From: Marinobacter sp. es.048
Lineage (GTDB): Bacteria; Pseudomonadota; Gammaproteobacteria; Pseudomonadales; Oleiphilaceae
Assembly (NCBI RefSeq): GCF_900188435.1
Contig: NZ_FYFA01000002.1
Span: 186,001 to 250,000, forward strand
DNA: 64,000 bases
Direction of reading: 5' to 3'
Numbering within the stretch: the first letter of the stretch is position 1; every line of letters begins with the position of its first letter. Positions 1 to 64,000 of this stretch are shown here, piece by piece. The notes beneath the pieces are model-generated. The model did no database searches, was not told the DNA's origin, and was given only the letters and a program-made list of their open reading frames with translations. Made by a program: the position numbers and the translations under genes.

Positions 1-405
1 AACGCCAAGGCCATGCTGATCACCCGGGGCCTTGCCGAAATGAGCCGGTTTGCAGTAAGCCTTGGCGCCAACCCCATGACCTTTATGGGGCTGGCAGGTG
101 TTGGCGACCTGATTGTGACCTGTACGTCCTCCAAGAGCCGAAACTATCGTGTGGGCTACGCAGTGGGGCAGGGCCAGAAGCTGGACGACGCCGTCGCCGA
201 CCTTGGGCAGGTTGCCGAGGGTATTTACACCCTGAAGCTGGTAAAGGAAAAGGCAGAGGCGATTGGCATCTACATGCCATTGGTCCGTGGGCTTTACGAG
301 ATTCTGTACGATAATGCCTCAATTAAAGCGGTTATCAACAGCCTGATGATGTCGGTCCAGAATTCCGACGTAGAGTTTATATTGCCGCGTACCATTAGCC
401 AGTAG
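1..405 (+). CDS. gpsA: Glycerol-3-phosphate dehydrogenase [NAD(P)+], C-terminal part
   Basis: The open frame is already running at base 1 (codon 1 = Asn), so the N-terminal NAD-binding half lies outside the window. About 134 residues remain. They carry the conserved C-terminal helical domain of GpsA: a [14 protein letters not shown] segment, then [14 protein letters not shown] and SRNYRVG. These residues bind dihydroxyacetone phosphate and the nicotinamide side. The enzyme reduces dihydroxyacetone phosphate to sn-glycerol-3-phosphate for phospholipid synthesis in the cytoplasm. sixA follows 43 bases later on the same strand, as is common in Pseudomonas-type genomes. Confidence 0.93.
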
Positions 406-448
406 AGCTGCCAGGAAACGCCGGAGACGGTCTGAAAGGAGAGAGCCC

Positions 449-898
449 TTGCAACTGCTCATCATGCGCCACGGCGAAGCTGGCTGGCATACGCTGGATC
501 AGGAGCGTGAACTGACCGAATCCGGCAGGCTGGGTGTTGCCGAGGTTGCTGCCCGTATCGCGGAGTCTCCCTGGCGACCAAAGTTGATCTGGAGCAGTCC
601 CTATGTAAGGGCCCGGCAAACCGCCGCTATTGTGTCCGAGATCCTTAATTGTCCCGTTGAAGAGAAGATGTTCATTACCCCGGATGACGACCCCGGCGAA
701 TGCCTTGACGCGCTGATCGAACAGCACGAATCGCCCTTAATGATTGTCTCCCACATGCCGCTGGTCGGGGGGCTGGCCACCCTTCTGGTAGATGCGCACC
801 GTAGGGGCATCCCGTTCATGACCTCCCAGGCGGTGATGCTCGACATGCCAGTGGTTGGCCCCGGTTGCGCAGACTTGAAAGCGCAGTTTCTGCCCTGA
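449..898 (+). CDS. sixA: Phosphohistidine phosphatase SixA
   Basis: This is a 149-residue histidine phosphatase of the SixA branch. The catalytic RHG motif sits at residues 7-9 (His8 is the nucleophile by family knowledge), and SSPYVRARQTA near residue 50 is the second conserved block. SixA proteins dephosphorylate phosphohistidine on signalling or PTS-type proteins in the cytoplasm. The start is TTG at 449, chosen because an AAAGGAGAG ribosome site lies at 435-443 and the next Met would remove the first strand before RHG. It follows gpsA closely, so co-transcription is likely. Confidence 0.88.
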   Translation: MQLLIMRHGEAGWHTLDQERELTESGRLGVAEVAARIAESPWRPKLIWSSPYVRARQTAAIVSEILNCPVEEKMFITPDDDPGECLDALIEQHESPLMIVSHMPLVGGLATLLVDAHRRGIPFMTSQAVMLDMPVVGPGCADLKAQFLP

Positions 899-944
899 TA
901 GTCCCGTTATTCGATTTCTGGATCCTCAAAACTCGAGCCTGACT

Positions 945-1841
945 ATGTACAGCTTTCCGATTGACTACGTAGAGCCGGTATTTCGGCCTCCAAGCGAAGC
1001 AAAATCACTGATCCTGCCAGTTACCAACGGCTGCTCCTGGAATAAGTGCACCTTTTGCGAGATGTATACCCAGCCGCAGAAGAAATTCCGGGCGCGCAAG
1101 CCTGAGGACGTGATGCAGGACATTCAGAATGCGGCCCGCAGCTTGGGCGGCGTGCGCCGGGTTTTCCTGGCGGACGGTGACGCCATGGTGCTTCCCACCC
1201 GTCGGCTGCTGGAGATTCTCGGCCAGCTCCGGGAGGCTTTTCCGGACCTGCAGCGGGTCTCCAGCTACTGCTTGCCTCGCAATCTTGCCAAAAAGACAGT
1301 GCAAGAGTTGGCACAGCTGAAAGAGGCCGGCCTCCAGATTCTCTACGTTGGAATGGAATCCGGCGATGATGAGGTTCTGCGCCGCGTAAACAAGGGAGAA
1401 ACCTGGGAATCCACCCGCTCGGCGCTGGTTAAGATTCGCGAGGCGGGCCTTACCAGTTCTGTGATGGTGCTGAACGGCCTTGGGGGTGAGAGTCTCTCGC
1501 GTCAGCATGCTATCAACACCGCCACACTCTGCAACGAGGCTCAGCCGGATTACCTTTCGACTCTGGTGGTCAGCTTTCCTCAGGGAGAAGAGCGTTTTCG
1601 GGAAGGTTTCGGTGATGATTTCGTTCAGCTCTCGCAGCAGGGACTGTTCGAAGAAATTCGGCTCTTTCTTGAGCATCTTGAGCTCAACAAAACCATTTTC
1701 CGCAGTGACCATGCGTCCAATTATCTTGTACTCAAAGGGACGCTGGGCAGGGATAAGCAGAAGATGCTGGACCAGGTTAACCTGGCCATCACCAACCCCG
1801 GCGCCGCCCCGTTGCGCGCGGAATGGATGCGCGGGTTGTAA
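945..1841 (+). CDS. Radical SAM protein, function unknown
   Basis: The protein has 298 residues. A cysteine cluster C30-x4-C35-x2-C38 (NGCSWNKCTFCEMY) is typical of a radical SAM subgroup that binds one 4Fe-4S cluster and S-adenosylmethionine. The usual glycine-rich and beta-strand elements of the barrel follow (FLADGDAMVLP, LYVGMESGDDEVL, MVLNGLGGE). No B12-binding or extra Fe-S domain is visible. The substrate is not known from sequence. It lies between sixA and the DUF1285 gene on the same strand with short gaps, so the three may be co-transcribed. Confidence 0.8.
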   Translation: MYSFPIDYVEPVFRPPSEAKSLILPVTNGCSWNKCTFCEMYTQPQKKFRARKPEDVMQDIQNAARSLGGVRRVFLADGDAMVLPTRRLLEILGQLREAFPDLQRVSSYCLPRNLAKKTVQELAQLKEAGLQILYVGMESGDDEVLRRVNKGETWESTRSALVKIREAGLTSSVMVLNGLGGESLSRQHAINTATLCNEAQPDYLSTLVVSFPQGEERFREGFGDDFVQLSQQGLFEEIRLFLEHLELNKTIFRSDHASNYLVLKGTLGRDKQKMLDQVNLAITNPGAAPLRAEWMRGL

Positions 1842-1865
1842 TTCACGGAACCGGGAGCCACCGTT

Positions 1866-2432
1866 ATGAATATGAATCCAGAAAATCTTGCCAAGCAGGT
1901 GGAGGAAACCGTGAAGAATGCCGGGAATCCACCCGTTGATCAGTGGAACCCTGAGCTCTCCGGGGATATGGATCTGCGTATCAGCCGTGATGGTCAGTGG
2001 ATCTTCAAGGGCGAGCCGCTGGCTCGCGAAGCTATCGTACGTCTGTTTTCCACCATTCTTCGCCGGGAAAGTGATGGTGAATACTATCTGGTGACGCCCG
2101 TTGAAAAGTGGCGCATACAGGTTGAGGATGCGCCGCTGCTCGCTCACTCACTGCACGTGTCCGGAGAGGGCAACCGGCAGGTGATTTCCCTGACCACCAA
2201 TGTGGGCGAAACCCTCGAGATTGGCCAGCACCATCCGCTGGAAGTGGGGATCTATCCTGATTCGGACGAACCCCGTCCCGTTGTGAAGGTTCGCCATGGT
2301 GTCGAAGCACGACTGGTAACCGCGGCCTATTACGACCTGGCCGAGCATGTGGTCGAGCGAAATGAAGACGGCCATCCGGTTCTCGGCGTCTTTAGTCACG
2401 GAATTTTCTACAAAATCGGGCAGGGTGGTTGA
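1866..2432 (+). CDS. DUF1285 family protein
   Basis: The 188-residue soluble protein resembles DUF1285: WNPELSGDMDLRISRDGQWIFKGEPLAREAIVRLFSTILRRE early in the chain is the hallmark, followed by GEYYLVTPVEKWRIQVED. (Only family landmarks are given here; no catalytic residues are known.) Structures of the family show two small beta-rich domains without a proven activity. The start is ATG 1866 with GGGAG nine bases upstream; ATG 1872 is an alternative. It lies 24 bases after the radical SAM gene, suggesting a shared transcript. Confidence 0.72.
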   Translation: MNMNPENLAKQVEETVKNAGNPPVDQWNPELSGDMDLRISRDGQWIFKGEPLAREAIVRLFSTILRRESDGEYYLVTPVEKWRIQVEDAPLLAHSLHVSGEGNRQVISLTTNVGETLEIGQHHPLEVGIYPDSDEPRPVVKVRHGVEARLVTAAYYDLAEHVVERNEDGHPVLGVFSHGIFYKIGQGG

Positions 2433-2630
2433 AAACCCGTACCGCGGCCCCAGAATTACGGTAGAAAACGCATTAGCTCAGTTGTTAAACTGTGTTTTCA
2501 TACTTGTTACGAGCCTGGCTCTCTAACGAGGCCCGGTGGTCGTTAGTCCCTCTGTGCAGTCTGGCTGTTCACGATCACTTTCGATTGCCTAAATCAATTA
2601 AACAGTCATTGCGACACGCAAGGAGATCAC

Positions 2631-3092
2631 ATGGCCCAACCTCGTGTTGTCACCATCCATTACACGCTCACCAACGATCAGGGAGAGCAGCTTGACTCCT
2701 CCCGTGTAGAAGGTCGCGAGCCTCTGTCTTATCTGGAAGGTGCACAGAACATTATCGGTGGACTGGAAAGTGCACTGAACGAAAAGAATGCAGGCGATCA
2801 GGTTAAGGTGTCTGTAGAACCTGGTGAAGGCTACGGCGAAGTTAACGAAGAGCTGATCCAGCCGGTTCCGCGTTCTGCATTCGAAGGCGTCGATACCATC
2901 GAGCCGGGCATGCAGTTCCAGGCGCAAACCCCGGGCGGCCCCCAGGTTGTTCGTGTGGTTGAAGTTGGCGACGAAACCGTCACCATCGACGCCAACCATC
3001 CGCTTGCCGGAGAGACTCTGCACTTCGACGTAGAAGTGGTAGAAGCTCGCGATGCGACTGATGAAGAGCAAGAGCACGGCCACGCTCACTAA
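2631..3092 (+). CDS. FKBP-type peptidyl-prolyl isomerase, SlyD-like
   Basis: This 153-residue protein has the SlyD layout. A split FKBP domain (VTIHYTLTNDQGEQLDSS at the N-terminus, LAGETLHFDVEVVEAR near the C-terminus) is interrupted by an insert-in-flap chaperone domain containing GEGYGEVNEELIQ. It should catalyse proline cis-trans isomerisation and assist folding in the cytoplasm. The tail is short and acidic with only two His (EHGHAH), unlike the long metal-binding His/Cys tail of E. coli SlyD. AAGGAGATCAC precedes the ATG. A strong bidirectional hairpin terminator follows 19 bases after the stop. Confidence 0.88.
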   Translation: MAQPRVVTIHYTLTNDQGEQLDSSRVEGREPLSYLEGAQNIIGGLESALNEKNAGDQVKVSVEPGEGYGEVNEELIQPVPRSAFEGVDTIEPGMQFQAQTPGGPQVVRVVEVGDETVTIDANHPLAGETLHFDVEVVEARDATDEEQEHGHAH

Positions 3093-3111
3093 GCTTTTCT
3101 GAAGCGCGATC

Positions 3112-3139
3112 AAAAACGGCTCCCTAGGGAGCCGTTTTT
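3112..3139 (+). terminator. Rho-independent terminator after the SlyD-like gene
   Basis: A perfect inverted repeat has AAAAACGGCTCCC and its complement meeting at a central TA, followed by a run of T. The A-rich left flank mirrors the T-rich right flank, so it can act on both strands. It lies just after the prolyl isomerase stop. Confidence 0.85.
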
Positions 3140-3176
3140 TTATGTACGTGAAAATTTTGTCGGAGGAGTAAGAATT

Positions 3177-3208
3177 GTCGGATTACGGCTTCGCCTAATC
3201 CGACCTAC
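3177..3208 (+). repeat. REP-like element, left copy
   Basis: This 32-base element starts GTCGGATTACGGC and ends TAATCCGACCTAC. It contains an internal hairpin, with GTCGGATTA pairing to TAATCCGAC around a short CGGCTTCGCC core. The sequence type is the common REP found between genes in many gammaproteobacteria. The inverted partner lies at 3241-3272. Confidence 0.75.
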
Positions 3209-3240
3209 GGGGTTGGTGTGAGGTTTCGAATGGCGTCTTT

Positions 3241-3272
3241 GTAGGTTGGATTAGGCGCAGCCGTAATCCGAC
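3241..3272 (-). repeat. REP-like element, right copy (inverted)
   Basis: This is the reverse complement of the element at 3177-3208 with two differences over 32 bases. The pair is head-to-head with 32 bases between, the arrangement of a BIME-type doublet. It sits between the terminators of the SlyD-like gene and the ETF-QO gene. Confidence 0.75.
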
Positions 3273-3281
3273 AGCAAAAAG

Positions 3282-3304
3282 AAACGGCCCACGAGGGGCC
3301 GTTT
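3282..3304 (-). terminator. Rho-independent terminator for ETF-QO
   Basis: The stem AAACGGCCC / GGGCCGTTT has a 5-base loop (ACGAG). On the minus strand it follows the ETF-QO stop by about 18 bases and is trailed by T-rich sequence. Confidence 0.75.
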
Positions 3305-3322
3305 TATCACCGGAATCCGAAC

Positions 3323-4975
3323 TTACATGTTCGGATAGTTCGGGCCACCGCCCCCTTCCGGAGTCACCCAGTTAATGTTCTGGGCAGGATCCTTGATATC
3401 ACAGGTCTTGCAGTGAACACAGTTCTGGGCGTTGATCTGGAAGCGCTTGCCGCTGCCGTCGTCTTTCTCGACAACTTCATAAACACCAGCCGGGCAGTAG
3501 CGCTGCGCAGGCTCATCAAATTTCGGCAGGTTGTCGCGAATCGGGAGCTCCGGATCAGTCAACTTCAAGTGAACCGGCTGATCTTCCTCGTGGTTGGTGT
3601 TCGAAATGAACACCGAGGACAGACGATCGAAGGTCAGGGTGTTATCCGGCTTCGGATAGGTCACCTTCTTGCACTCGGCTGCCGGCTTCAGGGTGGCGTA
3701 ATCCGGTGTGGTGTCGTGGAAGGTGATCGGCAGACTGCCACGCAGGATGTTCTGCTCGACGAAGGCGATAGCGCCGCCAACTATATTGCCGAACTTGTGC
3801 ATGGCCGGGCCGAAGTTACGCTCGGCGTAGAGCTCCTTGAACAGCCAGCTATCCTCAAACTTCTTCTGGAAGCTGCTGATCTCTTCGCCGCTCTTGCCGT
3901 CTTTGAGCGCTTCAAAAACAGCCTCGGCGCCCAGCATACCGGACTTCATGGCGGTGTGGGAGCCCTTGATCTTGGAACCGTTCAGGGTGCCGGCGTCACA
4001 GCCCAGCAGCAGACCGCCCGGGAAGCTCATCTTGGGCAGGGCGTTGTAGCCGCCTTTGGTAATTGCACGAGCGCCGTAAGAGACACGTTTGCCGCCTTCC
4101 AGGTGCTTTTTGATCTCCGGATGCAGCTTCAGGCGCTGAAATTCCTCGAACGGGCTCAGGTGCGGGTTGCTGTAGGACAGATCGGTGATCAGGCCCACGT
4201 AGACCTGGCCGTTCTCAAGATGATAAAGGAAGGAACCACCGGTGGAACCGGTCTCTTTCAGGGGCCAGCCAGTAGTATGAACCACCAGGCCCGGCTCGTG
4301 TTTGGCCGGATCAATGTCCCACAGTTCCTTGATACCGATACCGTAGTGCTGAGGGTCCTTGCCTTCATCAAGCTTGAATTCGTTGATCAGGCGCTTGCCC
4401 AGATGACCACGGCAGCCCTCGGTGAAGAGGGTGTACTTGGCGCGCAGTTCCATGCCCGGCATGTAGCCGTCTTTTTCGGAACCGTCACGGGCGACGCCCA
4501 TGTCGCCGGTAATGATGCCTTTTACCTGACCGTCTTCAACGATGGTCTCGGAGGCAGCGAAGCCAGGATACACTTCTACGCCCAGGCCCTCGGCCTGTTC
4601 GGCCAGCCAGCGGCAGAGGTTGCCAAGGCTGATGATGTAGTTGCCATGGTTGTGCATGTTTTTGGGCACAAACGCATTGGGGATCTTGGTGGCGCTTTCC
4701 TGGTTTTTCAGCAGGAAAATGTCGTCACGGGTAACCGGTGTGTTGAGCGGGGCGCCTTTCTCTTTCCAGTCCGGAAAGAGTTCGTTGAGGGCAGTGGGCT
4801 CGAATACGGTACCGGCCAGAATGTGGGCGCCGATCTCAGAACCTTTCTCTACAACGCATACGGTGAGTTCCTCGCCAGCTTCCTGTGCCATTTGCATGAC
4901 ACGGCACGCTGCCGACAGGCCCGCCGGGCCGCCGCCGACGATCAGAACATCAAATTCCATCGATTCGCGTTCCAC
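3323..4975 (-). CDS. Electron transfer flavoprotein-ubiquinone oxidoreductase (ETF-QO)
   Basis: The 550-residue protein passes electrons from ETF to ubiquinone at the inner membrane during fatty-acid and amino-acid oxidation. An FAD dinucleotide motif lies at G14-x-G16-x2-G19. A single 4Fe-4S cluster is bound by C494, C519, C522 and C525 (CPAGVYE, then NCVHCKTCDIKDPAQNINW). The C-terminus GGPNYPNM matches the family. The start is GTG at 4975, because GAGGAG lies six bases upstream and the resulting MERESMEFD matches the Pseudomonas protein start; an upstream ATG at 4993 would add six residues. It is divergent from etfBA, its electron donor, with a probable PsrA operator between. Confidence 0.95.
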   Translation of the reverse strand: MERESMEFDVLIVGGGPAGLSAACRVMQMAQEAGEELTVCVVEKGSEIGAHILAGTVFEPTALNELFPDWKEKGAPLNTPVTRDDIFLLKNQESATKIPNAFVPKNMHNHGNYIISLGNLCRWLAEQAEGLGVEVYPGFAASETIVEDGQVKGIITGDMGVARDGSEKDGYMPGMELRAKYTLFTEGCRGHLGKRLINEFKLDEGKDPQHYGIGIKELWDIDPAKHEPGLVVHTTGWPLKETGSTGGSFLYHLENGQVYVGLITDLSYSNPHLSPFEEFQRLKLHPEIKKHLEGGKRVSYGARAITKGGYNALPKMSFPGGLLLGCDAGTLNGSKIKGSHTAMKSGMLGAEAVFEALKDGKSGEEISSFQKKFEDSWLFKELYAERNFGPAMHKFGNIVGGAIAFVEQNILRGSLPITFHDTTPDYATLKPAAECKKVTYPKPDNTLTFDRLSSVFISNTNHEEDQPVHLKLTDPELPIRDNLPKFDEPAQRYCPAGVYEVVEKDDGSGKRFQINAQNCVHCKTCDIKDPAQNINWVTPEGGGGPNYPNM

Positions 4976-5393
4976 GTTGGTCTCCTCAAACATCTTTAGT
5001 GGATATTATGTGCCCGCAGGCCAATTATTCTGGGCGGCCATCATACCGGTAAAACTGCCTATAGACGACTACCCCAAGCCGGTCTGACCGACTTGCATAA
5101 CCAAAAGGATACCGTACTTGAAGAATCAAACAAACGTTTGTTTGAAATTCGCTCTGTCCTTTGGCATTGTAAGAGCACACTGAAACATCGTGTGTTTTGA
5201 GTCGAAATCTAGTATCGTCTCATTGCCGTCCCCGGTCAATACTGGGGAATTGGCTGAAAGTTCAGTCCTGGCGCGTCCTTTGAGGCTATTGATTCTGCTG
5301 AGTGTTGCCTCCATCATTAGTGCGCATTGAATGTCGGCAGGCTCTGCGCGAGGACTGCAAGTCATAAACCCATCGTAGAAGAACGAGGAATCT
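4976..5393. other. Divergent control region between ETF-QO and etfBA (418 bases)
   Basis: No convincing gene is seen. The region separates two divergent units of one pathway. It holds the perfect palindrome at 5126-5145. A TTGAAA hexamer at 5142-5147 overlaps the right arm of that palindrome and could be a -35 box for etfBA; the matching -10 at 5165-5170 is weak (3 of 6). The rest shows no clear structure. Confidence 0.6.
5126..5145. promoter_or_regulatory. Probable PsrA operator (fatty-acid responsive TetR-type site)
   Basis: The sequence TCAAACAAACGTTTGTTTGA is a perfect 20-base palindrome. It contains nested CAAAC..GTTTG half sites, which match the reported PsrA consensus (G/C)AAAC-N2-4-GTTT(G/C). 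PsrA of Pseudomonas and Shewanella controls beta-oxidation genes and responds to long-chain fatty acids. The site lies between the ETF-QO and etfBA genes, which fits this role. No psrA gene is in the window, so the regulator itself is inferred. Confidence 0.7.
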
Positions 5394-6143
5394 ATGAAGG
5401 TTCTGGTCGCTGTAAAACGAGTAATCGACTACAACGTAAAGGTGCGCGTCAAACCGGACAACACCGGTGTTGACCTCGCCAACGTCAAGATGGCAATGAA
5501 CCCGTTCTGCGAAATCGCGGTTGAAGAAGCCGTTCGCCTGAAAGAGAAGGGTGTTGCCAGTGAAATCGTGGTGGTATCCATCGGCCCGAAAGCCTCCCAG
5601 GAGCAGATCCGTACTGCACTGGCGCTGGGTGCTGACCGTGGTATCCACGTCGAAACAGACGAGGAGGTTCAGTCTCTCGAAGCGGCCAAGCTGCTCAAGG
5701 CTGTTGTTGAGAAAGAAGAGCCGAAGCTGGTTATTCTTGGCAAGCAGTCCATCGATTCCGATAACAACCAGACTGGCCAGATGCTGGCCGCGCTGACCGG
5801 CATGGGTCAGGGCACTTTCGCTTCCGAAGTGGTTGTTGAGGGCGACAAGGTTAACGTAACCCGTGAGGTGGACGGTGGTCTGATGACCGTTGCCCTGAAC
5901 CTGCCTGCGGTTGTTACTACCGACCTGCGTCTGAACGAGCCGCGCTACGCTTCTCTGCCCAACATCATGAAGGCCAAGAAGAAGCCGCTGGACAACATGA
6001 GCCCGGCCGATCTGGGTGTCGACATCGCTCCGCGCCTTTCCACCCTGAAGGTTGAAGCGCCTGCTTCCCGTCAGGCGGGTGTGAAAGTGGCCGACGTTGC
6101 CGAGCTGGTCGGTAAACTGAAGAACGAAGCGAAGGTGATCTAA
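5394..6143 (+). CDS. etfB: Electron transfer flavoprotein, beta subunit
   Basis: The 249-residue protein begins [19 protein letters not shown], the standard EtfB start, and contains the AMP-binding region ([25 protein letters not shown]) and the signature block [10 protein letters not shown]. With EtfA it forms the soluble flavoprotein that collects electrons from acyl-CoA dehydrogenases. GAGGAATCT precedes the ATG. Its stop TAA is immediately followed by the etfA ATG, so the two are translated as a pair. Confidence 0.96.
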
Positions 6144-7085
6144 ATGAGCATCCTTGTAATTGCTGAACATGACAACAGCAGCCTGAAACAGGCTACCCTG
6201 AATGTTGTAGCGGCTGCCAAGGCCATCGGCGGAGACATCGACTTACTGGTTGCCGGTGAGAACTGTGGTGCCGTTGCTGAAGCAGCTGCCAAGGCCGAAG
6301 GCGTTAACAAGGTACTGGTTGCCGATAACGCTGCTTATGGTCACTTCCTCGGTGAAAACCTGGGCGAGCTGGTTGCCGAAGTGGGTAAGGGCTACACCCA
6401 TATCCTGGCCGCCGCTGGCACCGTGGGCAAAGACTTCATGCCGCGAGTTGCTGCACTGCTGGACGTTGCCCAGGTTTCCGACATCATGCGTGTGGAGTCC
6501 GAAGACACCTTCGTTCGCCCGATCTACGCTGGTAACGCCATTGCCACTGTAAAATCCAGTGACAGCATCAAGGTGGTTACTGTTCGTCCGACCGCTTTCG
6601 ACCCGGTTGCTGGTGAAGGTGGCTCAGCTGCTGTTGAACAGCTGGACGTTGCAAAAGACGCCGGCCTGTCGCAGTTCGTAAACGAAGAGCTGGCCAAGTC
6701 TGACCGTCCTGATCTGGCAAGCGCCGGTATTGTTGTTTCCGGTGGTCGCGGCATGCAGAACGGCGACAACTTCAAGATGCTGGAGCAGGTAGCCGATCTG
6801 ATGGGTGCTGCTGTTGGTGCATCCCGTGCTGCTGTTGACGCTGGTTTCGTACCGAACGACATGCAGGTTGGCCAGACCGGTAAAATTGTTGCTCCGCAGC
6901 TGTACGTCGCTGTGGGTATTTCAGGTGCCATCCAGCACCTGGCCGGTATGTCTGACTCCAAGGTGATCGTTGCGATCAACAAGGATGAAGAGGCGCCGAT
7001 CTTCCAGGTTGCCGATTACGGCCTGGTAGCGGACCTGTTTGAAGCGGTTCCGCAGCTTGAAGAAGAGCTGAAGAAAGTTCTGTAA
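6144..7085 (+). CDS. etfA: Electron transfer flavoprotein, alpha subunit
   Basis: The 313-residue protein has the N-terminal ETF domain and the C-terminal FAD domain, with VSGGRGMQNGDNF near residue 196 and GQTGKIVAPQLYVAVGISGAIQH near residue 240. These blocks bind FAD in the EtfAB dimer. It starts directly after the etfB stop with no gap. A strong terminator lies 18 bases after its stop. It works with etfB and the divergent ETF-QO in beta-oxidation electron flow. Confidence 0.96.
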   Translation: MSILVIAEHDNSSLKQATLNVVAAAKAIGGDIDLLVAGENCGAVAEAAAKAEGVNKVLVADNAAYGHFLGENLGELVAEVGKGYTHILAAAGTVGKDFMPRVAALLDVAQVSDIMRVESEDTFVRPIYAGNAIATVKSSDSIKVVTVRPTAFDPVAGEGGSAAVEQLDVAKDAGLSQFVNEELAKSDRPDLASAGIVVSGGRGMQNGDNFKMLEQVADLMGAAVGASRAAVDAGFVPNDMQVGQTGKIVAPQLYVAVGISGAIQHLAGMSDSKVIVAINKDEEAPIFQVADYGLVADLFEAVPQLEEELKKVL

Positions 7086-7102
7086 CTTTCTGCCTGGCTT
7101 GA

Positions 7103-7128
7103 GAAAAGGCACCTTCGGGTGCCTTTTC
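7103..7128 (+). terminator. Rho-independent terminator after etfBA
   Basis: An 11-base stem GAAAAGGCACC / GGTGCCTTTTC is closed by a TTCG tetraloop and followed by TTTT. Confidence 0.88.
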
Positions 7129-7194
7129 TTTTGGGTGAAACCAGAATACCTGCCATGATATCTGACCCCGACGGTTGAACCGGATACACGAACC

Positions 7195-8034
7195 ATGACC
7201 ACAGTGCCGTTTGATGCCTTAGCCTGCCCTCTGGACGGCTGCACGTTAGTGCCAGGCGAAAAGACCTGGCGGTGCGAGAATGGACACAGTTTTGATGTTG
7301 CCCGGCAGGGCTACGTGCATCTGTTACCCGTTCAAAAGAAACGCACCTTGGATCCCGGTGACAGTAAGGAAATGGTTGCGGCAAGGCAACGATTTCTGAA
7401 TGCGGGGTTCTACATAAAGATCGCCGACTTAGTTAGCGATCAGGTACTGCAGTGGCTCCCGAGCGAGGGGACTGGATCGATTCTGGACGCAGGCTCCGGC
7501 GAAGGTTATTACCTTCGACACCTCGCGAGCTTGGCTGGCGCCAGAGATGTTTCCATGATCGGCGTCGACATCTCCAAGTGGGCGGTTCTGGCCGCGGCCA
7601 AACGGGACAAACAGACCCGATGGGTGGTTGGCAGCAATGCAAACCTGCCAATACTGCCGGAATCCCTGGATCTCGTGCTTTGCCTGTTCGGTTTTCCGGT
7701 TTACAGCGAATTCGCCCGGGTGCTCAAGCTTGGCGGGAAGGTGATACAGGTGGATGCCGGTGCAGACCATCTTCGGGAATTGCGCGAAATCATTTACCCA
7801 GAACTGAAACCGCCCGCAGACACCGAGAGTACTGATCCCGGGGGTTTCCGGACGCTGGAATCAACCGTGGTACGGTTCCCGCTGAGCCTTCCGGACCGGG
7901 AAAGCATTGCCGACCTTCTGGCCATGACTCCGCACCTTTATCGGGCCAGCTCAGAGGGCCTTGAGAAGGCAGCGGCACTCGAATCACTGGAGGTGACCGT
8001 CGAGGTGGTTCTGAAGTGTCTGGAAAAGTGCTAA
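7195..8034 (+). CDS. rlmA: 23S rRNA (guanine-N1)-methyltransferase RlmA type
   Basis: This 279-residue protein has an N-terminal zinc-binding part with C11, C16, C27 and H31 (ACPLDGC then CENGH), followed by the RlmA hallmark SFDxARxGYVHLL. The SAM-binding fold begins with ILDAGSGEGYYL near residue 100. By family it methylates a guanine in 23S rRNA helix 35 (G745 in E. coli, or G748 in the RlmAII branch). It is monocistronic, downstream of the etfBA terminator. Confidence 0.85.
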   Translation: MTTVPFDALACPLDGCTLVPGEKTWRCENGHSFDVARQGYVHLLPVQKKRTLDPGDSKEMVAARQRFLNAGFYIKIADLVSDQVLQWLPSEGTGSILDAGSGEGYYLRHLASLAGARDVSMIGVDISKWAVLAAAKRDKQTRWVVGSNANLPILPESLDLVLCLFGFPVYSEFARVLKLGGKVIQVDAGADHLRELREIIYPELKPPADTESTDPGGFRTLESTVVRFPLSLPDRESIADLLAMTPHLYRASSEGLEKAAALESLEVTVEVVLKCLEKC

Positions 8035-8044
8035 CCGCTGAAAC

Positions 8045-8518
8045 TCATTGATCGTCGTCGGAACCCTGAGTTTTTTCGCGCTTGCGGGAAGCGAGCCGCT
8101 TTTCGGCCTTGCCGATGATCAGGGTATCGGCAAGGATGTGCAGTGCCTTGTTGGTGGTGCGTACAGTTCGATAGATTTGCTGACTGGTCTGGTCATGGGT
8201 AACTCGCGCTTTACGGGCAGACTGCCGGAATTCTTCGTCCTTCGAGAAAAGATCAATCAGGCCGAACGTAGTGTTGGAGATTGCCTTATGCAGCTTCTCC
8301 ACCGCGCTGGCACCACCCGAGACCGAGTCCTCCAACAGTCTGGCGCGATTCCGGACCTCAAGAAGATCCATTCTGCTTTTCTGGATGGCGCTGTGCGCCG
8401 CCACCCGATGGGAATTGAGAATCCGGGCTTCCCGGCGGCAGAGCAGCAGCTGCCAGTAGGCGATGCAGAATCCGCCCAAGGCCAGTAGCAGCAACAATAC
8501 GATTGCGGCCAGATTCAT
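8045..8518 (-). CDS. Unknown protein with one N-terminal membrane helix
   Basis: I do not recognise this 157-residue protein. Residues 4-26 form one hydrophobic helix (AAIVLLLLLALGGFCIAYW). The rest is charged and helical, with a probable coiled coil (SRMDLLEVRNRARLLED) and a basic, then acidic C-terminal tail. It is likely anchored in the inner membrane with its helical part in the cytoplasm. GGAGGG precedes the ATG. It follows the gene at 8547-8876 by 28 bases on the same strand, so they are probably an operon. Confidence 0.6.
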   Translation of the reverse strand: MNLAAIVLLLLLALGGFCIAYWQLLLCRREARILNSHRVAAHSAIQKSRMDLLEVRNRARLLEDSVSGGASAVEKLHKAISNTTFGLIDLFSKDEEFRQSARKARVTHDQTSQQIYRTVRTTNKALHILADTLIIGKAEKRLASRKREKTQGSDDDQ

Positions 8519-8546
8519 GAGAGGGCCCTCCAGTCACTCATTGCGA

Positions 8547-8876
8547 TCACCGATACTCAATCTGCATATCAACGTCGATTTCGCGCTCTTGCATCTCTTC
8601 CTCGAGCTCTTTCATCACTTCCTGATACACCATTTTGCGAACCATCACGGGCAGTTTGTCGGCAAGCACACGGGCTGAGCGTGATTCCCGCTTGGCCAGG
8701 GAAATCGGATCCAGTACCCGTAGCGTAATGACCAACTCGGGTTCCTGCTCGGAATCTGCGATATCGTCGTTCTCCATCATTCGCGCGATCACTTTACGCT
8801 GTTCAAGAACCTGCCAGCAGAGAAAACCGCTGAACAGGACAAGCAATATGCTCAGTACCATCAAAAAGGTGATCAA
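8547..8876 (-). CDS. Unknown small membrane-anchored protein
   Basis: This 109-residue protein is not recognised. The first 24 residues form a membrane helix (FLMVLSILLVLFSGFLCW). An acidic stretch, a beta-rich part (ELVITLRVLDP) and an amphipathic Glu-rich helix (EVMKELEEEMQEREID) follow. The start is TTG at 8876, supported by GGAGG six bases upstream. It is the first gene of a two-gene unit with the helical membrane protein at 8045-8518, which suggests the two act together at the inner membrane. Confidence 0.55.
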   Translation of the reverse strand: MITFLMVLSILLVLFSGFLCWQVLEQRKVIARMMENDDIADSEQEPELVITLRVLDPISLAKRESRSARVLADKLPVMVRKMVYQEVMKELEEEMQEREIDVDMQIEYR

Positions 8877-9083
8877 TTCGAACCTCCGGAAATCGTTTCG
8901 TGCACTGCTTGGCAGTGTGCCCTATGTAGTGTGACAAACGATTGGCCGTGACGACGGATTCAAGAGTGCGGCCAGGAAAGTAGAACGAGCGCTCAAAACT
9001 GTTAACATTGGTTGCGGTTGTTCAATGAGCTGCGCAGAATCAACGGGTTAAGGCCAACTATTCATACCAACAGAGGATTGTTC

Positions 9084-9500
9084 ATGGTTTGGTTCAAGGC
9101 GTTTGCAAGTGGTTTTCTCGCGACCCTGGTATTTCATCAGGGCCTGTTCGCATTGTTCTGGCTAGGCGGCATTGTGCCCGCAGCGCCCTTCAATCTGTCA
9201 CCCGTGCCGCCGCTCGGTGTGCCGCAGGTGGTATCCCTGGCGTTCTTTGGTGGCCTGTGGGGTATGTTGCTGTGGCTGATTCTTGGCCGTCTGGCAGGGG
9301 TGAAGTTCTGGCTGGGGCATGTCATTGTAGGGGCAGTAGGTCCGACGGCTGTCGCCATGCTGGTGGTGTTCCCCCTGAAAGGCCTTGATGTCTCTGCCCA
9401 AACGTGGGTGGGCGGACTTCTTCTTAACGGATTCTGGGGCCTTGGTGTCGCCGTATTCATGCGTCTGATGGGCGAGAAAGCGGTTGCCGGGCTCCGCTGA
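9084..9500 (+). CDS. Small integral membrane protein, unknown function
   Basis: The protein has 139 residues and four predicted membrane helices, and resembles uncharacterised proteins of proteobacteria. A conserved-looking FHQG lies near residue 15 between the first helix and a Pro-rich loop (FNLSPVPPLGVPQ). The start is ATG 9084 because AGAGGA lies seven bases upstream; the frame is open further upstream but has no ribosome site. It stands alone between a divergent small gene and the saccharopine-dehydrogenase-like gene. Confidence 0.6.
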   Translation: MVWFKAFASGFLATLVFHQGLFALFWLGGIVPAAPFNLSPVPPLGVPQVVSLAFFGGLWGMLLWLILGRLAGVKFWLGHVIVGAVGPTAVAMLVVFPLKGLDVSAQTWVGGLLLNGFWGLGVAVFMRLMGEKAVAGLR

Positions 9501-9558
9501 GTTATCAATCGACTATTTATCAATTCTTGTTATAACGACTGTTTACTAAGGAAGAGCA

Positions 9559-10800
9559 ATGACCAAATCTACAGAAACAGCCCATGATCTGGTGGTGTTC
9601 GGTGCGACCAGTTTCGTTGGCCAGATTCTTACTCGTTACTTGCTCGAAACCTACGGAGTGGGTCAATCGGTGAAGTGGGCGATTGCCGGTCGCTCCGAGA
9701 GCAAGCTCAATACCCTTAAGGGCGAACTTGGCGACAACGCCAAGGATCTGCCGGTGATTCTGGCTGACGCGTCCGATGAAGCCGCCCTGAAAGCCATGTG
9801 CGACCAAACCCGCGTGATTATTTCCACCGTCGGCCCTTATGCCTTGTACGGTGAGCCGCTGGTGAAGGCGTGCGTGCGCAGCGGCACGGATTACTGCGAT
9901 CTGACGGGCGAAGTGCAATGGATCCGCAAGATGGTGGAGCGCTACGAGGAGGAAGCTAAAGCCTCCGGTGCACGCATTGTTCACTGCTGCGGCTTCGACT
10001 CGATTCCCTCCGATATGGGCGTGTGGTTCCTGCAGAACCAGGCAGAGCAGACCTTCGGTGCGCCATGCCGGGATGTCCGCATGCGGGTGAAAACCGCCAA
10101 GGGCGAGTTCTCAGGCGGCACGGTTGCCTCCCTGATGAATGCGGTAAAGGAAGCGGCGGCCGATCCAAAACTGCGAAAACAAATGGCCAATCCGTTCTCG
10201 ATCTGCCCGCCGGAGCATCGCTCCAAAACCCGTCAGCCCAGCCTGAAGGGCGCCGAGTTCGACAAGACCTTCAACGCTTGGCTAGCTCCTTTTGTAATGG
10301 CAGCGATCAACACCCGAGTGGTGCATCGTTCCAACGCCCTGCAGAACGCTCGCTATGGCAAGGAGTTCACTTACGATGAAGCCATGATGACGGGTCGGGG
10401 TACCAAGGGCCGACTGGCAGCTTATGGAGTCACCGGTGGCCTGGGGGCATTCTTGATGGCCTCGGCGATCAAACCGACCCGCTGGCTGGTTGAGAAGTTC
10501 GTACCCAAGCCGGGCGAAGGCCCAAGCCCAGAAGCCCAGAAAGCCGGCTTTTATGACCTTCGGTTTGTTGGTCGCACAGAAGATGGCAAAACCATCATCA
10601 CCAAGGTGACCGGCGATCAGGACCCGGGCTACGGTTCCACCGGCAAGATGTTGGGCGAGGCGGGTATGTGCCTGGCGTTCGATATTCCCGCGGATCAGCC
10701 CGGCGGGTTCTGGACACCATCCTCATTGTTGGACGGCAAGCTGATGGACCGTCTCACCAGCAAGGCAGGGCTCAGCTTCGAGGTTCTCGAAACCCGCTAA
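9559..10800 (+). CDS. Saccharopine dehydrogenase-like / trans-acting enoyl reductase-like protein
   Basis: The 413-residue protein starts with an NAD(P)-binding Rossmann fold (LVVFGATSFVGQIL near residue 11), then IISTVGPYALYGEPLVKAC and TDYCDLTGEVQW, the signature of the saccharopine dehydrogenase-like family that includes mycobacterial trans-acting enoyl reductases. A role in lipid reduction is possible, but the substrate cannot be read from sequence. Its stop codon overlaps the cydC stop from the other strand, so the two genes are tail to tail with shared bases. AAGGAAGAGC precedes the ATG. Confidence 0.75.
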   Translation: MTKSTETAHDLVVFGATSFVGQILTRYLLETYGVGQSVKWAIAGRSESKLNTLKGELGDNAKDLPVILADASDEAALKAMCDQTRVIISTVGPYALYGEPLVKACVRSGTDYCDLTGEVQWIRKMVERYEEEAKASGARIVHCCGFDSIPSDMGVWFLQNQAEQTFGAPCRDVRMRVKTAKGEFSGGTVASLMNAVKEAAADPKLRKQMANPFSICPPEHRSKTRQPSLKGAEFDKTFNAWLAPFVMAAINTRVVHRSNALQNARYGKEFTYDEAMMTGRGTKGRLAAYGVTGGLGAFLMASAIKPTRWLVEKFVPKPGEGPSPEAQKAGFYDLRFVGRTEDGKTIITKVTGDQDPGYGSTGKMLGEAGMCLAFDIPADQPGGFWTPSSLLDGKLMDRLTSKAGLSFEVLETR

Positions 10801-12413
10801 CCGCTCAGATAGATCACACGGTCGGTGCCCGGCAGGGCATCCGACCCGTGTGCCAGGCTAACCACGGTTTTTCCTTCCAGAATTGCTTCCATCCGTTTTG
10901 AAATCCGCGCCCGGGTTTCCGCATCCAGGCCGGTGAACGGCTCATCCAGTATCACCAGCGGGGCTGGGTTCAGTAACACCCGCGCCAGGGCCACACGCCG
11001 GGCCTCGCCGCCAGAGAGTCGGCTACCAGCACTGCCCAGCCAGGTATCGAGCTGATCCGGTTCTGTGGCAAAGCGCTCACCCAACTCCACCTGTTCCAGA
11101 ATGCTCCAGAGCTCCGTGTCCGAGGCCTCAGGCCAGCCCAATAACAGGTTGGCTCTGAGGGTGTCCTCGAACAAAACGGTTTTCTGGGTGAGGTAGACGC
11201 AATCCTTTCGCGCCAGGCTCCCCTGGCCATGAGGTAAAAGGCCAGCGAGCACATCCGCCAGAGAAGACTTGCCGCTGCCGGAATAACCGAGAATACCAAT
11301 GCGTTCGCCTTCGTCGACTTCCAGATTGAAGCGCGTGAACAATGGCGCGTAACCCTTATGTTTTACAGCGATATTTTCTGCCAGAAGAGCGGTTCTCGGT
11401 GGTAATTCTGAAGCGATAGCGGCAGCAGAATGTTCGTCTTCGCGACAGTCCCGATTCAATCGCACAGCCGAAGCCACGGTTGCTCCAAGCTTGCCAAAGA
11501 CATCCGGCAGCATGGCATAGACCTCGGCCAGACCGAGCAGAGCAATGGGCAGTAACACAAGTACCGGGCCGGAAACCGAACCCGACTGAAACAGGGAAAA
11601 ACCGGCCCAGAGCGCCAGAACCGCAGAAAGATTGACGAAAAGATGGGAGCCGGCTAGATGCCAGCCTATACGCGTGTCCGCTTTCGCCTGCTCCGAGGTC
11701 ACCTGATGGGCCTGTCGCATAAGCCAGGCGGCATGTTTACCGGTGCGCCCGGCGGCGGTCAGCTCCGGGAAACCTTCAATATGTTCGATCACCGCGGTTC
11801 GAAGCGCTTCCTGCCGGTCGCTTTGCCGCGCGGCCAGGCGCCAGGTTCTCAGGTAAATCCCGACGGTGGCGATCATCAGAGCAATGACCAGGAACAGCCC
11901 GACCAGCAGGGCGGTACCGAAATCAAAGAGAACCGCAGCCAGAACCACCACCAGAAGTGTTACCAGGCCCGCAAGCGCAGTGGGCGCGATTAAACGCAGG
12001 TAGAGGGTGTCCAGGGCATCCACGTCACTGGTTAGCCGGGACAGCCACTGTGCGCCGCTCAGCTCCCCACGACGAACGCGACTGGCTCGGGACAAGCGCT
12101 GGAACAGAGTCACGCGAATATCTGTGAGCAATCTCAGAACGGTATCGTGATTGTAGACCCGCTCCAGGTACCGGAACACGGTGCGGGCAACGGCGAAAAA
12201 GCGGATGGCGCCGCCGGGCACATACAGATTGATGGTGGCCGCCACACCGGCAGCCAGAAGCAGCCCCACCAGCGCCGTTTCGGTAATGAACCAACCCGAA
12301 ACCGCCAACAGGCCAATGCCGGATAGCAAGGTGGCGAGAATCAGGAAACCGCCTACAACCAGACGGCCCGGGCGCCTGAAAATCAGATCCAGCCACGGCT
12401 TCAGGTCACGCAT
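10797..12413 (-). CDS. cydC: Thiol reductant ABC exporter, subunit CydC
   Basis: This 538-residue half-transporter has a six-helix membrane domain and an ATPase domain with Walker A GYSGSGKSS, signature LSGGEARR and Walker B LVILDEP. CydDC exports glutathione and cysteine to the periplasm and is needed to assemble bd-type oxidases. The ATG at 12413 overlaps the cydD stop (GGATGCGTGA), so translation is coupled. It closes the cioA-cioB-cydD-cydC operon and ends with its stop overlapping the stop of the convergent gene at 9559-10800. Confidence 0.92.
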   Translation of the reverse strand: MRDLKPWLDLIFRRPGRLVVGGFLILATLLSGIGLLAVSGWFITETALVGLLLAAGVAATINLYVPGGAIRFFAVARTVFRYLERVYNHDTVLRLLTDIRVTLFQRLSRASRVRRGELSGAQWLSRLTSDVDALDTLYLRLIAPTALAGLVTLLVVVLAAVLFDFGTALLVGLFLVIALMIATVGIYLRTWRLAARQSDRQEALRTAVIEHIEGFPELTAAGRTGKHAAWLMRQAHQVTSEQAKADTRIGWHLAGSHLFVNLSAVLALWAGFSLFQSGSVSGPVLVLLPIALLGLAEVYAMLPDVFGKLGATVASAVRLNRDCREDEHSAAAIASELPPRTALLAENIAVKHKGYAPLFTRFNLEVDEGERIGILGYSGSGKSSLADVLAGLLPHGQGSLARKDCVYLTQKTVLFEDTLRANLLLGWPEASDTELWSILEQVELGERFATEPDQLDTWLGSAGSRLSGGEARRVALARVLLNPAPLVILDEPFTGLDAETRARISKRMEAILEGKTVVSLAHGSDALPGTDRVIYLSG

Positions 12414-14118
12414 CCCGCACCTCCCCGCCAGATACCAGCAGCACACGGTTCGCCAGGGTGAGCAAGGCCTGGTGGTGGGTCGAGAAGATCAGGGTTTTGC
12501 CGGCCACCGCCAGTTTGTGCAGGGCTTCTAGTACAAACACCTCACTGTCGCTGTCGAGGCCCGCGGTGGGCTCGTCCAGAAGGATCAGGTCGTAATCCGC
12601 GAGAAAAATCCGGGCCAGGCTCAGCCGCCGGGCCTGGCCGCCGGAGAGTCCCTGGCCTTCCTCAGATACCGGGCTATAGATTCCCTGTTGGCGGCTGTCC
12701 AGCAGCGAACCGAGACCGACATTGCGCAGGGCAGTTTCAATGGCAACATCAGAGGCATCCGGAGTAGTCAGCCTGAGATTATCGGCCCAGGTGCCCTGAA
12801 CCAGGAAGCCTTTCTGCCCCAGCCAGCCAAACCGGAAACTGCCCGGTGTTTCGCCAAACAGATGAATCTCACCGCTATCTGGCGCCATAAACCCGGCTAG
12901 CAGGTGCAGCAATGTGGATTTGCCACCGCCGGACGGACCTGTGAGAGCAATCACTTCTCCCTTACGAATGGTCAGGAACAAGTCGTGTAACACAACCTGA
13001 TCCGACCGGAAGGTTTTCGTGACCGAATTCAACTCGATTCGATCTTCTGCACCCTCTACGGATGCCATTTCGATGGTGCTCTCGAGGTTCACCGTGGTTT
13101 CCAGTCGCTCAAGAATCTCGTTACCAGCGCCCATGGCGGCGGCACGATCGTGGTAATGCTGGGAGAGCGTCCGCAACGGCTGGAAAAACTCCGGCGCGAG
13201 CAGAAGAATCAGCAACCCGGAAAACAGGGTCAGATCCTCGGAAGGGCCGTAGGTGATGTACCCCAGCAAACCAAACCCGATGTAGATGGCAATAACGGCA
13301 ATGGCTACCGAGGCAAAGAACTCCAGAACCGCCGAGGACAGAAAAGCCACCCGTAGCGTTTTCATGGTGATGCGCCGGTAGTAATCCGAGCGTTTACGAA
13401 TGAGCTCGGCTGCCCCGGCGGTCTGGCCAAACAACTGAAGGGTTGTCAGGCCACGCACCTTGTCGAGGAATTGCCCTGATAGACGGCTGATGGTTTCAAA
13501 GTGCTGCTGGTTCAGTTTCTCCGCGCCCATGCCCACAAGCGCCATGAACAAGGGAATCAGCGGGGCGGACAGCAGCAGGAAGATGGCGGCCAGCCAGTCC
13601 AACCAGAACACAAGGGCGAGAATCAGCAGCGGCACAATCATGGACAGGGTCATTTGCGGCAGAAACCGCGCAAAGTAACCGTGCAGGGCTTCCACGTGGT
13701 CAATCCATTCCCGGGCAAGAGTGCCTGCCGAGGATTGGCCCAGTTCGATCGGGCCAGTGGCCTGCCAGTGCTTGTGGAGCTGACGACGGGCATCACGCCG
13801 AACCTGTTCGCTACAGCGTGCGGCAAACCGGGCCTGAAAGCCTTGGCCCAAGGCACGAACAACCAGCGCCAGAATCAGGCCGAGAAAAAGGGGAGTGAGG
13901 TCTGCAACGGGAACCTCGTCAATCACGCCCAGGTGAATGATCCGGGCCAACAACACCATCTGAATGATGGTGGCAATGCCGGCAACAGTGCCGGCGGCCA
14001 CGGTACTGCGGATCCAAAGGCGGCTACCACGAGCCAGATGGGCAAGCCATTGCTTGACGGCTTTCTGATCCGTGGCGGAGGTATTCTCTCCGCCACGACT
14101 CGCCCGTGGCTCCGACAC
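12406..14118 (-). CDS. cydD: Thiol reductant ABC exporter, subunit CydD
   Basis: The 570-residue partner of CydC has an N-terminal transmembrane domain and an ATPase domain with Walker A GPSGGGKST, signature LSGGQARR and Walker B LILLDEP. It starts directly after the cioB stop (14119) with no gap and overlaps cydC by eight bases. The operon position ties this exporter to the cioAB oxidase. Confidence 0.93.
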   Translation of the reverse strand: MSEPRASRGGENTSATDQKAVKQWLAHLARGSRLWIRSTVAAGTVAGIATIIQMVLLARIIHLGVIDEVPVADLTPLFLGLILALVVRALGQGFQARFAARCSEQVRRDARRQLHKHWQATGPIELGQSSAGTLAREWIDHVEALHGYFARFLPQMTLSMIVPLLILALVFWLDWLAAIFLLLSAPLIPLFMALVGMGAEKLNQQHFETISRLSGQFLDKVRGLTTLQLFGQTAGAAELIRKRSDYYRRITMKTLRVAFLSSAVLEFFASVAIAVIAIYIGFGLLGYITYGPSEDLTLFSGLLILLLAPEFFQPLRTLSQHYHDRAAAMGAGNEILERLETTVNLESTIEMASVEGAEDRIELNSVTKTFRSDQVVLHDLFLTIRKGEVIALTGPSGGGKSTLLHLLAGFMAPDSGEIHLFGETPGSFRFGWLGQKGFLVQGTWADNLRLTTPDASDVAIETALRNVGLGSLLDSRQQGIYSPVSEEGQGLSGGQARRLSLARIFLADYDLILLDEPTAGLDSDSEVFVLEALHKLAVAGKTLIFSTHHQALLTLANRVLLVSGGEVRDA

Positions 14119-15120
14119 TTAGTGGTAACCCTCGCCGGCGCGGACCTTGCCCCGGAAGACCCAGTAGGTCCACGCAGTGTAGGCCAGCACGATCGGGATC
14201 ACGAACAGCAGCCCCAACAGCAGGAACAGCTGGGATTCATAGGCGGAGGCGGCCTCCCAGAGCGTGTATTCCGGCGGCACCACATACGGCCAACGGCTGA
14301 CCACCAGGCCGAAGTAGGTGGTGATGAACAGCCCCATGGTGGCCACGAACGGCATGCCGTCCCGGCGATCACGAACCGAACGATAGATCTGGATAGCGCA
14401 CAGCAATGTCAGAACCGGCAGAACCCAGATAATGGTCAGGTTGGAGAACCAGCGCTCACGAACCATGTCATCCACAAAGGGCGTCCAGACGCCAATGATG
14501 CCGAAGACCACAAGAACAGCGAGAAGTAGCGGCAGGGTGATCTTGTAGGCCCACTGCTGCAGATAACCCTCGGTTTTCATGATCAGCCAGGTGGAACCCA
14601 GCAGGGCGTAGCCGGCCAGCATGCCCAGGCCCGTCAGCACCGTGAACGGCGTGAGCCAGTCCAACGCGCCGCCGACGTAGACTCCGTTGGCGGTTTCAAA
14701 TCCCTGGATGTACGCACCAACTACGGCACCCTGGGCGAAGGAGGCGACGGTAGAACCGCCGGCAAAGGCCCAATTCCAAAGATACCGGGAAGTCCGGGCC
14801 TTGAACCGGAACTCGAACGCCACGCCCCGGAAAATCAGCCCGGCCAGCAGCAGGAACACACCAATATAGAGTGCGGGCAGGAAGATGGAATACACCATCG
14901 GGAAGGCCGCCAGAAGGCCGGCGCCACCGAGCACCAGCCAGGTTTCGTTACCGTCCCACACCGGGGCCACCGAGTTCATCATGGTGTCCCGGCTTTCCTC
15001 GTTCGGGGCGAAGGGGAAAAGAATCCCCACGCCCAGGTCGAATCCGTCCATCAGCACATACATGATGATGCCGAAGCCGATAATGAAGGCCCAGATAAGG
15101 GGCAGATCGAAAAGTTCCAT
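14119..15120 (-). CDS. cioB: Cyanide-insensitive (bd-type) quinol oxidase, subunit II
   Basis: The 333-residue protein has about eight to nine membrane helices. The N-terminal LMDGFDLGVGILFPF and the block VAPVWDGNETWLVLGGAGLLAAFP mark the CydB/CioB family. Together with subunit I it reduces oxygen to water with electrons from ubiquinol and does not pump protons. It follows cioA after two bases, and cydD begins directly after its stop. Confidence 0.93.
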   Translation of the reverse strand: MELFDLPLIWAFIIGFGIIMYVLMDGFDLGVGILFPFAPNEESRDTMMNSVAPVWDGNETWLVLGGAGLLAAFPMVYSIFLPALYIGVFLLLAGLIFRGVAFEFRFKARTSRYLWNWAFAGGSTVASFAQGAVVGAYIQGFETANGVYVGGALDWLTPFTVLTGLGMLAGYALLGSTWLIMKTEGYLQQWAYKITLPLLLAVLVVFGIIGVWTPFVDDMVRERWFSNLTIIWVLPVLTLLCAIQIYRSVRDRRDGMPFVATMGLFITTYFGLVVSRWPYVVPPEYTLWEAASAYESQLFLLLGLLFVIPIVLAYTAWTYWVFRGKVRAGEGYH

Positions 15121-15122
15121 AG

Positions 15123-16565
15123 TCAGTGACCTCCCTCGTTAACTGGCTTGGCGTTTCCTACAGTATCTGTTGAACCCTGCTCAATCTCGAAGGACACATG
15201 GGCAGCAGAGAACGGACGTTTCGGTCTATCGGCTTCGTGCTCGTCCTCATCCTGGTCTTCAAGACCTACATACAACACCCGCATCAGGTAATACACGCCG
15301 GCTGAGAACACCAGAGCGTACACCACGACATAACCGATGAGTGTGAACAGCGCCATACCACCGGTGAGTGACGGGGTCAGGGCTTCGGCCTGAGTCATCT
15401 GGCCATAGACCAGCCAGGGCGCCCGGCCCACCTCGGTTACAAACCAGCCAGTCAGCACCGCGAAGAAGGGGGCAATGCTCATGAAGCGCATGCCCTGCAA
15501 GAACCAGCTGGTGCGCCAGTACCGACCGCCGGCACGCAGAACCAGGCCGGTAACTGCAAAGGCAATCATCAGCAGGCCAATGCCGACCATGATCCGGAAG
15601 GACCAGAACACGATCGCCACCGGTGGCTGTTCTTCCACAGGAACGGCGCTCACGCCCGGCACCTCACCATCCCATTCGTGGGTGAGAATGAAACTGGCCA
15701 GGCTGGGAATACCAATTTCGAAAAGGTTTCGCTGGTTCTCCTGGTCGGGAATGGCAAACAGCAGCAACGGCACATTGCGGGACGTTTCCCAGTTACCTTC
15801 CATTGCGGCCACTTTGGTGGGCTGATGCTCCAGAGTGTTCAGGCCGTGGAAATCACCCAGTACCGCCTGGGCGGGGGCAATGAACAGCAACAGCCACAGG
15901 CACATGGACAAGGCTTTTTTGTTGGCCTCAACCTCGCGACCGCGCAACAGGTACCAGGCACTAACGCCCGCCACCACGAAACCGCCGGTCAGGAAGGAGG
16001 CCAGTGCCATATGAGCGAAGCGATAGGAGAAGGAGGGGTTGAAGATCGCCTCGCTCCAGGAAGTCACATAGAACACCCCATCACGGAGCTCTGTGCCGGC
16101 CGGAGTCTGCATCCAGCTGTTGGCCGACAGAATCCAGAACGAGGAAATGAAGGTGCCCGTAGCAACCATGATGGCGGCAAACAGGTGAACACCTGCAGGC
16201 ACCTTGTCGCGACCGAACAGGAGCACGCCGAGGAATGCCGCTTCAAGGAAGAAAGCCGTCACCACCTCATAACTCAGAACAGGGCCAAGGAAGTTGGCAG
16301 AGGCCTGGGCGAAGTTACTCCAGTTGGTTCCGAACTGGAACGACATCACGATGCCAGACACCACCCCCATGCCGAACACCACCGCGAATACTTTGGTCCA
16401 GAAGGCAGAGAGCTTCACCCACAACGGATTCTCGGTTTTGAAGGCCAGGCCTTCGAGTACCGCGATGTAGGAAGCAAGGCCGATGGTAAACACCGGAAAA
16501 ATGGCGTGAAATGACACCACAAACGCGAATTGGATTCGCGATAAGATGAGAGGATCAAGTTCCAT
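15123..16565 (-). CDS. cioA: Cyanide-insensitive (bd-type) quinol oxidase, subunit I
   Basis: The 480-residue heme-bearing subunit begins with a motif that includes His20 (QFAFVVSFHAIFP), a heme ligand by analogy with E. coli CydA. Other conserved blocks are GTNWSNFAQASANFLGP, FFLEAAFLGVLLFGRDKVP and FAHMALASFLTGGFVV (second heme ligand). The quinol-binding loop after helix 6 is short (GLNTLEHQPTKVAAMEGNW, then NVPLLLFAIPDQ), as in the CIO type rather than the long-loop E. coli type. It is the first gene of cioAB-cydDC, likely transcribed from the 171-base gap upstream. Confidence 0.93.
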   Translation of the reverse strand: MELDPLILSRIQFAFVVSFHAIFPVFTIGLASYIAVLEGLAFKTENPLWVKLSAFWTKVFAVVFGMGVVSGIVMSFQFGTNWSNFAQASANFLGPVLSYEVVTAFFLEAAFLGVLLFGRDKVPAGVHLFAAIMVATGTFISSFWILSANSWMQTPAGTELRDGVFYVTSWSEAIFNPSFSYRFAHMALASFLTGGFVVAGVSAWYLLRGREVEANKKALSMCLWLLLFIAPAQAVLGDFHGLNTLEHQPTKVAAMEGNWETSRNVPLLLFAIPDQENQRNLFEIGIPSLASFILTHEWDGEVPGVSAVPVEEQPPVAIVFWSFRIMVGIGLLMIAFAVTGLVLRAGGRYWRTSWFLQGMRFMSIAPFFAVLTGWFVTEVGRAPWLVYGQMTQAEALTPSLTGGMALFTLIGYVVVYALVFSAGVYYLMRVLYVGLEDQDEDEHEADRPKRPFSAAHVSFEIEQGSTDTVGNAKPVNEGGH

Positions 16566-16736
16566 GGGAACCCTCCGGTAACGTTCACATCATAACAAAC
16601 GGGCCCAGCGAACCCGTTCAGCCGCTGCCTTAGCTCTGTTTGTTATACTGTTATTACCGGCAGATGGTTACTATGCTACTAAACACGGTAGCAGATACGA
16701 TAGGGCCGATTGTCGCACCCTTGATTTGTAACAATT

Positions 16737-17390
16737 ATGGTGATGCCGATGAGCTTTTACGAAGACAGAATACTGCCCCACATAATAGACCGCGCATGCT
16801 CAATGGGCCAGGTTATGAAGCTTCGTAGCCAGGTAGTACCCCACGCCAAAGGGGTGGTTCTGGAAGTGGGTATGGGCTCCGCCATCAACATGGAATTCTA
16901 CAATTCCGATCACGTCGACATGGTGTATGGCCTCGAGCCCTCAGAAAGCATGCGTCGAAAGGCTCAGATCAACTTGGCAAGATCCCCCATAAAGGTAGAG
17001 TGGCTGGACCTGCCGGGTGAGAAAATCCCGCTGGAAGATCACTCCGTGGATACCGTACTGTTGACCTTCACCCTGTGCACCATCCCCGACTGGCAAACAG
17101 CCCTCCAACAAATGTGGCGGGTACTCAAGCCGGGCGGCGAACTCCTGTTCCTGGAACACGGCGAATCTCCTCATGACGGCACCCGCAAGTGGCAACACCG
17201 CATCACCCCCGGCTGGAAAAAGTTGGCCGGCGGCTGTCACCTGAACCGCCACATCGCCGACCTGATCCGACACGCCGGCTTCGAAATCCGGGAGCTGGAA
17301 AACCTCTACATCCCAAAGGCACCGAAAATCGCGGGATACATTTACAAGGGCAGGGCAACCAAGCCCGCAGAGGCCAGCCCAGCCGCTTGA
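16737..17390 (+). CDS. Class I SAM-dependent methyltransferase, UbiE/METTL7-like
   Basis: The 217-residue protein has the seven-strand methyltransferase fold: motif I VVLEVGMGSAINMEFY near residue 40, acidic VYGLEPSESM, and the post-I blocks VDTVLLTFTLCTIPDW and VLKPGGELLFLEHGES. This pattern is shared with METTL7-like and UbiE-like enzymes; thiol or lipid-quinone methylation is possible but unproven. Several ATG codons are in frame (16737, 16743, 16749) and none has a clear ribosome site; MSFYEDRILP at 16749 is the most family-like start. TATACT at 16644-16649 could be a -10 box. Confidence 0.78.
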   Translation: MVMPMSFYEDRILPHIIDRACSMGQVMKLRSQVVPHAKGVVLEVGMGSAINMEFYNSDHVDMVYGLEPSESMRRKAQINLARSPIKVEWLDLPGEKIPLEDHSVDTVLLTFTLCTIPDWQTALQQMWRVLKPGGELLFLEHGESPHDGTRKWQHRITPGWKKLAGGCHLNRHIADLIRHAGFEIRELENLYIPKAPKIAGYIYKGRATKPAEASPAA

Positions 17391-17465
17391 GGGCGAGGGA
17401 AGAATCCGAATTGCGTTACCCAACGCAGACTTATACAATTCTGCCCGTCAAAACCTCCCCCGAAT

Positions 17466-17552
17466 GCTCCGGTGGTGAAATTGGTAGACACAAGAGACTT
17501 AAAATCTCTCGACCGTTAGGTCGTGCCGGTTCGATTCCGGCCCGGAGCACCA
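17466..17552 (+). tRNA. tRNA-Leu(UAA)
   Basis: An 87-base cloverleaf with a long variable arm. Acceptor arms are GCTCCGG (17466-17472) and CCGGAGC (17542-17548), discriminator A and genomically encoded CCA at 17550-17552. Anticodon stem AGAGA/TCTCT holds the loop CTTAAAA, with anticodon TAA at 17500-17502. The D arm GGTGAAATTGGTAGACAC and T arm GCCGGTTCGATTCCGGC are standard. It reads UUA/UUG leucine codons. Confidence 0.97.
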
Positions 17553-17693
17553 CCTCGACCCATGATCCGTTTGCTTCTTGCCGCTTTCCTCTGCATCTTG
17601 TCAGTTTAGAGCGATAAAGTGCGCGGTGATCGGCGTCTTAACTCCCGGCGTAAGCATTAACTCAATGTTTTCCGCACAAGGAGACAGAACGCC

Positions 17694-18056
17694 ATGGCCG
17701 AAGTTGAAGCTATCGGTAAGCAAATCGCAGATTATGTGAAAGATCCCATCGAGAAAGCCAAACGGCTGATCGTGACGCCAGTGGGGCAGGCCAGAATGAT
17801 TGTCTGTACGCCATCACCCGGCCAGGGTGCCTCGCCGGCGATTGAAGCGGCAAACAGTCTGCTTTCGGAAGATGATCAAATAGCGCTGGTCGAAGATGTC
17901 AGTGAGCTGACAGATCCGGCGCAGGTGGTTTCCATCATAAATGATGGCGGTATCGAGACTGAGAAGGGGTTCCATATGGCTTTCAGTCTTTCTGACGAGA
18001 CCATTGCAAAGCAGGTCGAGAAAGAACTCGACCTGAAGGTTTTCACTGAGCAATAG
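17694..18056 (+). CDS. Small soluble protein of unknown function
   Basis: I do not recognise this 120-residue acidic protein. It has alternating helices and strands, an AIEAANSLL helix, and a repeated negative character without membrane segments. One cysteine (IVCTPSPGQG) lies near residue 38 beside a Gly/Pro turn. The ATG at 17694 has a good AAGGAGACAG site. It follows tRNA-Leu by about 140 bases and ends just before a hairpin, so it appears monocistronic. Confidence 0.65.
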   Translation: MAEVEAIGKQIADYVKDPIEKAKRLIVTPVGQARMIVCTPSPGQGASPAIEAANSLLSEDDQIALVEDVSELTDPAQVVSIINDGGIETEKGFHMAFSLSDETIAKQVEKELDLKVFTEQ

Positions 18057-18072
18057 TTCCGCCTTTCAGATA

Positions 18073-18090
18073 GGCGGCCAGAAGGCCGCC
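18073..18090. terminator. Hairpin terminator between convergent genes
   Basis: The stem GGCGGCC / GGCCGCC with loop AGAA lies between the stop of the gene ending at 18056 and the crotonase stop at 18095. A short T-rich segment (TCATTATTT) follows on the plus strand, so it most likely ends the plus-strand transcript. Confidence 0.6.
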
Positions 18091-18094
18091 GTCA

Positions 18095-18898
18095 TTATTT
18101 CTTCGACATCGCTTCCAGCATTTTGTTAACCGCTTCCAGGTGCTCTGGCTCGTTGTGGCACATGCCCTGGAAGTTGGCGCACACATCCAGAAAATCCTTC
18201 AGCTCCATTCCCGGCGCCATCTTCATCAAGCGTTTGGTGAGGCGGGTGGCTTTCGGTGGCTGGCCGGCTATGCGGCTGGCCATGGCATTGGCTGCGGTTA
18301 ACAGTTCGTCCGCTGGCACGACTTCCAGAACAATGCCGAGTTCTTTTGCTTCGGTTGCATCGATTACACGGCCGGTGAGCGTGAGCTCGAACGCGCGTTG
18401 GTAGCCGATAAGGCGTTGCATAAACCAGGCGCCGCCGTCGCCGGGGATAATGCCGAGGTTGAGGAAGGTTTCGCCGAACTTGGCGCTTTCCGAGGCAATG
18501 CGGATATCCGCCATGTTGGCCAGATCGAAGCCGGCGCCGATGGCCGGGCCGTTGACCGCAGCGATGATGGGCACCTCGACGTTCTGGAGGGCCAGGGGAA
18601 TGCGCTGGATGCCTTTGCGGTAGCGGTCGGCGCATTCGGCCACGTCACCGGCGAAATCGCCACTGCGGTTGGCCATATCCCGGATATTTCCGCCAGCGCT
18701 GAACGCAGAGCCCGCCCCGGTGATCACCAGTACTGAAACATCGTCGCACTGGTTCACCCATTCTGCCGTGGCCACGATGTCGTCGATCAGGTTTGAGCCT
18801 GTCAGCGCATTGCGGAGGTCGTGGCGATTCAGGGTGAGGGTGGCTACACGGTTTCCCAGGGTAAGCAGTGCATCGGTGAGCTTAGGTGCAGTGGACAT
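18095..18898 (-). CDS. Enoyl-CoA hydratase/isomerase family protein
   Basis: This 267-residue crotonase-fold protein has the oxyanion-hole block GAGSAFSAGGNIRDM (near residue 60) and the second block AAVNGPAIGAGFDLANMADIRIASESAKFGETFLNLGIIPGDGGAWFMQRLIG. The final Gly-Asp-Gly region aligns with the catalytic Glu region of hydratases, with Asp rather than Glu at one site, so isomerase or other chemistry is possible. It likely acts on CoA thioesters in beta-oxidation. AGGAAC precedes the ATG. It is encoded just downstream of the EamA transporter on the same strand. Confidence 0.82.
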   Translation of the reverse strand: MSTAPKLTDALLTLGNRVATLTLNRHDLRNALTGSNLIDDIVATAEWVNQCDDVSVLVITGAGSAFSAGGNIRDMANRSGDFAGDVAECADRYRKGIQRIPLALQNVEVPIIAAVNGPAIGAGFDLANMADIRIASESAKFGETFLNLGIIPGDGGAWFMQRLIGYQRAFELTLTGRVIDATEAKELGIVLEVVPADELLTAANAMASRIAGQPPKATRLTKRLMKMAPGMELKDFLDVCANFQGMCHNEPEHLEAVNKMLEAMSKK

Positions 18899-18951
18899 TG
18901 TTGCGGTTCCTTGTTTTTGATCAGCGCGTATCTTCGCGCGCGGGAACCGGG

Positions 18952-19830
18952 TTAATCAACTACCAGCCGTGCCTTTCGGTAACGGTTTACCTCCGTCCAG
19001 CCGTGCACCGCCAGGGCAGAGAACACGATAACACCACCCACCAGACTGAGCTTTGGTGGCACTTCGCCGAGAAACAGCCACACGAGGAAGGACCCTAGCA
19101 CAGTCTCCAGAAGCAGCATCAGGCTGACTTCTGCCGCAGGAATGTAGCGGGGGCCAATCTGGATCAGAATGCAGGCGGTTGGCAGGAATACCAGGCAGAG
19201 CAGGGCGATAAAGAAGAAGTCCCGGCCTGATGGCATCTGGGCTCCTCCAAGCAGGGCGGCCACGACAGCCAGTGCCAGAGCACCGAACATGAGCATCACG
19301 CTCATATCGCTGTCGGGTTTGGATCGGGCTACATTGAGGTTAGAGGCCAGGGCTGTAGCTGCAACCACGGCCATTAGAAGGCCCAGCGGGTCGCCCTTGC
19401 CAAATTCGCCCACCGCCATGAGGGTCGCGCCAGTAACGCACACCAGGATAACTGACCAGGTTCGCAAGGGAAGGGTTTCTTTCCAAACCGCCCAGGCAAT
19501 GACGGCGGCGATAACAGGGGCGGTGTTGAGGATTACCAGTACATTGCCTGCGGCCGTGTTCTTCATGCCCACCACGAATCCGAGGGTGCTGATGGCAAAG
19601 GCACCGGCGCAGAACAGCCCTTTAGGGCCGCATTTCCGGATTTCCGGCACCAGCCGGGAACGGTATCTGGCCCAGCTGATCACAAAGAAACTGATGGCCA
19701 GCAATAAGCCCCGCCAAAACAGGAACACCAGCGGGTCCACGGAGGTGATTTTCACAAGCAGCGCATCCGGGACGATAAAAAGCACGCCGAGGGCGGCGAT
19801 CGTCAGTCCTTTGATTCGGTTTGTCTGCAA
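18952..19830 (-). CDS. EamA/DMT-family transporter
   Basis: The 292-residue protein has ten predicted membrane helices arranged as two EamA repeats, typical of the drug/metabolite transporter superfamily. Landmarks are LVFLFWRGLLLAISFF in the first repeat and IPAAEVSLMLLLETVLGSFLVWLFLGEVP in the second. These usually export metabolites or amino acids; the substrate is not predictable. A 47-residue membrane protein is encoded 35 bases upstream in the same direction, and a crotonase follows after 53 bases. Confidence 0.82.
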   Translation of the reverse strand: MQTNRIKGLTIAALGVLFIVPDALLVKITSVDPLVFLFWRGLLLAISFFVISWARYRSRLVPEIRKCGPKGLFCAGAFAISTLGFVVGMKNTAAGNVLVILNTAPVIAAVIAWAVWKETLPLRTWSVILVCVTGATLMAVGEFGKGDPLGLLMAVVAATALASNLNVARSKPDSDMSVMLMFGALALAVVAALLGGAQMPSGRDFFFIALLCLVFLPTACILIQIGPRYIPAAEVSLMLLLETVLGSFLVWLFLGEVPPKLSLVGGVIVFSALAVHGWTEVNRYRKARLVVD

Positions 19831-19865
19831 TCTGGGTTCGCCTGTTTCGGTGCGGTCCGTCTGGT

Positions 19866-20009
19866 TTACGGGTTGTCCTGCTCCGGCAATGGCTGAATGC
19901 TGTTGATGTCGCCGGTGGGTGTTGCTGGTTCGTCTTTGATAATTATGAAGATTGCTCCGCCGATTACTGCGATAGCGAAGATGGCTTTGAGGATTATCGA
20001 TTTCGACAT
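19866..20009 (-). CDS. 47-residue single-helix membrane protein
   Basis: This short gene encodes a 47-residue peptide. It begins MSKSIILKAIFAIAVIGGAI, and a hydrophobic helix spans about residues 5-24. A Lys-Asp-Glu boundary follows, then a Pro-rich polar tail ending PEQDNP. AGAGGAGG lies seven bases before the ATG, one of the best ribosome sites in the window, which is why I call it real. It lies 35 bases upstream of the EamA transporter on the same strand, so a helper or regulator role at the membrane is possible. It is not a known family to me. Confidence 0.6.
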   Translation of the reverse strand: MSKSIILKAIFAIAVIGGAIFIIIKDEPATPTGDINSIQPLPEQDNP

Positions 20010-20195
20010 GCGTTCCTCCTCTCTGCGTTTTGGCCTATACCAACAGACTATGGGCGGCAGATGACTATAACAACCTCAAGACCCGAAAACTGAGCATCCT
20101 ACAAAAGTCGCTTCGACAGTATAGACGCAGTCAGCAATACTCTGGGTATGTTTCCAGGTTGCCCGGTGCAGCAACGATTAAAATGGAGTGTCCTC

Positions 20196-20987
20196 ATGAC
20201 CGAACAAACAGCAGAACTGGTGCACAAGTACAGCGAAAATAGCATTACCACGCTCACGCTCAACCAGCCTGAGAAGAAAAACAGCCTTTCCATGGCCATG
20301 CTCGAGGCCTTGTCTGAAGAGCTCGACATCATTGCCTCGGATACGGAGACCCGGGTTGTGGTTCTGGCGGCCCATGGCAACGTGTTCTGCGCTGGCCATG
20401 ATCTGCGGGAAGTCCGGGAACAGTTCGATAGCCACGAATTCCAGCTGGCGTTGTTTAACCAGTGCAGCAAGGTGATGCAGCAGATCGTGAATCTGCCCAG
20501 GCCGGTGATTGCGCGGGTGGCCGGCGTTGCCACTGCTGCGGGCTGTCAGCTGGTGGCCAGCTGCGACCTGGCAGTAGCAGCGGATACCGCGCGCTTTGCC
20601 ACCCCGGGCGTGAATATCGGGCTGTTCTGTTCCACGCCGATGGTGGCGCTGTCGCGGAATGTCTCACGCAAGCACGCCATGGAGATGCTGCTGACCGGCG
20701 AGTTGATTGGCGCTGTGAAGGCCGAACGAATCGGACTCGTCAATCAGGTCGTTGATGAGCAGCATCTGGACGAAATGGTTTACAAGCTGGCCCGCACTAT
20801 TGCCGAAAAGTCCGGCCACACCCTGAAAATCGGCAAGGAAGCCTTCTACCGGCAACTAGAAATGCCTCTGGCAGATGCCTACGAGTACACCTCCGAAGTG
20901 ATGGCCGACAACATGATGGCCAACGATGCCCAGGAGGGTATCTGCGCGTTTCTGGAGAAGCGCAAGCCGGAGTGGAAAGACAGCTAG
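20196..20987 (+). CDS. Enoyl-CoA hydratase/isomerase family protein (ECHDC3-like)
   Basis: The 263-residue crotonase has LTLNQPEKKNSLSMAML, an oxyanion block VLAAHGNVFCAGHDLREVR, and ARVAGVATAAGCQLVASCDLAVAADTARFATPGVNIGLFCSTPMVALSRNV. The absence of the acidic pair expected for a hydratase at the SPMV-like site suggests a non-standard reaction, as in ECHDC3-type proteins. The start is ATG 20196 with GGAG eight bases upstream; the frame extends 48 bases further upstream without a ribosome site. A GC-rich terminator follows about 19 bases after the stop. Confidence 0.82.
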   Translation: MTEQTAELVHKYSENSITTLTLNQPEKKNSLSMAMLEALSEELDIIASDTETRVVVLAAHGNVFCAGHDLREVREQFDSHEFQLALFNQCSKVMQQIVNLPRPVIARVAGVATAAGCQLVASCDLAVAADTARFATPGVNIGLFCSTPMVALSRNVSRKHAMEMLLTGELIGAVKAERIGLVNQVVDEQHLDEMVYKLARTIAEKSGHTLKIGKEAFYRQLEMPLADAYEYTSEVMADNMMANDAQEGICAFLEKRKPEWKDS

Positions 20988-21005
20988 AATAGCTTGCGAG
21001 CATCA

Positions 21006-21032
21006 GCCCGGCCTATCGCGCCGGGCAATTTT
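21006..21032 (+). terminator. Rho-independent terminator after the crotonase
   Basis: The stem GCCCGGC / GCCGGGC has a 7-base loop and is followed by AATTTT. It overlaps the last codons of the convergent DUF192 gene, whose stop is at 21013. Confidence 0.7.
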
Positions 21033-21531
21033 CCTTTCCCAGGTACAGATGGTCGCCCGGCCTGATTCCATACTCCCGATAAAAGCCGGCGTTCATCTCC
21101 ACCGCCTGAATAAAGGGCACACCGGCCGGGTAGGTGGGGCAACCGGAGCCGCTGGCCGAGGGGCAGGGCACCATCTTGCGAATGCTGCCAATCTTGCCAT
21201 CCTCGCTCAGGTAGGCGATGTCGAGGGGAATCAGGGTCTTGTACATCCAGAACCCGTGGCTGGCTGATCTCGGCTCGCGGTATTTAAACAGCATCCCGGC
21301 ATCGGCTGCCATGGACGTACGGCCCATCAGTCCTTTCTGGCGTTGCTCGGAAGTGCTGGCAATCTCGAGTTTTACTGGCACCACGCCCGACGCAGACACA
21401 AAGCAGGCCTCGACAACCGGCAGGCCGTCCTGCGGCGCTGCAATGCCTGAGGAGCAGCCGTAGAGCATTGAGCTGGCTGCAAGGAGGGCCCAGACTCCCG
21501 CCCCCCGAACCAGGCCTGATGCGAAGGTCAC
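21013..21531 (-). CDS. DUF192 family lipoprotein
   Basis: About 172 residues. A hydrophobic N-terminus ends in a lipobox-like LYGC ([10 protein letters not shown]), so it is probably anchored in the outer or inner membrane. The DUF192 core follows: [29 protein letters not shown], a [21 protein letters not shown] strand pair, and [18 protein letters not shown]. No catalytic role is established for this family. The start is GTG 21531, overlapping the stop of the upstream permease (TCGTGACC), which indicates coupling; a start at 21564 is also open. Confidence 0.78.
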
Positions 21532-22289
21532 GAGCGCAACCGGTAGCCGGTCTTGAAAATCCACCAGATGCCGACCATGCAGGCCGTGAGGAACACGAGG
21601 GTCATCCCCACACTGATGGCAATATGAACGTCAGACACGCCGTAAAACGCCCAACGGAAACCGCTGATCAGGTAAACCACCGGATTGAACAGGCTCACCG
21701 TCTGCCAGACCTCTGGCAGCATGTCGATTGAATAGAAGGTACCGCCAAGGAAAACCAGCGGTGTGACAATCATCATCGGCACGATCTGGAGTTTTTCGAA
21801 TCCATCGGCCCAGATGCCAATGATGAAACCGAACAGGCTGAAGGTCACCGAGGTAAGCACCAGGAAGGAGAGCATCCAGAAGGGGTGCAGTACGTCGTAG
21901 TCTACAAAGAACTTGGCAGTCGCCAGGATGATAAGCCCCAGAATGATGGACTTGGTGGCAGCGGCACCGACATAGCCGAGCACTACTTCCACATAGGAGA
22001 CCGGGGCAGAGAGCACTTCATAGATGGTGCCCGAGAACTTGGGCATGTAGATCCCGAAGGAAGCGTTGGAAATGCTCTGCATCAGCAGCGACAGCATCAC
22101 CAGGCCGGGGATGATGTAAGCGCCGTAGGCGATGTTGTCGATATCGCCCATCCGCGAGCCGATGGCTGAGCCGAACACCACGAAATACAGGCAGGTGGAG
22201 ATAACCGGCGAGAGCACACTTTGCATCACAGTGCGCTTCATGCGGGCCATTTCAAAATTGTAGATTGCGCGGATACCGTACAGGTTCAT
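21528..22289 (-). CDS. ABC-2 type exporter permease (YadH-like)
   Basis: The 253-residue protein has six predicted membrane helices. The pattern [28 protein letters not shown] and the late [37 protein letters not shown] are characteristic of ABC-2 permeases of the NodJ/YadH type. It pairs with the ATPase encoded 26 bases upstream. The substrate is unknown; related systems move lipid or polysaccharide precursors. Confidence 0.85.
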
Positions 22290-22315
22290 GCATTTCTCCA
22301 GAATAGCCGGCAGTT

Positions 22316-23236
22316 TTACTCGTGCACCAGGCCGACAAAAATCTCTTCAAGGGAGCTTTCCCGGGTTTGAAGGTCTCGGTATTCGATACCGAGATCGCCA
22401 AGCGTGCGGAGCAATCGGGTTACCCCTGCCTGCTCTCGCTGGGAATCGAAGGTGTATATCAGCTCGTAACCATCCTCTGACAGCTCTATCGGCTCCAGAG
22501 TAAGTTCACCGGGCACCTTGTCCAGTTTGTGCTGCAGCTGCAGTCGCAACTCTTTCTTGCCCAGCTTGGTCATCAACTGGGCCTTGTCCTCGACCAGAAT
22601 GATCTCGCCACCGCGAATGACACCGATGCGATCCGCCATTTCCTCGGCTTCTTCGATGTAGTGGGTGGTGAGGATGATGGTCACGCCATGTTCCCGAAGT
22701 TTGCGCACCATTTCCCACATGTCCCGGCGCAACTCAACGTCGACGCCGGCCGTGGGCTCATCCAGGAACAGTATCTGGGGCTCATGGGAGAGCGCCTTGG
22801 CAATCATCAGACGGCGCTTCATGCCACCGGAGAGAGACATGATCCGGTTGTTGCGCTTGTCCCAGAGAGAAAGATCTTTCAGGACTTTCTCTATGTGCGC
22901 AGGTTTCGGCGCCTTGCCGAATAGCCCACGACTGAAGGAAACGGCATTCCAGACCGTCTCGAATGAATCGGTGTTGAGTTCCTGTGGCACCAGGCCGATG
23001 GTCTCGCGGGCCTTGCGGTAATCTTTGACGATGTCGTAACCGGCGGCCGTTACCTGTCCGGAGGAGGCATTGACGATACCGCAGATGATACTGATGAGCG
23101 TGGTCTTACCAGCGCCATTGGGGCCGAGGAGGGCGAAGATCTCGCCACGGCGGATGTCCAGGTTAATGTCTTTCAGGGCCTGAAAACCGTCGCCATATAC
23201 CTTGCTCAGGTGCTTAACGGAAATATCCGGCTGCAC
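22316..23236 (-). CDS. ABC exporter ATP-binding protein (YadG-like)
   Basis: This 306-residue ATPase has Walker [10 protein letters not shown] near residue 40, signature LSGGMKRR, Walker [13 protein letters not shown], and the switch His in [14 protein letters not shown]. The segment [25 protein letters not shown] is typical of YadG-type proteins. The start is GTG 23236 with AGGA upstream. The following YadH-like permease and DUF192 lipoprotein are probably in the same operon. Confidence 0.87.
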
Positions 23237-23369
23237 GGGCGTGTCCTGTGGTCAGAAATGGGTCGAATTGAAGGCGCGGTATTTTCTCATGAGTAGCGCC
23301 AGTTTAGAAACCTTTGCCTCGGCCGGAGAAAACCCCATAATGCCGGCCAGGTTTGTTCGGGAAGCGATT

Positions 23370-23831
23370 ATGTTACGCGCTATTGCGGTTACAGGATTGA
23401 TTCTGGCGGTGGTTGTTGCCGGTGTGTTCGGTTGGCGCCTGCTCGGAGACACTGGCGAAACGTCCGGCGGAGAGAGCCAGACCGTTCAGTGTGATCTACT
23501 GGAAAGCGGTCCGTGCCAATGGTCGAACGGGGCCGGAGATTGGCAGGTTGCCCTCAACACCATGGGCGTGGGCGCTCAGGGCACCGAATACCAGCTAACC
23601 GTTGCCACACCGGAACGTCCGGAACGCTTTCTGGCTGTTCTCCGGGGTGAGTCCATGTACATGGGCGAGTACCCGGTGCCACTCGGCAAACAGGCGGAAA
23701 ACCAGTACTCCGCCCGCTTCACAGCCCCGTTTTGCACCGTGGACGGCACAATGACCTGGCGCATTGATCTGCAACAGGGCCAGGAACCCATCGACAACAT
23801 CCCGGTTAAGCTGGTTTTTCAGGCCGAATAG
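23370..23831 (+). CDS. Unknown membrane-anchored periplasmic protein
   Basis: This 153-residue protein is not recognised. Residues 4-22 form a membrane anchor (AIAVTGLILAVVVAGVFGW). The rest is a small beta-rich domain with four Cys (CDLLESGPC and FCTVDG) that could form disulfides outside the inner membrane, with an ELTVAT-like strand pattern. ATG 23370 is chosen because GGAAG lies upstream and it puts the helix at the N-terminus. It is divergent from the ABC exporter ATPase gene. Confidence 0.6.
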   Translation: MLRAIAVTGLILAVVVAGVFGWRLLGDTGETSGGESQTVQCDLLESGPCQWSNGAGDWQVALNTMGVGAQGTEYQLTVATPERPERFLAVLRGESMYMGEYPVPLGKQAENQYSARFTAPFCTVDGTMTWRIDLQQGQEPIDNIPVKLVFQAE

Positions 23832-23920
23832 CAGCGGGACAGCTGAACCGGCAACTGGTCGGCTGACAACGGTCCGGGATTGTGTAAAATCATCTCATCG
23901 CCATTTGCAGGGACAACGTG

Positions 23921-24229
23921 ATGGATTACGGAGATAGCGTTCAGAAGGTACTGCTGAGAAAAATTCGCAAAGCCGAGCAGGATCTGATTCAGTTGAAGCT
24001 GGATTACTGCCGGTTTGTCTTCGGATTGACTCACCGTACAAAAGTGCTGGCCGGCGGCATAACCTATGTGGTTCGTTCCGTGGATGTGGAAAGCATGGCT
24101 AATACCGATGATGGCGGGTTCAGCCGGCCCGAGATTACCGGTACCCGCGCAGACGAACAGGATCACGCCGAGCCGGTGGACCTTGGCACCGACTGGGTAC
24201 TTGAGACCGCACCGAAGCAGGCCAGGTGA
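23921..24229 (+). CDS. Small protein of unknown function
   Basis: The 102-residue soluble protein has an N-terminal basic helix (VQKVLLRKIRKAEQDLIQLKLDYCRFVFG), a short beta region (TYVVRSVDVESM) and an acidic, probably disordered C-terminus. I do not recognise a family. AGGGACAAC precedes ATG 23921; GTG 23918 is adjacent. It stands alone between the previous gene and the convergent selenium-locus transporter. Confidence 0.5.
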   Translation: MDYGDSVQKVLLRKIRKAEQDLIQLKLDYCRFVFGLTHRTKVLAGGITYVVRSVDVESMANTDDGGFSRPEITGTRADEQDHAEPVDLGTDWVLETAPKQAR

Positions 24230-24262
24230 ACCGTACTGGCCGTTAATGTATTTATTTCCTGA

Positions 24263-24379
24263 TCAGATTTTCTGATGGCTTGCAGCCAGGGGCTCTGAGC
24301 GGACCAGCGTGATCATCCGCACAGCCAGCAGGACAAGCAGGCCTACCTGAATAAAAAGAATCAGTCCGTTAACTATCAT
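24263..24379 (-). CDS. Possible 38-residue membrane peptide downstream of the transporter permease
   Basis: A short frame encodes MIVNGLILFIQVGLLVLLAV and a charged tail ending HQKI. One membrane helix spans residues 3-20. It begins 17 bases after the permease stop on the same strand, so it could be the last gene of the transporter operon. The ribosome site is weak (GAG about ten bases before the ATG), so it may be chance. Confidence 0.35.
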   Translation of the reverse strand: MIVNGLILFIQVGLLVLLAVRMITLVRSEPLAASHQKI

Positions 24380-24396
24380 CACCAGAACTCTGAGTG

Positions 24397-25863
24397 CTAG
24401 CAGGTGGGCATGGTCTGCAAGGCCAGCTTGCGGCGAATATAGCGACCAAGAATGTCTACGCCGATGTTCAGCATGGCGGTTATCAGGATCAGAACCATTG
24501 CCTGGTCGAACCGGATGCTCTGAATAGCGCTGTCAACGTAAAAGCCAAGGGTGTAGATGCCGAGAATACCGAGGATGGCGGTTTCTCTCATGATGATTTC
24601 CCAGCGATAAAACAGAAACGCCAGAAATGAGCGGTAGATCCGGGGCACGAGTTCCCAGCCATAGCGATTAAAGCCTGTGGGAGCATCGGATCTCAAACGG
24701 ATGGTGTTGGTTTGTCGGCCAATCAGGTGGCCTATGATGCCGCCATTGTGAAGCGCCAATGCAACTACAGCAGGCAGCATGGAAGGCCCCCACAGTTGCA
24801 GGAGAATATAGGCCAGGATGTATTCAGGCGTTGATCGGGCAATAACCAGGAAGACATGGCCGGAAGTCCGGCGAATCGGGCCACCAAAGTGATTTGAGAT
24901 CAGCGGGAACGCGAGCAAGGCAAGGATGCCTGTGGCCACCAGCGCAATCTGAGTAAGGATGACCGTATTCCAGATGCCCGGCAATGCCTGTTCGACCATC
25001 AGTTCATTCAGCCATGGCAGAAGGCCGGCCAGGCCCTCATCATCCCTCAGTGGGCTGGGCACGATATCTTCAGTGAAAAATCGTTCTACATTGCCCCAGA
25101 CGATGGGCAAACCATCCCCGAGGAAGAAAGGAGCGCCCAGAATATACACGGGTAGCAGTTTGGGTTTTACCCATAGAGGGATGGTGGCAATGAGCACGTA
25201 GAACATTATCAACATCGCACCGGCATCGGAGTACATGCCCTGCGAAAAAGACGTTTCCAGGTAGAACCCCAGAGTGGGCAGGCCAACGAAGCCGAGAATA
25301 GCGCTCGACCGAAGCCCGCATTCCAGACGATAGGCGGTGTAGGTTCTCAGCTGGACCCAGCAATCAGGAATTCTGGTGTAGAGGAATGCGGCGATGGTCC
25401 CTGTGCCCGGAGGCAACAGCCGGCCTGGTTCCGGATCGGCTTCCTCAAGAATCTCGGAGTAAACCTTGGCGAAAATGCCGGAGTAGGGTATTGCGATCGC
25501 CAGCACGCCCGTCAGGGGATGGAAGCCGAAGAACTGCAGGAAAATCAGTGCCCAGAATAGCTCGTGAATCGCCCTGATGAACGCGCAAAAAATGCGCACC
25601 GGGAGAAATCGGTACACCAGTGCCAACAGAAATCCGCAGATAGCACCAACCGTTACGCCAACAAATGCAAAGGCCACGGTTCGCAGCAACGCTGTAAGAA
25701 GCCCCTCGCTGCTGAAGAAATTAGGCGTAAGAACACCCAGGAAGAAGTTGCCAAGGTCCCGCCAGGGATTGTTGGCGGTTATCGCTATATCAGCAAAAAG
25801 GAGTCCCACGAGCGCAATGGCAAGAAAGATCAGGCTGGTGCGAACCGTTGGGTAGGAGAGCAT
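24397..25863 (-). CDS. PhnE-type ABC importer permease, two modules in one chain; likely selenium oxyanion
   Basis: The 488-residue protein contains two copies of a PhnE-like permease module. The first runs to about residue 240 (FGFHPLTGVLAIAIPYSGIFAKVYSEILEEAD is its cytoplasmic EAA-type loop); the second spans about 280-480 (LPAVVALALHNGGIIGHLIGR, RETAILGILGIYTLGFYVDSAIQ). A single PhnE is normally about 260-290 residues and works as a dimer, so this chain is probably a covalent dimer. It completes an importer with the ATPase at 25878-26528 and binding protein at 26528-27394. Selenium genes next door suggest a selenium substrate. Confidence 0.78.
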   Translation of the reverse strand: MLSYPTVRTSLIFLAIALVGLLFADIAITANNPWRDLGNFFLGVLTPNFFSSEGLLTALLRTVAFAFVGVTVGAICGFLLALVYRFLPVRIFCAFIRAIHELFWALIFLQFFGFHPLTGVLAIAIPYSGIFAKVYSEILEEADPEPGRLLPPGTGTIAAFLYTRIPDCWVQLRTYTAYRLECGLRSSAILGFVGLPTLGFYLETSFSQGMYSDAGAMLIMFYVLIATIPLWVKPKLLPVYILGAPFFLGDGLPIVWGNVERFFTEDIVPSPLRDDEGLAGLLPWLNELMVEQALPGIWNTVILTQIALVATGILALLAFPLISNHFGGPIRRTSGHVFLVIARSTPEYILAYILLQLWGPSMLPAVVALALHNGGIIGHLIGRQTNTIRLRSDAPTGFNRYGWELVPRIYRSFLAFLFYRWEIIMRETAILGILGIYTLGFYVDSAIQSIRFDQAMVLILITAMLNIGVDILGRYIRRKLALQTMPTC

Positions 25864-25877
25864 TGAATCGATGAATC

Positions 25878-26528
25878 CTAATAAAGCGACATGATGTCTG
25901 CGGCTGCCAGCCTGTCACTGGCCTCATCCAGGGTTATCTGCCCATCCTGGATGCCAACGATTCGGTTGCAGTACTTCATCGCCATTTCAACGTCGTGCAG
26001 CGCAATCACGCTGGTTTTGAAGCGCTCCTTGAGCAGTTGCATTACGTGATGCGCCATGGGGTCATCCAACGCGGAGATCGGCTCATCAGCAAGTAATACA
26101 GGCGCGTTGCGATACAGGGCTCTGGCAATGGCTACCCGCTGTCGCTGGCCACCGGAAAGGGAGGCCGTGGGAATCCACAGTTTCTCCGACATTGTGAGTG
26201 CGTCCAGCAACTCTTCAACCTGCCTGCGATCCTCTTTGAACGGGCGAATGAGCGTGATGGTGTTGTACCAGGTGGAATGCTTGTCCAGCTGCCCCATAAA
26301 CACGTTATGAAATACGGGCAAGGCGCTTACCAGGCCGAGATCCTGGGGAACCAGGGAAGACTCCCGGTTGACCCTTTGATGGATAAGCCGGATCAGAGTG
26401 GACTTACCGGCGCCACTCTTTCCGACCAGAGCGACCTGATCTCCTTCTTTTACATCAAGGGCAACGGGTCCAATGACCCGTTGACCCCCAAAAGATGCCG
26501 TCAGGCCTGAGAGTTCAAACCCTGCCAT
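25878..26528 (-). CDS. PhnC-like ABC importer ATPase
   Basis: This compact 216-residue ATPase has Walker A GKSGAGKST near residue 36, signature LSGGQRQR, Walker B VLLADEP and a switch His in IALHDVEMAMK. The block SLVPQDLGLVSALPVFHNVFMGQL is typical of PhnC-type proteins. It is shorter than PhnC of phosphonate systems (about 260). ATG 26528 overlaps the binding-protein stop (TGATG), so translation is coupled; a TTG one codon earlier is less likely. Confidence 0.85.
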   Translation of the reverse strand: MAGFELSGLTASFGGQRVIGPVALDVKEGDQVALVGKSGAGKSTLIRLIHQRVNRESSLVPQDLGLVSALPVFHNVFMGQLDKHSTWYNTITLIRPFKEDRRQVEELLDALTMSEKLWIPTASLSGGQRQRVAIARALYRNAPVLLADEPISALDDPMAHHVMQLLKERFKTSVIALHDVEMAMKYCNRIVGIQDGQITLDEASDRLAAADIMSLY

Positions 26529-27394
26529 CAATCAATGATTCCGATTTCTTTCGCGACTTTGCGAATCGGCTCATAATCGTCGTTTGAGGCGGGAATAAAT
26601 GCAGAACGTGGGAAGCTCTCAAGCAACTCGGGATCATCAAGCGCGAGCAGGGCCTCACGGATGCGATCGGTAAAGCCCTCGCCGTAGTTTTCATCCACGT
26701 CGCCACGAATGCTCCACTGATAATTCGGGAAGCCGGGTGTCTTCCAGATGACCTTCACAGCGTCGGTATTAATGTTTCCGTTTTCCAGTTCTTTTTCCCA
26801 GACCGCGTAGTTCATCGCGCCCACTTCATAGGTGCCGGACTCGACCAGACGTAGGGTGCGAGTATGGTTGCCGCTGAAGCCGACTCGGGAAAAGACATCC
26901 TCGGGTGCTTCTCCAAACGTCTCGCGGATGTGGTACTCGGGAATCAATCGCCCGGAAGTTGAGCCCTTTGATCCGAAGGTAAAGGTCTTGCCACGTACGT
27001 TGTCCGGCAGGTTGTCCTGACGATCCAGGCCGGTGCTCTCATGAGCAATAAAATAGACATAGAAGGCCTGATCTTCGGTGCCCTGCGCGATTGCCTGCGA
27101 TCCGGGGACGAGTGATCTCGCCTGAACGCCGGACAGACCGCCAAACCACGCCAGTTGCACCTGGTTGTTCCGGAATGCAGAAACGGCAGCTGCGTAGGAC
27201 TTGACGGGTATGTACTTCACATCGGCATCCAGTTCCTCGGACAGGTAGTCCGCTATGCCCTGGAAGCGCTCCACGAGTTTGGTTTCATCCTCGTCCGGAA
27301 TCGCGGTGAAAATGAACGTTTGGGCAGAGGCAGTGGCTGCAAACAGAGAACAGAGACCAATAACCAGTAATTTCCGTATAAGATGGTGGGTCAT
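26528..27394 (-). CDS. PhnD-like periplasmic binding protein; putative selenate/selenite ABC importer
   Basis: The 288-residue protein has a signal peptide cut near residue 24 (LFAATASAQT). The mature part has the PhnD-like pattern FTAIPDEDETKLVERFQGIADYLSEELDADVKYIPVKSYAAAVSAFRNNQVQLAWFGGLSGVQAR and GRLIPEYHI. It captures a small oxyanion for the importer. I recall a subfamily of PhnD-like proteins found near selD and named putative selenate binding proteins; the SelD and SenB-like genes next door fit that view, but phosphonate or phosphite cannot be excluded from sequence. AAGGAAAAACC precedes the ATG. First gene of a three-gene operon. Confidence 0.75.
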   Translation of the reverse strand: MTHHLIRKLLVIGLCSLFAATASAQTFIFTAIPDEDETKLVERFQGIADYLSEELDADVKYIPVKSYAAAVSAFRNNQVQLAWFGGLSGVQARSLVPGSQAIAQGTEDQAFYVYFIAHESTGLDRQDNLPDNVRGKTFTFGSKGSTSGRLIPEYHIRETFGEAPEDVFSRVGFSGNHTRTLRLVESGTYEVGAMNYAVWEKELENGNINTDAVKVIWKTPGFPNYQWSIRGDVDENYGEGFTDRIREALLALDDPELLESFPRSAFIPASNDDYEPIRKVAKEIGIID

Positions 27395-27476
27395 GGTTTT
27401 TCCTTGTTGAATCGGATATTTAACGAGCGGAGTCTGATCAAGCGACTCCTGTTACAGAAGGATACCTGTATTCGCG

Positions 27477-27504
27477 TTAACTCTGAACAGCTATACGGTA
27501 TAAG
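27477..27504 (+). promoter_or_regulatory. Probable sigma-70 promoter for the SenB-like gene
   Basis: -35 TTAACT (27477-27482) and -10 TATAAG (27499-27504) are separated by 16 bases. The -10 overlaps the inverted repeat TATAC-G-GTATA (27492-27502), which could be an operator. The region is shared with the divergent importer operon. Confidence 0.4.
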
Positions 27505-27549
27505 GATTTAATTGGCTCAGGGCGGCACTTTTCGTTTCAGGCGGTTGCG

Positions 27550-28536
27550 ATGCATTTAATCCTGATCACACCGGCGAAGCCGGATTCCAAAGCTGGAAAC
27601 AGGGCCACGGCAGAACGCTGGAAAGGCCTGCTGGAAACGGCCGGGCACTCGGTTGATGTCGTTACTCATTATCACGGTGAGGCCTGCGATGCGTTTATTG
27701 CGCTCCACGCATGGCGCAGTTTCGATGCCATCCGACGTTTCCGGGAAACCTGGGCCGAAAAGCCGCTGATTGTGGCGCTGACCGGCACGGACATCTATCA
27801 CCATCAGCACGAGTACCCGGAAGACACCCTGTATTCCATGGACGTGGCGGATACACTCATCGGCCTGCATGACCTTGTCGCCGAAGACATACCCGCCTGT
27901 TTGGCCGGCAAGCTGGTTACGCTACACCAATCGGCCGACGCGCCGGAATCCTTTCCAGCGCCCGCCGCGGATGGCAGCAGCGAAACGTTTGGCGCATGTG
28001 TGATCGGCCATCTGCGGGACGAAAAGGACTCCCTGCGGGCGGCCTATGCAGCGCGATTGCTGCCGGAAGACTCGCGTGTCCAGGTTTTCTGCGCCGGCAA
28101 GGCCCACAACGAAGAGTGGCAACGCAAAGCCGAGCAGGAAATAGCGGAGAACCCACGCTTTCACTGGCTCGGCGAATTGGATAAAGCCGACACCCGACAG
28201 TTGATGGTTAACAGCCAGGTGATGGTGATCAGCTCGATAATGGAGGGCGGCGCGAACGTTGTATCCGAGGCCTGCCGGGCTGGCTTGCCGGTATTGGCAT
28301 CCGATATCCCGGGAAATGTCGGTTTGTTGGGACGGGACTATGCCGGATATTCCCCCGTTGGGGACGAACAAGCGCTGGCCGATCTGCTTCACCGCGCAGA
28401 GACCGATACCGCGTTTCTCGCTTCTCTTAAAAAACAGGTGGGCAAGCTCGCCGAACGTTTTCTGCCAGAAAAGGAGCAGGCATCCCTGGAGCAGGCGCTA
28501 CAGCTTGCGGTGCAGCGCTGCTCAGAGAGACGTTAG
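27550..28536 (+). CDS. senB: SenB-like selenosugar synthase (glycosyltransferase family 1-like)
   Basis: The 328-residue protein matches the SenB family in its landmarks: TPAKPDSKAGNRATAERW at residues 8-25, DAFIALHAWRSFDAIRRFRE near 50, LIVALTGTDIYHH near 75, and the GT-B donor block SSIMEGGANVVSEACRAGLPVLASDIPGNVGLLG near 235. SenB joins selenophosphate to a UDP-sugar (UDP-GlcNAc or UDP-Glc in studied enzymes) to make a 1-selenosugar, the precursor of selenoneine. The convergent neighbour encodes SelD, which makes the selenophosphate it would use. SenA, which adds the sugar selenium to hercynine, is not in the window. The stop overlaps the selD stop. Confidence 0.75.
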   Translation: MHLILITPAKPDSKAGNRATAERWKGLLETAGHSVDVVTHYHGEACDAFIALHAWRSFDAIRRFRETWAEKPLIVALTGTDIYHHQHEYPEDTLYSMDVADTLIGLHDLVAEDIPACLAGKLVTLHQSADAPESFPAPAADGSSETFGACVIGHLRDEKDSLRAAYAARLLPEDSRVQVFCAGKAHNEEWQRKAEQEIAENPRFHWLGELDKADTRQLMVNSQVMVISSIMEGGANVVSEACRAGLPVLASDIPGNVGLLGRDYAGYSPVGDEQALADLLHRAETDTAFLASLKKQVGKLAERFLPEKEQASLEQALQLAVQRCSERR

Positions 28537-30809
28537 TCCCGCAGGGAAATGGGCTCGATCGGGCCGGTCTCATCCTGGGCCGTAATTCGCCCGATGATAG
28601 CAGTGTGCGGATAACCCAGGGTTTTCAGTTCCCGTACACATTCTTCCGCCTTGTCCGCGGCGACGCTTGCGAGCAGACCGCCCGCCGTTTGCGGGTCAAA
28701 GATCAGGGGAAAACGGGCATGATTAACCCACCTTTCCTGATCCCGGATACCGCGGCGCAATCGAATGTTTGCCGGTTGAAGCGAACTGAGAATCCCTGCT
28801 GCTGCTGTTTCCTCCGCGCCGGGGAGGATCGGGATAGCAGAAAGATCCAGCTCGGCATCGACGCCCGAGGGTTTGGTCATTTCAACGAGATGCCCGAGCA
28901 GGCCGAACCCGGTGACGTCTGTACAGGCTTTGGAGCCGAACTTCCGGAGACAGTCCGCTGCCACCTTGTTGGACTGAACCATGGAGGCCAGGGCGGAATC
29001 GATCCACCGGCCTTTGGCGGCCAACTTTGCGTGGGCGGCGAACAAGGTGCCGGTGCCTATGGGCTTGGTGAGAATCAGCGCGTCTCCGGCTTTCAGTCCA
29101 CCCTTGCTCATGACTTCTTCCGGGTCGATCAAACCGTTCACCGCGAAGCCCAAGGCAAGCTCCTTGCCCTCACCGGTGTGTCCACCTACAAGCGCGCATC
29201 CGGCTTCGTTCAGGACTTCCACGGCACCGGACATCATCTGGTAGACCACGTCCTCAACCTTCGATTCAATGCCGTAGGGCACCGTGGCAACGGCCGTGGC
29301 ACTCTGTGCCTCGGCACCCATGGCAAATACGTCACCCAGGCTGTGGTTGGCCGCAACCTTGCCGAAGATAAAAGGGTCATCAATAAAGGCGCGGAAAAAA
29401 TCCACGGTGTGAACAACGGCCTTGCCCGGGGGTACTTTTAAAACGGCAGCATCGTCCGGGGCGTGGAGGCCGATGAGGATATCGTCCCGCTCGATGGGCT
29501 TGAGTTCGCCCAATGCCTGCGAAAGAACGGTGCTGCCCACCTTGGCTCCACAACCACCACAACGCATGGCGACCGCCGAGATCGCCTGGGATGCTTCCTC
29601 GGCGTTCTGGGCCGCGGCGGTATCCGGTAGTTTGGATTCTCCCTCCATGGGAGGCAGATCGTTGAATTTCCCCATGAACCGGCGATCAATCCAGTCCTTC
29701 CAGCGCCAGACGAGGGCGCCATCAAACTGCATGTCTCCTCGGGAGGCGACGGCATACTTATCGCCAGTGCTGATCAACGCCAGCCATTTTTTCTGGGGGT
29801 AGAAATCTCTCGGATCCTTGCCGGTCGCCAGACGCTTGAGATTGTCGGCCAATGGAGGACCTTGCCTCACCGCGAACACCCCCGCTTTTTCGCGGGGGTG
29901 GTTAAGCACATTGGCGATGTCGCCAGCGGCGAAGATGCTGTCGTCGTTCTCAACCTGCAAGGTATCGCGTACCCGCAGGAACAGCCCGTCGTCCAGAGCA
30001 AGGCCAGTGTCTTTCAACCATTCCGGACCACCGGCTCGGGTCACCCAGAGCACTTCGTCCGTTTGTAGCGTTTCTCCGCATTCGGTAATCAACAACCCTT
30101 CCTGAACCTTGCTCACGGGAGATCCGAGGTGGACCTTCACACCGCGATCCGACAAGGTCTTTCGGAAAACCTCACGAACCTTCGGATTGTGAGTCGGAAG
30201 GATTTCGTCTGCGGCGTCAAAGAGGTGAAAGTGAAGCTGGCCCGGGTCTTTGCCCCGCTGCTTCAATTCTTTCTTCAGGCGGAACTGCATCGCCAGGGTG
30301 AGTTCCACGCCGCCAGCGCCGGCCCCGACTACAGCCACAGTCAGTGGCCCATCGTGGTTTTCAATACGGGAGAGCAGGGCAAGCCAGCGGTTATTGAACC
30401 CGGTAATGGGCTTTACCGGTACAGCATGGTCTGAGGCGCCCTCCACTTCATTGACCCGGGGCGAGGAGCCAATGTTGATGGAAAGAATGTCGTAGGGCAC
30501 ATCCGGACGGCCACGGCAGATAACTCGCTTGCGGTCACGGTCGATGCCCATGGCCTCGGCACGATAAAACCGGGCGCCTGCGTATTCGGCCAGACGGCTC
30601 AAGTCGATGTGAACATCATCGTAGCTGTAATGGCCGGCCACGTAGCCAGGCAACATGCCGGAATAGGGGGTGTGGGTGTCGCGGCAGATGAGGGTCAGGC
30701 GCACGCCGGGAACCGGGTTCATGGCGAACCGTTTAAGTACCCCGACGTGGCTGTGCCCGCCGCCAATCAGGACAATGTCCCGTAATACAGGCTGGTCAGG
30801 CGCTCGCAT
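28533..30809 (-). CDS. selD: Fused FAD-dependent oxidoreductase / selenide-water dikinase (SelD)
   Basis: The protein has 758 residues in two parts. The N-terminal 370 residues are an NDH-2-like pyridine nucleotide oxidoreductase (FAD motif GGGHSHVGVL near residue 12, NAD motif VVGAGAGGVE near 155, FAAGDIA). The C-terminal part, from about residue 410, is SelD: catalytic Cys420 and Lys423 in MRCGGCGAKV, GLVGGHTGEG-type ATP site (VGGHTGEG) and CTDVTGFGLLGHLVE. SelD makes selenophosphate from selenide and ATP; the oxidoreductase part may supply selenide by reducing a selenium species. The ATG overlaps the stop of the upstream coiled-coil/HhH gene (TGATG). No selenocysteine is present at the active site. 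Confidence 0.93.
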   Translation of the reverse strand: MRAPDQPVLRDIVLIGGGHSHVGVLKRFAMNPVPGVRLTLICRDTHTPYSGMLPGYVAGHYSYDDVHIDLSRLAEYAGARFYRAEAMGIDRDRKRVICRGRPDVPYDILSINIGSSPRVNEVEGASDHAVPVKPITGFNNRWLALLSRIENHDGPLTVAVVGAGAGGVELTLAMQFRLKKELKQRGKDPGQLHFHLFDAADEILPTHNPKVREVFRKTLSDRGVKVHLGSPVSKVQEGLLITECGETLQTDEVLWVTRAGGPEWLKDTGLALDDGLFLRVRDTLQVENDDSIFAAGDIANVLNHPREKAGVFAVRQGPPLADNLKRLATGKDPRDFYPQKKWLALISTGDKYAVASRGDMQFDGALVWRWKDWIDRRFMGKFNDLPPMEGESKLPDTAAAQNAEEASQAISAVAMRCGGCGAKVGSTVLSQALGELKPIERDDILIGLHAPDDAAVLKVPPGKAVVHTVDFFRAFIDDPFIFGKVAANHSLGDVFAMGAEAQSATAVATVPYGIESKVEDVVYQMMSGAVEVLNEAGCALVGGHTGEGKELALGFAVNGLIDPEEVMSKGGLKAGDALILTKPIGTGTLFAAHAKLAAKGRWIDSALASMVQSNKVAADCLRKFGSKACTDVTGFGLLGHLVEMTKPSGVDAELDLSAIPILPGAEETAAAGILSSLQPANIRLRRGIRDQERWVNHARFPLIFDPQTAGGLLASVAADKAEECVRELKTLGYPHTAIIGRITAQDETGPIEPISLRD
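29877..29900. other. Perfect GC hairpin inside the selD coding region
   Basis: CACCCCCGC and GCGGGGGTG form a perfect nine-base stem with loop TTTTTC. It codes for part of the oxidoreductase half (around HPREKAGVF). No T-run follows, so it is not a typical terminator; it may slow translation at the mRNA level or be chance in a GC-rich gene. Confidence 0.45.
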
Positions 30810-31477
30810 CAGCTAATTTTCTTGGCTTCAGCGGTAAATTGGCTGTATCCCTTAACGCTTGAGAAGGCCTTCAGCTTTTCCAGGTCTTCTGCAGACGGAT
30901 TGGCGATCTGGTCGATTGACGTAATGCCAGCATCTTTCATCTTCTTGGCGGTTGCCGGTCCGATGCCTTTAACCAGCGTCAGGTTGCTCTTGTCAACTGG
31001 CTTGGCAGTTTTTGCCGCTGGTGCTTTCTTGGCAGCGGGCTTCTTCGCGGCTGGCTTCTTGGCCGCAGGCTTGCTGGTCGACGCTTTTGCCTTAGAGGCC
31101 TTTTTAGCGCTTTTCTTCGGGGCGGATTTCTTGGCGGCGGTGCTGGCTTCTTTGCTTACTTCATCGGTGAGTTTCTTAACCTCCTCACCCGCCTCCTTGG
31201 AGGCCACACCCAGTCGCTCCAGAACGCTGCTCTGCAGTTCGTGGAATTCCTCAAGGCGGCGTTCAAACTCTTCGTGGAAACGCTTCATCTCACGATCGCG
31301 AAGTTCGTCAATTTCCTTGAGCAGCTTGCGCACCGGCTCCTGAACCTGATTCTGCAAGCTGTCGAACTGCTTCAGCGCATCGTTCACCAGACCTTCGATC
31401 TGGGAAGAAGTCTTTTCGAACTCCTTGTTGACCTTTTTGACGATCTTATCAACGTTCTGTTTGGCTTTCTTCGCCAT
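30809..31477 (-). CDS. Coiled-coil protein with Lys/Ala-rich linker and C-terminal helix-hairpin-helix
   Basis: The 222-residue protein has three parts. Residues 1-105 form a charged coiled coil of phasin-like character. Residues 110-160 are a basic linker of repeated KPAAKKPAAKK units like histone H1 or PhaF tails. Residues 163-222 are a helix-hairpin-helix domain (LTLVKGIGPATAKKMKDAGITSIDQIA) of the DNA-binding type. Together they suggest a DNA- or nucleoid-associated or PHA-granule protein. AAGGAGACATTCC precedes the ATG. Its stop overlaps the selD start, so translation may be coupled. No direct selenium role is visible. Confidence 0.7.
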   Translation of the reverse strand: MAKKAKQNVDKIVKKVNKEFEKTSSQIEGLVNDALKQFDSLQNQVQEPVRKLLKEIDELRDREMKRFHEEFERRLEEFHELQSSVLERLGVASKEAGEEVKKLTDEVSKEASTAAKKSAPKKSAKKASKAKASTSKPAAKKPAAKKPAAKKAPAAKTAKPVDKSNLTLVKGIGPATAKKMKDAGITSIDQIANPSAEDLEKLKAFSSVKGYSQFTAEAKKIS

Positions 31478-31518
31478 GGAATGTCTCCTTACGGACAGGT
31501 TTCAACAAAAACTCAGGG

Positions 31519-31917
31519 TCAGGCCATCTGCCGGAAACCGGAAATGGAGCCTGGGGAACGACGTGATTTGAGTGACTGCTTTTTCGATACCACTTCCCGG
31601 ATTCTGCGGAGCTTTTCCGCCAAAGAGGAACTCCCGTTGGAGTCGAGTTCCACAAAATCGATGGAATAAAAGAAATTGCTGCAATGTTTTCTGCGTTCGG
31701 TTACCAGGCCAGAGAGGCCTTCCGCCCGGATCTTGTCAAACGGCATATCCATGATCAGGTCCAGTACCACGGTATCACCGGGATTGAACACCTTGTCGGT
31801 TTTCATAACACACCCGTAACCGTCCAGTTCGTAAAGGGCGGCCTCGACAAGTTCCTTACGGAAAAGGCCCTGTCTGACGCGGAATCTGGCGACAAGATCC
31901 GGCAATGCTTCGTTCAT
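31519..31917 (-). CDS. PilZ-like domain protein
   Basis: The 132-residue protein has a PilZ-like barrel pattern: RQGLFRKELVEAALYELDGYGCVMKTDKVFNPGDTVVLDLIMDMP, followed by a strand-rich region ending CSNFFYSIDFVE. The canonical RxxxR and DxSxxG c-di-GMP motifs are not clearly present, so binding is doubtful. The C-terminus is basic. It lies 41 bases upstream of the coiled-coil/HhH gene and may be the first gene of the unit leading into selD. Confidence 0.5.
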   Translation of the reverse strand: MNEALPDLVARFRVRQGLFRKELVEAALYELDGYGCVMKTDKVFNPGDTVVLDLIMDMPFDKIRAEGLSGLVTERRKHCSNFFYSIDFVELDSNGSSSLAEKLRRIREVVSKKQSLKSRRSPGSISGFRQMA

Positions 31918-31954
31918 GAATCAGGTTCTCTGGTGATTTCCGTATCCACAGCAA

Positions 31955-31975
31955 CCTGTCTCAACGGGAGACAGG
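31955..31975 (-). promoter_or_regulatory. Leader hairpin upstream of the PilZ-like gene
   Basis: Perfect eight-base stem CCTGTCTC / GAGACAGG with a five-base loop, 38 bases upstream of the PilZ-like start on the minus strand. It could be an mRNA leader element; no ligand class is recognised. Confidence 0.35.
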
Positions 31976-32089
31976 CTGGATATTGATTAAACAATAGACA
32001 CTGAAATTTGGTTTTGCAACGCCATCAGTGCCATACGCTCGACCGCTAACGCAGTTATTTAACAATCTCACCTGGCCAATCAGGTCAGT

Positions 32090-33610
32090 TTACTTTGTTT
32101 TCAACTCGTACATATCAACTCGGCGATCTTTCAGGTTGGTGACAGAGCCTTCGTTGCGCACCAGCTTCAACTTCTCCAGATCCATATCGGAGAACATGAT
32201 CATCTCTGTATTAGGCGTCGTTTCGGCCATCACCGCATCGTGGGGGAAGGCGAAATCCGAAGGCGAAAACACTGACGATTGGGCGTACTGAACGTCCAGG
32301 TTTTCGACTTTCGGCAAGTTACCGACACTGCCGGTGATTACGACGTAACATTCATTTTCGATTGCCCGCGCCTGGGCACACTGGCGAACCCGAAGGTAGC
32401 CGTTCTTGGTGTCTGTCCAGAAGGGAACCATGATGATATCGACTTCCTGACTGGCAGCGATACGCCCCAACTCCGGGAACTCAATGTCATAGCAGATCAT
32501 GATGGCAACCCGGCCGGCATCGGTTTCGAAAACCTCAAACTGGTTGCCGCCCTCAATAACCCAGTCGCGACGCTCGTGCGGCGTAATGTGGACCTTGCGC
32601 TGCTCATCCACGCGGCCATCCCGGTGGCAGAGGTAGGACACGTTGTATACCCGGTCATTCTCGATCAGCGGCATGGAACCGGTGATGATGTTGATGTTGT
32701 AGCTGACTGCCATTTCGGACATTTCTTCACGGAACTGCTGGGTGAACCCGGCAAGGAAGCGGATGGCCCGGGTCTGGTCCATCTGATCGGTCAGGCCCAT
32801 CAGCGGCGCGTTGAAAAATTCCGGAAAGATGGCGAAGTCGCTCTTGTAGTCGGACAAGGCATCAACAAAGTATTCAACCTGCTCAAGCACTTCTTCAACC
32901 GAGGTAAACTCACGCATTTGCCACTGAACGGCGCCAAGCCGCACCTGGGTTTTTTTAACGCTCAGAACCGGTGAGGGCGGGGTATAAAGAATGTTCCGCC
33001 ACTCAAGAAGTGTCGCGTAGCCCTGGGATTTTTCATCCTCCGGCAGATACTTGTGCATCAACCGGGTAACCTGGAAGTCGTTCGACAGCTGGAAGCTCAG
33101 GATAGGATCGTAGATTTCCTTCCGGTCTACCCGCTGAATGTACTCTTCCGGGGAATACTGTTCAGCGTACTTGAAATAGCTCGGTATGCGGCCGCCGGCG
33201 AGAATGGCCCTCAGGTTCATGGAGCGACAGAGTTCTTTTCGCGCTTCATAGAGCCGGCGGCCAAGGCGATAACCCCGGTAGTCGGGATGGATGAAGACAT
33301 CCAACCCATAGAGAGAATCGCCATTGGCGTTGTGCCAGATCTTCTCGTTCCGGAGGATCAGGTCGTCATAGGTGTGCGGGTTGCTGAAGCGCTCGTACTT
33401 CACGCATACAGTAAGCGCGACCGCAATGAGCTGCCCACTCTCCTCAATGCAGATCTGGCCGTCCGGGAACTGTTCCACCAGCGCCTTGATGGTGTCTTTG
33501 GGCCAAGCGCCTCCGATGTCGTCGTACACCCGGTCCATAAGCTTTTGAAGCTGTTCGTAATCTTCAAGCTTCAGGTTCCGGAGGTTGAGGTGCAGTTCTT
33601 CATGGGCCAT
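32090..33610 (-). CDS. Fused GNAT acetyltransferase / carbon-nitrogen hydrolase
   Basis: The 506-residue protein joins two enzymes. Residues 8-180 are a GNAT domain (LDVFIHPDYRGYRLGRRLYEARKELC is the acetyl-CoA loop). Residues 225-500 are a nitrilase-type hydrolase with the catalytic Glu in FPEFFNAP, Lys in RKVHITPHE and Cys in ICYDIEFPEL. Fusions of this kind are known in many bacteria; the substrate is not established. GGGAG precedes the ATG. It is separated from neighbours by gaps of about 140-170 bases, so it is likely monocistronic. Confidence 0.87.
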   Translation of the reverse strand: MAHEELHLNLRNLKLEDYEQLQKLMDRVYDDIGGAWPKDTIKALVEQFPDGQICIEESGQLIAVALTVCVKYERFSNPHTYDDLILRNEKIWHNANGDSLYGLDVFIHPDYRGYRLGRRLYEARKELCRSMNLRAILAGGRIPSYFKYAEQYSPEEYIQRVDRKEIYDPILSFQLSNDFQVTRLMHKYLPEDEKSQGYATLLEWRNILYTPPSPVLSVKKTQVRLGAVQWQMREFTSVEEVLEQVEYFVDALSDYKSDFAIFPEFFNAPLMGLTDQMDQTRAIRFLAGFTQQFREEMSEMAVSYNINIITGSMPLIENDRVYNVSYLCHRDGRVDEQRKVHITPHERRDWVIEGGNQFEVFETDAGRVAIMICYDIEFPELGRIAASQEVDIIMVPFWTDTKNGYLRVRQCAQARAIENECYVVITGSVGNLPKVENLDVQYAQSSVFSPSDFAFPHDAVMAETTPNTEMIMFSDMDLEKLKLVRNEGSVTNLKDRRVDMYELKTK

Positions 33611-33755
33611 TCAGTTCGGCTCCCGTTCGTTTTGAAGTGAGGACAAGCTCAAGTTTTGTATCGATACGGTAAAAGTTTAACAGAAGCCGCTAAAGACTTC
33701 GCATAGGTACAGTGCTCAACCAGAATGTATCCCGGTTCCGGTGTAGTGGGAGAAT

Positions 33756-34697
33756 CTAGCGGCCGAGCAGGTCGAGGCGCCGGCGCAGGTTTTCCAGTGT
33801 GCTGCGCCCCACATGGCGGGATTCCTCACTCAGGAACGGGTTTTCGAGGGCAATGACCCGGCGCGTTTTGAGGTTGAGAGCTTTGACTGCGTGGGCGTAA
33901 TAGTTGCGGAGGAACTCGCTGAAACTTCCGTCGTGAAGGGCGCGCTCAATCCCCAACTGCAAACGATGGGCGGTCTCCTGATCGTCAGGGCCGACAAAAA
34001 GATAGGATGGCATGGGGTAGGCGATCAAAAGATTGGGTTCGATCACAAGGTTCGGTTCCTGCTCCATTTCCAGATCGTACAGGACTTCACTGACACCGCG
34101 GGCGAAACAATCAAAGCGTTCGTTACGGAGCATCCCGAACAGTATCTCGTATCGGGAGTGGGTCACTACCGGAACACCATTTGCCTCCAGCACCGGCGTG
34201 TCCGGCCAGTGAGAGCCCTGACCGATCCAGATCTGACTGGCTTGAAGGTCATCCAGATTCTTAATGTCTGCGAACTTCGGTAGGGATTCCGGCAAAACCA
34301 CGCAGACCCTGAAACCCAGAAGGCCGCCATCAACCGGGAAGGGAATTGCGGTCAGAAACTCCTCCCGCTCGGCCGAGGTGGCCACATTGGCAATATCAAC
34401 CAGGCGGGATTGGCCATCTGTCAGTTCGCGAAGCACCCGGCCCTGGCTCAACTCTTCGCTTCGGATAATCCGGAAGTCGCCATACTCCGGGGTCTTCTTC
34501 AGGGCCAGCTCTACGAGCGCCCGAATGGCCGGGCTGTCAAAGTTGCGGTACCAGAGTACATAATCACGGCTGGTAATTTGCACTCCGTCCGTGGCTGACA
34601 ACGGTGCAGTAAAAAGACAGAGGCTCAGAATAGCGAAACGGAAAACCAGTTTCCGGAGCCGGTAGCAGGCCACTAAAGCGGGCATAGAACATTCCAA
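33756..34697 (-). CDS. Periplasmic binding-protein-like protein (SBP family 3-like)
   Basis: The 313-residue protein has a signal peptide (FAILSLCLFTAPLSAT, cut near residue 36) and a bilobed fold of the extracellular solute-binding type 3 group (GLLGFRVCVVLPESLPKFADIKNLDDLQ, then GVPVVTHSRYEILFGMLRNERFDCFARGVSEV). Basic, helical C-terminal residues follow. No transporter gene is adjacent, so it may be a sensor-like or orphan binding protein. The start is TTG 34697 with AAAGGA eight bases upstream; ATG 34685 is the alternative. Confidence 0.65.
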   Translation of the reverse strand: MECSMPALVACYRLRKLVFRFAILSLCLFTAPLSATDGVQITSRDYVLWYRNFDSPAIRALVELALKKTPEYGDFRIIRSEELSQGRVLRELTDGQSRLVDIANVATSAEREEFLTAIPFPVDGGLLGFRVCVVLPESLPKFADIKNLDDLQASQIWIGQGSHWPDTPVLEANGVPVVTHSRYEILFGMLRNERFDCFARGVSEVLYDLEMEQEPNLVIEPNLLIAYPMPSYLFVGPDDQETAHRLQLGIERALHDGSFSEFLRNYYAHAVKALNLKTRRVIALENPFLSEESRHVGRSTLENLRRRLDLLGR

Positions 34698-34884
34698 ATC
34701 AGAAATCCTTTCTTAATCCTGGAAAAGCCGGCCGATTGGTAGTTGTGATTGAGGCGAGCACCTCTCACTTTAGAACACAAATTCAAAAATAAATCGGACA
34801 ATGCGCTAAAAAATTGTAAAAGATTCTTGCGACCACCGCAGACCGTTGTAATCATCGGCTCCAACGAAACAACGGAGCATGCTA

Positions 34885-35439
34885 ATGGCAATTATCGACA
34901 ACCTCATCGGTGCCACCGGCCAGTGGGTGGCCAGCACAGACCCCAAAGCCACGTTGACAAGCCCCCTGGCCTGGCTAAAGAAGACCGGCGGCTACGCTGC
35001 GGTGAATAAAATCATCGGTCTGTCCATTCCCTTTGCGCCCCGGAATAACTTCAGTGTGGAAGAGGTGAGGCCCGGCTATGTCCGCGCGAAAATCCGGCTG
35101 AAAGGCAACAAGAACCATTTCGGCAGCCTGTATGCGGGTGCCTACTTCCTGGTGGCTGAAATCCCCGGCGGCGTGCTGACGCTGTTTGATTTGGGCCCGG
35201 CCTACACCCCGATCCTCAAAGAAATGAACCTGCAGTTCCTGCAGCCGGCCAATAGCGATGTCACCGTGGAGTTCACGCTACCGCCGGAAACCATAGCAGG
35301 CATTCTGGCTGACGCCGACGAAACCGGCCGCGCCAAATTTACCCTGGAAGGGAAACTCGTGGATGAGGAGGGCAACCATGTGGCTACCTCCATCGCTCAT
35401 TATCGGGTGCGCAAGAAGGGCTTTAAAGCAGAGGCCTGA
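34885..35439 (+). CDS. DUF4442 hotdog-fold protein (thioesterase-like)
   Basis: The 184-residue protein has the hotdog pattern of DUF4442: NKIIGLSIPFAPRNNFSVEEVRPGYVRAKIRLKGNKNHFGSLYAGAYFLVAEIPGG, with the helix beginning at HFGSLYAG. Relatives are thioesterase-like; CoA or ACP thioester hydrolysis is plausible but not shown. ATG 34885 is chosen because GGAGC lies at a normal distance; ATG 34879 would be too close to it. It ends three bases before the convergent recQ stop. Confidence 0.75.
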   Translation: MAIIDNLIGATGQWVASTDPKATLTSPLAWLKKTGGYAAVNKIIGLSIPFAPRNNFSVEEVRPGYVRAKIRLKGNKNHFGSLYAGAYFLVAEIPGGVLTLFDLGPAYTPILKEMNLQFLQPANSDVTVEFTLPPETIAGILADADETGRAKFTLEGKLVDEEGNHVATSIAHYRVRKKGFKAEA

Positions 35440-35442
35440 CGA

Positions 35443-37311
35443 TCACTGCTGATTCAGGCCGGCAATGGCCTCCAGGAAGATCTCACCGTATTTTTCGAGC
35501 TTGGCGGCGCCCACGCCGCTGACCTCTGCAAGCTCCTCGAGCGAGCGGGGCTTAAGTTCAAGCATTCCGAGCAGTGTGGTGTCATGAAAAATAACGTAGG
35601 GAGGCACGCCCTGTTTGTCGGCCAATTCCTTGCGACATGCCCTCAGGGCATTCCAGCCTGCCTGGTCGGTAATCTGGTCCTTCGCCGGGCCGCTGGAACG
35701 GCCAGCGGAAGTCCGGCCTGCCGCCTTCTTCACTACCGGGTCCTTGCGCAGCTCGATGGCCTGCCGACCTTTTAGTAGTGGCCGGCATTGCTCCGTCAAC
35801 TGGAGTGCGCCATAACCCTCAGGATCGGCCCGGAGATAGCCATTGGCCACCAGTTGGCGAAAGACCGATTTCCATTCGTTGGCACTGAGCTCTGTGCCGA
35901 TGCCGTAGGTGGAAACCTGATGATGGCCGGATTGTAGAACCCGTTCGTTTTCCGAGCCCCTGAGCACATCAATCAGGTAGGTCACGCCAAAACGCTGGCC
36001 GGTGCGGAACACACACGACAGGGCTTTCTGTACGGCCACGGTGCCATCCCAGGTTTCAGGCGGATTCAGGCAGGTATCGCAATTGCCGCAGGGTTGCTCG
36101 AGCTGGTCCCCGAAATAACGCAGCAACACCTGACGACGGCAACTCGTGACCTCACAAAGACCCAGCATGGCGTCCAGCTTCTGGCGCTCCACCCTTTTGA
36201 AATGGTCGTTACCCTGGGAGCTCTCGAGCATCTGCCGCAGTTTGATCACATCCTGCAGGCCATAGACCATCCAGGCAGTCGAAGGCTTGCCATCCCGTCC
36301 GGCCCGGCCGGTTTCCTGGTAGTAGGCTTCAAGACTCTTGGGCAGATCCAGATGCGCTACAAAGCGCACATCGGGTTTATCAATACCCATGCCGAAGGCG
36401 ATGGTGGCAACAATAATCACCCCGTCTTCGCGCAGGAAGCGCTCCTGGTGATGGGCGCGTTGCTCCGATGACAGGCCGGCATGATAGGGCAGAGCGCTAT
36501 AGCCTTTCTGGGCCAGGGTTTTCGCGGTAGCGTCCACCTTGTTCCGTGAAAGACAGTAAACAATGCCGCAATCGCCATCATGTTCGGCTTTAATAAAGTC
36601 TAGTAACTGTTTGTTTGCGTTTGTTTTTGGCGCAATTCGGTATTGAATGTTCGGGCGATCAAAGCCGCTGACGAAGTGTCTGGCCTCGGTCAGTGAAAGC
36701 CGTTCCGCAATCTCCTTTCGGGTCCGTTCATCGGCTGTTGCCGTCAGAGCGATGCGCGGGACACCGGGAAACTGCTCGGCCAGCATGCTGAGCTGGAGGT
36801 AATCGGATCGGAAATCATGCCCCCATTGGGACACACAGTGGGCCTCGTCGATGGCGAACAGCGAGATGGAGGCGTCATGAAGCAGTTCGATAGTGCGTGG
36901 CTGTATCAGCCTTTCCGGCGCACAGTACAGCAGGTCCAGCTCACCCGTCATCAGCGCGTACTCGGTGCCCCGGGCCTGCTCAAAATCCATGGTGGAGTTG
37001 AGGAACGCAGCTCGCACACCGAGCTCTTTCAGTGCCGCAACCTGATCCTGCATCAACGCAATCAGGGGCGAAATAACAATCGCCGTACCTGAGCGCACCA
37101 GTGCCGGTACCTGGTAGCAGAGGGATTTACCACCGCCAGTGGGCATTAGCACCAGGGCGTCACGGCCTTCCGATACTTCCTGGATGATGTCACCCTGCAG
37201 CGGCCGGAACGATTCGTATCCGAAGACTTCGTGCAGCACCTGTTCCGGATCCCGTCCCGAGTTGGTGGGTCGCTCGGTGGAAAGCTGTTCGAAATCCTGA
37301 TCAAGATACAT
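35443..37311 (-). CDS. recQ: ATP-dependent DNA helicase RecQ
   Basis: The 622-residue helicase has Walker A MPTGGGKS, the DEAH box [14 protein letters not shown], motif [18 protein letters not shown] and [10 protein letters not shown] zinc-binding group follows in the RecQ-C-terminal part ([12 protein letters not shown] then CGNCDTC), and a winged helix and an HRDC domain ([23 protein letters not shown]) finish the chain. RecQ unwinds recombination intermediates and stalled forks in a 3'-5' direction. The length fits the family. Confidence 0.95.
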
Positions 37312-37458
37312 AGAGTAACCGGTTCATCGGCCTGGAGCCGCTGTATTGATTCGGGTGGAATGCCGGGTTCGGCGTGGTGGCCAATGATACCAGATTACCC
37401 CTGACGATTGGCCAGCAAACCCATGTGCCAGATGGAGGCAAAGTAGTGTAAGAAACGC

Positions 37459-37464
37459 TACAAT
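37459..37464 (+). promoter_or_regulatory. Possible -10 box for the acyltransferase gene
   Basis: TACAAT matches the sigma-70 -10 at five of six positions and lies 65 bases before the chosen start. No convincing -35 is seen at 16-18 bases. The flanking GTAG...CTAC inverted repeat overlaps it. Confidence 0.3.
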
Positions 37465-37529
37465 ACCGCGTTTTTTGAACCACCGTTTCACGCCATACTG
37501 TGACAGACACTGATAACAACAGGGCTTCC

Positions 37530-38726
37530 ATGCAGGAATTTGATGCCATCCGTCCTTATTCGGACGAAGAAACCGGCGCTGCTATCAACCGCCTGGTCAA
37601 CGACCGGGAATTTCTGGATATGGTCGGTCGCTTCAAGTCACCGACCCTGGCACGCTGGGCGCCGGCCATGTTGCGTATATTTACCCGTCGCTGGCTCAGC
37701 AGCCATTTTGGTCACTACACCCGTGTCGATGATCTCCAAGCCGGACTTTCCGGCTATGTGGGTGAGCTGGTCGATAGCACCACCACAAGAGTAACGTCCA
37801 GCGGACTTGAGAGCCTCGACAAGCACGGCGCCTATCTGTTTATTTCGAACCATCGGGACATTGTGTTCGACCCCATGGTAGTGAATTACCTGTTGTTCCA
37901 GAACGGTTTTCACACCACCCGGATTGCCATCGGCGACAATCTGTTGGCGAACCGGGTGTTCGCCGAAATGATGCGCCTGAACAAGAGCTTTGTGGTGCGC
38001 CGCAGCATGACCAGCCCGCGCGAGATGCGTGATGCCTACATCACGCTCTCCGGCTTTATTAACCACAGCATTGATACCAATCACAGCATCTGGATAGCCC
38101 AACGGGAAGGTCGGGCGAAGGACGGCCTTGATTTCACCGATCCGGCCATCATCAAGATGTTCTACATGAGCCGCAAAAAAAGCGGGCTCAGCTTTGGCGA
38201 CGCCATGAACCGTCTGCACATCGTGCCGGTTTCCATCGCCTACGAGTACGACCCTTGCGATGCCGACAAGGCTCAGGAACTGGAAACCCGGGCCAGAACC
38301 GGCAGATACATCAAGCGTGAGGGCGAAGATACCGAGCAGATCATGAAGGGACTGACCGGTTTCAAGGGTCACGTGCATGTGCACTTTGGTGCGCCCATTC
38401 ATGATTCTCCGGAAAACCCGAAAGATCTGGCAGCCCGAATAGACCGGGAGATGCATGCGAACTATCACCTGCACGCGTCGAACCTGGTGGCTTACCAGCA
38501 ACGCGGCTTTCATCCCCATGCCCACGATACTCCGGATACCGTCAGCGATTCGGTAGTCACCGCCGAAACCTGGTCACCGGCGGAGATGGAAGCCGCCGAG
38601 GCGGAGATGGAGAGACGCCTGGAAGCCTGCGATCCTGCCATCCGGCCCTATTTTCTGGATATGTATGCCAATCCAGTGGTGACCGCCCTTGAGGCCAATG
38701 CCGAGAAAACCGGCTATTCCGACTAA
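37530..38726 (+). CDS. Glycerol-3-phosphate/1-acyl-glycerol-3-phosphate acyltransferase family protein
   Basis: The 398-residue protein carries the acyltransferase HX4D motif in ISNHRDIVFDP near residue 115, and later blocks FVVRRSM and IWIAQREGRAKDG. It should transfer an acyl chain to a glycerol phosphate backbone at the inner membrane. The C-terminal 80 residues are acidic and not typical of PlsC. ATG 37530 has AGGG upstream; a GTG at 37500 has none. It is followed 33 bases later by the carboxylesterase. Confidence 0.75.
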   Translation: MQEFDAIRPYSDEETGAAINRLVNDREFLDMVGRFKSPTLARWAPAMLRIFTRRWLSSHFGHYTRVDDLQAGLSGYVGELVDSTTTRVTSSGLESLDKHGAYLFISNHRDIVFDPMVVNYLLFQNGFHTTRIAIGDNLLANRVFAEMMRLNKSFVVRRSMTSPREMRDAYITLSGFINHSIDTNHSIWIAQREGRAKDGLDFTDPAIIKMFYMSRKKSGLSFGDAMNRLHIVPVSIAYEYDPCDADKAQELETRARTGRYIKREGEDTEQIMKGLTGFKGHVHVHFGAPIHDSPENPKDLAARIDREMHANYHLHASNLVAYQQRGFHPHAHDTPDTVSDSVVTAETWSPAEMEAAEAEMERRLEACDPAIRPYFLDMYANPVVTALEANAEKTGYSD

Positions 38727-38759
38727 GCCGGCACACAATTTTCAGACGAGAGGTAAACC

Positions 38760-39419
38760 GTGCAGGATCTTCAGTACATCGAGATTGAAACCGGAGAAAA
38801 CCCGACCGCAGCCGTAATCTGGCTCCATGGCCTGGGTGCCAGCGGCCACGACTTTGAGCCAGTGGTGCCGGAACTGGGCCTGCCGGAAGACGCCGCGGTG
38901 CGGTTTATCTTCCCCCACGCGCCCAACCTGCCAGTCACCATCAATGGTGGAATGTCCATGCCGGCCTGGTACGACATCAAGGCCATGGATATTGACCGGG
39001 TGGTAGATACCGAACAGTTGCGGGCCTCAGCCGATGCCGTGGCCAAACTGGTGGAGCGTGAGAAAGAGAAGGGTGTCCCGGCAGACCGGATCATCATCGC
39101 CGGATTTTCCCAGGGCGGGGCGGTTGCCTACGAGTTGGGCCTCAGCTATCCGGAGCGTTTTGGTGGCATCCTGGCGCTTTCAACCTATTTTGCCACCGCC
39201 GACACAGTTCAGCGTTCAGAGGCAAATGCTGATGTTCCGATCAGTGTGTATCACGGAACGTTCGATCCGATGGTGCCGGAATCTCTGGGCGTGCGGAGCG
39301 TCGAAGCCCTGAGAGAAATGGGCTACGACCCTTCCTATCAGACTTTCCCTATGGAGCACAGCGTGTGCCTTGAGGAAATACAGGATATCGGCCGGTTTAT
39401 TCGCCGGCACGTGATTTGA
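38760..39419 (+). CDS. Carboxylesterase/phospholipase family alpha/beta hydrolase
   Basis: This 219-residue enzyme resembles the YpfH/EstB carboxylesterase group. The HGLGASGHDF oxyanion region is near residue 24, the nucleophile Ser in GFSQGG near residue 115, the catalytic Asp in YHGTFDPMVP near 168 and His in PMEHSVC near 200. Substrates are short acyl esters or lysophospholipids. The start is GTG 38760 with AGAGGTAAA upstream. It is convergent with glgP. Confidence 0.88.
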   Translation: MQDLQYIEIETGENPTAAVIWLHGLGASGHDFEPVVPELGLPEDAAVRFIFPHAPNLPVTINGGMSMPAWYDIKAMDIDRVVDTEQLRASADAVAKLVEREKEKGVPADRIIIAGFSQGGAVAYELGLSYPERFGGILALSTYFATADTVQRSEANADVPISVYHGTFDPMVPESLGVRSVEALREMGYDPSYQTFPMEHSVCLEEIQDIGRFIRRHVI

Positions 39420-39439
39420 CGTTCAGTCATGCCCGGGCG

Positions 39440-41995
39440 TCAGACCCATAGCATGGCGCCCATTTCCAGCGGATGGGTCAGTGATTCGTGATACGGATAC
39501 ATCCGCAGTCGTAGCGTCTGCAAGCCAGGATACGGTGGCTGCACGCGGGTGGCGAAGACGGTCCGGCCCTCAGCTTCACTCTCTTTCTCAAGCAGGAAGC
39601 TATCAGGGCCCGGACTGCCGTCAGTGCCGGTACATTCGGGACTGACCAGGCATTCCACCCGAACATCATCCGCTGACAGGCCATTGAGTGCCGCCTCTAC
39701 CCGAAGCTCCACGTCGCCATCATGGGGACACGAGGAATTAACGCAGCCCACCACCCGCAATTCTACACCCGGCCAAGCGTGCCTTACCCTTGCTTTCCAC
39801 TCTGCCAGGGCAATCGCGACCTGGCCGCCATGGGCCATAAGAATCGCACCCTGGCTTGAGGCTGGCCGGTAATAATTATTCACGTAGTCCATCACCATGC
39901 GTCTGGCATTGAAGCGCGGAGTAATGGATTTCATTGACGCCTTGGAGCGTTTGACCCAGCCTTTCGAGAAGCCCTGGGACGCGCGATCGTAATAGACAGG
40001 CACCACCTCGAATTCGAGCAGATCAATCAAGTCCCTGGCCTCTTCCTCGTTCCGGAACTCAGCATCCAGCCCGGTATCCCTGGGCGGAATCCCCCAGCCG
40101 TTATCGCCGTTATAGCCTTCCCCCCACCAGCCATCGAGTACGCTGAGATTCAGGGCACCGTTCAACGCGGCTTTCTCGCCTGAGGTACCGCTGGCTTCCT
40201 TCGGGTATTCCGGCGTATTCAGCCAAACATCTACGCCACTGAGCAGTCGGCGCGCCATGGCCTGATCATAATCCTCCAGCAGAATCAGGTGCCCCATCAA
40301 CGAGGGGTGCATGGACAGATCATGGATTACCTTGATCAATTGCTGACCGGGTTTGTCTTTCGGATGGGCCTTGCCTGCGAAAACCAGTACTACCGGGCGA
40401 TCCGGATCGGTCAGAATCCGTTCAAGCCGCTCAAGATCTGAAAAAATCAGTGTTGCGCGCTTGTAGGTCGCGAACCGCCTGGCAAAACCGATAACCAGAG
40501 TGTCTTTTTCGGAAGAAACCAGCTGACGAGTCATCCTCTCTGTCACGGAGTGGCCAGTGCCATTGCGATTGTGCTGGCGCTTCAGGCGTTGGACAACATA
40601 CTCACCCATCTGTTGTTTGAGCGCCTTATGGACGCTCCAATAGTGATAATCTGGAATCTGGTCAACAAACTCCCAGAAATCCGGGTTCCTGAGCTCGCTC
40701 TTCCAGGTGGGCGCCTGTATGTCAAACAGACTGGACCATTCGGGAGCCAGAAAGGTGGGTACGTGCACACCATTGGTGATGTACCCGATGGGGTTTTCTG
40801 CCGGCGGGACCTGAGGCCAGATATCGCCCTCCATCTGAGAAGCAACGCCACCGTGAATACGGCTAACGCCGTTGTGATGGCGGGAGCCACGCAACCCCAG
40901 GCTGGTCATATTGAAGCTGTCACCACCATCTTTTGCGCCCAGGGCAAAAACCTGGTCAAAATCCAGCCTGGCATCTTCCAGATATCGACCAAGAGCGTGC
41001 TGAACAAGGGCTCTAGGGAAAATATCGTGACCGGCAGGTACGGGTGTATGGGTGGTAAACAGGGTAGCGCCGGCAACCGCTTCAAACGCCGCTTCAAAGC
41101 CAAGCCCCGAACTGATCATGGTGTTCCGGCAGCGCTCAAGAATCTGAAAGGCAGCATGGCCCTCGTTAATGTGCCAGACCGTTGGTTTCAGGTTCAAGGC
41201 TTCCAGAACCCGCGTTCCGCCTATGCCGAGCAGCATTTCCTGGCTGATACGGGTGGATTCGTCGCCACCATACAGCTGGAGGGTGAGGTCCTGATCCTCG
41301 AGGCCGTTTTCCTCGGTATTGCTATCCAGCAGGTACAGACGGATATGACCAACCCGTGCCTCCCAGACCCGTGCCACCACGTCGCGATCAGGGAAGGGAA
41401 CGGAGACCTTGAGAACCTGGCCGTCGATCTCCACCGGGGTTATGGGCAGTTCATCGCTGGAATGGGACTGATAGCGCGCAATCTGCTGGCCGTGGGCATC
41501 AATACTCTGAATAAAGTAACCCTGTCGGTACAACAGGCCGACCGCCACAAAAGGAAGGGCGAGATCACTGGCGGCCTTGCAGTGATCCCCGGCCAGGATG
41601 CCGAGGCCGCCGGAATAGATCGGAAAACTTTCGTGGAAGCCAAATTCGGCACAGAAGTAGGCCACCAGAGCCTGTTCCGGATCCAGCTTTTCCGTCACCT
41701 CAGGGCCGGGACCAGCCTCCAGATAGGCATCGTAGCTGCTCAGGACTCGACGATACTCGGCCAGAAACGCCCTGTCTTCAGAGGCTTCGTCGAGCCGGTC
41801 CTGGGCCACTCGACGCAGGAAAAGCTTCGGGTTGTGCTCCACCTTCTGCCAGAGTAGAAGGTCAATCCGGGCGAAAAGGCTGCGCACCCCATGGTCCCAG
41901 CTGTAGAACAGATCATTGGCAAGCTCTTCCAGTCGTTCCAGGGGTTCTGGAATCAGGGGGTGGGCTTCAAGTCGGAATTCCGTTGCTTTATGCAT
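39440..41995 (-). CDS. glgP: Alpha-glucan phosphorylase (first copy)
   Basis: The 851-residue enzyme of the GT35/short alpha-glucan phosphorylase branch releases glucose-1-phosphate from glycogen. The N-terminal region has the DUF3417-type start ELANDLFYSWDHGVRSLFARID and AYFCAEFGFHESFPIYSGGLGILAGDHCKAASDLALP. The pyridoxal-phosphate Lys is K608, in SGTSGEKAALNGALNLSVLDGWW; the residue before it is Glu, where Met is usual. The start is ATG 41995, because GGAGGC lies eight bases upstream. It follows glgA by 41 bases in the glgB-glgA-glgP operon. Confidence 0.92.
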   Translation of the reverse strand: MHKATEFRLEAHPLIPEPLERLEELANDLFYSWDHGVRSLFARIDLLLWQKVEHNPKLFLRRVAQDRLDEASEDRAFLAEYRRVLSSYDAYLEAGPGPEVTEKLDPEQALVAYFCAEFGFHESFPIYSGGLGILAGDHCKAASDLALPFVAVGLLYRQGYFIQSIDAHGQQIARYQSHSSDELPITPVEIDGQVLKVSVPFPDRDVVARVWEARVGHIRLYLLDSNTEENGLEDQDLTLQLYGGDESTRISQEMLLGIGGTRVLEALNLKPTVWHINEGHAAFQILERCRNTMISSGLGFEAAFEAVAGATLFTTHTPVPAGHDIFPRALVQHALGRYLEDARLDFDQVFALGAKDGGDSFNMTSLGLRGSRHHNGVSRIHGGVASQMEGDIWPQVPPAENPIGYITNGVHVPTFLAPEWSSLFDIQAPTWKSELRNPDFWEFVDQIPDYHYWSVHKALKQQMGEYVVQRLKRQHNRNGTGHSVTERMTRQLVSSEKDTLVIGFARRFATYKRATLIFSDLERLERILTDPDRPVVLVFAGKAHPKDKPGQQLIKVIHDLSMHPSLMGHLILLEDYDQAMARRLLSGVDVWLNTPEYPKEASGTSGEKAALNGALNLSVLDGWWGEGYNGDNGWGIPPRDTGLDAEFRNEEEARDLIDLLEFEVVPVYYDRASQGFSKGWVKRSKASMKSITPRFNARRMVMDYVNNYYRPASSQGAILMAHGGQVAIALAEWKARVRHAWPGVELRVVGCVNSSCPHDGDVELRVEAALNGLSADDVRVECLVSPECTGTDGSPGPDSFLLEKESEAEGRTVFATRVQPPYPGLQTLRLRMYPYHESLTHPLEMGAMLWV

Positions 41996-42036
41996 TTTGG
42001 TTGCCTCCAGGCGGGCAAACGCTCGCACTAATCCAG

Positions 42037-43491
42037 CTATTGTTGTTCACGTTCTTTGAGAATGCGCTGATACAGATCGCCATAGGTGCGAGCCCGCTGC
42101 TTCCAGGAATAATCGATTGCCATGCCGTTATCCTGCAACCGGCGCCACTGTTTGCGATTTTCAAAAAACTGGAGCGCCCGGCTTACGGTGGCCAGCAGGG
42201 ACTCGGCGCTGGCGCCGGTAAAAACGAATCCGTTGGCCTTATCGATTCCAACCTCCTGAGGGTCCTGAACCGTATCGGCCAGTCCGCCGACACCGTGCAC
42301 CAAGGGAATGGTGCCGTACCTGAGGCTGTACATCTGGTTGAGCCCGCAGGGTTCGAATTTCGAAGGCATCAGGAACAGGTCACAGCCGGCCGTGATGCGA
42401 TGGGACAACCCCTCGTTGTAGCCCAGGGTGAGGGACATCTGCCCCGGCCATTGCCGTGAGAGTTGTTTCAGGGGTTCCTCGTAGCGGTCCTCCCCGGAAC
42501 CGAGAATGACAAACTGGCAGTCCTGTTCGAGCAAAGCCGGCATCACGGACAGCATCCAGTCCACGCCTTTCTGTTCCACCAATCGACCGATAAAACCCAG
42601 TAACGGGCCACCGTTCACCTCCAGCCCAAGCTCTTGCTGCAGATTGGCCTGGCACTGGGCTTTGCTCTTCAGATGATCACGACCATAGTGAAACGCCAGC
42701 TCCGGATCTTCCTCCGGGTCCCAGACCCGAGTATCGATGCCGTTGAGAATGCCGGTCAATACGTGTTGCCTGTGCCGTAGCAGGCCATCAAGACCATTGC
42801 CGAATTCCGGAGTCTGAATCTCGCGAGCGTAGGTTGGGCTGACGGTGGTAATCCGGTCACTGAACACAAGGCCACCCTTGATGAAGGAGAGCTGGCCATA
42901 GAATTCCAGCTGCTCAAGACTCCAGAGTGAGTCAGGCAGACCCAGGGCACGGAACGTCTCCTGGGAGAACAGTCCCTGGTAGGCGAGGTTATGAATGGTA
43001 AACACGGTGCCGGGCCGGTCCTGGTATGCTTCAAGGAACACCGGTATAAGCCCGGTCTGCCAGTCATTGCAGTGCACCAGATCCGGCCTCCAGTTCAAAC
43101 CTGCTTCGCCCATGGCGATCATGGCGCCCACTTTGCCAAACAGCTCAAACCGGTGGGCGTTGTCCCACCAGTCTTTCCCTTGCTCGTTTTTGTAGGGGTT
43201 GCCGGGGCGATCAAAAAGGGGCGGGCAGTCCACCAGCCAGAGTGTAACTGCGGTGCCCGGTAGCCTGGTTTGCCAAAGGCTGACATTGTACTGGCCGAGC
43301 TGGAAGCGGGCTTTTCTGCGGGAACCGGCCTTTCTGGCAGCCCTCACAGCGTCCGGGTAGCCGGGTAATAGAATCTGAACATCGTATTCGAGGCGGCAGA
43401 GCGCTTCCGGCAAGCTGGCAGAGACGTCGGCAAGACCGCCGGTCTTCACCAGTGGATAGACCTCACTGGTGGCAAAAAGGACCCGGATCAT
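42037..43491 (-). CDS. glgA: Glycogen synthase (ADP-glucose starch synthase)
   Basis: The 484-residue GT5 enzyme extends alpha-1,4-glucan from ADP-glucose. The N-terminal [13 protein letters not shown] is the ADP-glucose-binding loop. Other GT-B landmarks are [44 protein letters not shown] and the C-terminal [31 protein letters not shown]. It overlaps the glgB stop by four bases (ATGA), so the two are coupled. Substrate comes from GlgC, encoded divergently. Confidence 0.95.
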
Positions 43492-45374
43492 AACGCTGGC
43501 CTCAGGATAATCGCTCCCAGAGGTGGCAGGGTAAGCTCCAGCGACCAGTCCCGGTTCATCCAGGGCTGCTGGTCGGCAGGCATGGGATAGGGGTTACCGA
43601 GGTTGCTGCCACCATAGTACTCAGAATCGGAATTGAAAATTTCCCGCCAGTTACCGCCCTGGGGCAGCCCGATCCGGTAATGGTGTCTGGGCATTGGGGT
43701 GAAATTGACCACAATAACCGATGTCTCGCCTTTGGCCGTGCGCTGGAAGCTGATCACGGACTGAGGGGAATCATGGCAATCGATCCAATCGAAGCCGTCC
43801 GGGGTGAAGCAGGCACCGTGCAGCGAGACTTCTCGCCGGTATACGCCGTTCAGATCCTGGACCAGTTTTTTGATTCCCTGGTGTTCAGGATGCGCCAACA
43901 GTGACCAGTCCAGTTCCCGGGATTCGCTCCATTCACGGCGCTGACCAAATTCACCGCCCATAAACAGCAGTTTGGCGCCCGGATAGCTGAACATGTAGGT
44001 GAAGAGCAGCCGTAACGTTGCCCGCTGCTGCCATTCGTCGCCGGTCATTTTATTGATCAGGCTGCCTTTGCCATGCACCACCTCATCGTGAGACAGCGGC
44101 AGCAGGAAATTTTCCGAGAACGCATATAGTAGCCCGAACGTAAGCTTGTCGTGATGGTACTGGCGGTACACCGGATCCTGCGCCAGATAATCCAGGGTGT
44201 CGTGCATCCAGCCCATATTCCATTTGAGGTTGAACCCCAGGCCGCCAATTTCCGGTGGTCGTGTGACACGCGGCCAGGAGGTGGATTCTTCCGCACACAC
44301 CAGCGTTCCCGGAAAGCGGCTCTGGCAGACCCGGTTCAGTTCCCGCAGAAACTCGATGGCTTCCAGGTTTTCATTGCCGCCATGTTCGTTGGGCAACCAC
44401 TCGCCTTCCTTGCGGGAATAGTTGAGGTACAGCATGGACGCCACCGCATCCACACGCAGCCCGTCGATATGAAAGGCATCCAGCCAAAAGAGCGCACTGC
44501 CGATCAGGAAGTTCCGCACCTCGTGCCGGCCGTAATTGTAAATAAGAGTACCCCAGTCCTGGTGGCGCCCTTTGCGGGGATCTTCATGTTCATAAAGCGC
44601 GCTGCCATCAAACCGGGCAAGGGCGTGTTCATCGGTGGGGAAGTGCCCCGGTACCCAGTCCAATATCACGCCGATGTTGTGCCGGTGACACTGGTCTACC
44701 AGATAGCGAAGATCGTCCGGGGTGCCGAACCGACTCGTTGGAGCGTAGTAGCCCGTGGTCTGGTAACCCCAGGACTCATCCAGCGGGTGTTCAGTCACCG
44801 GCAAAAGCTCAATGTGGGTGAAGCCCAGTTCGAGTACATAGGGAATCAGCTGATCCGCCAGCTCTCGATAAGTCAGCCAACGGCCGGATCCGTGGTGGCG
44901 CCAGGAGGCAGCATGAACCTCGTAGATGGACACGGGAGAGTCCTGCCAGTTCCAGCGCCCCCGTCGGGCGAGCCAATCGCCATCGCCCCAGCCAAAATGG
45001 CCACGTTCAGTCACCACGGCGGCAGTAGAAGGCCTCAGTTCAAAGGCTTGCCCGTAGGGATCTGTTTTCAGGAGCTGATGGCCTTTCTCCGAGGTAATGG
45101 CAAATTTGTAGAGGGCACCGGTGCCAATGTCAGGAATAAAGCAGGACCAGACACCCGTTCCAGGGTGCGGAGCCATTGGGTGGGCATCAGAACTCCAGTG
45201 GTTGAAATCCCCGACAACGCTGACAGCTTTGGCATGAGGCGCCCAGACGGCGAACCGAACGCCTTCCACGCTGCGGCTCCGGCAAACATGAGCACCCAGC
45301 ACATTGTAAATGTGCCAGTGGCGGCCTTCGCCAAAGAGATGAAGGTCGAATTCGCTGAGCGTTGGACTATCCAT
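43488..45374 (-). CDS. glgB: 1,4-alpha-glucan branching enzyme
   Basis: The 628-residue GH13 branching enzyme introduces alpha-1,6 branches. A CBM48 domain is N-terminal ([23 protein letters not shown]). In the catalytic barrel the nucleophile is Asp309 ([13 protein letters not shown]) and the acid/base Glu362 ([10 protein letters not shown]), with [12 protein letters not shown] as the third region. One N-terminal module is missing compared with the 728-residue E. coli enzyme. The start ATG 45374 gives a family-like N-terminus; an ATG at 45422 is also open. First gene of glgBAP, divergent from glgC. Confidence 0.93.
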
Positions 45375-45577
45375 AGACCGAGCTGTTCCTGACCAGTTGG
45401 AGCGCAGTGGGCGTCCGTTCATTGGACGCGAAAGGGCCTGTGTAAAAAATGACCCAAAACAAGTTTACGTCATAATTCCGTGATAGTGTTCTAATATAGT
45501 TTAAGGCGTCCAAAACGTGGCAAGCCCTTGCGGTTAAATAACCGGTCACAGGGAAGGTTTTCTTCAGGGAAGCAGCT

Positions 45578-46843
45578 ATGCATACGGCCCAGCGTTTCGT
45601 CAGTCGTCTCACTCGTCAGACTCTCGCACTGGTACTTGCAGGGGGGCGGGGCTCCCGCCTCTACGATCTCACCAAGTGGCGTGCCAAACCGGCGGTGCCA
45701 TTTGGCGGCAAGTTCCGAATCATCGATTTTCCCCTTTCCAACTGCATCAACTCCGGCATAGGCCAGGTTGGCGTGATCACCCAGTACAAATCCCATTCCC
45801 TGATCCGCCACATTCAGCGGGGCTGGGGTTTTTTAAGGGGAGAGCTGGATGAGTTCGTCGAGCTGTTACCGGCCCAGCAACGCATCGAAACATCCTGGTA
45901 TGAAGGAACTGCCGATGCTGTGCTCCAGAACCTCGACATCATTCGAAGTCACCGGCCTGAGTACGTACTGATTCTGGCGGGCGACCATGTGTACAAGATG
46001 GATTACGGCACCATGCTGGCCCATCACGTGGAAAATGATGCCGATATCACGGTTGGCTGTATCGAAGTCCCGATCGATGAAGCCTCGGCATTCGGGGTAA
46101 TGTCGGTCGATGATGAACTCAGAGTTACTGAATTCGTGGAAAAGCCGGAGCAGCCCAAACCGATGCCAGGCCAACCAGGGAAGGCACTGGCGTCCATGGG
46201 AATTTACGTGTTCAGCACTCAGGTGCTTTTTGATGAATTGATGCGTGACCAGCAGTTGGATGGGGAATCTTCCCACGATTTCGGCAAGGACATTATCCCT
46301 TCCGTGATCAAACGCCTGCGTGTGGTCGCGTTCCCGTTCCGCAACCCTATTCAGAACAAACCAGCCTACTGGAGGGACGTAGGCACCGTCGACGCACTCT
46401 GGCAGGCAAACCTTGAGCTGATCGGCATTAGCCCGGAACTGAACCTTTACGATTCTCACTGGCCCATATGGACCTACCAGGAACAGTTGCCACCGGCAAA
46501 ATTCGTGTTCGACGATGACAATCGCCGTGGAATGGCGGTGGATTCCATGGTGGCCGGTGGCTGCATCGTGTCCGGCGCTCTGGTGAAACATTCACTGCTA
46601 TTCTCACAAGTTAAAGTGCACTCTTTTAGTGAAGTATCAGATTCGGTTATCTATCCGGACGTGGATATTGGCCGCCACTGCCATATCCGAAATGCGTTGA
46701 TTGATCGGGGATGCCGCATTCCGGAAGGCACTCGCATCGGGTTTGACGAGGCCGAAGACCGGAAACGGTTTCATGTTTCCCCCAAAGGTATTGTGCTGAT
46801 CACGCCCGAGATGCTCGGGCAGGATTATCCCCATGGCCTCTGA
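45578..46843 (+). CDS. glgC: Glucose-1-phosphate adenylyltransferase
   Basis: The 421-residue enzyme makes ADP-glucose from glucose-1-phosphate and ATP, the first committed step of glycogen synthesis. The N-terminal [44 protein letters not shown] block, [11 protein letters not shown] and FVEKPEQPK are conserved, followed by the left-handed helix domain. It is usually allosterically regulated; the site is not readable here. The GH57 gene starts 11 bases inside its end, so the two are coupled. Confidence 0.95.
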
Positions 46844-48560
46844 CACCAAAACGCCGGTTGTACTATGCTGGCATATGCACCAGCCGTCCTATCAGGATAT
46901 GCGTACCAATCAGTTCCTGTTCCCCTGGGTGTACCTACATACCATCAAGGATTACAGCGACATGGCCGCGCATCTGGAAGCGAATCCAGACGCGCGAGCG
47001 GTGGTCAATTTCGCGCCTGTTCTGCTTGAGCAGATCGAAACCTACCTGATCCAGATAGAGCGTTGGCGCCACGCTGCCGGAGAGATTGGTGACCCTCTGC
47101 TGTCCGCTTTGGTCGCGGAGAAACTTCCGGAAACCGGTACGCCGGCTTTTCTGGGTCTGATGGAGAAGTCCCTGCGGGCCAATCGGGAGCGGATCATCAA
47201 TCGCTATCCCGCATACGCACGGTTGGCAGAATTGGCCGAGCTTTACCGCGGGAAACCGGAACTTCAGAGGTACGTTTCCAGCCGTTTACTTTCGGATCTT
47301 CTGGTCTGGTACCACTTGGGCTGGATGGGGGAGACCATCCGCCGAAAAAGCCACTGCATTCAGAGCCTTCAGGAAAAAGGCCAAAACTTCTCGATGGATG
47401 ACCGGCGTGCATTGCTGGATGTGATTTTTGATGTGTTATCCGGCATCGGCCCCAGGTACCGTCATCTCGCCGAGAAAGGCCAGGTTGAACTCTCGGTCAG
47501 CCCCTATACCCATGCCATGCTGCCGTTGCTCATCGACCTGACGTCCGCCCGCGAGGCATTGCCAGACATCGCCTTGCCGGTTCACAGTCATTATCCGGGC
47601 GGTGAGGAACGGGCTGGCTGGCAGCTACAGCAAGCAAAAGCGGTATTTCAGAGGTTCTTCGGCGTTGATCCGACCGGTTGCTGGGCCTCGGAGGGCGGCC
47701 TCAGCCAGGCCACTCTGGGCTTGCTGGACCAACATCAGTTCCGATGGACAGCAAGCGGGGATTCCGTGGTTCACAACAGTCTTAACCGCGCCAGAGAGAC
47801 GAACCCGGAATTGTCGGATTACGGCATCCATCGGCCCTACACCTTCGGTGAATCGGCCACATCTGTGTTCTTTCGGGACGACGGCCTATCAGACCTTATC
47901 GGGTTTAGCTACGCGGACTGGCACGCCAAGGACGCCGTTGGCAACCTGGTTCACCACATGGAAAACATCGCCGGCCAGAGCAAAGGCAAAGCGCGGCCTG
48001 TGATTTCCGTGATTATGGATGGCGAGAACGCCTGGGAGTATTATCCGGAAAATGGCTTTCATTTCCTGGATGAACTCTACCGAGTACTTGCGAACCACCC
48101 CAGGCTGAAACTGACCACCTACAGCGATTTGGTTGCGAACCCGGTCACCGAGGCGGTTCATCTGCCATATCTGGTGGCCGGAAGCTGGATATACGGCACT
48201 TTTTCCACCTGGATTGGTGATCCGGACAAGAACCGCGCCTGGGATCTGCTGTGTGAAGCGAAAACCCACTTTGACCGCGTGATGGACAACGGCAGCCTCA
48301 ACTCAGAACAAAAAGAGGCCGCCATGGAACAACTGGCGATCTGTGAAGGCTCCGACTGGTTCTGGTGGTTTGGCGACTACAACCCGGCCCAGATCGTTAG
48401 CGACTTCGAGCATCTTTATCGCCGCCACCTGGTAAACCTCTATGAAATGATCGGTTACCCGGCACCGCCTTCGGTATTCCAGCAGCTAAGCCAGGGAAGT
48501 GGAGAACCGGCCCGCGGTGGCACCATGCGACCAGGACACGAGGCGGATAATCCGGCATGA
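46833..48560 (+). CDS. GH57 family glycoside hydrolase
   Basis: The 575-residue protein is a GH57 enzyme: [11 protein letters not shown] at the N-terminus is the first conserved region. The proposed nucleophile is Glu287 ([11 protein letters not shown]) and the acid Asp396 ([15 protein letters not shown]). GH57 includes alpha-amylases, 4-alpha-glucanotransferases and branching enzymes; which one this is cannot be decided from motifs alone. It overlaps glgC by 11 bases and malQ by four bases, so the three form one operon on alpha-glucan. Confidence 0.87.
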
Positions 48561-50050
48561 CGTTTGCCAACGCCAACGACCTGTTCAGTGTCAGAAGGGC
48601 GGGTGTCCTTCTGCATCCAACCTGCCTGCCGGGCACCTTGGGTGTGCTGGGGGCTGGCGCGCGCCGTTTCGTCGATTTTCTGGCCGCCAGTGGTATCACC
48701 GTCTGGCAGACTCTGCCTGTCGGCCCGACACATCAGGACCTTTCCCCCTATCAGTCCCTGAGCGCTCACGCGGGCAACCAGGATTTCATCGACCTATCCG
48801 AATTGCTGCAGGCTGGCCTGCTGGCAGACACGGAGCTCACGCAGCCCATTGCCGAGTCACGCCGACAGCTACTGGGCATTGCGGCCCAACGTTTTTTCGA
48901 AGGCACAGGGGAAGCCAGGAACGGCCTTGATCTGGCCGGTTTTGAGGAATTCCGTGCAAAAAACGACTACTGGCTGGATGATTTCTGCCTTTTCTGCGCA
49001 ATCCGGGAGGTTCAGGATTCACCGGGGTGGCTTCAATGGCCAGAGCCTCTGAGAGACCGCGATCCGGCCGCACTGCAGATATTTATCGACCAGAACCAGT
49101 CACGGTTGGCCCGAATACGATTTGAGCAGTTTCTCTTTAATCATCAGTGGCAGGCACTGCGCGATTATGCGCGTGGCAAGGGAATCCTGCTGTTTGGTGA
49201 TATTCCTATTTTTGTCGCGCACGACAGCTCTGATGTCTGGGCCAATCGACATCTGTTCAAGCTGGACGAGCGGGGCGGTCCGACAGTCGTTGCCGGTGTC
49301 CCGCCGGATTACTTTTCCGTCGATGGACAGCACTGGGGAAACCCGCTCTACAACTGGCAGGCGATGGCTGTAGATGAATACAAGTGGTGGTTGGAAAGGC
49401 TCGAGAGCCAGCGCCATCTTTTTGATCTGATCCGGATTGATCATTTTCGCGGACTTCAGGCTTACTGGGAAATTCCCGCCGAGACGCCGGCACCAAGAAA
49501 TGGCTATTGGGTCTCGGGACCCGCGGATCATTTTCTCCAGGCCTGCTTCAATCGGTTCCCGGATTTGCCATTGGTGGCCGAAAATCTGGGCATCATCAGT
49601 GACGATGTGGAAGAACTTCGTCAACGATTCCAGCTGCCGGGAATGACGGTAATGCAGTTTGGTTTCGACGGCAGCCCCAACAATCCACACCTGCTGCACA
49701 ACCATCATACCCGGGATCTTGTGTACACCGGCACTCACGACAATGACACCACGTTGGGCTGGTACCGAAGCCTGGACGATCATACCCGGCGCTATGTGAA
49801 TGAATACCTGGGAACCAACGGTGACGGTATGCCGTGGCCCGTTATTGAGGCTGCTTTCCGTTCCGTTTGCTCTCTGGCTGTTGTCCCCATGCAGGATTTC
49901 CTCGGGCTGGGAACAGAGGCACGATTCAACACGCCCGGCACCATTACAAATAACTGGATTTGGCAACTGAACTGGAATTTTTCTGAGGAAGACCTGTCGA
50001 AAACTATCGCTGACGCAGTAAAGCGACATGGGCGCCTACCCCAGGACTGA
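48557..50050 (+). CDS. malQ: 4-alpha-glucanotransferase (amylomaltase)
   Basis: The 497-residue GH77 enzyme transfers alpha-1,4-glucan segments between chains. The N-terminal RRAGVLLHPTCLPG and the catalytic residues Asp295 (RIDHFRG, nucleophile), Glu342 (VAENLG, acid/base) and Asp395 (GTHDNDTTLGW, transition-state stabiliser) are all present. It overlaps the GH57 gene by four bases (ATGA). It likely rebuilds short maltodextrins left by the two phosphorylases. Confidence 0.95.
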   Translation: MTFANANDLFSVRRAGVLLHPTCLPGTLGVLGAGARRFVDFLAASGITVWQTLPVGPTHQDLSPYQSLSAHAGNQDFIDLSELLQAGLLADTELTQPIAESRRQLLGIAAQRFFEGTGEARNGLDLAGFEEFRAKNDYWLDDFCLFCAIREVQDSPGWLQWPEPLRDRDPAALQIFIDQNQSRLARIRFEQFLFNHQWQALRDYARGKGILLFGDIPIFVAHDSSDVWANRHLFKLDERGGPTVVAGVPPDYFSVDGQHWGNPLYNWQAMAVDEYKWWLERLESQRHLFDLIRIDHFRGLQAYWEIPAETPAPRNGYWVSGPADHFLQACFNRFPDLPLVAENLGIISDDVEELRQRFQLPGMTVMQFGFDGSPNNPHLLHNHHTRDLVYTGTHDNDTTLGWYRSLDDHTRRYVNEYLGTNGDGMPWPVIEAAFRSVCSLAVVPMQDFLGLGTEARFNTPGTITNNWIWQLNWNFSEEDLSKTIADAVKRHGRLPQD

Positions 50051-50150
50051 CCATTTTTTGATCAGCATCAACGAAGCGCTCCCAAATCTTCGATATAAAA
50101 CACAGGCAGTATCAACAATTGGCGTTCTGGATGAGTCACAGGGGGGAAAC

Positions 50151-50513
50151 ATGGAACACAGACTCAGTAAACGCGTAGCGGGAAAGCTCGGCCTGTTGGT
50201 ATACAAACGCGGGATGCCGGTGGCAACCGGACAGATCCGCGATGCTTCCAAACGTGGGCTGTTCATTGCCACAGACTACACCGACGTTCAGTTAAACCAG
50301 ACCGTAGAACTGGAATTCCGTTTTCCGGACACCCAGGAAAAGCAGTTTCGTCGCCTCAAGGCCCACGTGGTCCGAAAGTCAGACAATGGATTGGGTGTCG
50401 ACTTTGAAGGGATTGAGAACGACAGTTTCACCATCTCTTCATTGGTTCACTGGCTGAAAAACCATCATATGCCCGTCAACTATTTCCCGGCTCGCCGGCA
50501 GCAAGCCTATTAA
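50151..50513 (+). CDS. PilZ domain protein
   Basis: This 120-residue protein is a single PilZ-like domain: MEHRLSKRVAGKLGLLVY provides the N-terminal basic motif, GQIRDASKRGLFIATD the [D/N]xSxxG-like region and LGVDFEGIEN the strand that closes the barrel. PilZ domains bind cyclic-di-GMP, but the first Arg pair is RLSKR, so binding is plausible. GGGGGGAAAC precedes the ATG. It sits between malQ and the SDR gene on the same strand and may link storage or surface behaviour to c-di-GMP. Confidence 0.75.
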   Translation: MEHRLSKRVAGKLGLLVYKRGMPVATGQIRDASKRGLFIATDYTDVQLNQTVELEFRFPDTQEKQFRRLKAHVVRKSDNGLGVDFEGIENDSFTISSLVHWLKNHHMPVNYFPARRQQAY

Positions 50514-50533
50514 ATTGGTCAGGGAGATCTTTC

Positions 50534-51304
50534 ATGGAACGACTCAAGGGTAAGGTTGCTGTCATAACGGGTGGCTCCGTAGGCATCGGAGCTGCAACCG
50601 CAACCCGTATGGCGGAAGAGGGCGCTGCCGTCGCCATACTGGATGTTCAGGACTCCGCAGGTAAAACTCTCGCAAAAGAGCTCGCAGACCTTGGGCTCAA
50701 GGCCGATTATTGGCACTGTGATGTAAGTAAGGAGCAAGAGGTAAAACGGGTACTGGACGACGTTGCCAAAACCTTCGGAAACGTGACAGTACTGGTCAAC
50801 AACGCCGGTATCGCGGGTGCCAACAAGCCCACCCATGAGCTGACCGAGAAAGAGTGGGATCACGTGCAGACTGTGAACGTGAAAGGTGTGTTTTTCTGCA
50901 CCAAGCATGCCATTCCCCACATGAAAAAGGCGGGGGTTGGCAGCATTATCAACCTGTCGTCGATCTACGGCCTGGTGAGCGCGCCTGATATCCCGCCATA
51001 TCACGCGTCCAAAGGCGCCGTGCGACTGATGTCCAAAACCGACGCTCTTTTTTATGCCACTGAAAACATTCGCTGCAACTCCATCCATCCCGGATTTATC
51101 TGGACCCCGTTGGTTGAGGCTCACCTTAAAACCACCGGGCAAGACCCTGAAGAAGCCAGAAAAGCAACGGCGGCGATGCATCCGGTGGGTCACATGGGCG
51201 AACCGGACGATATTGCCTGGGGTGCCGTCTATCTTGCCTCGGACGAGTCCAAGTTTGTGACTGGCAGTGAACTGGTGATTGATGGCGGTTATACCGCTCG
51301 CTGA
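50534..51304 (+). CDS. Short-chain dehydrogenase/reductase
   Basis: The 256-residue classical SDR has TGGSVGIG near residue 12 for NAD(P), NNAGIAG, catalytic Ser/Tyr/Lys in SSIYGLVSAPDIPPYHASKGA and a WTPLVEAH loop. The aspartate at the end of the second strand (AILDVQDS) suggests NAD. Substrate is unknown; glucose or a small alcohol is possible from the neighbourhood. GGGAGATC precedes the ATG. It lies between the PilZ gene and the second phosphorylase. Confidence 0.87.
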   Translation: MERLKGKVAVITGGSVGIGAATATRMAEEGAAVAILDVQDSAGKTLAKELADLGLKADYWHCDVSKEQEVKRVLDDVAKTFGNVTVLVNNAGIAGANKPTHELTEKEWDHVQTVNVKGVFFCTKHAIPHMKKAGVGSIINLSSIYGLVSAPDIPPYHASKGAVRLMSKTDALFYATENIRCNSIHPGFIWTPLVEAHLKTTGQDPEEARKATAAMHPVGHMGEPDDIAWGAVYLASDESKFVTGSELVIDGGYTAR

Positions 51305-51334
51305 TATCCCGACCAACCTGAGCGGAGCTCGAAT

Positions 51335-53869
51335 TTGACGCTGGCAGCCTATACCCCGCGGTTCATGCCGGAATCCCTGAACGGACTGTTTCAGCTGGCA
51401 TTGGACCTGCGATGGACGTGGCACCATGGCACCGATGATCTTTGGCGTGCCCTTGATGCAGAAATCTGGGACACCACCCGCAACGCCTGGCTGGTGTTGA
51501 ACAGTGTATCTGGCGACAGGCTGGAAGAGCTTGCCACAGATCCTGAATTCCAGCAGCGCTACCGTAATCAGATGTCGGCCCATGGTGAGTTTATCCGGGC
51601 CGACACCTGGTATTCCTCGGAGTGTCCGGGAAACATGGCCGAAGGCATTGCCTATTTCTGCATGGAATACGGACTGAGCGAATCTCTCCCGCTATACAGC
51701 GGTGGACTCGGCGTACTGGCCGGGGATTTCCTCAAGGCGTCGAGTGATCTGGGTGTCCCCGTGATGGCCGTAGGCCTGCTTTACCAGCAGGGCTATTTCC
51801 GTCAGGCCATCAGTACCGATGGCAAACAGCTGGAATTCTACCCTTATAACGACCCGACGATGCTACCGGTTTCTCCCCTGAGGGACGAAGAAGGCCAGTG
51901 GGTGAGGGTGGTTGTACCTTTCCCCGGGCGACACGTGCGCCTTCGCGCCTGGAAAGCACAGGTGGGCCGTTGCGAATTGCTACTGCTTGATAGCAACGAC
52001 CCGCGCAATGAACCCGGCGACCGGGGGATCACCAGTGAGCTTTACACCGGCGATCCGGAAAAGCGCCTGCAACAGGAAATGGTGCTGGGAATTGGGGGCT
52101 GGCGTCTGCTTGAACAGTTGGGCCGAAAACCCGCTCTCTGCCATCTCAATGAGGGGCATTGCGCGCTCGCACTGATTGAGCGTGCTTTCAGCTGGCAGGA
52201 CCAATACGACAGCGATTTTCAGGTTGCCCGTACCGCAACGAGAGCAACCAATCTCTTTACCACGCACACCTCGGTGGCCTCCGGCTTTGACCATTTTTCC
52301 CGATCCCTACTGCGCTTGTATCTGGCGCCATGGCTTGATGGACGCGACCTGGATGTCGACCAGTTGATGGCCTTGGGAACTGAAAGCACCGAAACAGGTG
52401 ATGAAACAGGATCCCCAAAGCTCAACATGGCCCTGCTCGCGCTGAACATGAGCGGACGTTTTAATGGCGTCAGCCGTATCCACCAAAAGGTTACCCAGAC
52501 CATTTTTCAGCCCTTCTTTCCCCGCTGGCCCGCCGAGGATATCCCCGCAGACTATGTGACCAATGGTATCCACACGCCCAGCTGGGATTCACCGGAATCT
52601 GACGCTATCTGGACCCAGGCCTGCGGCAAGGACCGCTGGCGCAGGCCACTTCAGAAATCCTGCCCCATGACGGAAATCACCGATGAGGCCTTATGGGAAA
52701 TGAGGCGCCTGCAGCGAACCCGACTGATCAGTTATCTGCGCCGACGGCTCTCAAGCCAGCACTGTGAGCAAAACCCGGGCTTTGACCATTCTGCCGCCTG
52801 TGGGCTGCTACTGGATCATGAAACCCTGACTCTGGGCTTTGCCCGGCGCTTTACCGAATACAAACGACCAGACCTGCTACTCAAGGACCAGGATCGACTG
52901 CTCAAGCTCCTGGCAAGCCGTGACCGCCCTCTGCAAATTGTCCTTGCCGGCAAGGCTCATCCCTATGATCTGCCCGGAAAGGACATCATCCGTCAGTGGA
53001 AAGCCTTTTCCCGCCGACCGGATGTAGAAGGCAAGGTCGTGTTCATTGAAGATTATGATCTGGGTGTGGCCAACCAGTTGATCCAGGGTGTAGACGTCTG
53101 GCTGAACTGCCCGAGACATCCATGGGAAGCCTGTGGCACAAGTGGCATGAAGGTGCTGGTGAATGGAGGTTTGAACCTGTCCCAATACGACGGCTGGTGG
53201 GCGGAGGCCTGGAACCAGGATGTGGGCTGGGCCATTCGCCCCGGCGCAACCTTTGATGAACTGAGCTGCTCAAACAACCATGACCACGACCTTTCTGACA
53301 TGAATGAGCTGTTTGATCTTCTGGAAAATGAGGTGATCCCGGGCTTCTACGACGTAGATAACGACGGTATCCCCCGCAAATGGCTGAGACGGATACGTGC
53401 CAGCATGGACCAGCTGACGGCGGCGTACTCTGCCAATCGAATGGTGCGTGAGTACGTGGAACAGTTCTACCTGCCCATGGCTGATAAAGGCGGCAAACGC
53501 ACGCGGGAAACCTCGAAGGAACTGTTGGACGAATACAACACAATAACGCGGCATTGGCCGCGACTGAGATTTAACAGCTTCAATACCACCGAATCATCAG
53601 AAGGCCAAACCTGCACGGTGGAAGTCTATCTGGATGGAATCGACGAACAGCGGATTACGGTGGAGCTGGTGGCGGAAAAATCAGCGTATGGGCCGAGAAC
53701 CGTAGCAGCCATGGAAATGAGGCACCCGCTCAGTGGTTCTGCCCACACCTATCTATACGAATGCACGGTGCCTTCAAGACCGGAAGGGCACTATACCCCT
53801 CGGCTTCGCGTGTGTGATGATCGGCTGAACCTGCCACTGGAGAATCCCGCCATACTCTGGCTCAAGTAA
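51335..53869 (+). CDS. Alpha-glucan phosphorylase (second copy)
   Basis: This 844-residue GT35 phosphorylase is a divergent relative of the one at 39440-41995. It has ALDLRWTWHHGTDDLWRALD at the N-terminus, AYFCMEYGLSESLPLYSGGLGVLAGDFLKASSDLGVPV, and the pyridoxal-phosphate Lys at K606 in CGTSGMKVLVNGGLNLSQYDGWW. It should release glucose-1-phosphate, perhaps with a different chain-length preference. The start is TTG 51335 with GGAG eight bases upstream. It ends three bases before the convergent trkH stop. Confidence 0.9.
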   Translation: MTLAAYTPRFMPESLNGLFQLALDLRWTWHHGTDDLWRALDAEIWDTTRNAWLVLNSVSGDRLEELATDPEFQQRYRNQMSAHGEFIRADTWYSSECPGNMAEGIAYFCMEYGLSESLPLYSGGLGVLAGDFLKASSDLGVPVMAVGLLYQQGYFRQAISTDGKQLEFYPYNDPTMLPVSPLRDEEGQWVRVVVPFPGRHVRLRAWKAQVGRCELLLLDSNDPRNEPGDRGITSELYTGDPEKRLQQEMVLGIGGWRLLEQLGRKPALCHLNEGHCALALIERAFSWQDQYDSDFQVARTATRATNLFTTHTSVASGFDHFSRSLLRLYLAPWLDGRDLDVDQLMALGTESTETGDETGSPKLNMALLALNMSGRFNGVSRIHQKVTQTIFQPFFPRWPAEDIPADYVTNGIHTPSWDSPESDAIWTQACGKDRWRRPLQKSCPMTEITDEALWEMRRLQRTRLISYLRRRLSSQHCEQNPGFDHSAACGLLLDHETLTLGFARRFTEYKRPDLLLKDQDRLLKLLASRDRPLQIVLAGKAHPYDLPGKDIIRQWKAFSRRPDVEGKVVFIEDYDLGVANQLIQGVDVWLNCPRHPWEACGTSGMKVLVNGGLNLSQYDGWWAEAWNQDVGWAIRPGATFDELSCSNNHDHDLSDMNELFDLLENEVIPGFYDVDNDGIPRKWLRRIRASMDQLTAAYSANRMVREYVEQFYLPMADKGGKRTRETSKELLDEYNTITRHWPRLRFNSFNTTESSEGQTCTVEVYLDGIDEQRITVELVAEKSAYGPRTVAAMEMRHPLSGSAHTYLYECTVPSRPEGHYTPRLRVCDDRLNLPLENPAILWLK

Positions 53870-53872
53870 TCC

Positions 53873-55390
53873 TCAGCTTCGCCAGAACGCCGGCGAAAGA
53901 ACGATCACGACGCTCAGGATTTCCAGACGCCCCATCAACATACCCACCGAAAGTACCCATTTTGCGGCATCAGGCAGGGGCCCGAAGTTCCCTGCAGGGC
54001 CGATGATGTCACCCAGACCTGGGCCGACGTTGGTCAGCGAGGTGAGGGCGCCTGAAAGCGCTGTCACGAAATCCAGCTGCATCGCAGCCAGCGCAACGGT
54101 GATCAGCAACAGGCAAAGCAGAAAAATAAACGTGTAGGCGATCATCGAGGAGATAATCTCATCACTCACGGCCCGGCCATTGTAATTTCGGGTGAACACG
54201 GCGCGGGGGTGCAGCAAACGCATCAACTGCTCGCGCAGAACAATCAACGACAGCTGGAACCGGAAAATCTTCATACCACCAGCGGTAGATCCGGAACACC
54301 CGCCCACAAACATCAGAAAGAAGAACAGTACAAACGCCAGCGGCCCCCACGCCGAATAGTCCTCGGAAGCATAACCGGTGGTGGTTACCACGGACGTCAC
54401 GTTAAACAGAGTGGCTGCGTAGTTGTGAACGGGATCAAACGGAACGGGAGAAACCATCCAGCGGTAGAGCGTCAGTAAAAGAGGCACGAAAAACAGGATC
54501 GCCAGGAACAGACGGACCTGCTGGTCCCGGAGCAGAACACCGTGCTGGCCGTGAAGCTCCCGGACAAACAGGAAGAACGGCAGGCTGCCGATGATCATGA
54601 AAAAGGTGGCTTCCATGAGGATCAGATCATTGAACTTGCCCATGGACAGATCCGAGGTGGAAAAGCCACCGGTGGCGATGCTGGTAAGGCCATGGTTAAA
54701 GGCATCGAACAGGGTCATGCCGGACAGCCAATAGGTCGTCACAGCAATGATCGAAAACCCGACATAAACCAGCAAAAGACCCCGGCTGAGGGTTTTCATC
54801 CTTGGCAGGGCCTTGTCTGTCCATTCTGACGACTCTGTGGCGAACAGCCGCATGCCGCCCACTCGGAGAAAAGGCAGCACAGCAACGAACATACCGATAA
54901 TCCCGATACCTCCAATCCATTGCAGGATTGAGCGCCAGATCAACAGATCGTGGTCCATATCATCCAGGCCACTCAACACGGTCGCACCGGTCGTTGTAAT
55001 TCCTGAAGTACCCTCAAAGAATGCATCCGCTGCAGAAATGCCGAGGTCACTCAGGTAGAACGGCAGAGCGGAAAACAACGCGATAATGAACCAGGACGAT
55101 ACCGTGAGGACAAACATGAACCGGGGCTTCAAATCCCGCGGCTTGCGATAGGTAGCGGCCATGCCCAGGATGCCAAGACCGCAGGCAATAGCGGCTGATT
55201 CCGCAAACGCCATGGCATTCGGCGTTTCGGAGCCCGCAAGTAGAATGACAGGCAAAGTCATGAAAATGCTCAGAAGCACAAACATGACGCTGACAATGAA
55301 AATGACGGGGTAGAGATTTCTCAATGGATGCTCGAGCCAGCTGATACCGGGAGACGGCGTCAGAATACCTGTGGGTTCCGGCTTCCGCAA
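53873..55390 (-). CDS. trkH: Trk potassium uptake protein, TrkH family
   Basis: The 505-residue membrane protein has the repeated K+-selectivity loops of TrkH: FFEGTSGITTTGATVL, GLTSIATGGFST, TLFNVTSVVTTTGYAS and ALTSLTNVGPGLGDI. Each has the conserved Gly of the filter. It takes up K+ together with the regulatory TrkA protein, which is not encoded here. The start is TTG 55390, with weak ribosome-site support. It is divergent from the outer-membrane protein gene. Confidence 0.93.
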   Translation of the reverse strand: MRKPEPTGILTPSPGISWLEHPLRNLYPVIFIVSVMFVLLSIFMTLPVILLAGSETPNAMAFAESAAIACGLGILGMAATYRKPRDLKPRFMFVLTVSSWFIIALFSALPFYLSDLGISAADAFFEGTSGITTTGATVLSGLDDMDHDLLIWRSILQWIGGIGIIGMFVAVLPFLRVGGMRLFATESSEWTDKALPRMKTLSRGLLLVYVGFSIIAVTTYWLSGMTLFDAFNHGLTSIATGGFSTSDLSMGKFNDLILMEATFFMIIGSLPFFLFVRELHGQHGVLLRDQQVRLFLAILFFVPLLLTLYRWMVSPVPFDPVHNYAATLFNVTSVVTTTGYASEDYSAWGPLAFVLFFFLMFVGGCSGSTAGGMKIFRFQLSLIVLREQLMRLLHPRAVFTRNYNGRAVSDEIISSMIAYTFIFLLCLLLITVALAAMQLDFVTALSGALTSLTNVGPGLGDIIGPAGNFGPLPDAAKWVLSVGMLMGRLEILSVVIVLSPAFWRS

Positions 55391-55536
55391 GGTAACACCG
55401 CGCGGATGCTAAAATTACCGGCGAATTAAATCGGTGTAAATAACGCGTAAATGCGGATCTTTCTGATGGTAAAACGCGTGAGCCTGATGCAAGTTCAGTG
55501 TTGTACACCGAATGATTCGGTTAAGGAGATATCAAG

Positions 55537-56079
55537 ATGAAACACGTACGTTCAATTGCCGTTGTTTTCGCCACAGGCCTGGCTGCTGCCGGTACCGCGT
55601 CTGCTCAGGACATGTACAAATCTGGCGTTGGGGGGCTTTATACGGGCCTGAACTACACCTTTATGAACCTTGAAAGCGGTAATGCGGACGCCGATGTAGG
55701 CACTCTGTCTGCCAAGGTAGGCGTGATGGCGACGCCATACCTGGGCATCGAAGCCCGGGGCGGTTTCGGGGTAGATGATGAGCGTATCGGCGGAGTCGAT
55801 TACTCCCTAGACAACTTCTTTGGTGGTTACGCCACGTTCAATCTGGCCAACGAATCGCCGATTACGCCCTACGCCATTCTCGGCTTTACCCGGGTTGAAA
55901 TCGAAGCCTCTTCTTTCCTGGGCACAGCGACCGAGGATGAAACGGACGTGTCCTATGGCATCGGCATGAATATGGAATTTGCGCCGAACCTGTCCGGCAA
56001 CCTCGAATACATGCGTTACTATGAAGACAGCGATGCCGAAATCGATGGTCTGGGTGTCGGCATTCAGTTCAACTTCTGA
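55537..56079 (+). CDS. Outer membrane beta-barrel protein
   Basis: The 180-residue protein has a signal peptide (AAAGTASAQ, cut near residue 24) and an alternating strand pattern (LYTGLNYTFMNLE, LGIEARGGFGVD, AYGNATF-like strands), ending GVGIQFNF with the terminal Phe that directs outer-membrane barrels to assembly. Length fits an eight-strand OmpA-like or OprG-like barrel. No function is known. AAGGAGATATC precedes the ATG. Confidence 0.82.
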   Translation: MKHVRSIAVVFATGLAAAGTASAQDMYKSGVGGLYTGLNYTFMNLESGNADADVGTLSAKVGVMATPYLGIEARGGFGVDDERIGGVDYSLDNFFGGYATFNLANESPITPYAILGFTRVEIEASSFLGTATEDETDVSYGIGMNMEFAPNLSGNLEYMRYYEDSDAEIDGLGVGIQFNF

Positions 56080-56102
56080 AACCGGATCACCGGGGAGACT
56101 GC

Positions 56103-56678
56103 TTGAATCACCTGGCTCATGTATTTCTCGCGCCGGACTCGCCCGAAGCCCGGGTGGGTAGTATCCTCGGTGACTTTACCCGGGGTGTCGATCTCTCGAC
56201 ACTCCCGGCTACGGTGAAGCAGGGCGTTCGCCATCACCGGGCGGTCGACAGCTTTACCGACCAGCATCCCGATGTACTTGCCAGCAAGCAGGTGTTCTCC
56301 CCTCAGCGACGGCGATTTGCCGGCGTCGCACTCGACATCCTTTATGATCACTTTTTGCTCAAACACTGGGATCGGTTTAGTGCTATTGATCAGGATGCTT
56401 TTATCCTCCGTATTTACAGCGAGTTGAAAAAAAACGAACACCTGATGCCAGACCCAATGGCCCGGGTTACACGCCGGATGGTCTGGAACGACTGGTTCGG
56501 AGCCTATCAGGATCTTGAGAATATAGGCTACGCGCTGGACCGTGTTGCGGGGCGTATACGCTTCAGAAACGACTTCACGGGCATGATCACAGAAATTCGC
56601 GCAAACCAGGACGAACTGGAGAAGAAATTTTTGTCTTTTTTTCCAGAATTACAGGAATTTGCAGGAGGTATTGAATGA
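56103..56678 (+). CDS. ACP phosphodiesterase (AcpH-like)
   Basis: The 191-residue protein has the AcpH pattern: MNHLAHVFLAPDSPEARVGSILGDFTRGV, GVRHHRAVDSFTDQHP and DILYDHFLLKHWDRF with several His/Asp pairs that suit a metal site. The family removes 4'-phosphopantetheine from acyl carrier protein. The start is TTG 56103 with GGGGAG upstream. The next gene overlaps it by four bases. Confidence 0.85.
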   Translation: MNHLAHVFLAPDSPEARVGSILGDFTRGVDLSTLPATVKQGVRHHRAVDSFTDQHPDVLASKQVFSPQRRRFAGVALDILYDHFLLKHWDRFSAIDQDAFILRIYSELKKNEHLMPDPMARVTRRMVWNDWFGAYQDLENIGYALDRVAGRIRFRNDFTGMITEIRANQDELEKKFLSFFPELQEFAGGIE

Positions 56679-57298
56679 GGTTTGTTAGCAGGGTGTTTTT
56701 GGCTGCCGCATTGGCTTTCCCATCGACGATGGCTGTTTCAGCGGAGTCCGATGCCAACAATGACCAGCGCCCACCGGAAACCCTTGGATACGTTGAATGG
56801 GTGGTCATGCAGGATACCAGCCTTCGTCTCAAGGCTCGGCTGGATACCGGCGCTAAAACCTCATCGCTGCATGCCGTAAATATCGAACCTTTTGAAAGGG
56901 ATGGAGCAGAATGGGTAAATTTTCAGATCCCTCTCGGGGATCACCAAGACCAGCCGACAGAGGGCGAGCTTGAGCATGAAGACATCATCCTTGAGCTGGA
57001 AAGGCCCGTCGAGCGAACCGTTCTGATCAAACGAAAAGGTGCGCCATCCCAAAAGCGCTATGTGGTACTGATGGATTTCTGTATCGCCGGAACTACCCAT
57101 ACCACCCAGTTTTCACTGACAGACCGTGGCAAATTCTCTTATCCGGCGCTGCTCGGTCGGCGATTCATGCGCGATGACAACATACTCATCGATTCGGCGG
57201 ATTCGTTTCTTGCCGAAAAGGAGTGTGATTACATGACACTGGAAGAGCTGGTTGACAAACATGAGGCGCAAGTTCGAGAGCAGGCAGGCGCTGAATAG
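56675..57298 (+). CDS. Retropepsin-like putative zinc/aspartic protease family protein
   Basis: The 207-residue protein has a signal peptide (AFPSTMAVSAES, cut near residue 23) and a domain that resembles retropepsin-like proteins often annotated ATP-dependent zinc protease: RLKARLDTGAKTSSLHA with an Asp-Thr-Gly, then KRYVVLMDFCIAG and YPALLGRRFMRDDNILIDS. Protease activity is by family resemblance only. ATG overlaps the AcpH stop, so expression is coupled. Confidence 0.75.
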   Translation: MRFVSRVFLAAALAFPSTMAVSAESDANNDQRPPETLGYVEWVVMQDTSLRLKARLDTGAKTSSLHAVNIEPFERDGAEWVNFQIPLGDHQDQPTEGELEHEDIILELERPVERTVLIKRKGAPSQKRYVVLMDFCIAGTTHTTQFSLTDRGKFSYPALLGRRFMRDDNILIDSADSFLAEKECDYMTLEELVDKHEAQVREQAGAE

Positions 57299-57315
57299 CG
57301 CGAGTCAGGTCCTCG

Positions 57316-58320
57316 CTAGTTTCCTTCCAGAGCCTCTTTTTCCATTTCAAGGTAGACGCGATAGGCGTTTGCCTTGTTAGAAGCATCGAAGGCCGGCAGG
57401 TTTGCGTATCGCGACCAGTCTGTCTGCTCGTATGCCTCTTCAAACTGAAGCCACTGTTTAACCGCATCGCCCATCTTTTCGCGAACGAAAGACAAATAAT
57501 CGTATGTAAAATCCAGGGCCGCCATAGCGTTTCCGGATGCCCGCCCATGGCCGGGTACCAGAATCTCAGGTTCAAGCGCTCTGACTTCGTCGATTGCCGT
57601 CATCCAGTTTGCTGTATCAACCTCAGAACTCGCCAGGAAAGGGACACGGCCATTCTGAATAATATCGCCAGAGAACAAAACACCTGCTGGTTCCACCATC
57701 ATCAGGCTGTCATCCGGAGCATGGGCTGGTCCGGCATGCAATATCGTGAAGCGGAAACTGCCTGATTCTAACGTAGTCGTCTCGTCGAAAGTCAGGTCTG
57801 GAGCGATTAGACGGGTTTTATCATCAACCCAGGGTGACAGGGCCACACTACGTTGTTCCAATCTTCGGTCCGCGTCCGGACTCTGGATATAGGCGACTGA
57901 TGATTCCTGAGCAATCACCTCTGCCTCTGTATGATCCTTGAATGCCTGAAGACCATACACATGATCCGCATGATAATGACTGATCACCACATGAGTGATA
58001 GGTAACGCGGTCATTTCGCGTATTTTGGCGATCATTTCGAAACCCAGGCTGGGCGTTCCCAGCGCATCGAAAACCACCACACCCTTTTCAGTAATGACAA
58101 AGCCGGAATTGGCAGTAAACCCCTCGTTTTCGGGACCGGGAACACCAGAATGACCAGCGAAATAATAAACGTTTTCGGCATCGACCGACTCTGCCTCAAA
58201 CGGTATTGAAATTGGAGGGTAGGTTGACGAGGAATCGGCCTTCAGCGATCCGGACCCGAATAAACTCGCCGCCAAATACCAGGCAAACGTAATACAGCTT
58301 TTAATTTTTTTGTCACGCAT
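57316..58320 (-). CDS. MBL-fold metallo-hydrolase, SoxH-like
   Basis: The 334-residue protein has a signal peptide (YLAASLFGSGSLKA) and the beta-lactamase fold zinc motif HxHxDH at His115-His117-Asp119-His120 (ISHYHADHV). Other metal-site blocks are ILHAGPAHAPDDS (His) and LFSGDIIQNGRVP (Asp), and LVPGHGRAS (His). A family member, soxH, lies in the sox cluster of Paracoccus. Placed divergently upstream of soxC, it probably acts in the periplasm with the Sox system, with unknown substrate. Confidence 0.7.
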   Translation of the reverse strand: MRDKKIKSCITFAWYLAASLFGSGSLKADSSSTYPPISIPFEAESVDAENVYYFAGHSGVPGPENEGFTANSGFVITEKGVVVFDALGTPSLGFEMIAKIREMTALPITHVVISHYHADHVYGLQAFKDHTEAEVIAQESSVAYIQSPDADRRLEQRSVALSPWVDDKTRLIAPDLTFDETTTLESGSFRFTILHAGPAHAPDDSLMMVEPAGVLFSGDIIQNGRVPFLASSEVDTANWMTAIDEVRALEPEILVPGHGRASGNAMAALDFTYDYLSFVREKMGDAVKQWLQFEEAYEQTDWSRYANLPAFDASNKANAYRVYLEMEKEALEGN

Positions 58321-58481
58321 TTAACCCTTCTCCTCTGCAGATTCGGATCGTACAAACCGCATGTATCACGGTGCCTTACGCATTTCTTACTACATTCGAA
58401 AACCACCTTTCCCTTCCAGCACGGGGCTGACTCTGCTCAAAAAACGACTTGTAACCTCATTTCAAGCAGTCTATAAACAAA

Positions 58482-58497
58482 GTTATATCCTTATAAC
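58482..58497. promoter_or_regulatory. Inverted repeat upstream of soxC
   Basis: GTTATA-TCCT-TATAAC is a perfect six-base inverted repeat, about 85 bases before the soxC start and 160 bases before the SoxH-like start on the other strand. It is a candidate operator for a repressor such as an ArsR-type SoxR; no regulator gene is in the window. The rest of the 261-base gap shows no clear structure. Confidence 0.35.
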
Positions 58498-58581
58498 AGA
58501 AACAACAAGACCGCCATCTCAGTGCTTCACTGATGCCGGCCGACTGTCCCGAAAGGGCATCGAAGGAGGAGGAGAAAAAAT

Positions 58582-59913
58582 ATGCTCGGCAAACTTCGCC
58601 GGCTTAGCCAGGGTGTATCCGAAATCGCCCTGGAAGAGTCCGAACGCTTACCCTCAGCAGAACGCAGACGGTTTCTCAGAAGCGGCTTGTTTACAGCTGG
58701 TGGTGCCATGGTTGGCGGTGCACTCGCAGGCATCGCACCCAAGGCTCTGGCGGCAACCCAATACCCCCCTGAAATACCCTCATGGACCCGCTCGCTGGGG
58801 CCGGGTGTCGTGGCCGATCCCTATGGCGTTCCATCTCCTTTCGAGAAAGATGTCATTCGGCGAAACGTGCCCTGGTTAACCGCGGACAAGGTTTCGTCCA
58901 TCAGTTTCAGCCCGCTACAGCACTTGAAAGGAATCATCACGCCAAATGGTCTTTTCTTCGAGCGGCACCATGCCGGGCGCCCGGAGATCGATCCGCAGCA
59001 GCACCGTTTGATGATTCATGGCCTGGTAGACCGACCGATCATTCTTTCAATGGAAGATCTGCAGAGGTTTCCGAGCGTTTCCCAAATCAATTTCATTGAG
59101 TGTCCCGCAAACGGGGGCATGGAATGGCGCGGCGCACAGCTCAATTCACTTCAGTTCTTGCATGGCATGATCAGTTGCGCCGAGTGGACAGGCGTACGGC
59201 TCTCAACACTTCTTCAGGAAGCGGGAATCCAACCCAAAGGCAAATGGTTATTGGCCGAAGGCGCAGACGGAGCCGCCATGACCCGCAGCATTCCGCTCGA
59301 AAAGGCTCTGGACGATGTCATTGTCGCGTACGCCCAGAACGGAGAGGCGCTGAGGCGCGAGCAAGGCTATCCGATTCGTCTTGTGGTGCCAGGTTGGGAA
59401 GGAAACACCCATGTGAAATGGCTGCGGCGCCTGGAGGTGGGTGACAAACCCTGGATGCAGCGGGAGGAAACCTCAAAATACACCGATCTGATGCCTGATG
59501 GCACTGCCCGTGGTTTTACCTGGGTAATGGAGGCTAAATCGGTCATAACCTCGCCGTGCCCGGAGATGCCGGTTCGAGGCAAGGGTATTTGCCAAATTGA
59601 AGGGCTCGCCTGGAGCGGACAAGGCAAGGTCAGAGCGGTCGATGTTTCGGTTGACGGTGGAAAGAACTGGCAACAGGCCCAGCTCCGGGAACCGGTGATG
59701 TCCAAATCGCTGACCCGATTTTCTCTGGAATGGAAGTGGGATGGCAATCCAGCACTCTTGCAGTCGCGAGTCATCGATGAAACCGGTTATGTACAGCCAA
59801 CGCTTGGGCAACTGAAAGCGGCTCGCGGTACCAACTCGATTTACCACAAGAACGCCATCCAGACTTGGAAAGTCAACACAGACGGGAGTGTCGTCAATGT
59901 TCAGCTTTCTTAA
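58582..59913 (+). CDS. soxC: Sulfite dehydrogenase SoxC (molybdoenzyme subunit)
   Basis: The 443-residue molybdenum-cofactor protein belongs to the sulfite oxidase family. A twin-arginine signal begins near residue 28 (RRRFLRSGL). Cys174 in NFIECPANGG binds the molybdenum. PGWEGNTHVKWLRRLEVG is the sulfite oxidase block. SoxCD oxidises the sulfane sulfur bound on SoxY. A strong GGAGGAGGAG ribosome site precedes ATG 58582. First gene of the sox operon and overlaps soxD. Confidence 0.93.
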   Translation: MLGKLRRLSQGVSEIALEESERLPSAERRRFLRSGLFTAGGAMVGGALAGIAPKALAATQYPPEIPSWTRSLGPGVVADPYGVPSPFEKDVIRRNVPWLTADKVSSISFSPLQHLKGIITPNGLFFERHHAGRPEIDPQQHRLMIHGLVDRPIILSMEDLQRFPSVSQINFIECPANGGMEWRGAQLNSLQFLHGMISCAEWTGVRLSTLLQEAGIQPKGKWLLAEGADGAAMTRSIPLEKALDDVIVAYAQNGEALRREQGYPIRLVVPGWEGNTHVKWLRRLEVGDKPWMQREETSKYTDLMPDGTARGFTWVMEAKSVITSPCPEMPVRGKGICQIEGLAWSGQGKVRAVDVSVDGGKNWQQAQLREPVMSKSLTRFSLEWKWDGNPALLQSRVIDETGYVQPTLGQLKAARGTNSIYHKNAIQTWKVNTDGSVVNVQLS

Positions 59914-60574
59914 ATCCTCGCGTGCTTTGACGGGAATCTGTCTGGGCGCAGCGCTCGTCTCCGCCCCGATGATCGGTGTCGCCGAATCAGCAGGCCATTA
60001 TGGATACGGTGAAGCGGCGACCGAGGAACAGATTGCGGCCTGGGATATTGACATCCGTCCTGACGGCACGGGGCTTCCGGATGGCAGCGGCAGTGTTGAT
60101 GAGGGTATGCAGGTCTATGAAACCTACTGCTCATCCTGTCATGGCGCATTCGGTGAGGGGATGGGCCGTTACCCAAAACTGGCAGGCGGTGACGGAAGCC
60201 TTGCCGAGGATCGCCCCGAAAAGACCGTTGGAAGCTACTGGCCCTACGCCTCAACACTCTGGGACTACATTCATCGCGCCATGCCTTTCTTCGCGCCCCA
60301 GTCCCTCACTGATAATCAGGTCTATGCGCTTACTGCCTATGTGCTGAACCTGAACTACATCGTAGAGAGCGATTTTATAGCCAACAAAGAGACTCTGCCG
60401 GACGTGGTCATGCCCAATCAGGATGGTTTTACCTGGGATGACCCGCGACCGGTTTTTAACAACGAACGCTGTATGAAGGACTGCAAAGAGACGGTGACGG
60501 TTTCCGACTCAGCAGCAGGGAAAAACCTGACACCAAGCACCACCGGCCCCCTTGATGAGGGGATTACAGAATAA
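59897..60574 (+). CDS. soxD: SoxD-like c-type cytochrome
   Basis: The protein has 225 residues with one signal peptide and a single c-type heme at C78-x-x-C81-H82 (CSSCHGAFGEGMGRYPKLAGG). A methionine (MPFFAP) near residue 133 probably provides the second heme ligand. Paracoccus SoxD is longer and has two domains; this short form has just the heme part. The electron partner of SoxC. The start is ATG 59897 with GGGAG upstream; it lies inside the end of soxC. Confidence 0.85.
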   Translation: MFSFLKSSRALTGICLGAALVSAPMIGVAESAGHYGYGEAATEEQIAAWDIDIRPDGTGLPDGSGSVDEGMQVYETYCSSCHGAFGEGMGRYPKLAGGDGSLAEDRPEKTVGSYWPYASTLWDYIHRAMPFFAPQSLTDNQVYALTAYVLNLNYIVESDFIANKETLPDVVMPNQDGFTWDDPRPVFNNERCMKDCKETVTVSDSAAGKNLTPSTTGPLDEGITE

Positions 60575-60628
60575 GAAGGCTGATCTGGGGTCGAGGCTCC
60601 AGGAAACAGAGCTGAGGAGGACTGCGTA

Positions 60629-60982
60629 ATGCGAAAAGGGCTCATCTCCGTGTGCTTGACCACACTCGCACTGAGCGCAACAGCGCCGGTGTTTGCCGAA
60701 ACAACCCAGGCTGATATCGACCGCGGAAAAGAACTCGCATACAGCCGAAAAGACGGAAACTGCCTTGCCTGCCACAAGATGGACGACGGCAAGCTTACCG
60801 GGAATATCGGGCCGGAACTTGCTGACATGCAGGCCCGATTTCCAGACCGAGAAATGCTGTTCAAACGCATCTGGGACGAAACCCAGTTCAATCCCGTAAC
60901 GGTGATGCCACCGTTCGGGAGACACATGATCCTGAGCAAACAAGAAATCAACCGGATCATCGATTACCTGTATACGCTTTAA
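60629..60982 (+). CDS. soxX: SoxX c-type cytochrome
   Basis: The 117-residue cytochrome has a signal peptide (SATAPVFAE), heme site C45-x-x-C48-H49 (GNCLACHKM) and axial Met in MPPFGRH near residue 95. It pairs with SoxA to join thiosulfate to the SoxY cysteine. GAGGAGG precedes the ATG. The order D-X-Y-Z-A differs from the Paracoccus order X-Y-Z-A-B. Confidence 0.92.
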   Translation: MRKGLISVCLTTLALSATAPVFAETTQADIDRGKELAYSRKDGNCLACHKMDDGKLTGNIGPELADMQARFPDREMLFKRIWDETQFNPVTVMPPFGRHMILSKQEINRIIDYLYTL

Positions 60983-61001
60983 CTGCGGAGGAGAAGTTAC
61001 C

Positions 61002-61490
61002 GTGACTGACCAAAGGCGAAGAGGCTTTTTGAAGGGGATGCTGGGCGCAGGTGTCGCAGGGTTCGCACTGGGTTCCGGCATTGTGCCGCTGCGAGTCGAG
61101 GCCGCAACCGCTCCCGACGCATCTGACTGGCCGGACAAGGCCTTCAAGACCCCGGGGGTGGATGAAACCATCGCCGAACTTTACGGGATGGAAGCGAGCG
61201 AATCCGACAAGATCACCATGGACTTGCCGACTATTGCCCAGAATGGCGCAGTCGTACCCGTGACCGTCGAAACCTCGCTCCCTAATGTAACCAGCATTGG
61301 ATTGTTGGTCGCCGAGAACCCCAACGCCCTGGCGGCCTATTTCGACATTCCTGAAGGCACACTGCCTTTCGTATCGAACCGCCTGAAAATGGCTGAGACG
61401 ACGGATGTTGTAGCAGTCGTTATTTCTGACGGCAAGGCCTACAAGGCGACCCAGAACGTGAAAGTCACCGTTGGCGGCTGCGGCGGCTAA
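61002..61490 (+). CDS. soxY: SoxY sulfur carrier protein
   Basis: The 162-residue protein has a Tat signal (RRGFLKG near residue 6). It ends VTVGGCGG with Cys160, the swinging-arm residue to which substrate sulfur is bound. The start is GTG 61002 with GGAGGAGA upstream. SoxZ follows directly and is its complex partner. Confidence 0.95.
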   Translation: MTDQRRRGFLKGMLGAGVAGFALGSGIVPLRVEAATAPDASDWPDKAFKTPGVDETIAELYGMEASESDKITMDLPTIAQNGAVVPVTVETSLPNVTSIGLLVAENPNALAAYFDIPEGTLPFVSNRLKMAETTDVVAVVISDGKAYKATQNVKVTVGGCGG

Positions 61491-61515
61491 CAGCTAACCG
61501 GACAGGAGAATAACA

Positions 61516-61827
61516 ATGGCGTCCAGTATCAGAGTTCGAGCAGTAGAGAATGGCGGCGTGACATCACTGAAAGCCCTGGTTCGACATCCCATGGATTCAG
61601 GCTTCGTTAAGGATTCAGCAGGGAACGTCATCCCGGCTCATTTCATCAAGGTTCTTACTATTGCTCACAAGGGCAAGAACGTTTTCGTAGCCAATTGGGG
61701 CCCGGCGGTATCCAAGGATCCCTTTCTGGAATGCCGGTTCGAGGGTGCCAAGAAGGGTGACGAACTCACCATCAGCTGGGTCGACAACGAAGGCGAAAGC
61801 GATTCAACCAACGCAACGATCGCCTGA
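61516..61827 (+). CDS. soxZ: SoxZ sulfur carrier partner
   Basis: The 103-residue protein has the SoxZ fold of one Ig-like domain: SLKALVRHPMDSGFVKDSAGNVIPAHFIKVLTIAHKGKNVFVANWGPAVSKDPFLECRFEGAKKGDEL. It has no signal peptide; SoxYZ is exported as a complex through the SoxY Tat signal. GGAGAATAAC precedes the ATG. Confidence 0.95.
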   Translation: MASSIRVRAVENGGVTSLKALVRHPMDSGFVKDSAGNVIPAHFIKVLTIAHKGKNVFVANWGPAVSKDPFLECRFEGAKKGDELTISWVDNEGESDSTNATIA

Positions 61828-61878
61828 GAATTTGCCGCTGGGGGATTCTCCCCGAGCTGGTGAATAGGAGGATTGGAT

Positions 61879-62718
61879 ATGCTTAAAGCGAAAGTCATTC
61901 TGGTCTCGCTCGGTATTACATTGGCCATTCCCCAGGCAATGGCGGGCTCGACTCCGGAAGAAGACAGAAAAGAGGCGGTTGAATACTTCAAGCAGATGTT
62001 CCCGGATGTTCCGTTCGAGGAGTACGTTAACGGCCAATACGCTCTGAACGAAGATCGGCGCAAGCAGTGGGAATCAATGCAAGACTTCCCACCTTACGAA
62101 TTTGCAGTGGCGGAAGGTCAGGAAATGTTTGAGACGCCATTTGCCAACGGCAAGACCTACGCTAGCTGTTTCGAAAATAACGGCATCGGTATTCGTCAGA
62201 ACTACCCGTACTTCGATGCGGAGAAGAATGAAGTTATCACACTTGAACTCGCAATAAATCGCTGCCGTGAGGCCAATGGAGAGAAACCTCTGAGATGGAA
62301 GAAGGGGGCAATTGCCTCGATTTCCGCCTATATGGCCTCCACCTCAGCGGGCAAGCCTATTGATATCAAAGTTCCCGACAATCCTAATGCCATGGCTGCG
62401 TACCAGGATGGCAAGGAGTTCTATTACAGTCGGCGCGGGCAGCTCAATTTCTCTTGCGCAAGCTGCCACGTACAGAACCCGGGCAAGTGGATTCGGGCAG
62501 ATTTTCTGTCGCCATCACTGGGTCAGCCCGCCAACTTCCCGGTACACCGGTCCAAGTGGGGCGAGCTGGGCACATTGCATCGCCGCTTTGCCGGATGTAA
62601 CAACAACGTGCGTGCAGATCCGTTGCCAGCCCAAAGTGAGGAATATCGGAATCTTGAGTATTTCCTTACCTACATGAGCAATGGGTTACCTGTAGTTGGA
62701 CCAGCCACGCGGCCGTAG
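61879..62718 (+). CDS. soxA: SoxA c-type cytochrome, single-heme form
   Basis: The 279-residue protein has a signal peptide (LAIPQAMAG). One c-type heme is bound by C193-x-x-C196-H197 (CASCH). Cys240 in FAGCNNNVRADP matches the active-site heme-ligand cysteine. The first heme site of di-heme SoxA is lost: residues 97 and 129 are Cys but without the CH partner, and they may form a disulfide. The start is ATG 61879 with AGGAGG seven bases upstream. It works with SoxX. Confidence 0.93.
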   Translation: MLKAKVILVSLGITLAIPQAMAGSTPEEDRKEAVEYFKQMFPDVPFEEYVNGQYALNEDRRKQWESMQDFPPYEFAVAEGQEMFETPFANGKTYASCFENNGIGIRQNYPYFDAEKNEVITLELAINRCREANGEKPLRWKKGAIASISAYMASTSAGKPIDIKVPDNPNAMAAYQDGKEFYYSRRGQLNFSCASCHVQNPGKWIRADFLSPSLGQPANFPVHRSKWGELGTLHRRFAGCNNNVRADPLPAQSEEYRNLEYFLTYMSNGLPVVGPATRP

Positions 62719-62745
62719 GTCGGGACCGCAGAGGGAGAAACGAAA

Positions 62746-63051
62746 ATGAGAAAGCCTTTACTGACAATCGGCATATCACTTGCGTTGTCTGCTCCACTGA
62801 CTGTCCAGGCGGGCGCGAAAGAAGAGTTCGCAGAGCTTTACGCAAAAGCGCAGAGCACCCACAAGGATGCGGGGACCTTCCAGTGGACTGTGACGGGTGA
62901 TCGATTAAAAGCAGCGCAGTCGGCTGCTGACAATGGTGACTACAAGAAAGCCAAAACAATGGCGAATGAAGCGCTGAAACTCGCTGAAGAGTCGGTCGCT
63001 CAACGAAAGAAACAGCAGGAAGCCTGGCGTCAGGTCGCAATAGGCAACTGA
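62746..63051 (+). CDS. SoxK/SAXB-like SoxAX-binding protein
   Basis: The 101-residue protein has a signal peptide (LSAPLTVQAG) and a helical mature part (EEFAELYAKAQSTHKDAGTFQWTVTGDRLKAAQSAADNGDYKKAKTMANEALKLAEES). This all-helical, lysine-rich pattern is that of SoxAX-binding proteins (SoxK/SAXB), reported to strengthen the SoxAX interaction and activity. It lies between soxA and soxB, the usual place. It has no cysteine, so no heme. Confidence 0.75.
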   Translation: MRKPLLTIGISLALSAPLTVQAGAKEEFAELYAKAQSTHKDAGTFQWTVTGDRLKAAQSAADNGDYKKAKTMANEALKLAEESVAQRKKQQEAWRQVAIGN

Positions 63052-63133
63052 TCATCGCTCCAAAATAACCAGCCACCCCGGAAACAGCGGGGCAGGCTGG
63101 TGAGCTCCCCTAACGACAAAAAAGGAGAGGGCA

Positions 63134-64000
63134 GTGACAATTTCCCGAAGAGACTTCCTGATGGCCATGCAAGCGGCAGCCTTGGCTGGGCTTGCCCCGA
63201 AACTTGCTTTGGCAAAAGGCGGCGAGGGACTTTACGACGCACCAAAGTTTGGTAATGTACGACTGCTGCATCTCACCGATATTCATGCCCAGTTGCTCCC
63301 CGTTCATTTCCGGGAACCAAACGTTAACCTTGGGATTGGTCCCAGTAGAGGCAAGGTCCCTCACCTTGTAGGCAGTCACTTCCTGGACCATTTCGGCATA
63401 CCCTCTGATAGCCGTCGCTCTCACGCCTTCACCTATCTGAATTACCGGGAAGCCGCGCAGGAATATGGAAAACTTGGAGGATTTGCCCATCTTAAAACCC
63501 TCATAGACCAACTTCGGGAGCAGGCGGGTGCCGGCAACTCACTTCTGCTCGACGGAGGCGATCTATGGCAAGGTTCTGGAACAGCTGTCTGGACCAACGG
63601 TGAAGATATGGTCGAAGCCAGCAACCAGCTTGGTATCGACGTCCTGACCGCGCACTGGGAATTCACCTATCCGGAACAGCAAATCCGTAAGAACTTGAGC
63701 GCCTTTAAAGGAGAGTTTGTTGCCCAGAACGTCTTCCTTTCTGACGAAGCCATGTTCATGGGTGCGGAATCTTTTGATGAAATGAGTGGCCGCGTCTTCA
63801 AGCCCTACACAATCCGTGAACTAGGGGGCAAACGGGTCGCAGTCATAGGCCAGGCATTTCCTTACACACCGATAGCCAACCCTTCCTATTTTATTCCTGA
63901 CTGGCGCATGGGGATCAGGGAATCAGAAATGCAGTCCCTGGTTAATGAAATCCGGGAAAAGGAAAAGGTGAATGCCGTTGTGGTGCTTTCTCACAATGGC
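63134..64000 (+). CDS. soxB: SoxB thiosulfohydrolase, N-terminal part
   Basis: The frame is open to the end of the window (289 codons). A Tat signal (RRDFLMAMQAAALAGLAPK) opens the protein. A 5'-nucleotidase-like metal site shows in LLHLTDIHAQLLP and LLLDGGDLWQGSGTAVWT, followed by LTAHWEFTYPEQQ. SoxB hydrolyses the sulfate from S-thiocysteine on SoxY. The C-terminal half is off the window. The start is GTG 63134 with AGGAGAGGG upstream. It closes the visible part of the sox operon. Confidence 0.93.
   Translation, partial: MTISRRDFLMAMQAAALAGLAPKLALAKGGEGLYDAPKFGNVRLLHLTDIHAQLLPVHFREPNVNLGIGPSRGKVPHLVGSHFLDHFGIPSDSRRSHAFTYLNYREAAQEYGKLGGFAHLKTLIDQLREQAGAGNSLLLDGGDLWQGSGTAVWTNGEDMVEASNQLGIDVLTAHWEFTYPEQQIRKNLSAFKGEFVAQNVFLSDEAMFMGAESFDEMSGRVFKPYTIRELGGKRVAVIGQAFPYTPIANPSYFIPDWRMGIRESEMQSLVNEIREKEKVNAVVVLSHNG

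Follow-up and report, generated by a model that had tools for sequence, protein, structure and literature searches.

An importer, SenB and SelD locus of Marinobacter sp. es.048 as the very probable supply half of an ovoselenol pathway

The gene cluster for selenoneine, senABC, was reportedly described by Kayrouz et al. in 2022, and the discovery of ovoselenol is said to be that of Kayrouz et al. in Nat Chem in 2024; both are cited in PMC13188914. Enzymes of the SelD family make selenophosphate, members of the SenB family move selenium from selenophosphate onto a UDP-sugar to form a selenosugar, and EgtD is the source of hercynine. The ovoselenol genes of Vreelandella utahensis form a single cluster (PhnE-SBP, SenB-OvsA-OvsM ... 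Ndh-SelD; our locus L168). The Marinobacter locus studied here shares with it the order of permease, binding protein, SenB and Ndh-SelD, and an OvsA orthologue is encoded in the same genome. The two differ in that ovsA and ovsM lie inside the V. utahensis cluster, whereas in Marinobacter sp. es.048 ovsA is on another contig, has no adjoining OvsM and is accompanied by an unlinked OvoM-type methyltransferase. The senABC cluster has the same SenB and SelD (SenC) partners, but judged by its active-site triad the Marinobacter genome lacks SenA, and EgtD was not found in it. The ovothiol pathway of OvoA and OvoM uses the same methyltransferase family (TIGR04345), and OvoA is encoded in this genome; however, the Marinobacter methyltransferase stands alone, without a sulfoxide synthase domain, and tracks OvsA rather than OvoA.

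The window, a stretch of 64,000 nucleotides, was originally predicted to hold a PhnD/C/E-type importer, SenB and a SelD fusion side by side, and all five genes are present at 24397-30809 (Table 1). We conclude that this locus very probably accounts for the uptake and activation of selenium and its transfer to a sugar in an ovoselenol pathway, the finishing genes of which lie elsewhere. It reads as a supply half rather than an orphan because the most likely user of the selenosugar, an ovoselenol synthase, is encoded on the other contig. This conclusion draws on gene content, co-occurrence, linkage and the active-site triad; the reactions, substrates and products are predictions. The order permease, binding protein, SenB was found in all 42 Marinobacter SenB loci compared (SenB locus sample: the best 80 of 295 loci); Ndh-SelD came next in 32 of them and was not beside senB in 10. 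A promoter scan of 24100-31600 gave one sigma-70-like match, at 25891-25918 and outside 27395-27549, with 3.0 expected by chance.

Table 1. Features of the locus, with positions in the window and supporting evidence.
Feature	Position	Strand	Evidence
Fused double PhnE-like permease, 488 aa, importer part	24397..25863	-	TIGR01097 in two stretches, 203.8 bits (PhnE equivalog cut-off 216.7)
Short PhnC-like ATPase, 217 aa, importer part	25878..26531	-	PF00005, 84.4 bits; TIGR02315, 169.6 bits (PhnC equivalog cut-off 266.1)
PhnD-like periplasmic binding protein, 288 aa, TIGR04553 'putative selenate'	26528..27394	-	TIGR04553 (NCBIfam), 428.8 bits (cut-off 250)
Divergent intergenic region, 155 bp, importer/senB	27395..27549	.	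Flanking frame coordinates
SenB selenosugar synthase, 328 aa	27550..28536	+	TIGR04348 (NCBIfam), 407.9 bits (cut-off 300)
Ndh-SelD fusion, 758 aa: pyridine nucleotide-disulfide oxidoreductase domain and selenophosphate synthetase	28533..30809	-	TIGR03169 'Nterm_to_SelD', 505.2 bits (cut-off 310); TIGR00476, 301.7 bits (cut-off 125)

SenB and both parts of the Ndh-SelD fusion exceed the cut-offs of their families. The fusion scores below the cut-off of TIGR04369 'fusion_not_SelD' (475.3 versus 700) and does not belong to that class. SenB matches the SenB structures 8fbx and 8jjq (E about 1e-46). Twelve residues of Variovorax paradoxus SenB are discussed in PMC10891094 (N20, T23, H58, R61, T83, T85, D86, R155, K158, E231, H235 and E239), and the numbering of 8jjq fits this list. 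In the 8jjq alignment, inspected by eye, 11 of the 12 are identical in the window SenB, the exception being Asn in place of H235.

Neither the permease nor the ATPase reaches the equivalog cut-off of its counterpart in the phosphonate transporter (PhnE and PhnC, respectively), and the ATPase translation shows, by eye, Walker A, Q-loop, signature and Walker B. The closest PDB relatives of the binding protein are the picocyanobacterial PhnD1 chains 7s6g and 5lq5, which are themselves TIGR04553 members (334 and 297 bits against the cut-off of 250) and have the same STS-His-Tyr pocket. Their published neighbour in picocyanobacteria is tesA (PMC10284923); the neighbours in the window are SelD and SenB. 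The residue comparison proposed with the original prediction, run against PhnD1, revealed an almost identical pocket with two substitutions, Ser at T65 and Gly at S123; the pocket residues do not tell the TIGR04553 protein found here from phosphite/phosphate-binding PhnD1. An Asn at D203 was considered as a selenium signature and rejected because the position varies within Marinobacter (34 rows with Asp, 20 with Asn; the 54 rows comprise 12 genomes and 42 loci and include some strains twice). Because TIGR04553 includes PhnD1 and the pockets are nearly identical, selenium and phosphite/phosphate are both candidate substrates.

If phosphite, phosphate or methylphosphonate were the substrate, the position of the importer beside selD and senB would be incidental or serve phosphate balance. 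The family membership of PhnD1, the matching pocket and the mixed D203 position agree with this explanation, as does the preference of Synechococcus PhnD1, which in vitro binds phosphite with higher affinity than it does phosphate or methylphosphonate, according to PMC10284923. Against it, the same paper found phosphite unusable as the only phosphorus source for Synechococcus WH8102 and MITS9220, and no word of its main text starts with 'selen'. NCBI curators titled TIGR04553 putative selenate, and SelD is present in the 32 Marinobacter SenB loci noted above. Outside Marinobacter, SelD and/or MnmH lie within about 6 kb of the importer in 13 of 22 loci, and neither was seen in the stretch examined at the other nine; these loci are a hand-picked spread from the 71 non-Marinobacter genomes with a match, and some end at contig ends. 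None of 14 control genomes has a TIGR04553 match (E 1e-55). Within the genus, G161 and G204 retain SelD and the importer and lack SenB and OvsA. The importer tracks SelD/MnmH rather than SenB. We consider selenium the candidate substrate class that it probably carries, and a phosphorus substrate somewhat unlikely, if still a serious contender.

The methyltransferase of this genome is a stand-alone protein of the OvoM type (G000:C1:164160-164912). In a PDB search its best match is OvoM 9bxl (260 bits), ahead of OvsM 9bxh (217 bits), and it lies on the OvoA side of the methyltransferase tree with a support of 100/100, not grouped with OvsM. That tree contains 41 Marinobacter rows hand-picked from 147 and two outside rows; both here and in the OvsA tree, V. 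utahensis and Cocleimonas sit on long branches of unsure placement. Because OvoA is present in the same genome, the enzyme could serve ovothiol, in which case the OvsM function would come from the methyltransferase domain of OvoA or be dispensable. Its closeness to OvoM fits this possibility, as do full-length OvoA proteins with an equally close methyltransferase domain (68-69%) in five OvsA-lacking genomes (G004, G382, G341, G321 and G357), the placement of the G004 domain inside the unlinked type, and the presence of full OvoA alone in four OvsA-positive genomes.

The distribution of the unlinked enzyme argues against an ovothiol role. Among the 108 OvsA-positive Marinobacter genomes, 34 have OvsM linked to ovsA (less than 500 bp away), 66 have the unlinked type (at least 66% identity and a frame under 400 aa), none has both and eight have neither; one partial row, from G348, was excluded by hand. 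The unlinked type occurs in only one of the 16 OvsA-lacking genomes, which is 58% complete. In 44 OvsA-positive genomes it is the sole member of its family (E 1e-40), and four OvsA-positive genomes show only the methyltransferase part of OvoA in the stretch examined. This alternative distribution suggests that the OvoM-type methyltransferase acts in place of OvsM. We infer that OvsM has been displaced by the methyltransferase of the sulfur pathway, and that assignment of the unlinked enzyme to ovothiol is improbable.

The candidate synthase is an EgtB-type enzyme encoded on a contig other than that of the locus (G000:C1:1060009-1061379). It exceeds the cut-off of the NCBIfam SenA model NF041186 (426.3 versus 420 bits), and in the order sample all five non-Marinobacter genomes with SenB have a SenA-like gene beside senB. 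Both observations would favour a selenoneine locus, in which SenB feeds a true SenA elsewhere and hercynine is imported or made by an unknown route. However, V. utahensis OvsA also exceeds this cut-off (427 bits), so the SenA name of NF041186 cannot separate SenA from OvsA. The enzyme is 61% identical to V. utahensis OvsA, which is in turn 98% identical to the crystallised OvsA 8u41 (8 of 448 residues differ in the alignment, by eye). By far its best PDB match is 8u41, 'Selenoxide synthase OvsA' (E 1e-196, versus 2e-53 for EgtB 4x8b and 6e-50 for SenA 8k5i).

The active site points the same way. The enzyme carries the OvsA triad Met407-Gln436-Ala437 together with three His ligands. The Met-Gln-Ala triad is present in 99 of 99 OvsA rows and in none of 38 SenA-like rows, all 38 of which have Tyr-Asn/Thr-Phe/Tyr at these positions, a combination that the enzyme does not have. 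In the printed alignments, PDB entries 8ux5 and 8u41 differ at just the three triad positions. The OvsA alignment and tree cover 97 of the 108 Marinobacter OvsA genes and two from other genera; among the 11 genes not used are the split or cut ones of G348, G356 and G384. As to hercynine supply, the whole genome has no match to PF10017 (EgtD). In a survey of 80 genomes (58 of the 108 OvsA-positive Marinobacter, all 16 OvsA-lacking ones and six from outside), EgtD was not found in 47 of the 58 and was present in 11; all five outside genomes that carry a linked SenA-like gene have it. The enzyme is most likely OvsA, the ovoselenol synthase, as judged from its sequence. Selenoneine was rejected as the product, since no EgtD was found and the candidate SenA has the wrong triad, and we regard a selenoneine locus as very improbable. 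Ovoselenol is more likely than any of the products originally considered (selenoneine, free selenosugar or an unknown compound), given the OvsA triad and the missing EgtD; the genome-wide search for a senA/egtB-like gene suggested at the time did yield a match, with the triad of OvsA and not of SenA, and the companion search for egtD spoke against selenoneine.

Of 124 Marinobacter genomes, 108 carry both SenB and OvsA and the other 16 carry neither; the Fisher values calculated for the distributions across the genus ignore descent. At the level of the order, the same 16 of 293 genomes carry SenB over its cut-off and an OvsA/SenA-like match (E 1e-60). An OvoA tree of 26 genomes (25 of 37 genomes with a full-length OvoA frame, and G387) requires at least three changes of the joint state; this tree is only a stand-in for a species tree, and OvoA may itself have moved. 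In the genome of the window, ovsA and the methyltransferase gene are unlinked to the locus, and this was counted against the ovoselenol reading.

The claim that the locus lacks its known end-user genes holds for the window as regards the genes covered by the searches, since whole-genome searches placed no match to PF03781 (SenA/EgtB type), MnmH/SelU or EgtD there and SelB is likewise absent, but fails for the organism: besides OvsA, the genome encodes MnmH/SelU (G000:C1:901145-902134; 357.4 bits versus a cut-off of 219.75). SelB stays absent, with no match over the cut-off in the genome (best 182.6 versus 242.25; two of 14 control genomes are over it). An orphan selenosugar pathway was rejected because the end users MnmH and OvsA are both in the same genome. 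In G005, SelD was not seen beside mnmH in the 16 kb examined, and that reading was dropped. That the locus serves tRNA selenouridine only, with the selenosugar unused or stored, is hardly credible: MnmH is present in 25 of 29 genomes searched, this one included, and G161 and G204 have SelD and the importer without SenB, but selenouridine alone leaves the agreement of SenB and OvsA in 124 of 124 Marinobacter genomes unexplained.

In the proposed ovoselenol pathway, the PhnDCE-like importer would take up a selenium oxyanion, selenite being as good a guess as selenate; selenite would be a shape mimic of the phosphite bound by PhnD1 relatives. The oxyanion would be reduced to selenide, possibly with the help of the Ndh domain. 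SelD would then form selenophosphate, on which MnmH would also draw for selenouridine, and SenB, whose residues are conserved, would place the selenium on a UDP-sugar; both roles are those of the families. OvsA would couple the selenosugar oxidatively with histidine, and the OvoM-type methyltransferase, replacing OvsM, would turn 5-selenohistidine into ovoselenol. Of the uptake, activation and sugar transfer of selenium in the original prediction, activation and sugar transfer stand and the importer is probable; its substrate is the weak part, given that its PhnD1 kin bind phosphite/phosphate. The combined proposal, that TIGR04553 PhnDCE is a dedicated selenium-oxyanion importer and that an OvoA-derived methyltransferase finishes ovoselenol in 66 of the 108 OvsA-positive Marinobacter genomes, is held tentatively, as slightly less likely than not.

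The pathway itself is known; what would be new is the importer candidate and the proposed methyltransferase swap. A literature search on PhnD-type selenium transporters returned no PhnD or PtxB among the top-listed matches, and one on ovoselenol in Marinobacter, which did not take in the ovoselenol discovery paper, returned no mention of Marinobacter. For annotation, the present 'SenA' name covers OvsA, so that selenoneine would be predicted where ovoselenol is likely. Strains of this genus are in culture; the selenium importer candidate adjoins selD and senB here, and G161 and G204 have importer and SelD but neither SenB nor OvsA. If correct, import of selenium oxyanions would re-explain the puzzling picocyanobacterial PhnD1. 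The methyltransferase presents a case in which one pathway enzyme seems to be replaced by its sulfur counterpart and, if this is true, the sulfur and selenium pathways swap their finishing enzyme.

The window locus is a real, conserved selenium locus in a genome of 4.06 Mb (two contigs, 99.98% complete), in which the window spans G000:C2:186001-250000. Five genes occupy it, and family models match SenB, a SelD with an N-terminal oxidoreductase and a TIGR04553 'putative selenate' binding protein, which bears out the original observation of an importer, SenB and a SelD fusion side by side. The ATPase and the permease score below the phosphonate equivalog cut-offs of the family models. By eye, the 217-residue ATPase is about 25 residues shorter than PhnC between Walker A and the Q-loop, and many relatives align across almost its full length. 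SenB residues were read from an alignment to chain 8jjq, whose numbering fits V. paradoxus SenB. Of the twelve V. paradoxus residues discussed in the excerpted text of PMC10891094, eleven are conserved, including K158, assigned to Se-P cleavage, and N20, T23 and E231, assigned to the sugar donor; H235 is an asparagine. The position of V157, which contacts the N-acetyl group, holds a glutamate that may confer a preference for UDP-glucose. SenB relatives in named genomes reach up to 86% identity.

Features of the locus, its surroundings and related genes (plain coordinates are window positions; G000 is the genome of the window; C1 and C2 are contigs)
Feature	Position	Strand	Remark
Double PhnE-like permease, short PhnC-like ATPase, PhnD-like binding protein	within 24397-30809	-	
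ATPase	25878-26531		217 residues
SenB	within 24397-30809	+	155-bp divergent gap precedes
Ndh-SelD fusion	within 24397-30809	-	gene end overlaps senB end
506-residue protein, nitrilase/amidase-like C-terminal part	32090-33610		all NCBIfam matches far under cut-off; identity >90% across the 10 Marinobacter loci that cover the gene
313-residue frame, by eye like a periplasmic solute-binding protein	33756-34697		no Pfam/NCBIfam match at E 0.001
MnmH	G000:C1:901145-902134		
Relative of OvoA C-terminal domain	G000:C1:164160-164912		stand-alone
Glycosyltransferase matches	G000:C1:2376307-2376786; G000:C2:4749-5228		55.6 bits each, near one end of each contig
ovsA broken into two frames	G348:C1:3806910-3808240; G356:C1:3879413-3880647		single-contig assemblies; SenB score normal

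The equal glycosyltransferase scores suggest that the two contigs overlap or have a common repeat.

Known end-user genes had been called absent; for SenA/EgtB-type, MnmH/SelU, EgtD and SelB genes this stands in the window, but it fails for the genome, which encodes MnmH and a likely OvsA on C1. No SelB scores over the cut-off in the genome. The genome check for senA/egtB-like genes, proposed at the outset, yielded two FGE-sulfatase-type enzymes. The first is a bifunctional OvoA. The second, of 457 residues, receives the NCBIfam name SenA (426.3 bits, cut-off 420), yet among solved structures it is closest to OvsA (8u41, E 1e-196), with EgtB (2e-53) and SenA (6e-50) far weaker. A search of the genome for EgtD gave no match. 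Judged by sequence, the end user missing from the window is most likely this OvsA on the other contig. The pathway product is taken to be ovoselenol, a ring-methylated 5-selenohistidine, in keeping with the names that OvsA and OvsM bear in the PDB.

The NCBIfam SenA model cannot separate OvsA from SenA, because Vreelandella utahensis OvsA, which differs from the crystallised OvsA at 8 of 448 positions, passes its cut-off at 427 bits. Two OvsA score 426-427 bits in this model (NF041186, cut-off 420), and a third (locus L181) falls below it at 414.7. A residue triad distinguishes the groups: Met-Gln-Ala in 13/13 rows at ≥55% identity and in 99/99 OvsA rows of a second alignment, Tyr-Asn/Thr-Phe/Tyr in 38/38 rows at 36-50% identity, with one EgtB-like row at 31% separate. 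In printed alignments, PDB 8ux5 and 8u41 differ at exactly the three triad positions, and 8ux5 is read as an apparent engineered triad swap.

SenB and OvsA occur together. In the order sample SenB is over cut-off in 16/293 genomes, and these 16 are also the genomes where the OvsA query has a match at E 1e-60; among 124 Marinobacter genomes each is found in 108, and the sets are identical. The 16 Marinobacter genomes with neither include three that are 62, 58 and 82% complete (G355, G363, G365). On the OvoA tree (26 genomes, 7 without the pair; starred branches) the joint state changes at least three times, so a single event is insufficient, provided that this tree follows descent. One Marinobacter genome (G161) and one of the same family (G204) lack both genes and keep Ndh-SelD and the importer in unchanged order. 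Another Marinobacter genome (G317; L249, L282, L283) carries OvsA with linked OvsM, a SenA-like gene at 45% identity, an EgtB-like gene and EgtD, and may make both ovoselenol and selenoneine.

Linkage was read from SenB loci of named genomes, using the best 80 out of 295. Within flanks of up to 10 kb per side of senB, ovsA was not seen in the 42 Marinobacter loci among these. In V. utahensis (L168), permease, binding protein, SenB, OvsA, OvsM and Ndh-SelD form one cluster, and in Cocleimonas (L181) OvsM, OvsA, SenB and a SelD are clustered. The same best 80 include the 37 loci L172-L208, and 33 of those carry an OvsA-like gene close to senB; by identity and triad, 32 of these genes are SenA-like and one (L181) is OvsA. 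Outside Marinobacter, five genomes from the order sample have the importer, senB and a SenA-like gene as neighbours; all five have EgtD, directly adjoining the SenA-like gene in three. Ndh-SelD is not beside senB in 10 of the 42 Marinobacter loci (L142, L144, L145, L146, L148, L150, L151, L153, L157, L158), nor in L103 (G005) and L114 (G263), both from genomes with SenB and OvsA; the 16 kb examined at mnmH in G005 do not contain it.

The methyltransferase step varies. A gene 14-50 bp from ovsA (linked kind) occurs in 34/108 OvsA-positive Marinobacter genomes and an OvoM-type gene elsewhere (unlinked kind) in 66/108, both together in none; of the remaining eight, four have only the OvoA methyltransferase part in the stretch examined and four a full OvoA. 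The 16 OvsA-negative genomes comprise one with the unlinked kind (G363, 58% complete), seven with full OvoA and eight with no family member. OvoA does not track OvsA (30/108 vs 7/16, Fisher p 0.24, ignoring descent). In a tree of 43 methyltransferases the linked kind groups (100/100) with the OvsM of V. utahensis and of Cocleimonas, two outside rows flagged as long branches; the unlinked kind is on the side of OvoA, and the OvoA sequence from an OvsA-negative genome (G004) nests inside it. The kind switches at least three times on the OvsA tree. The simplest account, and a likely one, is that a methyltransferase descended from OvoA took the place of OvsM. On this account the same methyltransferase remains, or is once more, joined in a full OvoA in five OvsA-negative genomes. 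Against replacement counts that the unlinked enzyme is by sequence OvoM.

TIGR04553 is over cut-off in 81/293 order genomes and 0/14 controls, a far wider spread than that of SenB, and SelD and/or MnmH lie within about 6 kb in 13 of 22 importer loci outside Marinobacter (not in 9). This links the importer to selenium rather than to ovoselenol. The model, however, also takes in picocyanobacterial PhnD1, with 334 bits for chain 7s6g and 297 bits for chain 5lq5. PMC10284923 reports that phosphite is bound by Synechococcus PhnD1 with greater strength than phosphate or methylphosphonate and that phosphite could not serve two tested strains as their sole phosphorus source, and it proposes a constitutive phosphate transporter; no word starting 'selen' occurs in its main text. 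The proposed comparison of binding-protein residues with PhnD proved undiscriminating: the pocket equals that of PhnD1 except that Ser replaces T65, Gly replaces S123 and Asn replaces D203, the last position being variable within Marinobacter, so the residues do not separate selenium-oxyanion from phosphite/phosphate binding. Selenite is trigonal, as is phosphite, which makes it, by analogy, a fair candidate substrate next to selenate. According to PMC13188914, a specific high-affinity transport system for selenium has yet to be identified in prokaryotes.

The ovoselenol pathway is already known; the gene arrangement described here appears to be new. Since NF041186 takes in OvsA, an annotated SenA in a genome without EgtD should be re-read as a possible OvsA.
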